A DNA stretch of 46,857 nucleotides from an uncultured Oscillospiraceae bacterium. Lineage in GTDB: Bacteria; Bacillota; Clostridia; Oscillospirales; Oscillospiraceae. The stretch's first letter is position 1, and every line of letters starts with the position of its first letter. The position numbers and the translations under genes are program-made. Location of the stretch: assembly GCA_944385465.1 (NCBI GenBank), contig CALWXH010000008.1:1-46857 (forward strand), written 5' to 3'. The notes beneath the pieces were generated by a model, which worked only from the letters and a program-made list of their open reading frames with translations, did not search any database and was not told the DNA's origin. This document shows positions 1-46,857 of the stretch, one piece after another.

Positions 1-578
1 CCCAGGGCCTTGCCCACCACGCGCACCTCGTCCTTGAACAGGAACTTCAGGGGCTCCACCAGCTCGAACTGCAGGTCGTCGGGCAGGCCGCCCACGTTGT
101 GGTGGGCCTTCACCGGGCCGCTCTCCAGGATGTCGGGGTAGATGGTCCCCTGGGCCAGGAACTGGATGCCCTCCAGCTTCCGGGCCTCCTCTTCAAACAC
201 CCGGATGAACTCCGCGCCGATGATCTTGCGCTTCTGCTCCGGCTCGGCCACCCCGGCCAGCTTGTCCAGGAAGCGGTCCACCGCGTCCACATAGATGAGG
301 TTGGCGTCCATCTCATCCCGGAACACCTGCACCACCTGCTCGGGCTCGCCCTTGCGCAGCAGGCCGTGGTTGACGTGGACGCACACCAGCTGCTTGCCGA
401 TGGCTTTGATCAGCAGGGCGGCCACCACCGAGGAGTCCACGCCGCCGGACAGGGCCAGCAGCACCTTCTTGTCTCCCACCTGGGCCTTGACCGCGGCCAC
501 CTGCTCGTCGATGAACTGCTGGGCCAGCTCAGCGGTGGTGATGCGTGCCATGTTCTCCGGGCGCTTGTTGTTTTCCAT
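1..578 (-). CDS. guaA: GMP synthase, ATP-pyrophosphatase domain (5' part, runs off the window)
   Basis: Converts XMP to GMP in the cytoplasm using ATP and ammonia. The 192 codons visible begin with a short leader, then the PP-loop motif [14 protein letters not shown] at about residues 43-56 and the conserved [33 protein letters not shown] and [13 protein letters not shown] blocks of the GuaA pyrophosphatase domain. The start is fixed by AAGGGAGGAAAA just upstream of the ATG at 576-578. Ordinary bacterial GuaA carries a class I glutamine amidotransferase domain of about 190 residues before this motif; none precedes it here. The gene therefore resembles the B subunit of a split GMP synthase. 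The 3' end, including the dimerization domain, lies outside the window. Identity of the domain is near certain; the split architecture is read from the start position. Confidence 0.93.
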
Positions 579-718
579 ATGTTTTCCTCCCTTGATGAAG
601 CCGGAGGCGGACAGGCCGTCCGGCTGATTTCACGGTTTTTCTATTTAAAAATCCTATCATAAAACGGGGGGAAATGCAATCTTTTCTCAGCCCATTCCCA
701 CAGGAATACCCAAGATGC

Positions 719-762
719 CCCCAGGCCCCGGAGACGGCGCGCAGCCGCTCCGGGGCCTGGGG
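719..762 (-). terminator. Strong GC hairpin after the kinase-like gene
   Basis: A 15-bp perfect stem (719-733 with 748-762) plus an inner CGGC/GCCG pair lies between the stop of the minus-strand kinase-like gene and guaA. No T-run follows on the minus strand, so it may be an mRNA 3'-end structure rather than a classic intrinsic terminator. Confidence 0.45.
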
Positions 763-806
763 AGGTTCAGTGTCCTTGCCGGGAAGTGTGGCGATGTGCC
801 TTCTGC

Positions 807-2471
807 TCAGCCGTGGTAGCACCCGCCCCCGATGAACTCCCGGATCAGGGAGGTCTGGGGCACCGCGTCGGTGGGCAGGGTGAGGAAATAGCTGAGGAAT
901 TTCAGCAGCCGCTTGGCCTCCTGGTATTCCGGGCAGTCCTTGGGGATGTGGAAGAGCAGGGGTTCCACATAGGGCTTGAGGACGGCGGCCTCATAGATCA
1001 GGGCGGAGTTGAAGATCTCGTCCGCGCTGTCCTGGAAGGGGAAGATGTTGGTCTCCTCCCCCCGGCGCACCGAGGGCCACATGCGGATGGTGGCCTGGGC
1101 GCCGTAGCCCCGGGTCCTGGCGTCCCGCTGGATCCGCCGCAGTAGCCGCATGTCGGTGGTGGGAATGCGGTTGTGGTCGTCCACGTTCAGCGTGCTCAGG
1201 CAGCTGATATAGACGCGGAACTTGCTCTGCCTGGGCAGGGCGTAGGAGAAGGCGTCGTTGAGGCAGTGGATGCCCTCGATGACCAGCACGTCCCGGGGCT
1301 CCAGCTTCAGGGTGTCCCCGTTGTACTCCCGGACGCCCTTCTTGAAGTTGTAGTGGGGCAGCTCCACCTGCTCCCCCTGGAGCAGGCGGGACATATCCCG
1401 GTTGAACTGCTCCACATCCATGGCGGACAGGCTCTCGAAATCCTGCTGGCCGTCCTGGTCCCGGGGGGTGTCGGCCCGGTTTTTGAAATAGTTGTCCGTG
1501 GCGATGGCGTGGGGGCGCAGCCCGCAGGCCTTGAGCTGGGTGGACAGCCGGTGGGAGAAGGTGGTCTTGCCCGAGGAGGTGGGCCCGGCGATCATCACAA
1601 AGCGCACGTCCTGGCGGCTGGCGATGGTCTCAGCCAGGTCGCCGATGCGCTTTTCCATCATGGCCTCGTTGGCCAGGATCAGCTGGGTGCCCGCCCCCTG
1701 GCAGATGGCCTCGTTCAGATCCGCCACGTTGGAGATGTTCAGGGCCAGGGAGCGCTGGTCGCCGTCGCAGAGGGCGCGGTACACCTTGAGGGAGGGCTGA
1801 AAGGGGAGAAGCCGGCCAGGGTGGGCGGGGTCGGGCAGGCGCAGCACCAGCCCGGAGTCAAACAGCTCCAGCTTGAACTGCCGGATATACCCGGTGTCAG
1901 GCACCATGTAGCCGTAGAAGTAGTCGGAAAAGTCCTCCAGCTCATAGTAGTTCACCCGGGAGCTCATGCGGAAGCTGATGAGCTTGGCCTTGTCGTAGAG
2001 CTTCCGCTCCTGGAACAGGGTGATGGCGTCGTCGGTGGACACCGAACGCTTCCGGATGGGGATGGCCCGTTCCGCCAGCTCCCGCATGCGTCCCTCCACC
2101 CGGTCCAGCAGGGGCTGGTCCAGCCGGAAGTCTCCGCTGGCACGGATGAACAGGGCGTGGCTGAGGGAGTACTCCACGCTCACCCGATCCACGTGCTCCG
2201 CCCCCACCACATCGTAGAAGGCCTTCAGCATCAGGAATACGGCGCTGCGCTCATAGGTCTGCGTCCCCGGCTTGTCCCGGAGGGTGAGCAGGCGCAGGGC
2301 GCAGTCCCGGTCCAGGGCCTTGTTCAGCTCCCGCAGCTTGCCATCCCGCTCCACCAGCAGGATGTCGCTGTCATAGCGGTCCTGGAACTGCCGGGCGATG
2401 TCGCGGTAGGTGGTGCCGGTGGGGTAGGAGGCGCGCTGTCCCTCCACAGTGACAAAATAGCGTTGTTCCAT
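807..2471 (-). CDS. TGS-domain nucleoside (uridine) kinase-like protein
   Basis: A 554-residue cytoplasmic protein of the uridine kinase/phosphoribulokinase P-loop superfamily with an N-terminal TGS-like and threonyl-tRNA-synthetase-like region. Residues about 1-65 are TGS-like (YPTGTTYRDIARQF), followed by a region resembling the ThrRS second additional domain (HALFIRASGDFRLD). The kinase domain has Walker A IAGPTSSGKTTFSHRL near residue 300, a TDNYFKNR substrate loop, DVLVIEGIHCLND and a DHNRIPTTDMRLLRRI block typical of this clostridial family. The start at 2471 was chosen over upstream ATGs because AAAGGAG lies 9 bases before it. A sigma-A type promoter lies about 80 bp upstream. The family is usually annotated uridine kinase, but the natural phosphoacceptor is not known to me for this fusion type. 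Confidence 0.85.
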   Translation of the reverse strand: MEQRYFVTVEGQRASYPTGTTYRDIARQFQDRYDSDILLVERDGKLRELNKALDRDCALRLLTLRDKPGTQTYERSAVFLMLKAFYDVVGAEHVDRVSVEYSLSHALFIRASGDFRLDQPLLDRVEGRMRELAERAIPIRKRSVSTDDAITLFQERKLYDKAKLISFRMSSRVNYYELEDFSDYFYGYMVPDTGYIRQFKLELFDSGLVLRLPDPAHPGRLLPFQPSLKVYRALCDGDQRSLALNISNVADLNEAICQGAGTQLILANEAMMEKRIGDLAETIASRQDVRFVMIAGPTSSGKTTFSHRLSTQLKACGLRPHAIATDNYFKNRADTPRDQDGQQDFESLSAMDVEQFNRDMSRLLQGEQVELPHYNFKKGVREYNGDTLKLEPRDVLVIEGIHCLNDAFSYALPRQSKFRVYISCLSTLNVDDHNRIPTTDMRLLRRIQRDARTRGYGAQATIRMWPSVRRGEETNIFPFQDSADEIFNSALIYEAAVLKPYVEPLLFHIPKDCPEYQEAKRLLKFLSYFLTLPTDAVPQTSLIREFIGGGCYHG

Positions 2472-2553
2472 GGGGCGGTTGCTCCTTTCCGGTCTGGACG
2501 GGGAGGTGTCCGGATGAGCGGCGCGAAAGGCGCCGGATTCCTTGTTTACAGCC

Positions 2554-2582
2554 ATTATACAATAAAGCCGCCGGCGGTGCAA
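2554..2582 (-). promoter_or_regulatory. Sigma-A promoter of the TGS/kinase gene
   Basis: On the minus strand TTGCAC (2577-2582), a 17-bp spacer, then a perfect TATAAT (2554-2559). It sits about 80 bp upstream of the chosen start codon. Confidence 0.7.
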
Positions 2583-2736
2583 TTCTGTTTCGGAAAAAGG
2601 CGGGGAGCACGGCCGTGACACAGCATTCCGGGGAAATTTTTCGGGAGATTTTGTGACCTGAGGCGGACCTGTTTCGTTTTATCAGCAGAGGAGCATCGGT
2701 AACGTGACTGCGATGAGTTTGAAAGGAGGGAACACA

Positions 2737-4044
2737 ATGGAACGAAACAAGATGTTCATGCTGCTCTGCGTCCCGGTTTTGTTAATGGGCCTGATTGGAT
2801 GGGGCCAGAGGGCGGCGGCCTGCGAGCGCGCAAAGGGGGAACGGCCTTTTGCCGCAGAGAAATCCTCCGTCCGGACGGGGGATCCGCGGCCCTTCACCGA
2901 CGTCACCGAGGCCGACTGGTTCTATGACGAGGTGTATTACGTCTGGGCCAACGGGCTCATGATCGGCGACTCCGACACCACCTTCGGCCCCAACGGCACC
3001 ACCACCCGTGCCCAGGTGGTCACTATCCTGTACCGGCTGGAAGGCGAACCCGACCTGTCCGGCGAGAATCTGGGCTATCCCTACGAGGATGTCCCCGCCG
3101 ACATCTGGTACACCGACGCGGTGTATTGGGCCCGGCTGAATGGTGTCGTCCTGGGCTACAGCGACACGCAGTTCGCGCCGGATGACCCCATCACCCGGGA
3201 GCAGCTGGCGGCCATGCTGTACCGCTACGCCCAGTTCAAGGGCTACGACGTGACCGCCGCCGGCGACCTGAGCGGCTTTGCCGATGGGGACACCGTGTCC
3301 GGCTGGGCGGAGGAGGCCATGAGCTGGAGCGTGGGCGCCGGCCTCATCCAGGGGGATGAGAACGGCCTGATCCCCACCGCCACCGCCATCCGCGCCCAGG
3401 TCGCGGCCATCCTCCAGCGCCTTGCCGGCTGGCTGATTCAGGCCCATCCGGAAGTGGAGTCTGAGATTGGCGTGGCGTTTTACTCCGGGGATATCCTTCC
3501 GCCGGACGCCTCCATGGAGGAATTGCAAAACGCGCTCACTACAGTGATGATCGCCCAGCGGGATATTCTCACGGGGGAGATGAGCTTTGAGCCGGAGCCA
3601 GCCTTTACCTTCCGGGATCACGGCGGCCGCCTGCTGGACTGCTGGGACGGGGCATACCGGGTCATGACCTACCGGGACCATGAGATCATCCAGCAGGATC
3701 CGGCCTATACGCTGGAGCGGGTGGAATGGGGCGCGGATCCCCGCGTGTTATACGGCGATGAGTTCCAATTTACCGTGGAGGACGGGGACGGGGTTCTGAC
3801 GCCGGCCACCGGGGAGGTGTATCGCTTTGCAGACCGGGAGGGGCCTTCCTATGTGTGTGGGATCGACGGCGGAGCGCTCCGACGGCGGCCGGTCACGCTG
3901 GCGGGAAACCAGCATGATATGACAGCCGGACAATATGAGGATGGTGTGCTGCGGATCTCCTATCTGCTGTACAACCCGGTTGACCTCCATGCCAGCAGCC
4001 TGGCATATGCCGTCCTGGATACCCGGGATCTGTCGGTGACTTGA
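2737..4044 (+). CDS. Secreted SLH-domain protein, N-terminal part of a frameshifted gene
   Basis: A 435-residue exported protein. The start at 2737 follows AAAGGAGGG by 7 bases. Residues 1-28 form a signal peptide (hydrophobic core MFMLLCVPVLLMGLIG, then RAAAC). Three SLH modules follow at roughly residues 50-100, 110-165 and 178-232 (PFTDVTEADWFYDEV; YEDVPADIWYTDAV; FADGDTVSGWAEEAM), which in this family bind cell-wall polymers. The remainder is an uncharacterized extracellular domain that looks beta-rich. The reading frame stops at TGA 4042-4044, and the sequence continues in another frame from about 4050, so the protein is probably truncated relative to its ancestor. The third SLH module is nearly identical at DNA level to that of the next gene. 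Export and wall binding are sure; function of the C-terminal domain is unknown. Confidence 0.8.
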   Translation: MERNKMFMLLCVPVLLMGLIGWGQRAAACERAKGERPFAAEKSSVRTGDPRPFTDVTEADWFYDEVYYVWANGLMIGDSDTTFGPNGTTTRAQVVTILYRLEGEPDLSGENLGYPYEDVPADIWYTDAVYWARLNGVVLGYSDTQFAPDDPITREQLAAMLYRYAQFKGYDVTAAGDLSGFADGDTVSGWAEEAMSWSVGAGLIQGDENGLIPTATAIRAQVAAILQRLAGWLIQAHPEVESEIGVAFYSGDILPPDASMEELQNALTTVMIAQRDILTGEMSFEPEPAFTFRDHGGRLLDCWDGAYRVMTYRDHEIIQQDPAYTLERVEWGADPRVLYGDEFQFTVEDGDGVLTPATGEVYRFADREGPSYVCGIDGGALRRRPVTLAGNQHDMTAGQYEDGVLRISYLLYNPVDLHASSLAYAVLDTRDLSVT

Positions 4045-4091
4045 CCTGATCTGAGCTGATTCCCATCCCGGAGGAGAGCATACACGGCCTG

Positions 4092-4526
4092 ATGAGCTAC
4101 CCGGAGGCCAGCGGGCACTCGGTGGTGCACCAGCGGGTCTACTATCCCGGCGAGCTGGCGCTGGGGTGCCTGGATCTGGTCACAGGGGAGTCCTATGCCC
4201 TCACCGGGGTGATGGAGACGCTGGACGCGCTTCTGCCGGACGCGCAGCGGCTGGACAATTTCGGCGCGGGCAGCCGCACTCAGGTCATGGGCTGCAACCA
4301 GGACTTCGTGGTGGGATATACCGACTATATCTCCAACGATGGGAAGACGCTGTACACCGTGCTGTATGCCGCCCAGGGAGACAAGCTGTACGGCGGGTTT
4401 TACGAGGCGGAAAACGAACTGGTCACCTTTGATGGAGCGTTGAATATTCTGCACCGGTACAGCCTGGCGGAGAAGGGGATTCCCCAATATTCCGGCATTG
4501 ACATGGAGCGACATCACTTTGCCTGA
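4092..4526 (+). pseudogene. C-terminal remainder of the broken SLH protein
   Basis: A 144-residue reading frame shifted relative to the SLH gene just upstream. It has no signal peptide, and its ATG is 17 bases from the nearest GGAGG, too far for good initiation. In-frame sense codons extend back to about 4050 (SELIPIPEES before the ATG), right where the upstream frame ends. Both frames contain TGA between 4042 and 4049, so the junction has suffered at least one indel. The content (YYPGELALGCLDL, DYISNDGKTLYTVLYAAQGDKLYGG) looks like the end of the same extracellular domain. A sequencing error is the main alternative to genuine decay. Confidence 0.6.
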
Positions 4527-4848
4527 GCGGGGCGCGGGGGCTGGCGATGCAGGGGTGTGATAGGGCGCGGCGGGCGTGTGTCTCCCGGATTCCGCCTGGC
4601 CTGCCCGATCTGACGGCACAGAATTGTAAAAGGAGAGTTTACATTCTTTTTACCGGCGTGGGGTGGCGGGGACAGACGGGAAGGGGCTATACTTTTTTCG
4701 GAATTTTCATAGTGGAGGACGGGCGGAAAAGCCACCGCAGTCCTCCGGGAAAAGACCCCGGCAGCTCTGTTCGGCCGGTTGGGACGCCTGCCCGGGCCCT
4801 TGCGGCAAGGGCGGGCGTCCGAGATAAAAGGAAAGGAAGAAGCCCCAC
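4527..4848 (+). promoter_or_regulatory. Leader region of the phosphoesterase gene with a bulged hairpin
   Basis: This 322-base stretch has no gene. It holds a possible -10 (TATACT, 4688-4693) without a clear -35, and a long interrupted hairpin at 4782-4820: outer arms GGACGCC/GGCGTCC, a bulge, then CCCTTG-CGG-CAAGGG. The hairpin ends 13 bases before the AAAGGAAAGGAAG ribosome site of the next gene, so it could modulate its translation. No known riboswitch family was recognised. Confidence 0.3.
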
Positions 4849-7800
4849 ATGAAGAAAGCCATCAAACGAGGCGCGGCCCTGTCCATGGCCCTGGCGCTGA
4901 TGCTTCAGGCGGCCCCTCTGGCCCACGCCGCCCAGGGTCCGGACGCGGCCCCGGCGGTGGACAGCCTCACCCTCCAGCCCGGCCAGACCCAGGCCAGCAT
5001 CAACCTGAACTGGTATGCCCCGGAAGGGACCACCAGCGCCCAGGTGAAGTTCGGTGATCAGGTGGTCATTGCCACCGTCAGCCCGCTCACCGCCCCCACC
5101 AAGGTGGATGAGAACAAGTACACCGACACCGGAAAGCTGGTGTGCAAGGCCACTGTCACCGGCCTGACCCCGGATACCCAATATACCTATCAGATCTCCA
5201 ACGACGGCGGCAAGACCTGGTCCCAGGCGTACACCTATCAGACCGCCGATGAGGACAGGTTTGTCTTCGCCTTCACCAGCGACCCCCAGATCAAAGAGGA
5301 CCAGTCCACCGACGGCGATGGCTGGCAGCCCTCTGATAACACCAACCAGACCGGTTGGGACACCCTGATGGAGGTCGTGGCCGAGGCGGGGGCCTCCCTG
5401 ATGGTGTCCGCCGGCGACCAGGTGGAGGATCAGAGCTGGGGCAAGAGCAGCGAGTACGCCGCTTTCTTCGCGCCGGAGGAGATGACCTGCACGCTGTACG
5501 CTCCGGCTGTGGGCGACCACGACCGGCACTATATGTTTGCCGACCACTTCAACCTGCCCAATGAGATGGAGGTGGCCCAGGACGGCCAGGCCGGCTCCGA
5601 CGACGAGCTGGAGCAGGTGAAGACCACCTTCCGTGGCCAGAACAACGGCACCAGCCAGAGCCACGGCAACTACATCCAGGCCACCGCCGATGAGATCGCC
5701 GACAACAGCGAGAGCAACGGTGTGACCCCCAACAAGGCCGGCCAGTACGACTTCACCGAGCGCCGGGAGATGGAGACCAAGGGGAACTACTACTATCTCT
5801 ACAACAACGTGCTCTTCGTCACTCTGAACACCGGCGCCTACCCCGGCGGCAACGACGAGGAGAACGCCGGCAATGAGAGCGTGCCCAGCGCCACCAAGGA
5901 CAACAGCGAGGCCGAGGCCATGGTGGCCAACTTTGACCGCACCCTGGCCGCCGCCACCGGAGAGTACGCCGGCCAGTACGACTGGCTCATCGTCACCCAC
6001 CACAAGTCCACCCAGACCGTGGCCAAGCACGCCGCCGACTCCGACATCGAGAACTATGTGGACGCCGGGTTTGAGGCCCTGATGGACGAGTACGACGTGG
6101 ACTTCGTCCTGGGCGGCCACGATCATGTCTACTCCCGCAGCTATGTGCTCAAGGACGGGGAGCGCAACGCCGAGGCCCTGGACACCTACTATGACCCCGA
6201 CGGCACCATCTACCTCACCGGCAACTGCGCCAGCGACATGCAGTATTACACCCCCTTTGAGAAGGTGGATAAGGAGAATAACGCCGACTACCCCGTCCTG
6301 GTGGGGGAGGACGGCGAGAAGCTCTACGGCTCCCAGGCCTACCTGGATGGCAACCTGCCCTACGGCAATCAGGAGTACAACCAGGAGTTCAGCCCCAGCT
6401 ACGCCCTGTTCACCGTGGAGGACAATACCATTTCCGTCAACGTGTACAACCTGGACGGGGACAGCAGCGACCCGGACTCCAAGCTCATCGACCGCTTCAC
6501 CGTCACCAAGGGTGAGGACGGCGGTGACAAGGCCGACGGCTTTGCCAACGGGGAGAACGGCCTGGACCTGACCCAGATCGGCCGCTATGAGGCCGGCCAG
6601 TTCAACGTGGACGGCGGCGTCATGGAGATCGTGGCCTACAACGCCGCTACCGGCTGGGCCTACGCCGTCAACGGCCAGTCCGGCCTGCTCACTGCCATCC
6701 CCCTGAAGACCCTGGAGAAGCAGGACAAGGTGGCTCTGCTGGACGGCAACGACATTGACGTGAAGGCCATGGTGGAGGCCAAGGACGAGACCTTCTCCTA
6801 CGGCGACATGACCTCCGTGGCCGTCTCCCCCGACGGGAAGACCCTGGCCGCCGCCCTCCAGGCGGAGGGCTACAACGACGCCGGACGGGTGGCCCTGTTC
6901 ACCTGCAACGCCGACGGCTCCCTGACCCTGGCCAAGCTGGTCACCGTGGGGGTGCAGCCCGATATGGTGACCTTTGCCGACAACGACACCGTCCTCACCG
7001 CCGACGAGGGGGAGCCCCGGGAGGGCTATGGCCAGGATGTGGCCGACCCCAAGGGCTCTGTGAGCGTTGTGAATGTGAGTGAGGGCACCGCCGCCGTGGT
7101 GGGCTTCGACAGCTTTGACGCCCGCCGGGCCCAGCTGGTGGAAGAGGGCGTGGTGCTGAAGAAGGACACTGCCCCCAGCGTGGATCTGGAACCGGAATAT
7201 ATCGCTGTGGCCGGCGGCAAGGCCTACGTTACCCTTCAGGAGAACAATGCCATTGCAGTGTTGGACATAGCCTCCAAGACCTTCACCGGCATCTATTCCG
7301 TTGGCTTTGAGGACTACAGCGAGACCCCCGTGGACCTGGACAAGAAAGACGACAACTACGCCCCCAAGACCTACGACTCCCTGCTGGGTATCCGCATGCC
7401 CGACGCCATCGCCGCGTATGAGGTGAACGGGAAGACCTATCTGGTCACCGCCAACGAGGGCGACGCCCGGGAGTGGGGCGACGAGGAGCTGGGCACCGAC
7501 TATCTGAACGAGGACGAGGTTGACTTTGGCGACGAGGGCGCTGCCTCTCCCACCGGCGCCATCACCGCGGAGAACTCCGGCCTGGAGGGCAAGGTGGTCT
7601 TCTTCAAGAGCGAGGACTTTGACGGCCTGGACCAGAGCAAGGACTACCTCTTCGGCGGGCGTACCTTCACCGTGTACGAGGTGGCGGCGGACGGCCTCAA
7701 CGAGGTGTTCACCAGCGGCGATGACTTTGAGGCTCTGACCTGGGAGTACCTGCCGGACTACTACAACTGCTCCAATGACAACGCGGTGCTGGACGACCGC

Positions 7801-8661
7801 TCCGGCAAAAAGGGGCCTGAGGCGGAGAGCGTCACCGTGGGCCAGATGGATGGTCGCACCTATGCCTTCGTCGCCCTGGAGCGCACCGGCGGCGTGATGG
7901 TGTACGACGTCACTGACCCGGCCGACATCTCCTATGTCAACTACATGAACTCCCGGGACTTTGAAGCCATCGTCCCCGGATCGGAGGTGTACGAGGACGG
8001 CGAGCTGGACAAGTGGGTCACCGGCGGCGACGTGGCCCCCGAGGGGCTGGCCTTTATCCCCGCTGCCCAGAGTCCCACCAAGACCGATCTGCTGCTGGCC
8101 GCCTGTGAGGTGAGCGGCACTGTGGCCGTCTACGAGCTCACCGCTGGCGAGAGCGCCGGGGACCCCCAGCTGCCCTTCACCGACGTCACCCAGGCCGACT
8201 GGTTCTACGACGAGGTGCAGTATGTGGTGGACAACGGCCTGATGATCGGCGTGTCCGACACCGAGTTCGCGCCGGGGGCGAACCTGACCCGGGCCATGAT
8301 GTGGACCATCCTGGCCCGGATGGACGGCGAGACCATCACCGGGGCGACCTGGGCCCAGGACGCCCGGACCTGGGCCATGGCCAACGGGGTGTCTGACGGC
8401 ACCGACGCCGACCGGGCTGTCACCCGGGAGGAGCTGGTGACCATGATCTGGCGCTACGTGGGCGAGCCCGCCGGCACCGGCGACCTGAGCGGCTTTGCCG
8501 ACGCGGGCGCCGTGTCCGATTGGGCGCAGGAGGCCATGGGCTGGAGCGTGGGCGCCGGCCTCATCCAGGGGGACGAGAACGGCCTGACTCCCACCGCCAC
8601 CGCCATCCGCAGCCAGATCGCGGCCATCCTCATGCGCTTCTGCGAGAACGTGGCCAAGTAA
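4849..8661 (+). CDS. Secreted metallophosphoesterase / choice-of-anchor I protein with SLH anchor
   Basis: A 1270-residue exported, wall-associated protein. Residues 1-27 are a signal peptide ending AHA|AQG. About 35-130 is a fibronectin-III-like domain of the purple-acid-phosphatase type. About 135-420 is a calcineurin-like phosphoesterase with TSDPQI, SAGDQVED, VGDHDRHY, VTHHKST and GGHDHVYSRS as the metal and catalytic motifs. From about 565 to 1105 is a choice-of-anchor I beta-propeller-like domain (VDLEPEYIAV, TANEGDAREWGDEE, AFVALERTGGVMVYD). Three SLH modules close the protein (PFTDVTQADWFYDEV at about 1107). The third phosphoesterase motif is GDHD where GNHD/E is usual. It probably hydrolyses extracellular phosphate esters; the substrate cannot be named. 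It is monocistronic with a strong terminator downstream. Confidence 0.88.
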   Translation: MKKAIKRGAALSMALALMLQAAPLAHAAQGPDAAPAVDSLTLQPGQTQASINLNWYAPEGTTSAQVKFGDQVVIATVSPLTAPTKVDENKYTDTGKLVCKATVTGLTPDTQYTYQISNDGGKTWSQAYTYQTADEDRFVFAFTSDPQIKEDQSTDGDGWQPSDNTNQTGWDTLMEVVAEAGASLMVSAGDQVEDQSWGKSSEYAAFFAPEEMTCTLYAPAVGDHDRHYMFADHFNLPNEMEVAQDGQAGSDDELEQVKTTFRGQNNGTSQSHGNYIQATADEIADNSESNGVTPNKAGQYDFTERREMETKGNYYYLYNNVLFVTLNTGAYPGGNDEENAGNESVPSATKDNSEAEAMVANFDRTLAAATGEYAGQYDWLIVTHHKSTQTVAKHAADSDIENYVDAGFEALMDEYDVDFVLGGHDHVYSRSYVLKDGERNAEALDTYYDPDGTIYLTGNCASDMQYYTPFEKVDKENNADYPVLVGEDGEKLYGSQAYLDGNLPYGNQEYNQEFSPSYALFTVEDNTISVNVYNLDGDSSDPDSKLIDRFTVTKGEDGGDKADGFANGENGLDLTQIGRYEAGQFNVDGGVMEIVAYNAATGWAYAVNGQSGLLTAIPLKTLEKQDKVALLDGNDIDVKAMVEAKDETFSYGDMTSVAVSPDGKTLAAALQAEGYNDAGRVALFTCNADGSLTLAKLVTVGVQPDMVTFADNDTVLTADEGEPREGYGQDVADPKGSVSVVNVSEGTAAVVGFDSFDARRAQLVEEGVVLKKDTAPSVDLEPEYIAVAGGKAYVTLQENNAIAVLDIASKTFTGIYSVGFEDYSETPVDLDKKDDNYAPKTYDSLLGIRMPDAIAAYEVNGKTYLVTANEGDAREWGDEELGTDYLNEDEVDFGDEGAASPTGAITAENSGLEGKVVFFKSEDFDGLDQSKDYLFGGRTFTVYEVAADGLNEVFTSGDDFEALTWEYLPDYYNCSNDNAVLDDRSGKKGPEAESVTVGQMDGRTYAFVALERTGGVMVYDVTDPADISYVNYMNSRDFEAIVPGSEVYEDGELDKWVTGGDVAPEGLAFIPAAQSPTKTDLLLAACEVSGTVAVYELTAGESAGDPQLPFTDVTQADWFYDEVQYVVDNGLMIGVSDTEFAPGANLTRAMMWTILARMDGETITGATWAQDARTWAMANGVSDGTDADRAVTREELVTMIWRYVGEPAGTGDLSGFADAGAVSDWAQEAMGWSVGAGLIQGDENGLTPTATAIRSQIAAILMRFCENVAK

Positions 8662-8692
8662 GTAGCCCCCCGTACAAATGAATCGACGCTAA

Positions 8693-8740
8693 AACAGCGC
8701 AAAGCGGTCTGCCACTGTTGGCAGACCGCTTTGCGCTGTT
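8693..8740. terminator. Bidirectional terminator between convergent genes
   Basis: A perfect 22-bp stem (8693-8714 with 8719-8740) with a CTGT loop. On the minus strand it is followed by CTGTTTTAG, giving a U-run for the aldo/keto reductase gene; on the plus strand only TT follows. It separates the convergent phosphoesterase and reductase genes. Confidence 0.85.
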
Positions 8741-8766
8741 GCGTGCAGGGGGGAGGGAGGTCCGGG

Positions 8767-9792
8767 TCAGATCTTCACCCGGTCGGCGAGAATGTCCTCG
8801 TAGTCGGCCAGGTTTTTCTTGAGCAGGTTTGGCGTGTCAAGACCATAAGGACATTTTGCTTTACACTGGCCGCACTCCAGGCAGTCGTTGATTTTGCGCA
8901 TCATGGCCTGGGTCTCGGCGGTGAGGTACGGCTGGGAGGGGCTGCGGCGGATGAGCTGGGACATGCGGGCGCACTGCCGGATCTCGATGCCCGCGGGGCA
9001 GGGCATGCAGTATCCGCAGGAGCGGCAGAAATCGCCGATGAGTTCCGCCCGGTCCCGGTCAATGACCGCCCTGATGTCCGGATCGTCCACGGAGGAGGTC
9101 TCCATGCAGCGCAGGAATTCGTCCAGCTCCCACTCCCGTTGGATGCCCCAGATGGGCAGCACGTTGGGGAAGCTGGCCTGCCAGGCGTAGGCGGCGGCAG
9201 CGTTGGTGATGAGGCCGCCGGACAGAGCCTTCATGGCCACAAAGCCCACGTTCTGCCCTTCACACAGCCGGATCAGCTCCAGCTCCTTGTCGGTGGCCAG
9301 GTAGCTGAAGGGGAACTGCAGGGTGTCGTAGAGGCCGGAGGCGGCCGCTTCGCTGGCCACGTGGATGCGGTGGTTGGTCAGGCCGAGAAAGCGGATCATG
9401 CCCTTGTCCCGGGCCTCCAGCATGGCCTCGTAGAGCCCGCTGCTGTCCCCGGGCCTGGGGCAGAAGGCGGGGTTGTGGAGCTGGTACACGTCGATGTAGT
9501 CGGTTTTCAGCAGCCGCAGGCTGGTCTCCAGATCGGACCAGAAGCCCTCCACCGTGGTAGCCATGGTCTTGGTGGCCAGGACGATGTGCTGCCGGACGTC
9601 GGACAGGGCGCGGCCGATCTTCTCCTCGCTGTCGGTGTAAGCCCGGGCGGTGTCAAAATAGGTGATGCCGGCGTCATAGGCCTTGCGCAGAATCTTCCCG
9701 GCGCAGTCCTGGTCCACCCGCTGGATGGGCAGGGCGCCGAAGCCGTTTTTGCACACGGTGATGCCGGTGCGTCCCAGGGTAACGGTTTTCAT
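8767..9792 (-). CDS. Aldo/keto reductase with C-terminal 4Fe-4S ferredoxin domain
   Basis: A 341-residue cytoplasmic oxidoreductase. Residues 1-250 form the AKR barrel: TLGRTGITVCKNGFGALP at the start, FDTARAYTDSEEKIGRAL containing the catalytic Asp and Tyr, and KTDYIDVYQLHNP. The tail carries cysteine clusters CRSCGYCMPCPAGI and CLECGQCKAKCPYG, as in the clostridial AKR/ferredoxin fusions that probably exchange electrons with iron-sulfur partners. The start at 9792 is supported by AGGAAGG 9 bases upstream; an ATG six bases... at 9801 overlaps that site and is less likely. A good promoter with a palindrome over its -10 lies upstream. The substrate is unknown. Confidence 0.9.
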   Translation of the reverse strand: MKTVTLGRTGITVCKNGFGALPIQRVDQDCAGKILRKAYDAGITYFDTARAYTDSEEKIGRALSDVRQHIVLATKTMATTVEGFWSDLETSLRLLKTDYIDVYQLHNPAFCPRPGDSSGLYEAMLEARDKGMIRFLGLTNHRIHVASEAAASGLYDTLQFPFSYLATDKELELIRLCEGQNVGFVAMKALSGGLITNAAAAYAWQASFPNVLPIWGIQREWELDEFLRCMETSSVDDPDIRAVIDRDRAELIGDFCRSCGYCMPCPAGIEIRQCARMSQLIRRSPSQPYLTAETQAMMRKINDCLECGQCKAKCPYGLDTPNLLKKNLADYEDILADRVKI

Positions 9793-9825
9793 GTGAAACA
9801 TCCTTCCTGTGGTCTGGTGTGATGC

Positions 9826-9858
9826 TCTGATTGTATCAGAACGCGATTTGCTTGGCAA
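9826..9858 (-). promoter_or_regulatory. Promoter of the aldo/keto reductase with operator-like palindrome
   Basis: Minus strand TTGCCA (9853-9858), 17-bp spacer, TACAAT (9830-9835). The -10 lies inside the inverted repeat TCTGAT-TGT-ATCAGA at 9826-9840, a natural position for a repressor. Confidence 0.65.
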
Positions 9859-9986
9859 GCCGGCGGGGAAGAGGCGACTTGACAGCGGAGACCCCATAAA
9901 ATGCCGATAAGTGAGCAAAATGGGCGGCAGCAATAAAGGATGAGTCCGGCAAAACCTTACCGTGCACGGACAAACAGCCTCCCATC

Positions 9987-10015
9987 TTGACAAGCAAATC
10001 CCCGCGTGGTACCCT
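9987..10015 (+). promoter_or_regulatory. Possible promoter of the ABC exporter operon
   Basis: A perfect -35 TTGACA (9987-9992) with a 17-bp spacer and a weak -10 TACCCT (10010-10015), 68 bp before the GTG start of the first ABC gene. The weak -10 leaves doubt. Confidence 0.4.
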
Positions 10016-10082
10016 CAATTCATTACAGTGCTAAAGACCGTTTCCGGGCGGTGCGGGCCCGGGGGGGAGAGAGGAGAATACC

Positions 10083-11837
10083 GTGGGATTGATTTTCCGG
10101 GCCATGGGCCGCTATTCCAAGGCGGTGGCCCTGTCTATTTTCATCAAGCTGCTGGCCACCATCAGCGAGCTGATGCTGCCCTATATCCTGGAGTACATCA
10201 TTGACGATGTGGCGCCCCGGGGAAATCTGCGCTCGGCCATTCTGTGGGGGCTTTTGATGTTCGCGGCCGCGCTGCTGTGCCGGCAGCTGAATGTGAGCGC
10301 CAACCGGCGGGCCATTTACAACGCCCACCGGGTGAGCTATGACCTGCGCCAGGCGCTGTTTCACAAGACGGTCAATCTGTCCGGAAGCCAGTTTGACGCC
10401 TTCGGCCTGCCCTCCCTCATCAGCCGGATGACCAGCGACAGCTACAATGTCCAGACCTCCGTCCAACAGCTGCAGACCCTGTGTGTCCGCGCCCCCATGC
10501 TGCTGATCGGCGGGGTGGCCTTCACCCTTGTGATGGACGCCGCCCTGGCCCTCATCCTCATCGCCATCCTGCCGGTACTCATCCTGGTGGTGCTGGTGGT
10601 TACCTCCAAAGGCCTTCCCATGTTCAACCGGGTGCAGCAGCGGCTGGACGTGGTGGTGCGGGTGATGCGGGAGAATATCACCGGCATCCGGGTGGTCAAG
10701 GCCCTGTCCAAGACCGAGTATGAAAAGCGCCGGTTTGCCAAGGCCAATCAGGACATGACCGATCAGGACATCGCCGCCAGCACCATTATGGCCATTCCCT
10801 CTCCGCTGATGCAGCTGTGCATCAACGGCAGCCTCTCCCTGGTGGTGCTGCTGGGCGCCAGCCGGGTGAATCAGGGCGTGATGGAGCCGGGGGTCATTCT
10901 GGCCTTCCTCACCTATTTCAATATGATCACCATGGGTGTGATGGGGCTGTCCCGTATCTTCATGAGCCTGAGCAAGGCCGCCGCCAGCGCCAACCGCATG
11001 GACGAGGTGCTGCGCACCGAGAGTGATCAGCGGGTTCTGCTGGAGTCGGAGGCCCTCACCCCCTCCGGGGATGAGTTCATCCGCTTTGAGCACGTCAATT
11101 TCAGCTATGGCGAGGATGGGAAAGACAGCTCCGGATTTGTGGGGGAGCAGCGGGAAAAGGCCCTCACCGACATCCATTTCGCCCTGAAGCGGGGGGAGAG
11201 CCTGGGCATCATCGGCCCCACCGGCTGCGGGAAGAGCACCATCATCTCCCTGCTCATGCGCTTTTACGATGTCACCGACGGCGGGGTGTTTGTAGACGGC
11301 AGGGATGTGCGCACCTATGACAAGGACGCCCTCCGCTCCCGCTTCGGCGTCTGCTTCCAAAACGACATGGTGTTCCAGGACACCCTGCGCTCCAACATTC
11401 TATTTGGACGGGAGCTGGATGAGAATGAGTTTCGCACCGCCATCGAGTGCTCCATGGCGGCGGAATACATTGACGCGCTGGAGGACGGGGTAGAGCACGA
11501 GGCGGCCATCAAGGGGGCCAATCTCTCCGGCGGACAGCGCCAGCGGCTGCTGGTGGCCCGGGCACTGGCCGCCCGGCCGGAGATCCTGGTGCTGGATGAC
11601 AGCTCCTCCGCCCTGGATTACCGCACCGACGCCGCCATGCGCCGGGCCATCCAGGAACACTATGGGGACGCCACCCTGATCCTCATTGCCCAGCGGGTGA
11701 GCTCCATCATTGGCATGACCCACATCCTGGTGATGGACAACGGGGCCTGCATCGGCTACGGCACCCATGAGGAATTGCTGAAAACCTGTCCCGCCTATCG
11801 GGAGACCTATCAGGTCCAGATGGGCGAGATGGAGTAG
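10083..11837 (+). CDS. ABC exporter half-transporter, degenerate-site subunit
   Basis: A 584-residue membrane protein with an N-terminal six-helix exporter domain (residues about 1-310) and a C-terminal ATPase domain. Walker A is GPTGCGKST and the signature is LSGGQRQR, both canonical. Walker B reads LVLDDSSSALD, with Asp replacing the catalytic Glu, and the switch histidine is Gln (LIAQRVSSI). These substitutions mark the non-hydrolysing site of heterodimeric exporters such as TM287/288 and BmrCD. Its partner is the next gene, 16 bp downstream. Translation starts at GTG 10083 after GAGAGGAGAATACC; an ATG seven codons in is an alternative. The exported substrate (drug, lipid or peptide) cannot be told from sequence. 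Confidence 0.9.
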   Translation: MGLIFRAMGRYSKAVALSIFIKLLATISELMLPYILEYIIDDVAPRGNLRSAILWGLLMFAAALLCRQLNVSANRRAIYNAHRVSYDLRQALFHKTVNLSGSQFDAFGLPSLISRMTSDSYNVQTSVQQLQTLCVRAPMLLIGGVAFTLVMDAALALILIAILPVLILVVLVVTSKGLPMFNRVQQRLDVVVRVMRENITGIRVVKALSKTEYEKRRFAKANQDMTDQDIAASTIMAIPSPLMQLCINGSLSLVVLLGASRVNQGVMEPGVILAFLTYFNMITMGVMGLSRIFMSLSKAAASANRMDEVLRTESDQRVLLESEALTPSGDEFIRFEHVNFSYGEDGKDSSGFVGEQREKALTDIHFALKRGESLGIIGPTGCGKSTIISLLMRFYDVTDGGVFVDGRDVRTYDKDALRSRFGVCFQNDMVFQDTLRSNILFGRELDENEFRTAIECSMAAEYIDALEDGVEHEAAIKGANLSGGQRQRLLVARALAARPEILVLDDSSSALDYRTDAAMRRAIQEHYGDATLILIAQRVSSIIGMTHILVMDNGACIGYGTHEELLKTCPAYRETYQVQMGEME

Positions 11838-11853
11838 AGGGGAGGGAACACAG

Positions 11854-13644
11854 ATGCCGGGACCGGGAGGCCGGACGGGGGTAAAAGCCAAACCCAAGGA
11901 CGCCAAGGGGGCGCTGCGGCGCATCCTGCACTATCTGCTGGTCTACCGCTGGCTGGTGGTGCTCTTTCTGGTGTGTACGCTGCTGAGCAACCTGGGCAAT
12001 CTGCTGGGGCCCCAATTTGCCGGACAGGCCATCGGCGTGGTGGAGGAGGGGTACCGCCAGGGGGCCGGACATGTGGACATGGCCCGGGTGGGCCACTTTG
12101 CCCTGCTGATGCTACTGTGCTACGCCCTGGGCAGTGTGATGAACTTCCTGGTCCACATCGGAATGATGCGGGTGGGCCGCCGGGTGGCCCAGAACATGCG
12201 CCGGGATGTATTTGAAAAGCTGATGACCCTTCCGGTGGGCTTTTTCGACCGCAACCAGGCCGGCGACATCATCAGCCGGGTGAGCTACGACGTGGATGTG
12301 GTGTGCATGAGCCTGTCCACCGACGTGATCCAGATTGTCACCAGCGTGGTGACGGTGACGGGCAGCTTTCTCATGATGTGCACCATCTCCCTGCCGCTGG
12401 TGCTGTGCATGGCGGCCACCATTCCCATCTCCATTCTGTTCACCCGCTATATGGGGCGGAAGACCCGGCCGCTGTACGCCAAGCGCAGCGCGGCTTATGG
12501 GGCGATGAACGGCTTTGCCGAGGAGATGTTCACCGGCCAGCGCACCATTCTGGCCTATGCCCAGGAGGATCGGGTGTGTGAGGACTTCAGCCGGATCAAC
12601 CGGGCCGCCGCCGAGGCCTATCGGGACGCCGACAGCATGGGTATGACCATGGGCCCCACCGTCTCCATGATTTCCAACTGCGGCCTGGCCGCCATCGGCC
12701 TGGGGGGATCCATTCTCTACATTCTGGGGATTGTGGGACTGGCCCAGATCTCCTCCTTCGTGCTCTACTCCCGGAAGTTCTCCGGGCCCATCAACGAGAT
12801 TTCCAACATCATCAACGAGATCTTTTCCGCCCTGGCGGCGTCCGAGCGGGTCTTCCGCCTGCTGGACCAGCCGGAGGAGGTGAAGGACATCTATGGCGCG
12901 GCGGATCTGGAGCACTGCCGCGGCCAGGTCCAGGGCCAGGATGTGAGCTTTGGCTACGATCCGGACAAGACGGTGCTCCACCACCTGAGCTTTGAGGCCA
13001 AACCCGGGCAGACCGTGGCCATTGTGGGTCCCACCGGGGCGGGGAAGACCACCATCATCAACCTGCTCATGCGCTTTTACGATCCGGATGAGGGGTGCAT
13101 TTATGTGGACGGGACGGAAAACCGGGCCTACACCATGGACTCCCTGCGGCGCAGCTACGCCATGGTGCTCCAGGACACCTGGGTGTTCCGGGGGACCATC
13201 TTTGACAACATCGCCTATGGCAAGGAGAACGCCACCATGGATGAGGTGGTGCGGGCCGCCAAGGCCGCCCGCATCCACAACTACATCATGCGCCTGCCCC
13301 AGGGCTACAACACGGTCATCAGCGAGGACGGCGGCAACATCTCCAAGGGGCAGAAGCAGCTGCTCACCATCGCCCGGGCCATGCTGTATGACACCAATAT
13401 GCTCATCCTGGACGAGGCCACCTCCAACGTGGACACCAACACCGAGCGGCAGGTGCAGAAGGCCATCCGCTCCCTGATGGCGGGCAAGACCTGCTTTGTC
13501 ATCGCCCACCGGCTGTCCACCATCCAGAACGCCGACCACATCCTGGTGGTGGATCACGGGGATGTGGTGGAGCAGGGGACCCACGAAGAGCTGATGGCCC
13601 GGAAGGGGTTCTACTACCGACTGTACGCCAGCCAGTTCGGCTGA
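11854..13644 (+). CDS. ABC exporter half-transporter, catalytic-site subunit
   Basis: A 596-residue partner of the preceding gene. It has an N-terminal charged leader, an exporter membrane domain (about 25-340; FFDRNQAGDIISRVSYDVD is the characteristic coupling region) and an ATPase domain. Walker A GPTGAGKTT, Walker B LILDEATSNVD and H-loop VIAHRLSTI are canonical, whereas the signature is ISKGQKQ instead of LSGGQ. In a heterodimer this odd signature faces the Walker motifs of the upstream subunit, so all degenerate elements fall on one nucleotide site. The ribosome site GGGGAGGGAAC precedes the ATG. The two genes clearly form one operon. Confidence 0.92.
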   Translation: MPGPGGRTGVKAKPKDAKGALRRILHYLLVYRWLVVLFLVCTLLSNLGNLLGPQFAGQAIGVVEEGYRQGAGHVDMARVGHFALLMLLCYALGSVMNFLVHIGMMRVGRRVAQNMRRDVFEKLMTLPVGFFDRNQAGDIISRVSYDVDVVCMSLSTDVIQIVTSVVTVTGSFLMMCTISLPLVLCMAATIPISILFTRYMGRKTRPLYAKRSAAYGAMNGFAEEMFTGQRTILAYAQEDRVCEDFSRINRAAAEAYRDADSMGMTMGPTVSMISNCGLAAIGLGGSILYILGIVGLAQISSFVLYSRKFSGPINEISNIINEIFSALAASERVFRLLDQPEEVKDIYGAADLEHCRGQVQGQDVSFGYDPDKTVLHHLSFEAKPGQTVAIVGPTGAGKTTIINLLMRFYDPDEGCIYVDGTENRAYTMDSLRRSYAMVLQDTWVFRGTIFDNIAYGKENATMDEVVRAAKAARIHNYIMRLPQGYNTVISEDGGNISKGQKQLLTIARAMLYDTNMLILDEATSNVDTNTERQVQKAIRSLMAGKTCFVIAHRLSTIQNADHILVVDHGDVVEQGTHEELMARKGFYYRLYASQFG

Positions 13645-13715
13645 CGGTGCGGGCAGGAGACTGCGATTGCGGTATATTTGATCTTCCGGAGGTGGCAAAC
13701 AAGACGCCCGCCATC

Positions 13716-14329
13716 ATGAGTCTGATCATTCTTGCGCTGATTGTCGTCCTGTTTGTGACAGAGGTGATTCCCAGCGCGACGGTGGCCCTGCTGGGCTGCG
13801 TGCTCTATGTGCTTACGGGAGTGTGCAGCTTTCCCAGGCGTTTTCCGGCTTTTCCAACAGCAGTGTTGTGCGGGTGTTCGGCGTGCTGGTGGTGGGGGAC
13901 GCCATTTTTGAGACGGGCCTGGCCACCAGGATCGGCATTGTGGAATCCAAGCTGGCGCGGAACAATGAGCTGCTGATTATCCTGTTCTGCTCCATCGCCT
14001 CCGCGGTGCTGTCCATGTGGCTGTCCAACACCGCGGTGATCGTGCTGTTTCTGGCCATCATCCAGAGTCTGTGCGCGTCGGGAACATTCAACGAGATGAA
14101 CCTGACGCTGCCCATCGCCATGGAGCTGGGCTTCTCGCTCTATCCCTTCGGCCTTGCGGTGTGCTATGCCGCCAGCCTGACCTTCGCCACCCCGTTGGCC
14201 AATGCCCAGACCGCCCTGACCATGGTATCCGGCTATCAGTTCAAGGACTATTTCCTGTACAACTTCCTGCTGGAGGTGCTGGTGCTGGCGGGGATCATGA
14301 TCTTCGTGCCGCTGATTTTTCCGTTCTGA
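13716..14329 (+). pseudogene. SLC13/ArsB-type permease remnant, frameshifted and internally deleted
   Basis: The first frame encodes a typical permease start (MSLIILALIVVLFVTEVIPS, then GCVLYVLTG), and the shifted frame from about 13835 continues it (AFSGFSNSSVVRVFGVLVVG, FETGLATRIG). Joining needs one extra base near the TTTCCC run at 13831-13836. The rest holds one substrate-site hairpin (MWLSNTAVIVLFLAI) and then passes straight to the family's C-terminal end (FATPLANAQTALTMVSGYQFKDY ... IFVPLIFPF, split here for length). Only about 205 residues remain of a family near 450, so a central block is missing as well. No function is expected. It follows the ABC exporter operon on the same strand. 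Confidence 0.75.
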
Positions 14330-14430
14330 AGCCGGATGCCCGGCATGGGAGGACGGGACGGAACGGGGAAGAGGGTGGACGGTGCTCGCGAGCGTCCATC
14401 CTTTGAACAGAATCACGGGACTGATACGAT

Positions 14431-15297
14431 ATGAATTTCAAACATGACTTGGCTGAAATCGCCAGGGGGGAGCTGCGCCAGGCGGGGATCAAAGTGCCCA
14501 AAGAGTGGGGCGACTATCAGGCGTGTATGAAGTATCTGGAGATCCATCACCGCTGGTTTGATTCCAGTGTCCCATATGCGGTGGTTTACTCCAAAGAGCT
14601 GAGGGAGAAGTACCCGACGCTGACGCCGGAGGAGCAGGAGGCCATCCGTGACATTGAAAAGCGCCTGAACTGCTGTGAGACGCTCACGCCCTACATGAGC
14701 AGGGACATTCGGGCTACCTCGGTCAAAAAGTCGGATTTCCTGCTGAAAAACTGGAATATCTATCACCTGCACCTGGAAAAGAGCTCGGATGGCTATCAGA
14801 ACCCCAATCTGCTGTTTTTCCAGCCGAAAGGGCGCGTGGTGCATTTGATCGACGTGAAACCTCACCCGAAGGGAAAGGGCTGGTTTGACCGGGCACTGCT
14901 GGAGATCGTATACGATAACTGGCCGCATCTGCTGAACTATCGGCCCGGAATGAAGCCGACCTGCTCCATTCCGGATGACGGCGTGCACGATTTGCTGAAG
15001 AGCATGGTCGCGTTCATCCCCTTTCGGGACGGCGGCTTGTTCCCCACGAATTTGGGGGTGGTGGCCTCCGGGGACAGCGGCTTGGCGGTGAGGGAGACGG
15101 ATCGAATGTTTAACACGCTGACCACGTGGGAAAGGGAACTCATGGAGCGGGAAGACGAGGTGAAACAGGAGCTGCTGAGGCTGAACCTGGAGGTCCCCGA
15201 TGCGTTGGACTACTCCCTGGAGGTGGAGGACGGCTTTTTCATCGCCTATGAGATCCACACACAGGCGAAAATCCGCATGTTTGAAGTCCCGCAGTGA
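14431..15297 (+). CDS. Uncharacterized 288-residue protein with HLHL motif
   Basis: A soluble protein with no signal peptide or membrane segment. I do not recognise a named family. Visible landmarks are KKSDFLLKNWNIYHLHLEK near residues 98-116, FFQPKGRVVHLIDVKPHPKG near 128-147 and LLEIVYDNWPHLL near 152-165, spaced like a small nuclease-type fold (a His-x-His strand followed by an acidic/His strand and a helix). A C-terminal helical segment follows (TWERELMEREDEVKQELLRL). The ribosome site is poor (GGGACTGATACGAT before the ATG), and a near-palindrome lies upstream at 14375-14402. It stands alone between a decayed permease and a conjugative-element remnant and ends at a strong terminator, which fits an accessory gene. 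A nuclease or toxin-like role is only a guess. Confidence 0.6.
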   Translation: MNFKHDLAEIARGELRQAGIKVPKEWGDYQACMKYLEIHHRWFDSSVPYAVVYSKELREKYPTLTPEEQEAIRDIEKRLNCCETLTPYMSRDIRATSVKKSDFLLKNWNIYHLHLEKSSDGYQNPNLLFFQPKGRVVHLIDVKPHPKGKGWFDRALLEIVYDNWPHLLNYRPGMKPTCSIPDDGVHDLLKSMVAFIPFRDGGLFPTNLGVVASGDSGLAVRETDRMFNTLTTWERELMEREDEVKQELLRLNLEVPDALDYSLEVEDGFFIAYEIHTQAKIRMFEVPQ

Positions 15298-15382
15298 GAA
15301 TGCGCGGTGCCGCAGGCAGCGCGGGGGCAGATGTCCGGGCAGCTGCGCTTTGGCCGCCCTTTGAATAAAAACGGAGAAATTA

Positions 15383-15430
15383 CAGCGGCGGAGCACACCT
15401 GATTTTTGGTGTGCTCCGCCGCTGGGTTTT
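15383..15430 (+). terminator. Intrinsic terminator after the orphan gene
   Basis: A 17-bp stem (15383-15399 with 15408-15424), loop TGATTTTT, followed by GGTTTTG on the plus strand. Confidence 0.8.
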
Positions 15431-15512
15431 GCCCGTGTGATCGCAGCGCGCGGGCCGGGCGACGGGAGCGCGCCCTGATGTGGCGGGAGACGCAGTTGCG
15501 GTTCCGGAGCGT

Positions 15513-15704
15513 TCAAGCGTTGCGCTCCAGCTGGGCAAACAGCGCGTCGTACTGTTCCTCCAGCTGGCGCAGAGCGGCATCTCGAGGTTCCCTGCTGTCG
15601 GGACCGCCGCTGCGCGCTGGGGGGGAGTCGGCCTGACGGCCGGCATCCGGACGCAACTGCCTGCGCAGTGCCTGGACAAATGCCTGATGCGCGCTTTTTT
15701 TCAT
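15513..15704 (-). CDS. Small uncharacterized protein next to the coupling-protein gene
   Basis: A 63-residue basic, Arg/Gln-rich protein (starts MKKSAHQAFVQALRRQLRPD, ends with a predicted helix RQLEEQYDALFAQLERNA). The ATG at 15704 has GAGGAT 8 bases upstream. It lies 37 bp downstream of the VirD4-like gene in the same direction and is probably translated from the same mRNA. No family recognised; small proteins of this sort are common in conjugative modules. Confidence 0.5.
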   Translation of the reverse strand: MKKSAHQAFVQALRRQLRPDAGRQADSPPARSGGPDSREPRDAALRQLEEQYDALFAQLERNA

Positions 15705-15741
15705 GTTGGTATCCTCATTTCCATCATCGGTATGCTGCCGG

Positions 15742-17046
15742 TCACACCGCGCCGCGGTTTTCCGCGCCCACGGCGGTTCCGGCGGCCATGAACTGTTGGT
15801 ACACCGGGTCTGCGAGGGTGTCATATCTGGGGGCGATCAGGGGCGGCTTCCCGGACTGGAATACCACCACATTGCCCATCTCCATGAACAAGACCTCATC
15901 CAGGGGCAGGCCGCTCATCCCGCTGATATAGGCGCCTGTCTTCTGGTTCAGCCCCCCGGGCAGATAGACGAGGGTGCTGCAGTTGTCCAGGATCACGGTG
16001 CTGCCGTCCTGGCCGTATGTGGCGTCCAGCTGGGAGAGGGATTGGCAGAGCATCATGCTGCTGATTCCCGCCGACCGGAAGGTGGAGATGGCCTTCTCGT
16101 AGTTCTGGATCGGGAAGCCGCAGCCGAAGTCGTCAAAGAACAGCTTGACGTTCCTGGGGAGACGCTGGTTTTCCCGGGTCTCGGCGAACTCCACCAGCTG
16201 TCGTATGGCGATGGAGAACAGAAGGTTGGCAAAGGCGTACTGCGCGGTCCGAAACGGGCTGGTGAGAATGAAAATGGCGGTGCGGCTGGTCGCGAAGTCC
16301 TCGAAGCTGACAGACGCCGCGCCGCTCATGGCGGCCTGAATGGAGACGGGAAACATGGTCTGGATGGATTTTTCCAGATCGTCGCGCACGCAGCTGGCGG
16401 TGACATAGGGGAGCTGGGAAAAGGAGCAGAATTTCCTGACGGCCACCGAGTCCGGCGCCCTGCGCTCCAGCCAGGCGAACTGGCTGTCCAGGGACGTGCA
16501 GATTCCTTTGCCGTTTTCCATGATGCGCAGCTGGTAAAAGGTGTCGATGACCTGTTTCATGCTGGGTTTGGGCTGGGTCACAAGGACGTAATAGATCAAT
16601 CCGGTCATCAGGGCCTCGCTGGCGTCCTTCCAGTAGGGGTCAAACCGCGTGGCGCGCTGGTACTCCGGATTGCCCCGGGCAATCTGGCGGGCCAGCTCCT
16701 GCACGTCGTTGTCAGAGGAGAGGTAGGCGATGGGGTCGGGGACGCGGCTGCCCTTTCCCGGATTGGCCAGGTCCCAGGGGAGGACCAGGGTGACCTCCTC
16801 CTGGGGCTGCCCCAGCCTGGCCATCTCCTCGATCAGGGCGATCTCCGGGGTCAGGAACAGGTACTTGCGCTTGCCGAAGCCCCGGAGCCAGGCAGCGATT
16901 TGCGGGACGCTGTCCGCGATATCCTCGTCCGGCAGGGGCATGGAGAGATCGACCTTGGCCAGCACGTCCGGGCTGCCCAGAACCCGGGCCAGATTGATCC
17001 CTGTCTCGAACAGGCCGATCTCCCGGGCGGTTTTCCGCACGTCCAT
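15742..17046 (-). CDS. VirD4/TraG-like coupling protein, Walker A missing
   Basis: A 434-residue relative of type IV coupling ATPases that deliver DNA to conjugation machinery. It keeps the C-terminal landmarks of the family: FDPYWKDASEALMTGLIYYV, a Walker B-like VKLFFDDFGCGFPI, then ISTFRSAGISSMMLCQSLSQL and DNCSTLVYLPGG. The N-terminal membrane helices and the Walker A GxxGxGK[ST] loop are absent; the N-terminus instead has an unrelated-looking helical stretch. The start at 17046 is supported by GGAGGG 9 bases upstream, so this short form may really be expressed. It sits in a scrambled conjugative remnant without relaxase, VirB4 or integrase in view, so transfer function is unlikely. Confidence 0.75.
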   Translation of the reverse strand: MDVRKTAREIGLFETGINLARVLGSPDVLAKVDLSMPLPDEDIADSVPQIAAWLRGFGKRKYLFLTPEIALIEEMARLGQPQEEVTLVLPWDLANPGKGSRVPDPIAYLSSDNDVQELARQIARGNPEYQRATRFDPYWKDASEALMTGLIYYVLVTQPKPSMKQVIDTFYQLRIMENGKGICTSLDSQFAWLERRAPDSVAVRKFCSFSQLPYVTASCVRDDLEKSIQTMFPVSIQAAMSGAASVSFEDFATSRTAIFILTSPFRTAQYAFANLLFSIAIRQLVEFAETRENQRLPRNVKLFFDDFGCGFPIQNYEKAISTFRSAGISSMMLCQSLSQLDATYGQDGSTVILDNCSTLVYLPGGLNQKTGAYISGMSGLPLDEVLFMEMGNVVVFQSGKPPLIAPRYDTLADPVYQQFMAAGTAVGAENRGAV

Positions 17047-17050
17047 CTTC

Positions 17051-17524
17051 TCAGCCCTCCTCTCTCTGGGCCAGATAGGCAATCAGCCGGGAGACCACGG
17101 CGATCTCGTCGGGGGAGGTGTCCAGAATGTCCGCGAAACGCCGTTCGTTGGCCCCGTAGAGCCTGGCGTAGAACGCCCGCGCCTCCGCCCCCAGCACCGG
17201 CGAGGGGAACCTGGGACAGGATGTGCTTCTGGCCTCCTCCTCGTCCGCCGCTCCGCCGGCGGGCGCCCTGGGCCAGGGCAATGAGCTGAACGGCGAGGAT
17301 CTGGATCTCCGGCGGAGCATTCCGGAGGATCTCTGCCGCGGCGCCGACGGGGTCGTCGTCTCCGAATAGCTGCACCCACAGCGCCAGCTCTGCTCGTCAA
17401 ACTCTGCGCGCAGCAGCGCCCGGTGCGCATGGGGCGGGATGTGTTCCGGCCTGTGATGTCCGTGCATCATGGCAATGCCTCCTTCCCAATCGGGTCTCTT
17501 GGTTTCGTTGGTCCATACTTTCAT
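17051..17524 (-). pseudogene. Conjugative-element gene with two compensating frameshifts
   Basis: Begins MKVWTNETKRPDWEGG after an excellent AAAGGAGG site. The open frame runs 157 codons, but the middle looks wrong: after EFDEQ the coding-like sequence continues in another frame as LALWVQLFGDDDPVGAAAEIL and PPEIQILAVQLIALAQGAR, while the open frame gives Ser/Arg-rich text. The original frame resumes before RAFYARLYGANERRF and DTSPDEIAVVSRLIAYLAQ. A lost base near 17390 and a compensating change near 17230-17280 explain this. It ends 4 bp before the VirD4-like gene, so both were one operon. Family not recognised. Confidence 0.55.
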
Positions 17525-17559
17525 GGCGGGTAACCTCCTTTAAGCCGCTTCGGGTGTGT

Positions 17560-17646
17560 TTTCCGGTTCTCTGAGCTTGTTTTTTCAGGGTGATGACCTG
17601 GTCGCACCGGTTGACCACGTCCTGATCGTGGGAGCGGGAGCAGTAT
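17560..17646 (-). pseudogene. C-terminal scrap of an ABC-type ATPase
   Basis: The minus strand encodes SHDQDVVNRCDQVITLKKQAQ, which matches the H-loop and C-terminal end of an ABC transporter ATPase. Nothing upstream on that strand continues it: from 17646 on, coding potential switches to the plus strand. This is a truncated fragment left by rearrangement. Confidence 0.5.
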
Positions 17647-18033
17647 CTCAACTTCGGAGTCTTTGAGGACCTGAGCCTGCTGTCCGACTACGTGGAGGCC
17701 ATCCGGGGGAGGGAAGAGCGGGCTGCCCAGCTGGAGCAGTCCAGATGGAATGGCTTTCTGCTCAGCCGCGGCTGGGAGCCGGCAGGGGTCAGCCAGGTGC
17801 GGGCGTATAAGGACCAGTCCACGGGGTTTCCCCATAAGTATGCCCTGGCCAAGGTGCATCCCTTTATCCGGGAGTGGACGGAGCTGGAGTCCGATGATCT
17901 GGTGAAGATCCTGGGCATCCTGAGGTGGAAATTTGGCTATGACAAGCACCCCAAAGCCACCACCCGGAAAAGTGTCAAAGATACCCCCAGATTCCTGAGC
18001 GGCGCCGCGGGGAGAGATGAAAAAACGCGGTGA
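17641..18033 (+). pseudogene. 5'-truncated gene fragment (unknown family)
   Basis: About 130 codons of convincing coding sequence start abruptly (QYLNFGVFEDLSLLSDYVEA) just after the ABC scrap on the other strand. They continue through WNGFLLSRGWEPAG, YKDQSTGFPHKYALAKVHPF and REWTELESDDLVKILGILRW to a stop at 18033. A stop codon lies in frame at about 17621, and there is no good start or ribosome site; GTG 17692 is an unlikely start. The strong terminator after it suggests the original 3' end is intact. Family unknown. Confidence 0.5.
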
Positions 18034-18063
18034 ACGCGCAGGAGGTGCTGTAACACAGACCTG

Positions 18064-18117
18064 CAAAGCACAGGCAGGGCAGCCCGAAAGGGCTGCCCTG
18101 CCTGTGCTTTGTCTTTT
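18064..18117 (+). terminator. Intrinsic terminator
   Basis: Perfect 22-bp stem (18064-18085 with 18090-18111), GAAA tetraloop, then TCTTTT. Oriented for plus-strand transcription of the truncated fragment. Confidence 0.88.
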
Positions 18118-18159
18118 CAGAAGAGAAGTTGTCTGTCTGTGGAGGCGAACTGCTCCGGC

Positions 18160-19104
18160 TTAAACTGTATGGGAGGCTTTTGTGGATGGACAGCCGTCCG
18201 GTGGAAGCTGAGAAAAGTATTCCTTCAGCCGTGTGGCACAGGCCAACAATGCCGGACTGGCAGAGGTGGTACGCCAAATGGCGGAAAAGGTGCAGGTTTC
18301 CGGGTATCCGGTCAGGCGGATTGCCTTAAAAGAGGCGGAAGTCATGGGAGAACAGCATTCCGGAAGGAGCATCACGGCTTGACCCGCCGCCACCAGAGCC
18401 TGCTGGGTGGCAAAATTGGGAACCACAAAAGCGGGGGTGAGGTGGTGGTGGTTCTGCATTTGTTCCACCACCATCAGATTGTACGTCTGAAATCCCAGGC
18501 CGTCTTCCCCTAAAACCACGAACTTTTCTCCCTGAAGTTCAGAGATGTCCGCCACATCAGATTTTGCCAGAGGGTGGCTGCATGACACATAGAGGCGATA
18601 CCCACAAGTGATCAGCGGCTCAATCACGGTGTCGGCGCTGACGTTGTTGATGAAATCGTAGGGGAGTGCCACTGCCAGGGCCAGCTTTCCCACGGTATAT
18701 TTGTGTCGCAGATCGGTTGGGGTGTCCGGCCAGACCGTGATCTGCATGTTGGGAAATTCCTGAAACATGCCCTGAATCACCTGATAAAAAGGAACCGGAT
18801 TCAATCCGGGCCACATACCCAGGGAGATGTAACCGGAGAGATTTTCCGCAATGCACCGGGCCCGGGAGACGGATCGGGAGTAGAGGGTCAGAAGGCGCAG
18901 GCTGCTGTCGTAAAAGGCTTTGCCTGCGTCCGTAACGGTAAAGCCACGCTTGCTGCGAATAAACAGCCGGAACCCCAGCTCGGCCTCCATAGAGGCGATC
19001 TGCTGGCTGATGGCCGCTTGGGTGATGTAATTTTCCTGGGCAGCTCTGGTAAAGCTGTTGTATTTGACGATGTCCACAAAACACTTGACCTTTTCCAAAT
19101 TCAT
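18160..19104 (-). CDS. LysR-family transcriptional regulator
   Basis: A 314-residue DNA-binding regulator. Residues 1-60 are the winged HTH (FVDIVKYNSFTRAAQENYITQ, AAISQQIASMEAELGFRLF), and 90-300 the periplasmic-binding-like effector domain (GYISLGMWPGLNPVPFYQVI). The start at 19104 follows GAGGTGATGACAGT. It is divergent from the two M24-fold genes and the SLC13-type transporter, the usual arrangement for a LysR protein sensing the operon's substrate. It probably activates that operon and represses itself. The effector is unknown; a carboxylate or amino-acid derivative is a reasonable guess given the transporter. Confidence 0.9.
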   Translation of the reverse strand: MNLEKVKCFVDIVKYNSFTRAAQENYITQAAISQQIASMEAELGFRLFIRSKRGFTVTDAGKAFYDSSLRLLTLYSRSVSRARCIAENLSGYISLGMWPGLNPVPFYQVIQGMFQEFPNMQITVWPDTPTDLRHKYTVGKLALAVALPYDFINNVSADTVIEPLITCGYRLYVSCSHPLAKSDVADISELQGEKFVVLGEDGLGFQTYNLMVVEQMQNHHHLTPAFVVPNFATQQALVAAGQAVMLLPECCSPMTSASFKAIRLTGYPETCTFSAIWRTTSASPALLACATRLKEYFSQLPPDGCPSTKASHTV

Positions 19105-19477
19105 ACTGTCATCACCTCGTTGTGTGGGCTGGAACCCAAATGAATTCAATTTAGTATATCACAAATATGAAATTAGCACAGCGGAATGTGCAAAAAAGCA
19201 CAATAGATTTTCTTATGTGAATAATTATTTATTGTGATTTGACCAAAAAGGACTCCGGCCTTATCCTAAAACTAAAGAAATGCCGGATCTCATTCTTGTC
19301 AAAACGGAGCGGCAGCCCCATGTTCGCTTTTGCATGCGGGTCATATGACTTCTGGGCAGTATACCACAGAATGCGCAAAGTGCAACGTAAAGCAGAACAA
19401 GAAGTGAGAGAAATTTCTTGAACTGGCAAATCGGCACCCTTTGGGTGACTTTTTGAAAAATTTTGGAGGTGAACAGT
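19105..19477. promoter_or_regulatory. AT-rich divergent control region between LysR gene and M24 operon
   Basis: This 373-base gap is much richer in A and T than its surroundings. On the minus strand a clear -10 TATACT (19153-19158) lies 17 bp from a weak CTGTGC (19176-19181) and should drive the LysR gene. For the plus strand a small CACCC-TTT-GGGTG hairpin with TTTTT (about 19436-19456) precedes the TTGGAGGTGAAC ribosome site and could be a weak attenuator. I could not fix the operon promoter or a LysR T-N11-A box with confidence. The short open frame at 19239-19421 has no ribosome site and is not called. Confidence 0.45.
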
Positions 19478-20635
19478 ATGGACGAAAAAAGAAAAGAACG
19501 AGACAGACGGTTGGAGATTTTTAACACTATCATGGAAGAGAGAAACTTAGACGGGCTGATTTTTACCTCTATTGATCAGCAGACGTGCCAGATGGCGGTA
19601 AAGTATGCCACCAATTATACTCTGGTGACCCGACGGGATTTTGCCTGCATGGCAAAAGGGAAGATGCCTATTTTGATGCTGCCCACTGTGGGGCATGTGT
19701 CCGCCGCTCTGGATGTGTGCTGGCTGCCGCCGGAAAACATTGTGGGGGACAACATGATGGAGCGGGTGAAGGACTTTGTGGCAGGGTTGGGCAAAGACCA
19801 TCCCCGGATTGGCCTGTATGAACCCGAGCAGTTGCCCATTTCTGTTCACCGGGAGCTTATCGCCACCGGAGCGGAGTTTGAGGACATTACTCAGCGCCTG
19901 ACAGAGCTGCGGGCCCCCAAGTCTGAGTACGAGATGGAGCGGATCAGAGAGGCCTCCCGCATTGCGGTGCGCTCCTTTGAGTGGGTGGTCAAGCACCTGC
20001 GCCCTGGCGTAACTGAGCGGGAGATCATCGGCGGAGTGGAAGGCTATCTGCGGGTGGAGGGTGCGGAGGAAACCCTGGTGCTCACCCGCACCCGCAAACC
20101 TCATACATTTATAGCCCGGGCGCTGGACATTCCCATTCAGGAGGACGGAGTATTTGTCTACTCCTGTGAGATGGCGGGGCCGGGCGGCTACTGGACCCAA
20201 GTGGTGCGGCCTGTCTTTATGCGGCGTGGATGTCAGCCGGAGGCCTATGAGGTGCTGCAGGTAATCAAAGAGGCTTTGGCGGCGGGCGAGGCGGCACTGA
20301 AGCCCGGGAACCGGATCTGCGACGTGGACGCGGCCATTGCGGAAGTGGTCAAAAAGCGGGGATGTCATGCGGGCGTCTGGTCGGGCCATGGAATGGGGGC
20401 AGACCTGGGTGACGGCATTGACATCGGAATGCCCAACAAGATGGAGCTGAAGCCCAATATGGTGTTGACCCTGCATCCCAGTGTGATGAATCAGAACCGG
20501 AGCGATGGCCTGCTCTATGGCAACACTTACGCGGTGACGGAGAGCGGATTCGTCAACCTCACCGATGGGTATGCTGATAGCTGCTATCTCGAGGATCTGC
20601 TGACTGAGATGGAAACGTCAGGAGGATGTGTTTGA
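19478..20635 (+). CDS. M24-fold (creatinase/aminopeptidase P-like) protein lacking metal ligands, copy 1
   Basis: A 385-residue protein of the creatinase/prolidase superfamily: N-terminal creatinase-like domain (about 1-140), then a pita-bread domain. The start follows TTTTGGAGGTGAACAGT. In active M24 metallopeptidases two Asp, one His and two Glu bind metals. Here the first Asp region reads FVYSCEMAGPGGYW, the second TQVVRP, the His is kept (SGHGMGADLGDG), the first Glu is His (LTLHPSV) and the last Glu position reads LLYGNTYAVTESG. It is thus probably not a metallopeptidase. Metal-free members such as creatinase and ectoine hydrolase cleave small C-N bonds. It forms an operon with a close paralog and a transporter, so hydrolysis of an imported small molecule is a fair inference. 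Confidence 0.85.
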   Translation: MDEKRKERDRRLEIFNTIMEERNLDGLIFTSIDQQTCQMAVKYATNYTLVTRRDFACMAKGKMPILMLPTVGHVSAALDVCWLPPENIVGDNMMERVKDFVAGLGKDHPRIGLYEPEQLPISVHRELIATGAEFEDITQRLTELRAPKSEYEMERIREASRIAVRSFEWVVKHLRPGVTEREIIGGVEGYLRVEGAEETLVLTRTRKPHTFIARALDIPIQEDGVFVYSCEMAGPGGYWTQVVRPVFMRRGCQPEAYEVLQVIKEALAAGEAALKPGNRICDVDAAIAEVVKKRGCHAGVWSGHGMGADLGDGIDIGMPNKMELKPNMVLTLHPSVMNQNRSDGLLYGNTYAVTESGFVNLTDGYADSCYLEDLLTEMETSGGCV

Positions 20636-20716
20636 ATTGGCCTGCCCCGTTCTCCGGGGTGCTGACTTTGGCTGGAGAGCGGGGACAGACCTTAAAATTA
20701 TGGAGGTGGAACTGAT

Positions 20717-21850
20717 ATGGACGCAAGAATCGCAGAAAGAGATCGTCGGCTGGGCCTGTTCAACCAAGTGATGGAGGAGTATGGACTGGACGCTTTGGTC
20801 TTTACTTCCACTGCCCAGCAGACATGCCAGATGGCGGTGAAGTATGCCACCAACTACCCCCTGACCACCCGCAGGGATTTTGCCTGTATGGTCAGAGGCG
20901 GGATGCCGGTCCTGCTTGTCCCCACGGTGGGACAGCAATTCCACGCCCGGCGGCTGAGCTGGCTGCCCGAAGAAAATATCAAGTGCGGCGACATTTTGCA
21001 GGGAGTGTTGGAATTTATCCGTACCCTGCCCCAACAGCGGCCCAAGATCGGATTGTACGAGACCAAAGATATTCCCATGTCCATCTACCGGGAGCTGACG
21101 GCGACTGGGGCGGAATTCACAGATATTACCCAGCGGCTGACGGAACTGCGGGCGCCCAAGTCGGAGTACGAGATGGACCTGATCCGCAGGGCTTCCCAAG
21201 TTGCTGTAGGCTCCCTGGAGTGGGTCATCCGCAACCTTCGCCCCGGAGCGACAGAGGCAGAACTGATAGGAGGGGCGGAAGGCTATCTGCGGGCTCATGG
21301 AGCTGAGGACAGCTTGGTGTTGATGCGGGCGGAGAAGCCCCACACCTTTATCACCCGGGCCCAGGAAAAACCTGTGGCTGCGGACGGAGTATTTGTCTAC
21401 TCCTGTGAGGTGGCGGGGCCGGGCGGCTACTGGACCCAGCTGGTGCGGCCCATCTTTATGCAGCGTGGATGCCAGCCGGAGGCCTATGAAGTGCTGCAGG
21501 TAATCAAAGAGGCCCTGGCGGCAGCCGAGACGGTTCTGAAGCCCGGATACCGGATCTGTGACGTGGACGAGGCCATCGCGGAAGTGGTCAAAAAACGGGG
21601 ATGCCATGCGGGCGTCTGGTCGGGCCATGGAATGGGGGCAGACCTGGGCGACGGAATTGACATCGGGATGCCCAACAAGATGGAGCTGAAGCCCAATATG
21701 GTGCTGACCCTGCATCCCAGTGTGGTGGGGCAGAATGACGGCTTGCTTTACGGCAACACCTACGTGGTGACAGAGAACGGCTTTGTCAACCTCACGGATG
21801 CCTATACGGAAAGCTGTTATCTGGATGATTTGAAGAAAGAACTTGGCTGA
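20717..21850 (+). CDS. M24-fold protein lacking metal ligands, copy 2
   Basis: A 377-residue paralog of the preceding gene, 81 bp downstream, with its own TGGAGGTGG site. Protein identity looks to be around 70 percent by eye, and stretches such as 20330-20480 versus 21590-21740 are almost identical at DNA level. The altered metal sites are the same (FVYSCEVAGPGGYW, TQLVRP, SGHGMG, LTLHPSV, LLYGNTYVVTENG), as is the conserved EKPHTFI His near residue 210. The parallel conservation of unusual residues argues that both are functional, perhaps as a heterodimer, since M24 proteins are often dimers. Substrate unknown. Confidence 0.85.
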   Translation: MDARIAERDRRLGLFNQVMEEYGLDALVFTSTAQQTCQMAVKYATNYPLTTRRDFACMVRGGMPVLLVPTVGQQFHARRLSWLPEENIKCGDILQGVLEFIRTLPQQRPKIGLYETKDIPMSIYRELTATGAEFTDITQRLTELRAPKSEYEMDLIRRASQVAVGSLEWVIRNLRPGATEAELIGGAEGYLRAHGAEDSLVLMRAEKPHTFITRAQEKPVAADGVFVYSCEVAGPGGYWTQLVRPIFMQRGCQPEAYEVLQVIKEALAAAETVLKPGYRICDVDEAIAEVVKKRGCHAGVWSGHGMGADLGDGIDIGMPNKMELKPNMVLTLHPSVVGQNDGLLYGNTYVVTENGFVNLTDAYTESCYLDDLKKELG

Positions 21851-21879
21851 CTGAATAGAAAGAAAGGAGAGGAAATGGT

Positions 21880-23367
21880 ATGGCGACAGGGATCAAAAAG
21901 CAAGGATACGGACCTTATATCATCAAGCTGCTGATTGGCCTGTTTCTCATTTTTGTATTTGGCTGGATCTGTCCCACCTGGGGAGATATCTCTCGGGCTG
22001 GCATTCAAACAATCTGGATCTTCTTCGGACTGATCTTCCTGTTGTCCAATTCGCAATTTGGGTTGATTCTGCCGGCGCTGCTGGGCTTTATCGCGGTGCT
22101 GCTCACAGGGGTTTATACCCCGGAAGGGCTGATTGCCGCCACCTTTGGAAACTCGACGGTGGTTCAGATCATCTTTGCGTACGTGCTCTGCCAGACGATC
22201 ATTGCCACTGGAGCCGGAGAACTCATTTCCAAGTGGCTGATTACGCGGAAGGTGCTGTATGGGAAGCCGTATCTGTTCTGCTTTGTGTTCTTCCTGGCTT
22301 CCTGGATTATGGGCGCCTTTGCCCACATCGGCGGCATCGTGTTTGTCCTGGCTCTGCTGGACTCCCTGATCGATCAGCTGGGTGAAGAAAAAGAGGGGGG
22401 CTTTAACCGCTGGATGTCCCTGGGCGCGTTTGTCTCGGCGGCCATCGGAATGGCATTGATCCCCTTCCAGGGACTTCCTCTGGTGATTTTCGGCGCCATT
22501 CTCACGGCGATGGCCCAGAGCGGCATTGTTCTGAACTATGCGGTGTATATGCTCTCTATTGTCGCTTTCTCCCTGGCTTTCACCGCGCTGTTCGCGGTGG
22601 TGATGAAGCTGGCTCGGGTAAACGTCACCAAGCTGCGCACCTTTGACATCAGCAGCATTGTGGGAAGCGAGGGTTCGGGACTGCGGATGAACCGCAAACA
22701 GGTGATAGCCTGTGTCATCTTCCTCTTTGCCATTGCCTATTCCGTTGTCACCGCTTTTGTCAGCACGGAGAGCGGTTTGGGACAGGCCCTGGCCACCTTT
22801 GATCAGTGTACCTGGTTTATCCTGGCCCTGGCCATCTTCTTCATCTTCCGGGAAGAGGGGAAGCCGCTGCTCAATGAGGAGCGTACCTTCCGTGACAGTA
22901 TTTCCTGGGGCATCGTGCTGGCGGTGTGCATTTTCAACGTGGTGGGCGGTATGCTGGCCAATCCGGAACTTGGAGTGCGTGGATGGCTAAACGCTGTTTT
23001 GGAGCCCGTGTTCTCCGGGCTGCCCTTCCCGGTGTTTATGCTGTTGATCTGCTTCTTCTCCACCATCTGCACCAACCTGTTTGCCAACGCGGCTGTGGGC
23101 CTGATTGTGGGAACCCTGACCATGCCCTTTGCCATTGTGTACAGCCAGACCATCGGCATCAATCTCACAGTCTACGGCGCGGCAGTGACCATGTCCGCCA
23201 TGTTCTCCTTTATGACCATGGCGGCTGCCGGCTATGTTCCCCTGTTTTTGACCAGACCCTGCATCCAGAAACACCAGAAGTTCCTTTGGGGTGTGGGCGG
23301 CGGAACCTGCTTGGGCGGAATTCTGCTTATGACCGTGGTCTTTACCCTGCTGGCCTATCTCCTGTGA
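21880..23367 (+). CDS. SLC13/DASS-type anion (carboxylate) permease
   Basis: A 495-residue inner-membrane protein with about 12 hydrophobic segments of the divalent anion:sodium symporter superfamily. Hallmarks are the repeat of re-entrant regions: TFGNSTVVQIIFAYVLCQT in the N-terminal half and CTNLFANAAVGLIVGTLTMP in the C-terminal half. The ribosome site AGAAAGGAGAGG precedes the ATG at 21880. It is the last gene of the operon with the two M24-fold proteins and ends at tandem terminators. It probably imports the substrate that those proteins process; a dicarboxylate or carboxylated amino-acid derivative is likely, but the exact compound cannot be read from sequence. Confidence 0.87.
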   Translation: MATGIKKQGYGPYIIKLLIGLFLIFVFGWICPTWGDISRAGIQTIWIFFGLIFLLSNSQFGLILPALLGFIAVLLTGVYTPEGLIAATFGNSTVVQIIFAYVLCQTIIATGAGELISKWLITRKVLYGKPYLFCFVFFLASWIMGAFAHIGGIVFVLALLDSLIDQLGEEKEGGFNRWMSLGAFVSAAIGMALIPFQGLPLVIFGAILTAMAQSGIVLNYAVYMLSIVAFSLAFTALFAVVMKLARVNVTKLRTFDISSIVGSEGSGLRMNRKQVIACVIFLFAIAYSVVTAFVSTESGLGQALATFDQCTWFILALAIFFIFREEGKPLLNEERTFRDSISWGIVLAVCIFNVVGGMLANPELGVRGWLNAVLEPVFSGLPFPVFMLLICFFSTICTNLFANAAVGLIVGTLTMPFAIVYSQTIGINLTVYGAAVTMSAMFSFMTMAAAGYVPLFLTRPCIQKHQKFLWGVGGGTCLGGILLMTVVFTLLAYLL

Positions 23368-23447
23368 TTGGATGCTGTCTGTGCAGCGCTGCGAGGCAAA
23401 ATCAAAACGCCATGGGATCCAACACAAAGCAAACCTGTATCAAGCGG

Positions 23448-23475
23448 ACTGGGCAGCCCATTCGGGCTGCCCAGT
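23448..23475 (+). terminator. First of two tandem hairpins after the transporter
   Basis: ACTGGGCAGCCC (23448-23459), ATTC loop, GGGCTGCCCAGT (23464-23475), then TTTG. Confidence 0.6.
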
Positions 23476-23478
23476 TTG

Positions 23479-23514
23479 AAACAGCGCGCCTGGGACTCCC
23501 AGGCGCGCTGTTTT
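23479..23514 (+). terminator. Second tandem hairpin, main terminator
   Basis: 16-bp perfect stem (23479-23494 with 23498-23513), 3-base loop, followed by TTTTGTGTTG counting the end of the stem. From here to the yebC promoter (23515-23705) I see no gene. Confidence 0.8.
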
Positions 23515-23705
23515 GTGTTGCCTATTCAGCAACGACTGGGCGCAGGGCCGGGGAAAGCCCGGAAACGGGCCGGTCAGAACAGTGGGCGGAGCGTGGTACG
23601 ATATGGGCGGGCCTCCGCCCTGGCCTCAGGATGCGGAGGGGGTACAGTCCCGTCGCCGTGCGGGTTTGACGGTGTTTTGACGTGAATTCTTAGGCGGCTT
23701 TCCCC

Positions 23706-23734
23706 TTGCAATGGGCCGGGAGCTGTGGTATAAT
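23706..23734 (+). promoter_or_regulatory. Sigma-A promoter of yebC
   Basis: TTGCAA (23706-23711), 17-bp spacer, perfect TATAAT (23729-23734), 59 bp before the start codon. Confidence 0.85.
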
Positions 23735-23792
23735 CATTCACGATTTTTTGACACCCAAGCGCATACATCAGAACGAAGGGAACGATTTTTCC

Positions 23793-24521
23793 ATGTCAGG
23801 ACATTCCAAGTGGCATAATATCCAGAAGACCAAGGGCGCGGCGGACGCCAAGCGCTCCCAGGTCTTTACCAAGATCGCCCGGGAGCTCATTGTGGCCGTT
23901 AAGACCGGCGGCAGCGGCGACCCCAACAACAACGCCCGTCTGGCCACCGTGGTGGCCAAGGCCCGGGCGGCCAACATGCCCAACGACAACATCAAGCGCA
24001 CCATTGAGAAGGCCCTGGGCTCCGGCAACTCCAACGACTACGAGGCCATCACCTACGAGGGGTACGGCCCCTCCGGCGTGGCCGTCATTGTGGAGACCCT
24101 CACCGACAACCGCAACCGCACCGCCTCCGACGTGCGCCACTACTTTGACAAGTTCGGCGGCAACCTGGGTGCCACCGGCTGCGTGTCCTGGTCCTTCGAC
24201 CAGAAGGGCGTGCTGGTCATCGAGCGGGAGGATCTGGACGAGGACGTGACCATGATGGACGCCCTGGACTGCGGCGCCTCCGACTTCGAGGCGGAGGAGG
24301 AGTGCTTCACCGTCTACACCACCCCCGACGACTTTGCCGCCGTCCTGTCCGCCATGGAGGAGAAGGGCTATACCTTCCTGTCCGCCAAGGTGGAGATGGT
24401 CCCCCAGAACTATGTCACCCTCTCCGACCCCAAGGATGTCACCAACATGGAGAAGCTCATCGACATCCTGGAGGAGAACGACGACGTGCAGAACGTCTGG
24501 CACAACTGGGAGCAGGAGTAA
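23793..24521 (+). CDS. yebC: YebC/PmpR family protein
   Basis: A 242-residue cytoplasmic protein of the YebC/PmpR/TACO1 family, reported as DNA-binding regulators and, more recently, as factors that help ribosomes through difficult peptide stretches. The N-terminus SGHSKWHNIQKTKGAADAKR is diagnostic, followed by FTKIARELIVAVKTGG, NARLATVVAKARAANMPNDN and DVRHYFDKFGGNLG. The start at 23793 uses GAAGGG 12 bases upstream and matches the family's usual N-terminus; the longer upstream frame overlaps the promoter. Monocistronic. Confidence 0.96.
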   Translation: MSGHSKWHNIQKTKGAADAKRSQVFTKIARELIVAVKTGGSGDPNNNARLATVVAKARAANMPNDNIKRTIEKALGSGNSNDYEAITYEGYGPSGVAVIVETLTDNRNRTASDVRHYFDKFGGNLGATGCVSWSFDQKGVLVIEREDLDEDVTMMDALDCGASDFEAEEECFTVYTTPDDFAAVLSAMEEKGYTFLSAKVEMVPQNYVTLSDPKDVTNMEKLIDILEENDDVQNVWHNWEQE

Positions 24522-24542
24522 GGCTTCCAATCCGAACAAAAA

Positions 24543-24576
24543 CAGGGCCCGCCGGCATACCTGCCGGCGGGCCCTG
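24543..24576 (-). terminator. Terminator of the molybdoenzyme operon (also end of yebC)
   Basis: 15-bp stem (24543-24557 with 24562-24576). On the minus strand it is followed by TTTTTGTT, a proper U-run for the operon ending with asrB. Confidence 0.8.
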
Positions 24577-24598
24577 CTGCGTCTATGGGACGGTTTTC

Positions 24599-25393
24599 TC
24601 AGTCGAAGAGGTTCTTGGCCCGGCTGTAGTTGAATACGGGGCCCTCCAGACACACATAGGTCTCGTTGATCTTGCAGTGGCCGCACTTGCCCACGGCGCA
24701 GGACATTTTCCGCTCGAAGGACACCCAGATCTTGTCCTCCACCGCGCCGTTTTTCAGGCACTCCAGGGCGGCAAAGTGCATCATCACCGGTGGGCCCACG
24801 ATGGCCACGTTATAGTCCGCAAAGTCCCGGAAGGGCACCTTGGGGATGTGGGCGGTGACCATGCCGGTCTCAAAGCCGGGGGCGGAGGAGTTGTCCAGGG
24901 TGGTGATGGTGTGGAACTTCTCCTGGCGCTTGAACTTCTCCAGCTCCTCGGTGAACAGCACGCAGTTGATGTCCTTGAAGCCGGCGATGAGATAGAGGGA
25001 GTTGATCTCCTCCGGGTGGTCACAGAAGTGGTTGAGCATGGTCTTGACCGGCGCCATGCCGGTGCCGCCGCAGATGACCACCAGGTCCTTGCCCTTGAAG
25101 TCGTCCACGGGGAAGGGCTTGCCGTAGGGGCCCCGCATGAAGAGCATATCTCCGGGCTGCAGGCCGAAGATGCCCTGGGTCAGCCGGCCCACCTTGCGGA
25201 TGGTGAACTCCACATAGCCCTCCCCCTTGCCGCTGACGGAGATGGGGGCCTCGCCCACCTTGGGGATGGACAGCTGGAAGAACTGGCCATGCTGGGTGGG
25301 CCCATCATATTCCACCCGGAAGGTGTACTCCGCCTGGGTCTCCTTCAGCACGCTCAGGATCCTGTGGGGGGTGGGAAGCATGATGTTGGTCAT
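24599..25393 (-). CDS. asrB: AsrB-like NAD(P)H-oxidizing iron-sulfur flavoprotein
   Basis: A 264-residue flavoprotein of the anaerobic sulfite reductase B / PyrK / sulfhydrogenase gamma family. The N-terminal FAD domain has GDMLFMRGPYGKPFPV, the NAD(P) domain GGTGMAPVKTML and IVGPPVMM, and the C-terminus a [2Fe-2S] site with cysteines in CAVGKCGHCKINETYVC followed by LEGPVF. It should take electrons from NAD(P)H and pass them to the AsrA-like partner, whose stop codon lies one base before this start. There is no asrC (siroheme subunit), so sulfite reduction by the classical AsrABC enzyme is not indicated. In this operon it is the electron entry of a molybdoenzyme complex. Symbol given by family, not by proven role. 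Confidence 0.88.
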   Translation of the reverse strand: MTNIMLPTPHRILSVLKETQAEYTFRVEYDGPTQHGQFFQLSIPKVGEAPISVSGKGEGYVEFTIRKVGRLTQGIFGLQPGDMLFMRGPYGKPFPVDDFKGKDLVVICGGTGMAPVKTMLNHFCDHPEEINSLYLIAGFKDINCVLFTEELEKFKRQEKFHTITTLDNSSAPGFETGMVTAHIPKVPFRDFADYNVAIVGPPVMMHFAALECLKNGAVEDKIWVSFERKMSCAVGKCGHCKINETYVCLEGPVFNYSRAKNLFD

Positions 25394-25394
25394 C

Positions 25395-27053
25395 TCAGTT
25401 GCCCTCCTTTTCTGCCGCGGCCAGGGCGTCGGTCAGGCCGTTGACGGTGTCCAGATAGTCGATGCCCTCGGGGCAGCGGTCGATGCACCGGCCGCAGCCC
25501 ACGCACATGTGCTCGCTGCCGCCAAAGCGCAGGTTGTAATCGTACACCTTGTGGAGCACCTTGAAGCGCATGTTGGCACCTTGGGTCTTCCGGGCCAGGG
25601 CGCCGCCGGCGGTCTGGGTGAAGTCCCGGAGCATGCAGGACGACCACACCCGGCGGCGTTCCCCGTCCCGGCTGGTCTCGTCGTAGATGATGTCTACCGT
25701 GTCGAAGCAGGAGCAGGTGGGACACACCGTGTTGCAGCCGCCGCAGGCGATGCACTTCTCGTCAAACTGGTTCCAGTACTCCAGCTTGCAGATCTCGCCC
25801 AGCTGCTGCCGGTCGCGGATCTTGGGCAGGCGGGCGTTGCGCCGGTTCTGGGTGACGAACTCGGGCATGAACTCAATGGGCACCTCGTCCTCGAAGTAGG
25901 GCAGGAAGTCCTCGTCCCGGATCTCCGCCAGGGCGCAGATGTCGTCAATGCGGATGGCCACGCTGTAGTCGTCGCACACATTGGTGCCCACGGAGACGCA
26001 GAAGCAGTTGTCAAAGCTCTCCCGGCACTCCAGCATGAAGATGTGCAGCTTCTCCCGCATCCGGCTGTAATAGAGATCGCTCTGGCCGTTGTGCAGGAAG
26101 ATGTTGTCCAGCCGGCGGATGGCGTTGATGTCGCAGGGCCGGGCGATGAGGATGATGTCCCGCTCGTCCTCCAGCTCCTTCTGGGAGGCGGACTCCCCGG
26201 TGAAGTAGAACATGGTCTGGGAGATGGGGTAGAAGACCTCCTTGGCGGAGAAGTGGGACTTCTCTTTGTAGACGATGTCGCTGAGCCTGTCGATCTCCCC
26301 GTATCGGATGAGGTCGGTGCCCTTGGGGCCCCGCTTTGGGATGCGCTTGGGGGCGAAGACGCGGTAGCGCTCCTTCAGCTGGGCGAGGATCTTGTCCATG
26401 CGCTCGGCCCGGACCGAGTAGCTGGGGGCCTGGCGCAGGGTGCCGTCGGTGAGGGCGGCCAACAGCTGCTCCTCCATCTGGAGGAAGCCCAGGGTGATGC
26501 GGCCCACGGCCTTGTAGAAGTCCACCCGGGCGTACCGGTCGATGTCGGCCACCAGCTGGGGCACCCAGTTGAGCAGGTGGTTTTCCAGGAAGTATTTCTC
26601 GTCCTGGGGGGCCCGCTGGTGGACCAGCAGGGACATGTACTCCAGCTCCAGGGCCAGGTGATCCTCCATCAGGTCGGAGTGGTCGGTCTCCCGGGCCAGG
26701 TTCTTTTCCCGGTAGATGCGTACCACGTCCTCCCAGGCCTCCTGCATAAACAGCTTCTTGGGGCTGGTGTAGACGGACTCGCAGGGGATGGCGGCGGCGC
26801 CGTCCGCCGAGCCGGCGGCCAGAAAGACGGTGGCGTAGTCCACCGCCAGGTCGTCCAGCGCCTCGGGGCCGCAGGAGTCCAGATAGCCCCGGAGCATGGC
26901 GTAGCCCTCGGCCAGGGTCTCGTTTTCCGCCTGGGGGAAGCGCAGCTCCTTCAAAGCGTCCAGCAGGGGCTGGTCCACCTCCACCCGGTACAGGCGGGAG
27001 AGCAGCCGGTACAGGTCAGCCCGGGGCTGCAGCTCGGATTTGGTGATCATCAT
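25395..27053 (-). CDS. TorD-type chaperone fused to AsrA-like iron-sulfur protein
   Basis: A 552-residue fusion. Residues 1-205 resemble TorD/DmsD molybdoenzyme chaperones (RADLYRLLSRLYRVEVDQPL, DYATVFL, AIPCESVYTSPKKL, DHLALELEYMSLLVHQRAP). Residues about 213-552 are AsrA: TMFYFTGE, IILIARPCDINAIRRLDN, LECRESFDNCFCVSVGTN, then Cys 434, 437, 440, 444, 447 and 449 and a second set at 517, 520, 523, 527 (EHMCVGCGRCIDRC). AsrA-type proteins relay electrons from the AsrB flavin. The ATG at 27051-27053 overlaps the stop of the upstream gene (ATGA), so translation is coupled. The frame is continuous with no sign of an internal start. A chaperone joined to a permanent electron-transfer subunit is unusual. 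Confidence 0.88.
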   Translation of the reverse strand: MMITKSELQPRADLYRLLSRLYRVEVDQPLLDALKELRFPQAENETLAEGYAMLRGYLDSCGPEALDDLAVDYATVFLAAGSADGAAAIPCESVYTSPKKLFMQEAWEDVVRIYREKNLARETDHSDLMEDHLALELEYMSLLVHQRAPQDEKYFLENHLLNWVPQLVADIDRYARVDFYKAVGRITLGFLQMEEQLLAALTDGTLRQAPSYSVRAERMDKILAQLKERYRVFAPKRIPKRGPKGTDLIRYGEIDRLSDIVYKEKSHFSAKEVFYPISQTMFYFTGESASQKELEDERDIILIARPCDINAIRRLDNIFLHNGQSDLYYSRMREKLHIFMLECRESFDNCFCVSVGTNVCDDYSVAIRIDDICALAEIRDEDFLPYFEDEVPIEFMPEFVTQNRRNARLPKIRDRQQLGEICKLEYWNQFDEKCIACGGCNTVCPTCSCFDTVDIIYDETSRDGERRRVWSSCMLRDFTQTAGGALARKTQGANMRFKVLHKVYDYNLRFGGSEHMCVGCGRCIDRCPEGIDYLDTVNGLTDALAAAEKEGN

Positions 27054-27679
27054 GCCTTGCGGCCTCCTTTCTTCCAGACGCTGTGCTCGACGCAGTCCTG
27101 GGGCAGCACGTCCACCCAGTCGGCGCTGCGCAGGATGTAGCGGACGGTGGGACCGTTGCCCTCGTCCCGCAGGGTGTGGATGTACTTGGGGTCGGTCTCG
27201 GCCAGCAGCTTGGACACCGCGCTGTCGGGATCGTTGATGTCCCCGTAGTGCAGGGCGGAGCCGGAGCAGTTGCGCACGCAGGCGGGAATGTCTCCCACCG
27301 CCCGCAGCTGCTCGCACAGGGTGCACTTGTCCGCCACCCGCAGCTCCTTGTTCATATGGATGCAGTCGTAGGGGCACTTGCGGGCGCAGCTGCCGCAGCC
27401 GATGCAGCTGGCGCGGTCGATGCGGATGACCCCGTCGTCCTCGTCCTTGTAGCAGGCGCCGGTGGGGCACACCTGGACGCAGGTGGGGTTCTCGCACTGC
27501 TGGCACATGGTGGTGAGGAAATACATCTGCAGGTCAGGGTAGACCCCGTTGGGGCCCACGGTGCACACCTTGTTGCGCCCCGGGCCCAGGGCCACGGTGT
27601 TCTCTAACTTGCAGGCCACCTGGCAGCCCTTGCAGCCGATGCACCGGTCGATGTCCACGACAAAGGTAAACTGTTTCAT
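27050..27679 (-). CDS. DmsB/PsrB-type four-cluster ferredoxin subunit
   Basis: A 209-residue electron-transfer subunit for four [4Fe-4S] clusters, as in DmsB, PsrB and TtrB. Cysteine groups in order: CIGCKGCQVAC, CQQCENPTCVQVC, CIGCGSCARKC, and CTLCEQL with CVRNC. It lacks a signal or membrane segment. The ATG at 27677-27679 overlaps the TGA of the catalytic subunit gene, and a GTG one codon earlier is possible. It should connect the molybdenum site to the AsrA-like relay encoded next. Confidence 0.92.
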   Translation of the reverse strand: MKQFTFVVDIDRCIGCKGCQVACKLENTVALGPGRNKVCTVGPNGVYPDLQMYFLTTMCQQCENPTCVQVCPTGACYKDEDDGVIRIDRASCIGCGSCARKCPYDCIHMNKELRVADKCTLCEQLRAVGDIPACVRNCSGSALHYGDINDPDSAVSKLLAETDPKYIHTLRDEGNGPTVRYILRSADWVDVLPQDCVEHSVWKKGGRKA

Positions 27680-30339
27680 CACACGCGCACCTCCTTGGTG
27701 GGTTCGGCGGGAACGGGCAGCCAGGGCCGGAAGTCCTCCGGGTTGAGCCAGACGCCCTCAGGGGCGCCCTCCGCCTTGTAGACCTTCACCTGGAAGGCCC
27801 GCAGGGTATAGGTGCCCACCACGTCGTTGAAGGGGGCGGTGGACTTGGTGAGCATGTTCACGTTCATCTCCCGCCAGCCGTGGGTGGGGGTGTTCAGGGT
27901 CTCGGGGTTCCAGAAGCGCTCCATATACACCGTGCCGGGATTGATGCCCTGGGTGACCTTGGCCACGCCCTGGGTACGGCCCCGGCGGGACTCCACCCAC
28001 ACCCAGTCGCCGTCCTCGATGCCGTATTTCTCCGCGGCGTCGGGGTGGATCCACAGCTCGGGAGCGGGGTACATCTCCCGCAGCCAGGGGATGTTGCGCA
28101 GGGTGTTGTGGTGATAGTAGGGAACCCGGCCGCCGGTGAACACCAGGGGGTACTCGCTGTCGGTGAGGGGACTCTCCGAGGGCTCCAGATAATAGGGCAG
28201 GGGATCGTAGTCCTCGTCGGCGGGCTCCAGGTCGATGGGGCTGAAGGGCCGGCCGGTGCGCCCCAGGGTGATCATGCTCTCCAGATACAGCTCACACTTC
28301 TTGGAGGGGGTGGGGAAGCCGGTGGGCTTGCCACCGTTGTGGGGATCGGCCTGCTGATAGACGTAGTAGCTGCGCCACTGGTCCAGGGGCAGGTACTCGA
28401 TGGGCGCCTTGGCGGCGAACTCCTTCCAGCTCATGCCCAGGCGGTTGACCCAGTGGCTGAGGAACTCGTCCATGCTGTCCCAGTAGGCCAGGTCGTGGCC
28501 CATGTACTCCGGGTCAAAGGCCTTGGCGCAGGCCTCGTGGCCCAGCTCGCCGCAGCGCTTGGCCAGCTTGGACCAGAACAGGGTCTCGTCCATGGTCTCC
28601 CACAGGTGGGTGGTGGCCTGACGGGCCACCAGGGTGTTGCAGGTCTCCACCAGCATGTCGGTCTCCAGCCACTCCTCCGAGGGAATCAGGATGTCGGCAT
28701 AGGCGGAGAAGGAGGTGGGGTACATGTACACGTGGACGATGAAATCCAGCTTGTGGATGGCCTGCTCCCAGCGCTGGCTGTCGGCGGTGGCCCCCAGCTT
28801 GTTGCCGGAGCGGTCAATCCACACCCGGGGCTGATAGGGCTTGCCGGTGAGCACCGCCTCCAAGATGCTGGAGGGGTGGCCCGCCCACCAGATGCCCAGG
28901 CCCTTGTGGGCCCGGCCGCCCAGCCGCTTTTTCAGCTGCTCGGGGGGCAGGCGGTCCGCCGCCACGGGGACGGGGTAGTTGGGCATATCGAAGCAGCCGC
29001 TGGTGCGGAAGCGCTGGAGCAGGGCGCCGGGCCGCTCCACATTGCCCATGAGGATGTCCAGGGTGGCCGCCCCCATGGCGGCCTGGACGGAGTTGGGGGT
29101 CTGGTCGGTGGCCACGCCGATGGCCAGGCCGCTGGGCACGTTGTCGGTGAAGACGTGGATGGCTTCCTCAATCTTGGCCGGGTCCAGCCAGCAGATCTCG
29201 GCGCCCTTCTCCAGGGTGAACGCCTCGCACCGCTCCCACAGCAGCTGATAGCCGGTCTTGCACCGCCGGCCGTCCACCAGGAACTCGCCCTCCAGCGCCA
29301 CGTCCAGCTCGTCGTTCCAGGGGTACTCCAGGGGCTGGGCCCGGTTGGTTTTCTTATCCCATACCATGTAGGTGTCCGGCTGGTTGGGGTCGTCGCTCTT
29401 CTTGGGCCGCAGGAGCATCTTGGTCTCCACGTCCACCAGATAGGGCAGGTTGGTCCACTTGGTGACAAAGTCCGCGCTGTACAGCTTGTGCTCCAGAATG
29501 TAGCGGATCCAGGTCAGCTGCAGGGCCACGTCGGTGCCCGGGCGGATGGGCAGCCACACGGTGGCCTTGGCGGCGTCGGGGGTGAAGCGGGGGTCCACCA
29601 CCACGGTCTTGACCCCCTTGGCCCGTAGGTCCGCCACCATGCCGCCGCCGGAGGCGGGGCAGGAGTAGGAGGGGTCGGTGCCCCACAGCACCAGGGCCTG
29701 GATGGGGGTGTCATCGGTGAAGTACAGCTCCAGGGCGTTGGAGTCGGCGATGCTGGGGTCCACGCCGCCGTACATCATGGTGTAGGCCAGCACCCGGGGC
29801 AGATAGCACTGGGCGCAGCCCGGCTCGAACCAGTTGGGGGTGCCGAAGATGTTGCAGAAGCGGGCGATGCTCCAGATCTCCGGGTTGCCGCCGCCGCCGG
29901 TGGAGCAGAATACCGTTTCAGCGCCGTACTTCTCCCGGGTCTCCATGAGCTTTTTGGCGATGGTGTCCAGCGCCTCGTCCCAGGAGATTCGCTTCCACTT
30001 GCCGCTGCCCCGCTCGCCCACCCGCTGCATGGGATACTTGTTGCGGTTGGGGTGGTACAGGGCCTGAATGCCGGACAGGCCCTTGGCGCACATGCGGCCC
30101 TTGCTCATGGGATCCTCCGGGTTGCCCCGCAGGCTCACCACCCGGCCGTTTTTCACCGTGGCCAGCACGCCGCAGTTGGCGATGCAGGCCCGGCAGGCGG
30201 TCTTGATGACCCGGACGCCGTCCTCCGGCTCCTGGCCGCTCTTGCAGGGACCCAGGGTGCGCACGCCATCCAGGGCGGAACCGATGTCCGGGATGCGGAT
30301 GGCGCTGATGTAGTCCTTGACGGGAAATCTCTCTTCCAT
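27679..30339 (-). CDS. Molybdopterin oxidoreductase catalytic subunit, cytoplasmic
   Basis: An 886-residue DMSO-reductase-family enzyme (Mo- or W-bis-PGD). A [4Fe-4S] site is formed by Cys 49, 52, 56 and 84, followed by the electron-relay Lys of CAKG. The likely metal-ligand region is GTPNWFEPGCAQCYLPR, with Cys 175 or 178 as candidate ligand. The C-terminus has the dinucleotide-binding domain (FTGGRVPYYHHNTLRN, GDWVWVESRRGRTQG). The start at 30339 follows AAGGAGG. No Tat twin-arginine signal is present and no membrane anchor gene follows, so the enzyme is predicted cytoplasmic. The substrate is unknown: sulfur oxyanions, aromatic hydroxyl groups and others are handled by this family. Confidence 0.92.
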   Translation of the reverse strand: MEERFPVKDYISAIRIPDIGSALDGVRTLGPCKSGQEPEDGVRVIKTACRACIANCGVLATVKNGRVVSLRGNPEDPMSKGRMCAKGLSGIQALYHPNRNKYPMQRVGERGSGKWKRISWDEALDTIAKKLMETREKYGAETVFCSTGGGGNPEIWSIARFCNIFGTPNWFEPGCAQCYLPRVLAYTMMYGGVDPSIADSNALELYFTDDTPIQALVLWGTDPSYSCPASGGGMVADLRAKGVKTVVVDPRFTPDAAKATVWLPIRPGTDVALQLTWIRYILEHKLYSADFVTKWTNLPYLVDVETKMLLRPKKSDDPNQPDTYMVWDKKTNRAQPLEYPWNDELDVALEGEFLVDGRRCKTGYQLLWERCEAFTLEKGAEICWLDPAKIEEAIHVFTDNVPSGLAIGVATDQTPNSVQAAMGAATLDILMGNVERPGALLQRFRTSGCFDMPNYPVPVAADRLPPEQLKKRLGGRAHKGLGIWWAGHPSSILEAVLTGKPYQPRVWIDRSGNKLGATADSQRWEQAIHKLDFIVHVYMYPTSFSAYADILIPSEEWLETDMLVETCNTLVARQATTHLWETMDETLFWSKLAKRCGELGHEACAKAFDPEYMGHDLAYWDSMDEFLSHWVNRLGMSWKEFAAKAPIEYLPLDQWRSYYVYQQADPHNGGKPTGFPTPSKKCELYLESMITLGRTGRPFSPIDLEPADEDYDPLPYYLEPSESPLTDSEYPLVFTGGRVPYYHHNTLRNIPWLREMYPAPELWIHPDAAEKYGIEDGDWVWVESRRGRTQGVAKVTQGINPGTVYMERFWNPETLNTPTHGWREMNVNMLTKSTAPFNDVVGTYTLRAFQVKVYKAEGAPEGVWLNPEDFRPWLPVPAEPTKEVRV

Positions 30340-30375
30340 ATTGGCCTCCTTCATTTCTTTTGGTGGACAATCTGT

Positions 30376-30391
30376 CTGCGCGGCCGCGCAG
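30376..30391. other. 16-base perfect palindrome between regulator and catalytic gene
   Basis: CTGCGCGGCCGCGCAG lies between the GntR gene stop and the catalytic subunit ribosome site. It could be a small mRNA structure tuning the ratio of regulator to enzyme. Confidence 0.35.
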
Positions 30392-30396
30392 TGGGG

Positions 30397-31161
30397 TCAG
30401 GCGGGGGTGTCCGCACCGGTTTTCTCCCCCTCGGGAGGGAGCGACTCCTCCTGTTCCGTGTCGGTGCGGATGAGGTCGATGTGCCGGCACATGATGTCCT
30501 GGGCCAGCAGCTCGTCCCCGGCGGCGATGGCGTCCACCAGCTGCCGGTGGAACTCCACAGAGTCGTAGTACTTCTCGGGGTGCCGGCCATAGGTGCGCTC
30601 GTACAGCCCCATGTCGGTGCCGGCGGTGTGGACGATGTTGACGAACTGGATGTAGAACTGGTTGTGGGACGCCGCGGCGCACTGCAGGTGAAACAGGTCG
30701 TCCAGCTGGAGCATGTCCCCCAGCCGCTTTTCCCCCCGGATGTAGGCGGGCACCGCCTGTTCCATGACGTCCACCGCCTCATAGAGGGCCTGCACATCCT
30801 CCGGTTTGGCGTTGCGGGCGGCCAGCCTGGCGGAGGCGCCCTCCACCAGGGAGCGGGCCTCAAACAGGTCGTCGGCCAGGGCGTGGTCCAGCATGGTATA
30901 CGTGTGCAGGATCCGGCCCAGCACGTCGGGGGAGAAGGAGGCAATGAAGTTGCCGTCTCCCTGGCGTTTTTCCACAATGCCGATGGCGGACAGGGCGCTG
31001 ATGGCCTCCCGCAGGGGTACCCGGGAGATGCCGAGATATTCCGCGAACTCCCGCTCTCCCGGAAGCCGGTCTCCCGGTTTCAGTTCGCCCTGGTGGATGC
31101 GGTCCAGAATGTGGTCGATCACCTGCTGGCTCACGCTGGTTTTCTGAATGATTTTTCCCAT
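30397..31161 (-). CDS. GntR family regulator, FadR (FCD) subgroup
   Basis: A 254-residue repressor-type protein. Residues 1-75 hold the winged HTH (LKPGDRLPGEREFAEYLGIS, RVPLREAISALSAIGIV). Residues 95-225 are an all-helical FCD effector domain with metal/ligand residues in DDLFHLQCAAASHN and FHRQLVDAI. It has a good AAAGGAGG site before the ATG at 31161, and is the first gene of the molybdoenzyme operon, 57 bp upstream of the catalytic subunit. A matching operator lies on its own promoter, so it very likely represses the whole operon until an effector binds. The effector, probably the enzyme's substrate or product, is unknown. Confidence 0.92.
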   Translation of the reverse strand: MGKIIQKTSVSQQVIDHILDRIHQGELKPGDRLPGEREFAEYLGISRVPLREAISALSAIGIVEKRQGDGNFIASFSPDVLGRILHTYTMLDHALADDLFEARSLVEGASARLAARNAKPEDVQALYEAVDVMEQAVPAYIRGEKRLGDMLQLDDLFHLQCAAASHNQFYIQFVNIVHTAGTDMGLYERTYGRHPEKYYDSVEFHRQLVDAIAAGDELLAQDIMCRHIDLIRTDTEQEESLPPEGEKTGADTPA

Positions 31162-31192
31162 GGTCGCCTCCTTTTCAACCTTGCTGCGCTAA

Positions 31193-31231
31193 TGGTAATA
31201 CCACTCTACCATGAGAGGGCGGTTCTGTCAA
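31193..31231 (-). promoter_or_regulatory. Promoter and FadR-type operator of the molybdoenzyme operon
   Basis: Minus strand TTGACA (31226-31231), 17-bp spacer, TAGAGT (31203-31208). The perfect inverted repeat TGGTATTACCA at 31193-31203 touches the -10 and covers the expected start site. It fits the FadR-subgroup pattern TNGTNNNACNA, the site type expected for the regulator encoded just downstream. Confidence 0.8.
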
Positions 31232-31283
31232 GGACAACCCGGAAAAATCCAACCGGTTTTCCAGAGAAAATGGTCGGGGGAAA

Positions 31284-31321
31284 GAAAAAAGCTGCCTGCC
31301 GGGGCAGCCGGCAGGCAGCTT
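31284..31321 (-). terminator. Intrinsic terminator of the HD-domain gene
   Basis: 14-bp perfect stem (arms 31289-31302 and 31308-31321), 5-base loop, followed on the minus strand by TTTTTTCTTT. Confidence 0.88.
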
Positions 31322-31336
31322 ACGCTGAAAAATGTT

Positions 31337-31918
31337 TTACAGGCCCTCGCACCGCTGGTTGATGAGCGCCTCCTGGGCCCGCATGGCCTCCAGCGTGCGC
31401 TCCAGCAGGGTGTCCAGCTCCCAGCCCAGCAGGTCCGCCCCCTGCTGGATGGCCTCCCGGGAGCAGCCGGCGGCAAATTTCTTGTCCTTGAATTTCTTCT
31501 TCAGGGACTTCAGCTCCATGTCCTGCACGCTCTTGGAGGGGCGCATGAGGGCGGCGGCCCAGATCAGGCCGGTGAGCTCGTCGGCGGCAAAGAGCACCTT
31601 TTCCATCTCGTGCTCCGGCTTCACCTCACAGCAGATGCCCCAGCCGTGGCAGACCACGGCGTGGATGAGCCGGGGGTCCAGCCCCTCCGCCTCCATGAGC
31701 TGGCCGGCCTTGCGGCAGTGCTCGTCCGGCCACTGCTCGAAGTCCAGGTCGTGGAGCAGGCCCACCATGCCCCAGAAATCCGCCTCGTCTGCGTAGCCCA
31801 GCTGTCCGGCGTACCACTCCATCACCGCCTCCACCGTCACGGCGTGGCGCAGGTGGAAGGGCTCCTGGTTATACCGCCTGAGCAGGGCCCCGGCCTGTTC
31901 CCGTGTCAATTCCATCAT
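31337..31918 (-). CDS. HD-domain phosphohydrolase
   Basis: A 193-residue cytoplasmic protein with the HD metal site: His in FHLRHAVTVEAVMEW, the HD pair in VGLLHDLDFEQWPDEH, a further His in VVCHGWG and Asp in FAADELTGLIWA. Such proteins hydrolyse phosphate esters of nucleotides or related compounds; this subtype is usually annotated only as HD-domain protein. The start at 31918 is preceded by AAAGGAGATGTCCC. It stands between unrelated genes and ends at a strong terminator. The substrate is unknown. Confidence 0.85.
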   Translation of the reverse strand: MMELTREQAGALLRRYNQEPFHLRHAVTVEAVMEWYAGQLGYADEADFWGMVGLLHDLDFEQWPDEHCRKAGQLMEAEGLDPRLIHAVVCHGWGICCEVKPEHEMEKVLFAADELTGLIWAAALMRPSKSVQDMELKSLKKKFKDKKFAAGCSREAIQQGADLLGWELDTLLERTLEAMRAQEALINQRCEGL

Positions 31919-31989
31919 GGGACATCTCCTTTGTCTGTTTGCCCCATTATAATCCCGGACGGGGGAGAGGACAAGGGGAACTTTCCCCC

Positions 31990-32775
31990 TCAGATGTGCT
32001 GCAGGAAAAAGCACAGAAAGTCCGCCACCCAGCCCGGCGCGCCGGCGCAGGCCTCCCGGAGGGCGGCGACGGCCGCCTCCAGCTGGTTGGGGTCCAGCCC
32101 GTGCTCTGTGACCAGAAAGGTCCTGGCCCCCTCTGCCGCCGCGCCGATGGCCAGCGGGGCGGAGGCTAACCCGCCCATGGCCACCCTGGAGCCGGCGGCC
32201 ACGCCACCCATGGCATAGACCCCCTTAGCCACGCCGCCCACGCTCAGCCACCCCAGGACGACGCCGCCCCAGGCCAGCAGGCCCGCCGCCACCGCGCCGA
32301 TGGCGATGGCGCCCAAGGCCACGCCTCCCAGGGCCAGCAGCAGCCCCAGGGCCACCCCGCCCAGACTGAACAGCCCGGCGGACACGCCGCCAAAGGCAAA
32401 TACGCCCGTGGCCACGTTGCCCACGGCGAGGATGCCCCGGGCCCAGCGCAGGCCGTATCCGCAGTTGATGTGCACCAGGGGCAGGCCGAAGAGGGTGCGC
32501 TTGCTCTTGTACTCAAAACAGGGGCGGTAATAGTGGTGGATGACGGTGGTGGAGGGCGGGGGAGGGACGCGCTCCGGCTCCTTGCCGGTGATGAGATAGT
32601 CCAGGCTCACCTGGAAATACCCGGCCAGGGCGGCCAGGTTGTCCAAGTCGGGCTTGGACGTGCCCGCCTCCCACTTCTGCACCGCCTGGCGGGACACCCC
32701 CACCAGGTCGGCCAGCCCCTCCTGGGAGAGGCCGGCCTTCCGCCGCAGCTCATACAGCCGCTGTTGAAGTTCCAT
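31990..32775 (-). CDS. XRE-type HTH protein with glycine-rich decapeptide repeats
   Basis: A 261-residue protein. Residues 1-62 are a Cro/CI-type HTH (LYELRRKAGLSQEGLADLVG, VSRQAVQKWEAG). A proline linker (PPPPSTT) and a short basic segment follow. Residues 119-210 consist of about nine ten-residue units of the form GGVxxGhhxh (GNVATGVFAF, GGVSAGLFSL, GAVAAGLLAW, GGVVLGWLSV, GGVAKGVYAM). The last 45 residues are helical with several Cys. The repeats are hydrophobic enough to lie in or on the membrane, or they could fold as a small solenoid. Start chosen at 32775 after AGGAGG. Similar HTH plus repeat proteins exist in clostridia, but I know no assigned function. Confidence 0.8.
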   Translation of the reverse strand: MELQQRLYELRRKAGLSQEGLADLVGVSRQAVQKWEAGTSKPDLDNLAALAGYFQVSLDYLITGKEPERVPPPPSTTVIHHYYRPCFEYKSKRTLFGLPLVHINCGYGLRWARGILAVGNVATGVFAFGGVSAGLFSLGGVALGLLLALGGVALGAIAIGAVAAGLLAWGGVVLGWLSVGGVAKGVYAMGGVAAGSRVAMGGLASAPLAIGAAAEGARTFLVTEHGLDPNQLEAAVAALREACAGAPGWVADFLCFFLQHI

Positions 32776-32891
32776 GGGAAAAGACCTCCTGCTGTGGTGT
32801 TTGTCAGACCAGGAGAAGGATAGCATAAAAGGGCTGACCTGTCCAGCAACAACAGGATACAATGTGACAACTGCCGGTAGCAGGGCGGGAA

Positions 32892-32931
32892 AAACGGGGA
32901 GCTGGCTGCGGTTTCGGCCAACTCCCCGTTT
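32892..32931 (-). terminator. Terminator of the VTC-DUF4956-CotH operon
   Basis: A 15-bp stem with one G-U type mismatch (32892-32906 with 32917-32931), followed on the minus strand by CGTTTTTCCC. Confidence 0.75.
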
Positions 32932-32986
32932 CCCGGAGGGGGGAATCCATTCCTGTTTGCGAGGGCTCCGCAGGAATTTTGGAATA

Positions 32987-35158
32987 TTACCGTTTTCTCG
33001 GCCTTCTGCGGTAGAGCTTGGCAAAGGCCAGGGCGGCGAGGAGCACCCCGAAGCATATCCCGTACAGGATGAGATTGCCGGAAGAGGAGGCGCTGGTGCT
33101 GCCGCCGCCGAAGCTGAAGTCCGGCATGTCGCCCATCCCGCCGCCCCCGCCGAAGTTGCCGGGGAAGGAGCCGCCGGAGGGGGATTCCTCGGCGGGGGCC
33201 TGGGACTCCGGCGCGGTGCTTTCCTGGGTGGCGCCGTCCGACGGCGCGGGGTCCGGGTCTGTCTCGGTGTCATCGGGAGATTGGCTGCCGGATTGGGAGG
33301 GATCGAAGCCTTCGGGCAGTTCCCCATCGCCGAACTGGGAGGGGGCGAAGCCCTCGGGCAGTTCCCCGCCGCCGAACTGAGAGGGATCGAAGCCGCTGCC
33401 GTCCTGCCCGGAGGAGGCCAGCAGCTGTACGGACGCGCCATCGGCCGCCCCCTGGGTGGAGACTGCGGACGGACTGCCGGTGCCCACGGCGTCCGAGCCG
33501 CCTTCTTCGCTGTCGGAGCCGAAGTCCCACAGGCTGTCCCCCATGCTCATGCTGCCCATGACGCTCAGGTCAAGGTGGGAGGCGTCGATGAGGGCGTCGG
33601 AATCCCGCTGTTCGCTCTCCACGGAGGGGATGGTGCCGTCGAGCTGGCCGCGGATGGACTCGCCCCGGAGCTGTACCATCTCGTACAGGGTCTCCACGGC
33701 GGTGAGGTACTCCTCATAGGTGTAAAAGGCGTTGGGGTCGCTCTCCACCAGCGCGTCGATCTGGCTGCGGGTGCGGGTATAGAACTCGTCAAAGCCGCCG
33801 CCGAAGATATACTCCTCCACCAGCCGGTCCAGATATTCATAATAGGCCCGGTGGTACTCCTCCTGTTCCATCAGGGTGTCGAAAAACTCCGTGCCGGAAA
33901 AGGCCTGGTCGATGGCGTCGTTGACCACGCTGGTGGCGGTGTCCACGCCGCTGGCCATGCTGCCCATACCGCCCATGCCCCCCAGGGCCAGGTTGTAGTC
34001 CCAGGGGATGATGTTCAGCTGGCCGTCGGACTCGTACAGATAGTAGTTGTGGGCCATCATGCCGGTGAGGCTGTCGTCGTTGACGGAGAACACGTGGACC
34101 GCCATATACCCCAGAAGATTGTCGATGTCCATGGACTCCTCCAGGTCGGTGCCCTCTGAGATGTTCTTCAGGGCGGCCACCACCCGCTTGTGGTCGCTTT
34201 TGGTGGTGTCGGTCACCTCGCCCTCCCAGATGGTGGAGTAGCTGTCTAGGTCGTCGTCGATATAGTTCAGATCCGCGCCGCCGCCCCCCATGGAGAAGAT
34301 GCCGCCGCCCCCGCCGCCGGAGAAGCCGAAGCCAAAGTCAAAGTCCTCCAGGTCAAAATCCTCCAGATTTGGCGGCGTGCCCTGGCCGCCCTGGGCGTTG
34401 TCCTCCTCCTGGGCGGAAAGGGAGAGGGCGGAGGCGTCAAACAGACGCTCAAACTGGGAAAAGTCAAACGCACCGCTGTCTCCCTGGCTGGGGAGGGTCA
34501 TGTCCCCCAGATCTCCGCCGATGTTCATGCTGTCCGGCTTGTAGAGCGCGCCGTTTTCCGTCCCGTAGTTGCGCAGCAAAAAGCTGTCCTCCACGGCCTC
34601 CAGGGCCAGGTAGACCCCCCAGTACGCGCCGTTGACGTAGATCTTGGCGTAGTTGTACAGGGAGGCGTCCACCCCGAAATACTGATACATATCGTAGATC
34701 AGCGCCTCTTTCATATTGGTGGCGTCGGCGTAGTTGTTGTTCAGCACCAGTTTATCCAGGCCGTAGCAGGTCTGCCCATCCACATACTGGTCGAACTCCA
34801 GCTTGAAGCTGTAGCGGTCGGTGGTGGGGGCGCTGGCGATGGAGGTGAGGCTGGTGTTCCCTTTGGGGCGGATGCCCACCCGGTAGAAGGTCTCACCGTT
34901 AATCTCCACGTCGCACTGGTAGTACTCCTCCGCAGTGGCGTTGGCCAGCATGTCTTCCCAGTCGGCCTCGTCCATGATGATGTTGACGCTCATGGGCTCG
35001 TCGGTGTCGAACAGCTTGGACTCGTATTCCATCGTGATGCCTGTGCCGCCCAGGGCCTGGGTGAGTGTTCCGGCCAGCAGCATGGCCGCCAGGCACAGAC
35101 AGACGGCGGCCGCCATGATCACAGCCACGATTTTGGTGATGTGCTTGTTCGCGATCAT
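32987..35158 (-). CDS. CotH-family protein kinase, membrane anchored
   Basis: A 723-residue exported protein. A hydrophobic segment near residues 9-33 serves as signal or anchor. The CotH kinase-like domain spans about 45-480, with GIRPKGNTSLTS, KLVLNNNYADATNMKEALIY, YVNGAYWGVYLALEAVEDSF and the metal-site-like IIPWDYNLALGG. A glycine-rich insertion (GFGFSGGGGGG) interrupts it. The tail has tandem units (PSQFGGGELPEGF, PSQFGDGELPEGF), a Ser/Pro/Asp-rich stretch, a second hydrophobic helix near 695-714 and a basic end (YRRRPRKR). CotH of Bacillus spores phosphorylates serines of coat proteins. Start supported by GGAGGGAAGC. It is the last gene of an operon with a VTC polymerase and a DUF4956 protein, so a spore role should not be assumed. 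Confidence 0.88.
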   Translation of the reverse strand: MIANKHITKIVAVIMAAAVCLCLAAMLLAGTLTQALGGTGITMEYESKLFDTDEPMSVNIIMDEADWEDMLANATAEEYYQCDVEINGETFYRVGIRPKGNTSLTSIASAPTTDRYSFKLEFDQYVDGQTCYGLDKLVLNNNYADATNMKEALIYDMYQYFGVDASLYNYAKIYVNGAYWGVYLALEAVEDSFLLRNYGTENGALYKPDSMNIGGDLGDMTLPSQGDSGAFDFSQFERLFDASALSLSAQEEDNAQGGQGTPPNLEDFDLEDFDFGFGFSGGGGGGIFSMGGGGADLNYIDDDLDSYSTIWEGEVTDTTKSDHKRVVAALKNISEGTDLEESMDIDNLLGYMAVHVFSVNDDSLTGMMAHNYYLYESDGQLNIIPWDYNLALGGMGGMGSMASGVDTATSVVNDAIDQAFSGTEFFDTLMEQEEYHRAYYEYLDRLVEEYIFGGGFDEFYTRTRSQIDALVESDPNAFYTYEEYLTAVETLYEMVQLRGESIRGQLDGTIPSVESEQRDSDALIDASHLDLSVMGSMSMGDSLWDFGSDSEEGGSDAVGTGSPSAVSTQGAADGASVQLLASSGQDGSGFDPSQFGGGELPEGFAPSQFGDGELPEGFDPSQSGSQSPDDTETDPDPAPSDGATQESTAPESQAPAEESPSGGSFPGNFGGGGGMGDMPDFSFGGGSTSASSSGNLILYGICFGVLLAALAFAKLYRRRPRKR

Positions 35159-35172
35159 GCCGCTTCCCTCCG

Positions 35173-35844
35173 TTACGACATATATTCGCCGTTGTAGCTC
35201 ACCAGGGTGGCGTTGTTCACGCCGGAGACGGACTGGATCTGGTTGACAAAGGCCGTGGCGGCGTTTTTGGTGCGCAGCTCCGCGGTCAGCTCGATCCCCG
35301 TGCTGTTGACCGTTTTGGACTTGACCACAAAGTGCTCCACGCTCTGCTCCAGGATGCCCAGGGCGTTGCCCTCGGCCTCCTCGTTGTCCAGGGTCAGCAC
35401 CAGGATATAGGGATTGCTGTGGATCTTGCGGTTGGCGAACAGCAGCAGGATCAGCCCGATGATGACCGAGCCGATGATGGCCAGGGGGATCATCCCCGCG
35501 CCGATGACGATGCCCACGGCCAGGGACCAGAACAGAAAGACGATCTCCACCGGCTCCTTGATGGCGGTGCGGAAGCGGACGATGGACAGGGCGCCCACCA
35601 TGCCCAGGGAGAGGACCACGTTGGAGGTCACCGCCATGATGACCAGGGTGGTCACCAGGGCCAGGCCCACCAGGGTGAGGGCAAAGCCGGTGGAGTACAT
35701 CACGCCGGTGAGGGTCTTTTTGTAGATCACAAAGATGAACAGGCCGATCACCAGGGCCACCGCCAGGCCCAGAATGGTGTCGATGATGGAGAACTCGGAG
35801 ACGCTCTCCAGAAAGCTGGATTTGAAAATGTCGTTGAAAGTCAT
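35173..35844 (-). CDS. DUF4956 membrane protein
   Basis: A 223-residue integral membrane protein with about four helices in residues 20-145 (TILGLAVALVIGLFIFVIY, FALTLVGLALVTTLVIMAV, FLFWSLAVGIVIGAGMIPL) and the conserved cytoplasmic loop SLGMVGALSIVRFRTAIKEP. The C-terminal 80 residues form a soluble alpha/beta domain (ILVLTLDNEEAEGN). It has a strong AGGAGG site and lies 14 bp upstream of cotH and 23 bp downstream of the VTC gene. DUF4956 proteins are repeatedly found beside VTC polymerases; their function is unknown, and a channel or scaffold for the polymer is a plausible guess. Confidence 0.88.
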   Translation of the reverse strand: MTFNDIFKSSFLESVSEFSIIDTILGLAVALVIGLFIFVIYKKTLTGVMYSTGFALTLVGLALVTTLVIMAVTSNVVLSLGMVGALSIVRFRTAIKEPVEIVFLFWSLAVGIVIGAGMIPLAIIGSVIIGLILLLFANRKIHSNPYILVLTLDNEEAEGNALGILEQSVEHFVVKSKTVNSTGIELTAELRTKNAATAFVNQIQSVSGVNNATLVSYNGEYMS

Positions 35845-35867
35845 GGTTTGTTCCTCCTGAATGTGGA

Positions 35868-36560
35868 TTACCCGAACCGGCGACAGGCGCCGTATTTGGA
35901 GTAGGCCTGCTGGCGGATCTCCTCCGTCTGCAGCAGGGATTGGATGACCTCCGGCAGGAAGGCGTCGAATTTAACCTCCAGAATCACGCTGCCGGGGGTG
36001 TCGGCCACCCCGATGTCCGCCACGGTGTTCTCCAGGAACTCCCGGTGGAACAGCGTGCTGCGGATGTGGGAGTCGAAGGTGACCCGGACATTGCCCGCGG
36101 CGTACACATAGGGTTCGCGGACGTAGGAGACCAGCACCCTGGGGCGCAGCTGCTGGGTGTTCCGCTTGCAGTAGAACTCCCGCACCAGGCCGGAGGGGTG
36201 TCCCATCATCCAGCCGGTATCCCCGTTGAGCAGGGCCCTGCACTCCCCCTCGGACAGCCTGGCGTCCAGCTTCAGGCAGAGGTTGTTGTATTTCAGCTTC
36301 TTCTCCAGCACCAGAAAGGACAGATCGTCGTTATAATAGCGGATGCGGAATTTTTCCCGCCTCTGGACCCCGTTGATTTTTTCCCGCAGCGCCTTGTCGT
36401 CCGCGTTGTCAAAATAAATGCTGCGGATCACATACCGGCCGTCCGGCCTGACGTGTTCATCCGGCCTCATCACCGGGCGAAGCCGCTGGCGGATGGCGAG
36501 ATAGTCCGCATAGGAGATCTGGTATTTCAGTTCGTGCCGGTACAGTTCCTGTCCTGGCAT
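35868..36560 (-). CDS. VTC-domain polyphosphate polymerase-like protein
   Basis: A 230-residue protein of the VTC family, a triphosphate-tunnel fold that in yeast Vtc4 makes polyphosphate from ATP. Tunnel-type charged motifs are present: RHELKYQIS at the start, RSIYFDNADDKALREKINGV, RREKFRIRYY, LEKKLKYN, RVTFDSHIRS and the terminal ILEVKFDAFLPE. The start at 36560 has AAAGGAG 9 bases upstream; a longer frame extends into the promoter region and is rejected. First gene of the operon with DUF4956 and CotH proteins, opposite a two-component system. Polymerase activity is likely from family knowledge, but the direction of polymer movement and its link with the kinase are unknown. Confidence 0.88.
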   Translation of the reverse strand: MPGQELYRHELKYQISYADYLAIRQRLRPVMRPDEHVRPDGRYVIRSIYFDNADDKALREKINGVQRREKFRIRYYNDDLSFLVLEKKLKYNNLCLKLDARLSEGECRALLNGDTGWMMGHPSGLVREFYCKRNTQQLRPRVLVSYVREPYVYAAGNVRVTFDSHIRSTLFHREFLENTVADIGVADTPGSVILEVKFDAFLPEVIQSLLQTEEIRQQAYSKYGACRRFG

Positions 36561-36605
36561 CTGTCGCGCTCCTTTCTTAAAATTTACCCGTACTTTACAA
36601 TACCG

Positions 36606-36624
36606 GCCTAAAGTCAGCCTAAAG
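36606..36624 (-). promoter_or_regulatory. Tandem 11-bp repeat, probable response-regulator site for the VTC operon
   Basis: GCCTAAAG occurs twice (36606-36613 and 36617-36624), exactly 11 bp apart. Read on the minus strand it is CTTTAGGC twice, ending a few bases before TATTGT (a -10 candidate). Eleven-base direct repeats are the usual site of OmpR/PhoB-type regulators, and such a regulator is encoded divergently. Confidence 0.6.
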
Positions 36625-36661
36625 CAAAAGCGCGCGCTGACGGGAAGAAAACGTACGGATT

Positions 36662-36693
36662 TTAAGCGCCCGTTAAGGATACGCTGGTATGAT
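36662..36693 (+). promoter_or_regulatory. Promoter and second tandem repeat for the two-component operon
   Basis: TTAAG at 36662-36666 and again at 36673-36677, again 11 bp apart, followed after 10 bp by TATGAT (36688-36693). The spacing fits activation by an OmpR-type regulator, suggesting autoregulation. Confidence 0.5.
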
Positions 36694-36717
36694 GGAGCGC
36701 ATGAGGAGGTGTGTGCC

Positions 36718-37392
36718 ATGCGGATTCTGGTGGCGGAAGACGATCAGAGGTTGCTCAAATCCCTGCTTTACATTCTCAAGGCGAACCACTTTTTGGCCGA
36801 CGGCGTCTCCAACGGTATCGACGCCCTGGAATATGCCGGCACCGGAGAGTATGACGGGCTGGTGCTGGACATCATGATGCCCGGCCTGGACGGCATCCGG
36901 GTGCTGAAAAGCCTGCGGGAGCGGGGGATCACCACCCCGGCCCTGTTTCTCACGGCCCGCACGGAGATCTCCCAGCGGGTGGAGGGGCTGGACGCCGGGG
37001 CGGACGACTACCTGCCCAAGCCCTTCTCCACGCCGGAGCTGCTGGCGCGGCTGCGGGCCATGCTGCGCCGGAAGGACCACTACACGCCGGACCTGCTCAC
37101 CTTCCACGGGGTGGTGCTGAACCGCTCCACCTATGAGGTGAGCTGCGGAGAACGCACGCAGAAGCTGGGCGGCAAGGAGTTCCAGGTGCTGGATATGATG
37201 ATGCGCAACCCCCATATCATTTTGTCCACAGAGCGCTTTATGACCCATATCTGGGGCTGGGACACCGATGTGGACACCAGCGTGATCTGGGTGCACATCT
37301 CCAATCTCCGCAAGAAGCTCAACGCCATACAGGCCCCGGTCAGAATCCGCTTTGTCCGGGGCGTGGGATATGTTCTGGAGGAAGGGCAATGA
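36718..37392 (+). CDS. OmpR-family response regulator
   Basis: A 224-residue two-component regulator. Receiver domain 1-115: acidic pocket in RILVAEDDQR, phospho-acceptor Asp in LVLDIMMPGLDG, Thr/Lys switch in FLTARTE and YLPKPFSTPE. Winged-helix domain about 130-222 (GGKEFQVLDMMMRNPHIILS, DTSVIWVHISNLRKKL, GVGYVLEEG). The start follows GAGGAGG by 8 bases. It is coupled to the sensor kinase through an ATGA overlap. The tandem 11-bp repeats on both sides of the divergent promoter region suggest that it controls the VTC-DUF4956-CotH operon and itself. Confidence 0.94.
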   Translation: MRILVAEDDQRLLKSLLYILKANHFLADGVSNGIDALEYAGTGEYDGLVLDIMMPGLDGIRVLKSLRERGITTPALFLTARTEISQRVEGLDAGADDYLPKPFSTPELLARLRAMLRRKDHYTPDLLTFHGVVLNRSTYEVSCGERTQKLGGKEFQVLDMMMRNPHIILSTERFMTHIWGWDTDVDTSVIWVHISNLRKKLNAIQAPVRIRFVRGVGYVLEEGQ

Positions 37393-38618
37393 TTGACAGA
37401 CTGCGCAACAGGCTGATCTGCATCTGCGTGGGCTCCACCGCCGGGGTGCTCCTTTTGATTTTTGCCCTGATCTGTTTTCTCAGCATCCAGCAGCTGAATT
37501 CCGCCATGGATCTGATCACGGACCGGATTTCTGAAAACGGGGGCACCTTTCCCGACCTCAGTGAGGATCCCCCCAAGCCGCCCCCGGGGGGCGGGCCCAC
37601 GGATTTTCTCACCGAGGAGACCCGGTTCAGCACCCGGTTTTTCACGGTGGACTTTGACGGGGAGGGGGAAATCGCCTCGGTCAATATGGACGCCGTCTCC
37701 GCTGTTACCTCGGACCAGGCCCGCCAATACGCCCTTGCGGTTGTGGAGAGGGGAAGGGACCGCGGCTGGCTGGAGGGATACCGGTACAAGCTGTACCAAA
37801 CGGATACGGGGCGCAGCGTGGTGTTTGTGGATGGGAACATGAACCGCTCCGTCTCCCGGATGACGCTGGTGTCCGCGGGGATCGTGCTGACGGGCAGCCT
37901 GCTGGTCATTGTCATCTTGATTGTGATGCTGTCCAAAAGGGCGGTCAAACCCATTGCGGAGAGCTATGAAAAGCAGAAGCAGTTCATCACCGACGCCAAC
38001 CATGAGTTGAAAACGCCGTTGACACTCATCCTGACCAACCTGGACATTGTGGAGTCGGAGGTGGGCAGAAACGAGTGGCTGGAGGACATCCGGGCCGAGG
38101 GGGAGCGGATGAGCGCCCTGGTGAAGCAGCTGGTGGCGCTGACAAAAATGGATGAGGAGGAGAACCGGGTCTCGCCGGAGCTGTTTTCCATCAGCGGGAC
38201 CCTATCGGATACGGCCTCGGAGTTCCAGGCGCTGGCGGAGCGCAGAGGGCTGACGATGACCTGTGGGATACAGCCGGGCGTGGTCTATGAGGGGGACGAG
38301 GCCGCCATCCGGCGGCTGATGTCCATCCTGCTGGACAATGCCGTGAAATACTGCGACCCGGGCGGGGAGATTGGGGTGACGCTCTGGAAAAAACGAAAGC
38401 TCGTCATTGCGGTGGACAACACGTGCGCCCAGGTGGACGAGCTGGCTCTGGACAGACTGTTCGACCGGTTCTACCGGGGGGATCAGGCCAGGGCTTTTGA
38501 CGGGGGCTTTGGGATTGGCCTGTCGATTGCAAACTCCATTGTCCGCAGGCACCGGGGGGACATTTCAGTCCGGAAAAAAGATCCGGGACGGATCGAATTC
38601 AGAGTGACCTTGAAATAA
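37389..38618 (+). CDS. Membrane sensor histidine kinase
   Basis: A 409-residue sensor. Helix 1 (about 8-33) and helix 2 (about 160-182) bracket an extracytoplasmic domain of some 125 residues that contains a proline/glycine stretch (EDPPKPPPGGGP). No clear HAMP domain follows helix 2. The H box is DANHELKTPLTLIL near residue 205, the N box LLDNAVKYCDPGG, and the G box FGIGLSIANSIVRRHRG. It is the cognate kinase of the overlapping response regulator. The signal is unknown; the location opposite the polymerase operon suggests cell-envelope or phosphate-related sensing, as inference only. Confidence 0.93.
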   Translation: MIDRLRNRLICICVGSTAGVLLLIFALICFLSIQQLNSAMDLITDRISENGGTFPDLSEDPPKPPPGGGPTDFLTEETRFSTRFFTVDFDGEGEIASVNMDAVSAVTSDQARQYALAVVERGRDRGWLEGYRYKLYQTDTGRSVVFVDGNMNRSVSRMTLVSAGIVLTGSLLVIVILIVMLSKRAVKPIAESYEKQKQFITDANHELKTPLTLILTNLDIVESEVGRNEWLEDIRAEGERMSALVKQLVALTKMDEEENRVSPELFSISGTLSDTASEFQALAERRGLTMTCGIQPGVVYEGDEAAIRRLMSILLDNAVKYCDPGGEIGVTLWKKRKLVIAVDNTCAQVDELALDRLFDRFYRGDQARAFDGGFGIGLSIANSIVRRHRGDISVRKKDPGRIEFRVTLK

Positions 38619-38632
38619 ATAGGACAGAAAAA

Positions 38633-38670
38633 GAGCCCGGCAGTTCATGGGATGATGAACTGCCGGGCTC
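38633..38670. terminator. Terminator between sensor kinase and XRE gene
   Basis: 16-bp perfect stem (38633-38648 with 38655-38670). On the minus strand it is followed by TTTTTCTG, fitting the XRE gene; it also ends the kinase operon. Confidence 0.82.
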
Positions 38671-38751
38671 AAACCTATGTTCAGAAACCGGTATCTGTCT
38701 ATCTGGGTTGTGTCCGCGGGAAACCGCGCCGCGCCATCCCTGGCTGCGGGA

Positions 38752-39225
38752 TCAGTCCATGTTCCGCAGCTGATGCCGCACCGCCTGCTCCAGCAGCTTC
38801 TGCCCCTCGGGGGAGCGCAGCACCTCCAGCACGGTGTCCCGCACCATGTCCTGGAAGGCCCGGTTCTTCAGCAGGGGAGCCAGCAGGGAGCCGCCCTCCT
38901 CCCCGGGAGCGGGGTGGGACACCGGGGCGGACTGCCGGGGCCGGATCCGGGGCGGCCTGGAAGAGGCGGGCTCGTCCTCCACCGGGAAGTCCCCGTCCAT
39001 CCAGTTGTCCTGCCGGGTGGGATCGTTGCTCTCTCCCCGGAGGTAGAACAGGGACACCCCGAAGAAGTCGGCCAGCTTTTTCTGCTGTTCCTGGGTGGGG
39101 GTCTGGCGGCCGGTCTCAAATTTCTCCGCCGCGTTTTTGGGCAGACCCAGGGCGGCGGACAGCTCCGGCCGGCTCAGGCCTTTCTGGGTGCGCAGCTGGG
39201 TGATGCGCTGTGCAAGTGTAACCAT
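38752..39225 (-). CDS. XRE-family transcriptional regulator
   Basis: A 157-residue protein with an N-terminal HTH (RITQLRTQKGLSRPELSAAL, PKNAAEKFETGRQTPT, FFGVSLFYLRGE), a disordered Arg/Pro-rich middle and a C-terminal helical segment (KNRAFQDMVRDTVLEVLRSP). The start at 39225 follows TTGAGGAGAG. This layout, HTH plus a short helical tail, is common in clostridial chromosomal regulators. Target genes are not evident; it faces away from purD on the same strand and is separated from it by a structured spacer. Confidence 0.85.
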   Translation of the reverse strand: MVTLAQRITQLRTQKGLSRPELSAALGLPKNAAEKFETGRQTPTQEQQKKLADFFGVSLFYLRGESNDPTRQDNWMDGDFPVEDEPASSRPPRIRPRQSAPVSHPAPGEEGGSLLAPLLKNRAFQDMVRDTVLEVLRSPEGQKLLEQAVRHQLRNMD

Positions 39226-39250
39226 AGGAAACTCTCCTCAAATCCTGGCG

Positions 39251-39282
39251 GGAAAGGGCCGGAACAACTCCGGCCCTTCCTG
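39251..39282 (-). terminator. Hairpin upstream of the XRE gene
   Basis: GGAAAGGGCCGGA and TCCGGCCCTTCC form an imperfect stem of about 11 bp between the purine cluster and the XRE ribosome site. It may stop residual read-through from purD; no U-run follows. Confidence 0.35.
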
Positions 39283-39305
39283 TGTAAAGTGAAATAATGT
39301 GTCAG

Positions 39306-39450
39306 ATACAGCCCGCAGTTCGCGCCCCAGGCGTGAATCATTGCGATCCATGTTTCGCCGTGACATGTGCGTGGCGAAACATACTGCTCAGCCCGCAAAC
39401 GTGCGAGCCGCGCCCCATGCGGCGAGTGCGCTGCAGCGGGCTGCAAAATC
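39306..39450. other. Densely folded spacer downstream of purD
   Basis: No gene. Several inverted repeats are packed together: TTCGCGCC/GGCGTGAA near 39317-39336, ATGTTTCGCC (39351-39360) with GGCGAAACAT (39373-39382), and CAGCCCGC (39392-39399) with GCGGGCTG (39436-39443) enclosing GCCGC/GCGGC. It resembles a REP-like or small-RNA-like structured element; no known family recognised. Confidence 0.4.
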
Positions 39451-39481
39451 CCGATGAAAAGGGCGCCGCCCTTTTCATCGG
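39446..39481 (-). terminator. Terminator of the purine operon after purD
   Basis: A perfect 15-bp inverted repeat at 39451-39481 begins three bases after the purD stop on the minus strand and is followed by GATTTTGC. Confidence 0.75.
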
Positions 39482-39483
39482 CT

Positions 39484-40743
39484 TTAAAATGCGTGGCCGA
39501 TATCCCTGCGGAAATGCATGTCCTGGAAGGAGATATGCCTGGCCGCGTCATAGGCTTTGGCGATGGCCCCCTCCAGGTCGGGGGCGGTGGCGGTGACGCC
39601 CAGCACCCGTCCGCCGTTGGTGAGGTACTGGCCGTCGGGGCCCAGCTTGGTGCCGGCGTGGAACACCGTGGCGGTCTTGCCCGCCTCCTCCAGGCCGGAG
39701 ATGGGATAGCCCTTCTGATAGTCCAGGGGATAGCCGCCGGAGGCCAGCACCAGAATGCAGCCGGCCTCGTTTTTCCACCGGATGGGGAGCTGGTCCAGGG
39801 TGCCGTTCACACAGGCCTGGAGGATGTCCATCAGGTCGCTGTCCAGCAGGGAGAGGACCACCTGGCACTCCGGGTCGCCGAAGCGGGCGTTGTACTCCAC
39901 CACCTTGGGCCCCTGGGGGGTGAGCATCAGGCCGAAGTAGAGCACCCCCTGGAAGGGGCGGCCCTCAGCGCGCAGAGCGTCCACCGTGGGCTGGAAGATC
40001 TGCTCCATGCACTGTTTGGCGATGGCCGGGGTGTACTGGGGCGGGGGAGAGATGGCCCCCATGCCGCCGGTGTTGGGGCCCTGGTTGCCGTCATAGGCCC
40101 GCTTGTGGTCCTGGCTGGCGGGCATGGGCACCACCGTCTTGCCGTCGGTGAAGGCCAGCACCGTTACCTCCGGGCCGGTCATGCACTCCTCGATGACCAC
40201 GGTGTTCCCCGAGTCACCGAACTTGTGGCCCTCCATCATCTCCCGGGCGGCCTGCTTGGCCTCGTCCACAGTGGCGGCCACCACCACGCCCTTGCCCAGG
40301 GCCAGACCGTCCGCCTTTACCACGATGGGGGCGCCCTCCGCCTCAATGTAGGCCAGGGCCTGGTCCAGCTGCGTAAAGGTCTGGTACTTGGCGGTGGGGA
40401 TGTGGTACTTTTTCATCAGTTCCTTGGAGAAGGCCTTGCTGGCCTCCACGATGGCGGCGTTGGCCCGGGGGCCGAAGGCGGGGATGCCCGCCGCCTCCAG
40501 CGCGTCCACCATGCCCAGGGCCAGGGGGTCATCCGGGGCCACCATGACAAAGTCCATGGCGTGCTCCTTGGCCCAGGCCACCATGCCGTCCACGTCGGTG
40601 GCCTTCACGTCCACGCAGGTGGCCACCTGGGCGATGCCCGCGTTGCCGGGGGCGCAGTAGAGCTGCGTCACTTTGGGGGACTGGGCCAGCTTCCAGCAGA
40701 TGGCGTGCTCCCGGCCGCCGCCGCCCACAACGAGTACTTTCAT
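39484..40743 (-). CDS. purD: Phosphoribosylamine-glycine ligase
   Basis: A 419-residue ATP-grasp enzyme for the second step of purine synthesis, joining glycine to phosphoribosylamine. Family motifs: MKVLVVGGGGREHAICWKLA, the ATP-grasp segment PIVVKADGLALGKGVVVA, the signature QDHKRAYDGNQGPNTGGMGA and EYNARFGDPECQVVLSLL near the active site. The ATG at 40743 has GAGGTG 7 bases upstream; a GTG three codons earlier is a weaker choice. It is the last gene of the purine cluster and is separated from purH by an insertion carrying a four-helix-bundle gene. Confidence 0.97.
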   Translation of the reverse strand: MKVLVVGGGGREHAICWKLAQSPKVTQLYCAPGNAGIAQVATCVDVKATDVDGMVAWAKEHAMDFVMVAPDDPLALGMVDALEAAGIPAFGPRANAAIVEASKAFSKELMKKYHIPTAKYQTFTQLDQALAYIEAEGAPIVVKADGLALGKGVVVAATVDEAKQAAREMMEGHKFGDSGNTVVIEECMTGPEVTVLAFTDGKTVVPMPASQDHKRAYDGNQGPNTGGMGAISPPPQYTPAIAKQCMEQIFQPTVDALRAEGRPFQGVLYFGLMLTPQGPKVVEYNARFGDPECQVVLSLLDSDLMDILQACVNGTLDQLPIRWKNEAGCILVLASGGYPLDYQKGYPISGLEEAGKTATVFHAGTKLGPDGQYLTNGGRVLGVTATAPDLEGAIAKAYDAARHISFQDMHFRRDIGHAF

Positions 40744-40762
40744 AAATGACACCTCATTTGCG

Positions 40763-41181
40763 AATTAGGAATTAGAAGTTAGGAATTAGGAATTTTACCG
40801 TCACGGACAGATTTCGTGATGGCGGCGAGGAGTTTTCGCAGCTCGTCACAATCAGCCTGGAGCGAGGCGTATTCAGAATCTGAAAAATAGCCGCAGGAGT
40901 GGAGAAGTTCCAGCCAGTACAAGGTCTCGGCACATTCCTTGAGCGCGATGTACAGCTTGTTCAAGAAATCCTTGCGGCTACTTCCATACTGAGCTTCCGC
41001 GATATTCGCTCCGATGCTGGTACCGCTACGCAGGAATTGCTTGGAGAGGACAAACTCTCGCTTATCGTCACAGAGATAGCGATAGGCAAAGACGACGCGT
41101 TTGGAAAAGGCGAGACTTTTGGTTCGAATCGCGTTTTCGTTCTCCATACAATTCCTAACTCCTCATTCCTAATTCCTAATT
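40763..41181. mobile_element. Heptad-ended insertion A with four-helix-bundle gene
   Basis: A 419-bp segment in the purH-purD spacer bounded by inverted arrays of the heptads AATTAGG/AGTTAGG/AATGAGG. The left end reads AATTAGGAATTAG and so on for about 33 bases; the right end, reverse-complemented, starts with the same 13 bases. One gene fills the interior, and its last codons are made by the left array. The same ends bound two short gene-less segments in neighbouring purine spacers. No target duplication was recognised. Confidence 0.65.
40779..41147 (-). CDS. Four-helix-bundle protein (23S rRNA intervening-sequence family)
   Basis: A 122-residue helical protein of the family named after proteins coded in 23S rRNA intervening sequences; Avd proteins of diversity-generating retroelements share the fold. 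Diagnostic segments are YRYLCDDKREFVLSKQFLRS, GTSIGANIAEAQYGSSRKDF and LNKLYIALKECAETLYWLELL. The C-terminal residues KIPNS come from the element's terminal repeat. Base composition is clearly less GC-rich than the purine genes on both sides. No good ribosome site is visible before the ATG, only the heptad array. It is almost surely cargo of insertion A and not part of purine synthesis. Confidence 0.88.
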   Translation of the reverse strand: MENENAIRTKSLAFSKRVVFAYRYLCDDKREFVLSKQFLRSGTSIGANIAEAQYGSSRKDFLNKLYIALKECAETLYWLELLHSCGYFSDSEYASLQADCDELRKLLAAITKSVRDGKIPNS

Positions 41182-41186
41182 AAAAC

Positions 41187-42359
41187 TCAGTGGTGGAACA
41201 GTCTCATCCCCGTAAACGCCATCACCATGCCGTACTTATCCGCCGTCTCGATGACGTTGTCGTCCCGGATGGAGCCGCCGGGCTGGGCGATATACTGCAC
41301 GCCGGACTTCCGGGCCCGCTCCACGTTGTCCCCGAAGGGGAAGAAGGCGTCGGAGCCCAGGGACACGTCCTTCATGGTGGCGATCCAGGCTTTTTTCTCC
41401 TCCCGGGTGAGGGGCTCGGGGCGGACCTTAAAGGTCTGCTGCCACACGCCGTCGGCCAGCACGTCCTCCCACTCGTCGGAGATATACACGTCGATGGCGT
41501 TGTCCCGGTTGGGCCGGCGGATGCCGTCCACAAACTGCAGGCCCAGTACCTTGGGGTGCTGGCGCAGCATCCAGTTGTCCGCCTTGTTGCCTGCCAGCCG
41601 GGTGCAGTGGATGCGGCTCTGCTGGCCGGCGCCCACGCCGATGGTCTGGCCGTTCTTCACATAGCACACGGAATTGGACTGGGTGTATTTCAGGGTGAGC
41701 AGGGCCAGGAGCAGGTCGTGCTTGGCCTGCTGGGGCAGCTCCTTGTTCCGGGTGACGATGTTGTCCAGCAGCGCCTCGTTGATTTCGAAGTTGTTGTAGC
41801 CCTGCTGGAAGGTGATGCCGTAGATGTGGCGCAGCTCGATGGGGGAGGGCTCATAGCCGGGGTCGATCTGGACCACGTTGTAGTTGCCCTTCTTCTTGGT
41901 CTTGAGGATGGCCAGGGCCTCGTCGGTATAGCCCGGGGCGATGACGCCGTCGGACACTTCCATGGCCAGGAAGCGGGCGGTGGGCTCGTCGCACACCTCG
42001 CTCAGGGCGGCCCAGTCGCCGTAAGAGCACAGCCGGTCGGCCCCCCGGGCCTTGATATAGGCCCGGGCGATGGGGGAGGTATCGTAGCCGTCGGCAAAGT
42101 AGATCTGCTGTTCCACCTCGGTCAGCTCGGTGCCCAGGGCGGCGCCGGCGGGGGAGACGTGCTTGAAGGAGGCGGCGGCGGGGATGCCGGTGGCCTTCTT
42201 CAGTGCCTTCACCAGCTGCCAGGAGTTGAGGGCGTCCATAAAATTGATATAGCCCGGCTTGCCGTTGAGGACGGTGAGGGGCAGCTCTCCCTCATCCATA
42301 AAGATCCGGGCGGGTTTCTGGTTGGGGTTGCAGCCGTATTTCAGTTCCAGCTCTTTCAT
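41187..42359 (-). CDS. purH: AICAR transformylase, stand-alone
   Basis: A 390-residue enzyme that formylates AICAR with 10-formyl-tetrahydrofolate. It corresponds only to the C-terminal domain of classical bifunctional PurH. Key sites: FKHVSPAGAALGTE (catalytic Lys-His), TLKYTQSNSVCYVKNGQTIG, GAGQQSRIHCTRLA, SDAFFPFGDNVERA and the end YIAQPGGSIRDDNVIETADK. The N-terminal MGS-like IMP cyclohydrolase domain is absent, and the start has a GGAGTG site, so this is not a truncation by the window or a frameshift. The missing activity is supplied by the PurO-type gene immediately upstream. Confidence 0.93.
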   Translation of the reverse strand: MKELELKYGCNPNQKPARIFMDEGELPLTVLNGKPGYINFMDALNSWQLVKALKKATGIPAAASFKHVSPAGAALGTELTEVEQQIYFADGYDTSPIARAYIKARGADRLCSYGDWAALSEVCDEPTARFLAMEVSDGVIAPGYTDEALAILKTKKKGNYNVVQIDPGYEPSPIELRHIYGITFQQGYNNFEINEALLDNIVTRNKELPQQAKHDLLLALLTLKYTQSNSVCYVKNGQTIGVGAGQQSRIHCTRLAGNKADNWMLRQHPKVLGLQFVDGIRRPNRDNAIDVYISDEWEDVLADGVWQQTFKVRPEPLTREEKKAWIATMKDVSLGSDAFFPFGDNVERARKSGVQYIAQPGGSIRDDNVIETADKYGMVMAFTGMRLFHH

Positions 42360-42389
42360 GACAAAACACTCCTTTTTCGCGGCGCGCGT

Positions 42390-43097
42390 TTACTGGTGCT
42401 TGTTGACGATGACGGTGTCCATCTTCCCGGTGGACAGATCCCGGTAGCACACATACAGGGACACCTTGTTGTCCTCGTTGAGGCTGGCCCACAGCTGGTC
42501 CGCCAGGGTGCGGGCGTCGGGAGCGGTGAGGGCCACCCGGCGGGGCTCTCCCTCAAAGGAGGGCAGGGGGTCGGCGTTTTCCTGGTAGGTGTGGATGAAC
42601 CGGCCCTCTCCCGCCAGGGGGGCGTCGTACTCATAGAAGAAACGCAGGTTGCAGTCCGGGTTGCCGTCGGCGGACTTCAGGATGGACAGCTTGAAGCTGC
42701 CGTCCGGGGCGAGCAGGCCGGAGATCCGGGGAGTATAGTTGGGGGGATCGGGCTCGAAACAGCGGGTGCGCAGGGCCTCGTTGAAGGTGATGCCCCGCAG
42801 CAGGCAGTCCCGGATGGTGTCCGTCTGGTCCCCGTTGGTGACTACCACGCCCCGGCCCACCATGCGCACCGGGTGGTAGATGATCAGGGAGGGATCGGTC
42901 ATTTTGGACTCGTCGTAGGCCCGGGTGCGGATGCCGTCCTCGGTGGCCTCGAAGATCCGGTTGCGGCTGTTCTCGCTGCGGCCCATGATGAAATAGGCGA
43001 TGACCGCCTTCCGGTTGTCCGCGGAGCGGCCCAGCACGATGCCCCGGCCGGGATAGGGGTGCTCCCGCAGGAGCTGGCACAGGTCAAGGGTATTCAT
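42390..43097 (-). CDS. purO: PurO-type IMP cyclohydrolase
   Basis: A 235-residue protein of the archaeal-type IMP cyclohydrolase family, which closes FAICAR to IMP. Recognised by YPGRGIVLGRSADNRKAVIAYF at the start, IMGRSENSRNR, DPSLIIYHPVR, VVTNGDQTDTI and NYTPRISGLL. The ATG at 43097 follows GAGGAGGACAACC. It ends 30 bp before the stand-alone transformylase gene, so the two together replace classical PurH. PurO was first known from archaea but also occurs in some Clostridia. A terminator-like hairpin lies just upstream. Confidence 0.9.
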   Translation of the reverse strand: MNTLDLCQLLREHPYPGRGIVLGRSADNRKAVIAYFIMGRSENSRNRIFEATEDGIRTRAYDESKMTDPSLIIYHPVRMVGRGVVVTNGDQTDTIRDCLLRGITFNEALRTRCFEPDPPNYTPRISGLLAPDGSFKLSILKSADGNPDCNLRFFYEYDAPLAGEGRFIHTYQENADPLPSFEGEPRRVALTAPDARTLADQLWASLNEDNKVSLYVCYRDLSTGKMDTVIVNKHQ

Positions 43098-43128
43098 GGT
43101 TGTCCTCCTCGTGTTCAAAAATACAAAA

Positions 43129-43159
43129 GGGCGCACCAGCTTTGTCACTTGGTGCGCCC
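43129..43159 (-). terminator. Terminator-like hairpin between purN and purO
   Basis: GGGCGCACCA (43129-43138) pairs with TGGTGCGCCC (43150-43159); on the minus strand it is followed by TTTTGTATTTTTG. It lies inside the cluster, 32 bp before the purO start, and could attenuate expression of purO-purH-purD. Confidence 0.7.
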
Positions 43160-43258
43160 AGACGGTCGGCAGATGCAGGGGCGGCACTCCCTGTGGTTGG
43201 ACCCACTTCCGTCAGTCATGCCGCTTGCTGGATTGTTGGGCGCAGGGAAACACCCGCG

Positions 43259-43891
43259 TCATTGGGGAAGAATGCGCACCGTGCGGCCCTCCACCCGCAG
43301 CCGTCCCTGGCAGAACAGGGAGACAGCCTGGGGCAGGATGACCCACTCGGCCTGTTCCATCACCCGGCGCTGCAATACCTCCGGGGTGTCTCCGTCCTGG
43401 ATGTACACCGCCTTTTGCAGCACGATGGGGCCGCCGTCGCACTCCTCGCTGACGAAGTGCACCGTGGCGCCGGTGACCTTGACCCCGTAGGCCAGGGCCT
43501 TTTCATGGACGTGGAGGCCGTAGCAGCCCTCCCCGCAGAAGGAGGGGATGAGGGCGGGGTGGACATTGAGGATGGCGTTGGGGAAGGCCTGCACCATCTC
43601 CTGGGTGAGGATGACCATGAAGCCGGCCAGCACCACCAGATCGATGTCCAGCTCCCGCAGCTTGTCCACCAGGGCCACCGTCATGGCCTGGCTGGAGGGA
43701 TAGTCCTTCCGGGCCACCACATAGCCGGGGATACCGGCCCGGGCCGCCCGCTCCAGGGCGTAGGCGCCGGGTTTGGAGGCGATGACCGCGACGATCTCGC
43801 CGCCTCCCAGCTCATTCCGGCCCTGGGCGTCGATGAGGGCCTGCAGGTTGGTTCCGCCCCCGGAGACCAGGACGGCGATGCGTTTGGACAT
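43259..43891 (-). CDS. purN: Phosphoribosylglycinamide formyltransferase
   Basis: A 210-residue folate-dependent GAR transformylase. Motifs: IAVLVSGGGTNLQALIDA, VVLAGFMVILTQEMV, the catalytic Asn-His of NAILNVHPALIPSF and the Asp in SEECDGGPIVLQK. The Ser-Phe-Cys-Gly-Glu-Gly loop is slightly different from the usual FPGLHG but lies in a known variable segment. Start at 43891 follows CGGAGGTGTTCC, which directly abuts insertion B. Confidence 0.96.
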   Translation of the reverse strand: MSKRIAVLVSGGGTNLQALIDAQGRNELGGGEIVAVIASKPGAYALERAARAGIPGYVVARKDYPSSQAMTVALVDKLRELDIDLVVLAGFMVILTQEMVQAFPNAILNVHPALIPSFCGEGCYGLHVHEKALAYGVKVTGATVHFVSEECDGGPIVLQKAVYIQDGDTPEVLQRRVMEQAEWVILPQAVSLFCQGRLRVEGRTVRILPQ

Positions 43892-43904
43892 AGGAACACC
43901 TCCG

Positions 43905-44024
43905 AATTAGGAATTAAGAGTTAGAAATTAGGAATGATGGAGTGCGCCTGCGGCGCACAATTTGAAATGAATCCGGCGGAGCCGGACACCACAATTCCTA
44001 ACTCCTCATTCCTCATTCCTAATT
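43905..44024. mobile_element. Heptad-ended insertion B (gene-less, MITE-like)
   Basis: A 120-bp segment filling the purM-purN spacer. Both ends carry AATTAGG-type heptads in inverted orientation, as in insertion A. The middle holds two small hairpins, GTGCGCC-TGC-GGCGCAC and CCGGC-GGA-GCCGG, and shares GAGT-CGCC and CGGAGCCG blocks with insertion C. It begins 3 bases after the purM stop codon and ends 13 bases before the purN start (minus strand). Confidence 0.65.
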
Positions 44025-44027
44025 TTA

Positions 44028-45071
44028 TCAAACCAGTGTTACGCCGGCGTCGCCGGCCACCACTTCGCCCACCTGCCAGGCGGACTCGCCGGCGTCGCGC
44101 AGCAGCTCCAGGGCACGGTCGGCCTGGTCGGCGCTTACGGCCAGCACCATGCCCAGACCCATGTTGAAGGTGTTGTACATATCCCGCTCCGGGATGTTCC
44201 CGGCCTTCTGGATCACGTCGAAGATGGCGGGGCGGGGGAAGGCGTCCAGGTGGACGCGGGCGGTGAGGCCGTCGGTCATCATCCGGGGCACGTTCTCATA
44301 GAACCCGCCGCCGGTGATGTGGCTGATGGCGTGGACATCCACGCCGCCCTTCAGCAGGGACAGGATGGCCTTCACATAGATGCGGGTGGGGGCGAGCAGG
44401 GCGTCCCCCAGGCTTCTGCCGCCCAGATCTTCCCGGGGAGAGGTGAGGTCGGCATGCTCCACATCCAGCACCTTGCGCACCAGGGAGAACCCGTTGGAGT
44501 GGACGCCGGTGGAGCCCAGGCCGATGAGCACGTCCCCCTGGGCCAGACGGGAGCCGTCGATGATCTTTTCCTCATCCACAATGCCCACGGCAAATCCGGC
44601 CAGGTCATAGTCGTCGTCGGCCATCATGCCCGGGTGCTCGGCGGTCTCCCCGCCCACCAGGGCGCAGCCGGCCTGGCGGCAGCCCTCGGCCACACCCTCC
44701 ACGATGCTGGCAATGCGCACCGGCTGGTTTTTGCCGCAGGCGATGTAATCCAGGAAGAACAGGGGGGCGGCGCCGCCGCAGATGATGTCGTTGACGCACA
44801 TGGCCACGCAGTCGATGCCGATGGTGTTGTGCCGGTCCAGCAGCATGGCCAGGCGCAGCTTGGTGCCCACACCGTCGGTGCCGGACACCAGCACCGGCTT
44901 TTTCATCCCGGAGAACTCCGGGGCGAACATACCGCCGAAGCCGCCCAGGGCGCCCATGACGCCGGGGATGTAGGTGGACTCCACCATGGGCTTGATGCGC
45001 TCTACTGCCTCATAGCCGGCGGTGACGTCCACGCCGGCGGCGGCGTAGGACTCAGAGTGAGAGTTCTTCAT
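44028..45071 (-). CDS. purM: Phosphoribosylformylglycinamidine cyclo-ligase (AIR synthetase)
   Basis: A 347-residue ATP-dependent enzyme forming the imidazole ring of AIR. Family motifs: [70 protein letters not shown] and [14 protein letters not shown]. The ATG at 45071 has AGGAGG 9 bases upstream; a TTG two codons before is less likely. The gene lies between insertions B and C, which leave both its ribosome site and its stop codon intact. Confidence 0.97.
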
Positions 45072-45090
45072 GGCCAAAACCTCCTGATGA

Positions 45091-45213
45091 AATTAGAAGT
45101 TAGGAATTAGGAGTTAGGAGTTAGGAATTAGGAGTGACAGAGTACGCCATTGAAACTTGGCCCGACGGAGCCGAGCACCCAAATTCCTAATTTCTCATTC
45201 CTAATTCCTAATT
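45091..45213. mobile_element. Heptad-ended insertion C (gene-less, MITE-like)
   Basis: A 123-bp segment in the purF-purM spacer with seven to eight heptads (AATTAGG, AGTTAGG, AATGAGA) arranged as inverted arrays around a core of about 50 bp. The core aligns by eye with that of insertion B (GAGTACGCC, CGACGGAGCCGAGCACCC). It is bordered on the purF side by a perfect 33-base palindrome. Confidence 0.65.
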
Positions 45214-45246
45214 GCAAAGAATAAGCGCTTTGCGCTTATTCTTTGC
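45214..45246. other. Perfect 15-bp stem hairpin over the purF stop codon
   Basis: GCAAAGAATAAGCGC, TTT loop, GCGCTTATTCTTTGC. The purF stop (45236-45238) lies in one arm and the other arm is an inverted copy of the gene's last codons. No U-run follows, so it is more an mRNA 3'-end or insertion-associated structure than a terminator. Confidence 0.6.
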
Positions 45247-46660
45247 CGGTCCAGCAGTAGGTGCACACCTTGTCCCGGTCCAGTCCGATGGCCTCCAGCA
45301 GGCCGTCCAGCGACTGATAGCCCAGGGAGCTGAAGTGGAGCTGCTCGCAGATGGTGCTCAGCAGGCACTTGCCCCGCTGGGTGGAGGCGTCGGCGTATTC
45401 CTCCAGGTGCTTCTGGCCCTCGTCCCCCTCGATCTCCTGGACGGTGCGCCGGGCGATGAGCTCCATGTCGGAGTTGCTCCGGGAGAAGTTGAGATACTTG
45501 CAGCCGTACATGATGGGGGGGCAGGCGGAGCGGATGTGCACTTCCTGGGCGCCGGACTCGTAGAGGAAGTCCACCGTCTCCCGCAGCTGGGTACCCCGGA
45601 CGATGGAGTCGTCCACGAACAGCAGCTTCTTGCCCTCGATGAGCTCGGGGACGGGGATCTGCTTCATCTTGGCCACCTGGTTGCGCACCTCCTGGTTGGC
45701 GGGCATGAAGGAGCGGGGCCAGGTGGGGGTGTACTTCACGAAGGGCCGGGCGAAGGGCTTGCCGCTGCGGTTGGCAAAGCCGATGGCGTGGGGCAGGCCG
45801 GAGTCGGGCACGCCGGCCACGTAGTCCACCTTGGGCAGGGCGCCCCGGCTGATCTCGTCCCGGGCCATGATCTCACCGTTGCGGTAGCGCATGACCTCCA
45901 CGTTGATGCCCTGGTAGTTGGAGTTGGGGTAGCCGTAGTAGGTCCACAGGAAGGCGCAGATCTTCATCTCCTTCCCGGCGGGGGAGAGGGTCTCGAACCC
46001 GTCGGCGGTGATGCGCACGATCTCCTGGGGCCCCAGCTCATAGGCGTCGGTGTAGCCCAGCTTGTGGTAGGCGAAGGACTCGAAGGAGACGCAGTGGGCC
46101 CCCTCCTTCTGCCCGATCAGGACCGGCAGGCGGCCCACCCGGTCCCGGGCGGCGATGATCTCCCCCTTCTCCGTGAGGATGAGCAGGGTGAGAGAGCCCT
46201 GGATCTCCTTCTGCGCGTGGAGAATGCCGTCCACCAGATTGTCCTTCTGGTTGATGAGGGCGGCGGCCAGCTCGGTGGAGTTGACCTTGCCGGAGCTCAT
46301 GGCCATAAACTGGTGGCCGTGGTCGGAGAAGTATTTCTGGATCAGCTGCTCCGCGTTGTTGATGATGCCCACGGTGGTGATGGCGTAAAGCCCCAGGTGG
46401 GACCGCACCAGCAGGGGCTGGGGGTCGGTGTCGCTGATGCAGCCGATGCCGCTCTGGCCGTGAAACTCGGTCAGGTCCTTTTCAAATTTGGTTCGGAACG
46501 GAGTGTTCTCAATGGAGTGGATCTGCCGCTGGAAGCCGTCCTGCTGATCGTGGATCAGCATGCCGCCCCGGCGGGTCCCCAGGTGGGAGTGGTAGTCCAC
46601 TCCGAAGAAAATGTCCAGGGTCACGTCCTGGTGTGCTACTGCGCCAAAAAAGCCGCCCAT
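45236..46660 (-). CDS. purF: PurF-like amidophosphoribosyltransferase without N-terminal Cys
   Basis: A 474-residue protein matching the first enzyme of purine synthesis. The N-terminal Ntn-type domain starts MGGFFGAVAHQD, where active PurF has Cys as residue 1 after processing (CGVFGI); here that position is Gly. SHLGTRRGGM replaces the usual LQHRGQEGAG. The C-terminal PRPP site is normal (LLFVDDSIVRGTQLRETV). Four cysteine positions fitting the Bacillus-type [4Fe-4S] cluster are kept (KICAFLW, ACPPIMYGC, KCLLSTIC, VCTYCWTGKE). The start at 46660 has AGGGAGG 7 bases upstream; the longer frame adds residues coded by a hairpin. It probably uses free ammonia or a separate glutaminase. This subfamily is widespread in clostridia beside ordinary PurF. 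Confidence 0.9.
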   Translation of the reverse strand: MGGFFGAVAHQDVTLDIFFGVDYHSHLGTRRGGMLIHDQQDGFQRQIHSIENTPFRTKFEKDLTEFHGQSGIGCISDTDPQPLLVRSHLGLYAITTVGIINNAEQLIQKYFSDHGHQFMAMSSGKVNSTELAAALINQKDNLVDGILHAQKEIQGSLTLLILTEKGEIIAARDRVGRLPVLIGQKEGAHCVSFESFAYHKLGYTDAYELGPQEIVRITADGFETLSPAGKEMKICAFLWTYYGYPNSNYQGINVEVMRYRNGEIMARDEISRGALPKVDYVAGVPDSGLPHAIGFANRSGKPFARPFVKYTPTWPRSFMPANQEVRNQVAKMKQIPVPELIEGKKLLFVDDSIVRGTQLRETVDFLYESGAQEVHIRSACPPIMYGCKYLNFSRSNSDMELIARRTVQEIEGDEGQKHLEEYADASTQRGKCLLSTICEQLHFSSLGYQSLDGLLEAIGLDRDKVCTYCWTGKE

Positions 46661-46695
46661 TATGTCCTCCCTGTAGTTACTCGAAATTTTCCATG

Positions 46696-46726
46696 GCGAC
46701 TGTGCCGCCGCAGGCGGCACAGTCGC
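46696..46726. other. Perfect 14-bp stem hairpin between purC and purF
   Basis: GCGACTGTGCCGCC pairs with GGCGGCACAGTCGC around a 3-base loop, 14 bases after the purC stop and about 25 bases before the purF ribosome site. No U-run. It may set relative expression of the two genes. Confidence 0.6.
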
Positions 46727-46740
46727 TTATAGATGCAGAA

Positions 46741-46857
46741 TTACTTGCCCAGCAGACGGCGGGCCATCTCCTGATAGGCGCCCTCCACGTTGCCCAGGTC
46801 CCGGCGGAAGCGGTCCTTGTCCAGCTTCTCCCCGGTCTTGGAGTCCCAGAACCGGCA
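46741..46857 (-). CDS. purC: SAICAR synthetase, C-terminal end
   Basis: Only the last 38 codons are inside the window: [17 protein letters not shown] and then [21 protein letters not shown] before the stop. This matches the C-terminus of the clostridial type of phosphoribosylaminoimidazole-succinocarboxamide synthase, which ligates aspartate to CAIR. It is the most upstream purine gene visible, so the operon promoter lies outside the window. Confidence 0.85.

What the first reader, a model, noticed from the sequence alone, without database searches (positions are those of the whole stretch)
24599..31231. Soluble NAD(P)H-driven molybdoenzyme built from a DmsAB-type core, an AsrAB electron port and a fused TorD chaperone
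Seen: five tightly spaced or overlapping genes encode regulator, Mo/W-bis-PGD subunit, four-cluster ferredoxin, TorD-AsrA fusion and AsrB flavoprotein. There is no Tat signal, no NrfD/DmsC anchor and no asrC. Established: AsrA/AsrB-like pairs also serve as electron modules in archaeal sulfhydrogenases, so they are portable. Inference: electrons run NAD(P)H, AsrB, AsrA, ferredoxin subunit, Mo site, in the cytoplasm, on an unknown substrate. I know of no described enzyme with exactly this make-up.
Basis: partly seen in the sequence, partly recalled or inferred. Interest (0 to 1): 0.9.

Follow-up and report, generated by a model that had tools for sequence, protein, structure and literature searches.

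The report
Cytoplasmic NAD(P)H-linked acetylene-hydratase-like molybdoenzyme operon
A gut-type Clostridia genome carries a five-gene unit that appears to feed NAD(P)H electrons to a cytoplasmic molybdenum or tungsten enzyme of unknown substrate, and its relatives suggest that one enzyme was re-wired between membrane respiration and cytoplasmic fermentation.

Summary
The five genes are real: one minus-strand unit, 31231 to 24541, encoding a FadR/GntR regulator, a Cys-ligated Mo/W-bisPGD subunit (886/891 aa), a four-cluster ferredoxin, a TorD-AsrA fusion and AsrB. It has no twin-arginine signal, no anchor and no asrC. It is not a one-off: AsrA and AsrB both adjoin the Mo gene in 60 of 80 fetched relatives, including cultured Eubacterium oxidoreducens, E. 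ramulus, Parasporobacterium and Loigolactobacillus. The catalytic subunit is not DmsA-like. It is a sharply separate subfamily that groups with acetylene hydratase, where published catechol dehydroxylases are also placed. Eight relatives (Sporomusa, Acidobacteriota and others) carry a Tat signal and no AsrAB; an NrfD anchor was found in seven of them. On the family tree one branch (100/99) divides the two layouts. About half of the readable N-termini on the AsrAB side keep the Tat-signal skeleton without the twin arginines. Best reading: an NAD(P)H-dependent cytoplasmic reductase, most likely a dehydroxylase-type reductase of plant aromatics, used as a fermentative electron sink. The electron path rests on anatomy; the substrate is a guess from clade and hosts. 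New variant of a known kind; nine literature searches gave no description.

The parts
31203..31231 (-). sigma-70-type promoter TTGACA-17-TAGAGT in front of the regulator gene
   Evidence: 10 of 12 matches, extended TG; consensus match only, 2 found against 1.0 expected in shuffles
31193..31203 (.). palindrome TGGTATTACCA overlapping the promoter's end: likely FadR/GntR operator (autoregulation)
   Evidence: TGGT-A(T/A)T-ACCA starts 31-43 nt before the FadR match in 7 of 7 loci searched (6 different contigs; L009 = L019; the eighth FadR locus, L010, is the contig of L084), once per locus; that TGGT-N3-ACCA is a FadR-type operator is recalled
30397..31161 (-). FCD-type GntR/FadR regulator, 254 aa
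   Evidence: PF07729, PF00392; hit only in close kin, 8 loci
27679..30339 (-). Mo/W-bisPGD catalytic subunit, 886 aa from the ATG behind AAGGAGG (ORF from 30354 is 891 aa)
30265..30324 (-). N-terminal segment PVKDYISAIRIPDIGSALDG: possible relict Tat-signal skeleton, no twin Arg
   Evidence: the window's own segment alone is not significant (p 0.22), that of its close relative L018 is (p 0.007)
30088..30195 (-). N-terminal [4Fe-4S] motif Cys54, Cys57, Cys61, Cys89 followed by invariant Lys91
   Evidence: invariant in 54 of 54
29806..29808 (-). Cys183, predicted Mo/W ligand
   Evidence: aligns with Cys141 of acetylene hydratase (Cys141 as ligand, PMC12096430, passages); 54 of 54
27050..27679 (-). 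ferredoxin subunit with four [4Fe-4S] motifs (NrfC/TtrB/DmsB type)
   Evidence: four Cys motifs read from the sequence
26439..27053 (-). TorD-type chaperone domain of the fusion protein (residues 1-205)
   Evidence: PF02613 over cut-off; PRK04976 79 bits, below its 132-bit cut-off
25395..26438 (-). AsrA-type domain of the fusion protein (two [4Fe-4S] motifs)
   Evidence: TIGR02910 over cut-off; PF17179
24599..25393 (-). AsrB-type flavoprotein: NAD(P)-binding domain and C-terminal [2Fe-2S] motif
   Evidence: TIGR02911 over cut-off; PF00175, PF10418
24541..24578 (-). intrinsic terminator, 17-pair stem plus T run, end of the unit

Best explanation
The unit makes a cytoplasmic NAD(P)H-dependent Mo/W-bisPGD reductase. 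Hydride from NAD(P)H enters FAD in AsrB. Electrons then pass one at a time through the AsrB [2Fe-2S], the two AsrA [4Fe-4S], the four clusters of the ferredoxin subunit and the N-terminal cluster of the catalytic subunit, to a Cys-ligated Mo/W ion, where an organic acceptor is reduced. TorD loads the cofactor and, being fused to AsrA, may dock the electron-input subunit on the catalytic subunit. FadR represses the unit through the TGGTATTACCA site until an effector is present. The substrate is most likely a plant-derived polyhydroxylated aromatic that loses a hydroxyl group, as with the catechol dehydroxylases, so that fermentation NAD(P)H is re-oxidised. Shown here: anatomy, conservation, clade, absence of twin Arg, two alternative partner modules divided by one branch. 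Inferred: electron direction, chaperone docking, operator, substrate.
For: Domain and motif content. Unit with promoter and terminator and an operator-like palindrome before fadR in 7 of 7 loci searched, 6 different contigs. AsrA and AsrB both beside Mo in 60 of 80 relatives; the 31 Mo-unit AsrAs sit together, apart from four of five asrC-linked AsrAs, the fifth (L170) being their nearest neighbour. Group with acetylene hydratase at SH-aLRT 99 in a quick tree; the family profile's best PDB hit is acetylene hydratase, 265 bits, against PsrA 230 and pyrogallol transhydroxylase 42. Published catechol dehydroxylases are nearest acetylene hydratase and away from transhydroxylase (PMC7028382, section 11). 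The anchored relatives have the same kinds of part as the Eggerthella dehydroxylases: Tat signal, ferredoxin, anchor (PMC7028382 passages), chaperone and membrane ferredoxins (PMC11887054 passages); here. Carriers include the phloroglucinol degraders E. oxidoreducens and E. ramulus (PMC10470551 passages). All 5 carriers among 42 genomes of the genus have moaA against 10 of the other 37 (Fisher p 0.0035).
Against: No characterised catechol dehydroxylase sequence could be placed in the tree, so membership of that clade is untested. The family sits on a long stem, and acetylene hydratase and PsrA are themselves flagged as long branches in the tree; the best plasmid-borne homologues share about 29% identity, so function transfer is weak. 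By single sequence PsrA (193 bits) is level with acetylene hydratase (190). E. ramulus is not known (recalled) to dehydroxylate the DOPAC it makes from quercetin. OYE- and UroD-type neighbours are at most modestly enriched and MFS neighbours were picked by eye. NADH against NADPH cannot be told. Three relatives with room for AsrAB show neither gene nearby (L020, L034, L049), and two close kin hold only part of AsrA (L014, L017).
Confidence: 0.45

Rival explanations
1. Same complex and electron path, but the acceptor is inorganic or a small oxo-compound (thiosulfate/polysulfide, arsenate, S- or N-oxide): a cytoplasmic NAD(P)H-linked version of a respiratory reductase.
For: Best single NCBIfam score is PhsA thiosulfate reductase, 275 bits, and best single-sequence PDB hit is PsrA of Thermus, 193 bits, just above acetylene hydratase 190; PsrA has Cys at the aligned ligand place.
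Against: 275 bits is far below the 694-bit cut-off; with the family profile acetylene hydratase overtakes PsrA; PsrA, NapA and DmsA branch outside the group that holds acetylene hydratase.
Confidence: 0.2
2. The enzyme reduces or saturates an aromatic ring or another organic group (for example a resorcinol-type or enone reduction) rather than removing a hydroxyl group; same partners, different chemistry.
For: Carriers E. oxidoreducens and E. ramulus degrade phloroglucinol (PMC10470551 passages; Parasporobacterium recalled); that paper speaks of a ferredoxin-dependent resorcinol reductase; BaiCD-like flavoenzymes lie near the unit in 6 of 80 loci, one of which (L058) supplied the query.
Against: The known phloroglucinol reductase is a different NADPH-dependent enzyme (PMC10470551 passages); I know of no bisPGD ring reductase of this clade (recalled). 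No ring-cleavage pathway was looked for in the carriers.
Confidence: 0.2
3. A hydratase or lyase-like non-redox enzyme as in acetylene hydratase; AsrAB only keeps the metal reduced.
For: Nearest characterised relative by profile and tree is acetylene hydratase, which needs a reduced W(IV) centre (PMC12096430 passages).
Against: The Asp13 position, specific to and essential in that subfamily (PMC12096430 passages), is Ile in 52 and Thr in 2 of 54 members; a dedicated four-cluster subunit and a full NAD(P)H module are conserved.
Confidence: 0.06
4. An oxidative enzyme running the other way: an organic donor is oxidised at Mo/W and AsrAB makes NAD(P)H.
For: AsrAB-like modules of sulfhydrogenases work in both directions (recalled); the anatomy does not set the direction.
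Against: The nearest published redox group, the catechol dehydroxylases, are reductases (PMC7028382 passages); hosts are fermenters with surplus NADH (inference); the anchored relatives carry NapG/NapH-like proteins, below the curated cut-offs, pointing to quinol-driven reduction.
Confidence: 0.09

Closest known systems
Catechol dehydroxylases of Eggerthella (Dadh, Cadh, Hcdh) and Gordonibacter
   Same: bisPGD enzymes placed near acetylene hydratase (PMC7028382 section 11); the Eggerthella type has Tat signal, ferredoxin and anchor (PMC7028382 passages), N-terminal FeS motif (PMC11574389 passages), chaperone and membrane ferredoxins (PMC11887054 passages), the same kinds of part as this family's Tat relatives; Gordonibacter types are cytoplasmic (PMC12771579 section 5)
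   Different: the window's enzyme has a dedicated AsrAB electron module and TorD-AsrA fusion and keeps its N-terminal FeS motif although cytoplasmic; identity to Dadh not measured; substrate unknown
Acetylene hydratase (2e7z)
   Same: closest solved relative by profile, same group in the tree, Cys ligand
   Different: Asp13 replaced by Ile; the unit has a ferredoxin subunit and an NAD(P)H module; long branch apart
AsrABC anaerobic sulfite reductase
   Same: AsrA and AsrB pass the curated equivalog cut-offs
   Different: no AsrC over cut-off in the genome; AsrA is 42-43% identical to AsrA of five asrC-linked clusters, and groups apart from four of them
Archaeal sulfhydrogenase beta/gamma subunits
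   Same: same electron-module family; solved relative 9nez subunit beta 87 bits, and NF040833/NF040835 hits below cut-off
   Different: there coupled to a hydrogenase (recalled), here to a Mo/W enzyme
DmsABC / PsrABC-type respiratory reductases
   Same: alpha-beta plan, TorD/DmsD-type chaperone, and in eight relatives the Tat signal, with an NrfD-type anchor in seven of them
   Different: the window unit has neither; alpha branches apart from DmsA and PsrA

Membership tests
Mo/W-bisPGD (DMSO reductase/MopB) superfamily | Molybdop_Fe4S4, Molybdopterin and Molydop_binding domains over cut-off | tested here: met
DmsA/YnfE | TIGR02166 cut-off 777.7 and branch with DmsA | tested here: not met
   205 bits; DmsA far outside
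PsrA/PhsA | PRK15488 cut-off 694 and branch with PsrA | tested here: not met
   275 bits; PsrA outside the group at SH-aLRT 99 (quick tree, PsrA a long branch)
Acetylene hydratase | Cys ligand at position of Cys141 | tested here: met
   Cys183 in 54 of 54
Acetylene hydratase | Asp at position 13, specific and essential | tested here: not met
   Ile 52, Thr 2 of 54; role from PMC12096430 passages
Catechol dehydroxylase clade | branch with characterised Dadh/Cadh/Hcdh | not tested
   no such sequence was within reach of the collections used; only grouping with acetylene hydratase was tested
Catechol dehydroxylase clade | para-dehydroxylation of a catechol | not testable with these tools
   needs enzyme assay
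Pyrogallol transhydroxylase / resorcinol hydroxylase | high similarity to 4v4c over the whole length | tested here: not met
   42 bits over about 180 positions with the family profile; by contrast L064's neighbouring enzyme scores 413
AsrABC sulfite reductase | AsrA and AsrB | tested here: met
   TIGR02910 385 and TIGR02911 338 bits, over cut-off
AsrABC sulfite reductase | siroheme subunit AsrC (TIGR02912) | tested here: not met
   not over cut-off in G000; over cut-off in 4 of 12 genomes, none of those places inside the Mo unit
Tat-exported membrane reductase | twin-Arg signal and membrane anchor | tested here: not met
   no twin Arg in the window protein; 0 of 68 N-termini on the AsrAB side, 8 of 8 on the anchored side; the NrfD query hit 7 loci, all on the anchored side

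The most novel reading that the evidence does not exclude
One enzyme lineage was moved between two bioenergetic worlds by exchanging its whole electron-supply module once. In one form it is a Tat-exported, quinol-linked respiratory reductase with NrfD anchor and NapGH-like ferredoxins; in the other a cytoplasmic NAD(P)H-consuming dehydroxylase with AsrAB. The cytoplasmic form keeps the skeleton of the Tat signal as a chaperone docking site, and TorD, normally the Tat proofreader, has in many members been welded to the electron-input subunit so that cofactor loading and delivery of the electron donor are one step. It would be a first NAD(P)H-dependent bisPGD-type aromatic dehydroxylase of Clostridia and lactobacilli.
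Probability: 0.25. Interest if true: 0.82.

Novelty: new variant of a known kind. Interest (0 to 1): 0.62.

Why it matters
It gives a named set of strains (Eubacterium oxidoreducens DSM 3217, E. ramulus ATCC 29099, Parasporobacterium paucivorans, Loigolactobacillus bifermentans; Sporomusa for the other layout) in which a soluble NAD(P)H-linked Mo/W reductase and its membrane-anchored sister can be compared directly. If the substrate is a plant phenolic, it would add a route in gut and rumen polyphenol metabolism outside Coriobacteriia. It also warns that AsrA/AsrB calls in such genomes, which pass curated sulfite-reductase cut-offs, need not mean sulfite reduction.

Tried and rejected
DmsA-type, PsrA-type and transhydroxylase-type catalytic subunit: rejected by scores and tree. 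Acetylene hydratase as such: rejected by the Asp13 position. Sulfite reductase: no AsrC over cut-off. Substrate by neighbours: BaiCD-like flavoenzymes in 6 of 80 loci (L018, L020, L026, L046, L049, L058) and UroD-like proteins in 6 of 80 (L014, L018, L020, L042, L058, L093); L058 supplied both queries, and L018 and L020 are near kin. The eight genomes counted hold 2-13 and 3-31 copies of the two families, so the excess is modest; kept as a hint only. MFS transporters: 7 of 7 proteins that I picked by eye are MFS_1, which is no rate. The transporter-like gene at 21880-23367 was set aside: its protein had no hit in the relative loci L009-L013. Direction of the partner switch: I expected an outgroup to show the exported form to be older; it does not. 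In one search the eight anchored rows are one clade (99/99) and the AsrAB rows are not one clade in the free tree (anchored rows next to Clostridium L052 and L060, 90/86), yet one AsrAB clade is not rejected (p 0.51). The relict-signal argument for exported-to-cytoplasmic therefore stands alone. Window's own N-terminus is not significant by itself. Five rows labelled AsrAB had no AsrAB in view (L020, L022, L034, L049, L080); without them still needs one change. The Asr trees also hold a second, distant Asr-like pair of L090 that is not part of a Mo unit and was labelled 'mo' by my script; it causes the extra change counted there. Of 95 relatives found only the best 80 were fetched, all through two peptide patterns, so relatives lacking both motifs are missed. 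In one search two RR motifs (L009, L019) are artefacts of an over-long reading frame. L009, L010, L011 and L013 are the same contigs as L019, L084, L035 and L053 and were left out of the count of 80. L016, a close relative, gave no FadR hit.

Papers: passages only of PMC10100899, PMC11574389, PMC11887054, PMC10470551, PMC12203004, PMC12096430; passages and the whole of section 11 of PMC7028382; outline with abstract and section 5 of PMC12771579; the rest only as search listings. The statement that I found no description of this unit rests on the searches (an open-licence library; most subscription papers are missing).


Full report
What is there. On the minus strand a single unit runs from a sigma-70-type promoter at 31231-31203 to a 17-pair terminator at 24578-24541. 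In order it encodes a FadR/GntR regulator, a Mo/W-bisPGD catalytic subunit, a four-cluster ferredoxin, a TorD-AsrA fusion and AsrB. The palindrome TGGTATTACCA overlaps the end of the promoter. A TGGT-N3-ACCA word starts 31-43 nt before the FadR match in 7 of 7 FadR-bearing loci searched, six different contigs, once per locus. That this is the FadR operator is inference; the consensus is recalled.

How common and how constant. A scan of one genome for each of 84,980 species, through two conserved peptides, gave 95 relatives, of which the best 80 were fetched. AsrA and AsrB both lie beside the Mo gene on the same strand in 60 of these 80, and 58 also show TorD and the ferredoxin. In 3 only AsrA was found (L014 and L017 in part, L075 at a contig end). 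In 3 there was room but neither was found (L020, L034, L049). In 7 the contig ends first. In 7 another layout is found. TorD and AsrA are fused in 33 and separate in 28 of the loci where both were read, and 41 tree rows need 4 changes between the two states. Carriers of the AsrAB layout include Eubacterium oxidoreducens, E. ramulus, Parasporobacterium paucivorans, Loigolactobacillus bifermentans and Clostridium thailandense. In the class sample the gene is rare: 4 of 391 genomes, the window's own included. In the window's genus 5 of 42 genomes carry it, and all five have moaA while 10 of the other 37 do (Fisher p 0.0035).

What the catalytic subunit is. A profile of 54 members finds acetylene hydratase first among solved structures (265 bits), then PsrA (230), perchlorate reductase (186) and formate dehydrogenases; pyrogallol transhydroxylase gets 42. 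With the window's sequence alone PsrA (193) and acetylene hydratase (190) are level. In 398 genomes of the phylum the profile scores 1722 and 1638 bits for the two members and at most 478 for anything else listed, so the family is sharply bounded. In a quick tree of 59 rows (SH-aLRT only) the family is one clade at 100 on a long stem, inside a group at 99 with acetylene hydratase, while PsrA, NapA and DmsA lie outside; acetylene hydratase and PsrA are long branches there. Cys183 aligns with the tungsten ligand Cys141 and is invariant in 54 rows; the Asp13 position, specific to and essential in acetylene hydratase (PMC12096430, passages), is Ile in 52 and Thr in 2. So it is neither DmsA-like nor an acetylene hydratase. 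Published catechol dehydroxylases also sit nearest acetylene hydratase and away from transhydroxylase (PMC7028382, section 11). I could not place any of them, because none was in reach.

Two layouts, one branch between them. Seven of the 80 relatives (Sporomusa acidovorans twice, S. silvacetica, two Acidobacteriota, a Telmatospirillum and a Campylobacter-labelled bin) and one further genome (L161) have no AsrAB beside the Mo gene. In Sporomusa silvacetica the genes after the ferredoxin subunit encode an NrfD/DmsC anchor, TorD, a NapG-like and a NapH-like ferredoxin (both below the curated cut-offs) and a further ferredoxin. The NrfD query hits seven of the eight such loci (not L069) and no other locus; NapG- and NapH-like queries hit six. 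All eight catalytic subunits begin with a twin-arginine signal RR-x-FLK. The parts resemble the Eggerthella dehydroxylase clusters, with anchor (PMC7028382, passages), chaperone and membrane-spanning ferredoxins (PMC11887054, passages). On a careful tree of 55 rows the 8 anchored and 47 other rows are divided by one branch with support 100/99, and leaving out five rows whose AsrAB was not in view changes nothing. The AsrA proteins of the Mo units group together, apart from four asrC-linked clusters; support is 83 for the group alone and 99 when a fifth asrC-linked cluster, L170, is included.

A possible trace of export. Many catalytic subunits on the AsrAB side start with the same skeleton as the Tat signal, but without the arginines. 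Clostridium L052 reads NKKDFLSATNITGITSAL and E. oxidoreducens SNMDFLAATTVIGLDEAV, against Sporomusa NRRQFLKATAVTGIAAAF. A matrix built from the eight signals, with the RR columns left out, fits 37 of 68 readable N-termini better than 95% of their own shuffles, where about 3 would be expected; the rows are related, so these are not 37 independent cases. None of the 68 has RR at the aligned place, and in those 37 the mean hydropathy of the following core is 0.12 against 1.36 in the eight signals. The window's own segment, VKDYISAIRIPDIGSALDG, is not significant alone (p 0.22); that of its close relative L018 is (p 0.007). I read this as a relict signal kept because TorD still binds there. Against the direction exported to cytoplasmic: with an outgroup the anchored rows form one clade (99/99) and the AsrAB rows do not in the free tree, though one AsrAB clade is not rejected (p 0.51). 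The stem is long and the root unsure.

How it probably works. From the motifs, NAD(P)H gives hydride to FAD in AsrB, and electrons pass the [2Fe-2S] of AsrB, two [4Fe-4S] of AsrA, four of the ferredoxin subunit and one of the catalytic subunit to the metal. This chain is inferred from family knowledge; none of it was assayed. AsrB and AsrA pass sulfite-reductase equivalog cut-offs, yet AsrC is not over its cut-off in this genome, so automatic annotation could mislead. For the substrate, the clade, the carriers (E. oxidoreducens and E. ramulus are phloroglucinol degraders, PMC10470551, passages) and a pyrogallol-transhydroxylase-type gene pair about 1 kb after the anchored unit in Sporomusa acidovorans (L064, 413 bits to 4v4c) point to plant phenolics. 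Neighbouring BaiCD-like flavoenzymes and UroD-like proteins are at most modestly enriched. I put 0.45 on the NAD(P)H-driven aromatic dehydroxylase-type reductase as a whole, and would put about 0.75 on the electron path without the substrate.

Novelty. Each part is known; the combination (acetylene-hydratase-group enzyme, AsrAB port, TorD-AsrA fusion) was not found described in nine literature searches of an open-licence library. It is a new variant of a known kind, with a clear case of module exchange.

Noticed in passing
L064:18631-22020: Sporomusa acidovorans: about 1 kb after the anchored Mo unit lies a second Mo enzyme of pyrogallol-transhydroxylase type (413 bits to 4v4c) with a ferredoxin subunit, followed by the start of a gene that looks OYE-like by eye.
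   Followed up: partly
L018:6971-10205 and L020:7279-10514: A BaiCD-like Fe-S flavoenzyme and a UroD/MtaA-like protein follow the Mo unit in the same direction, as if one operon.
   Followed up: partly
L164:6673-9254: In an outgroup genome an acetylene-hydratase-like Mo gene sits beside a UroD-like gene and a corrinoid protein (best NCBIfam match MtbC, below cut-off), suggesting demethylation next to Mo chemistry.
   Followed up: partly
window:24599-27053: AsrA and AsrB pass NCBIfam sulfite-reductase equivalog cut-offs although the genome has no AsrC over cut-off: a possible source of false sulfite-reduction calls.
   Followed up: yes
L041, L042, L043, L047: A second AsrB-like gene follows the first in the Mo unit.
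   Followed up: no
L012, L052, L053, L060 upstream of Mo: A conserved divergent pair of LysR regulators (76-81% identical to those of L060) stands upstream where the window has FadR; weaker single LysR hits (25-41%) occur in Agrilactobacillus, Loigolactobacillus and several Lachnospiraceae or Eubacterium loci.
   Followed up: no
L049: Epulopiscium locus has Mo, ferredoxin and TorD genes but no AsrAB nearby; an OYE-like gene follows.
   Followed up: no
window:21880-23367: A 495-aa hydrophobic protein, transporter-like by eye, with no Pfam or NCBIfam match at 1e-3.
   Followed up: no
G000 contig C38 (L004, L100): A second Mo enzyme in the same genome, which groups with the NapA/formate dehydrogenase side in the tree.
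   Followed up: partly
window:32987-35158: CotH-kinase-type protein (PF08757) with a Ser/Gly/Pro-rich tail.
   Followed up: no
L090:19738-21650: A second, distant Asr/sulfhydrogenase-like A-B pair (28-30% identity) on the other strand, not part of the Mo unit.
   Followed up: no
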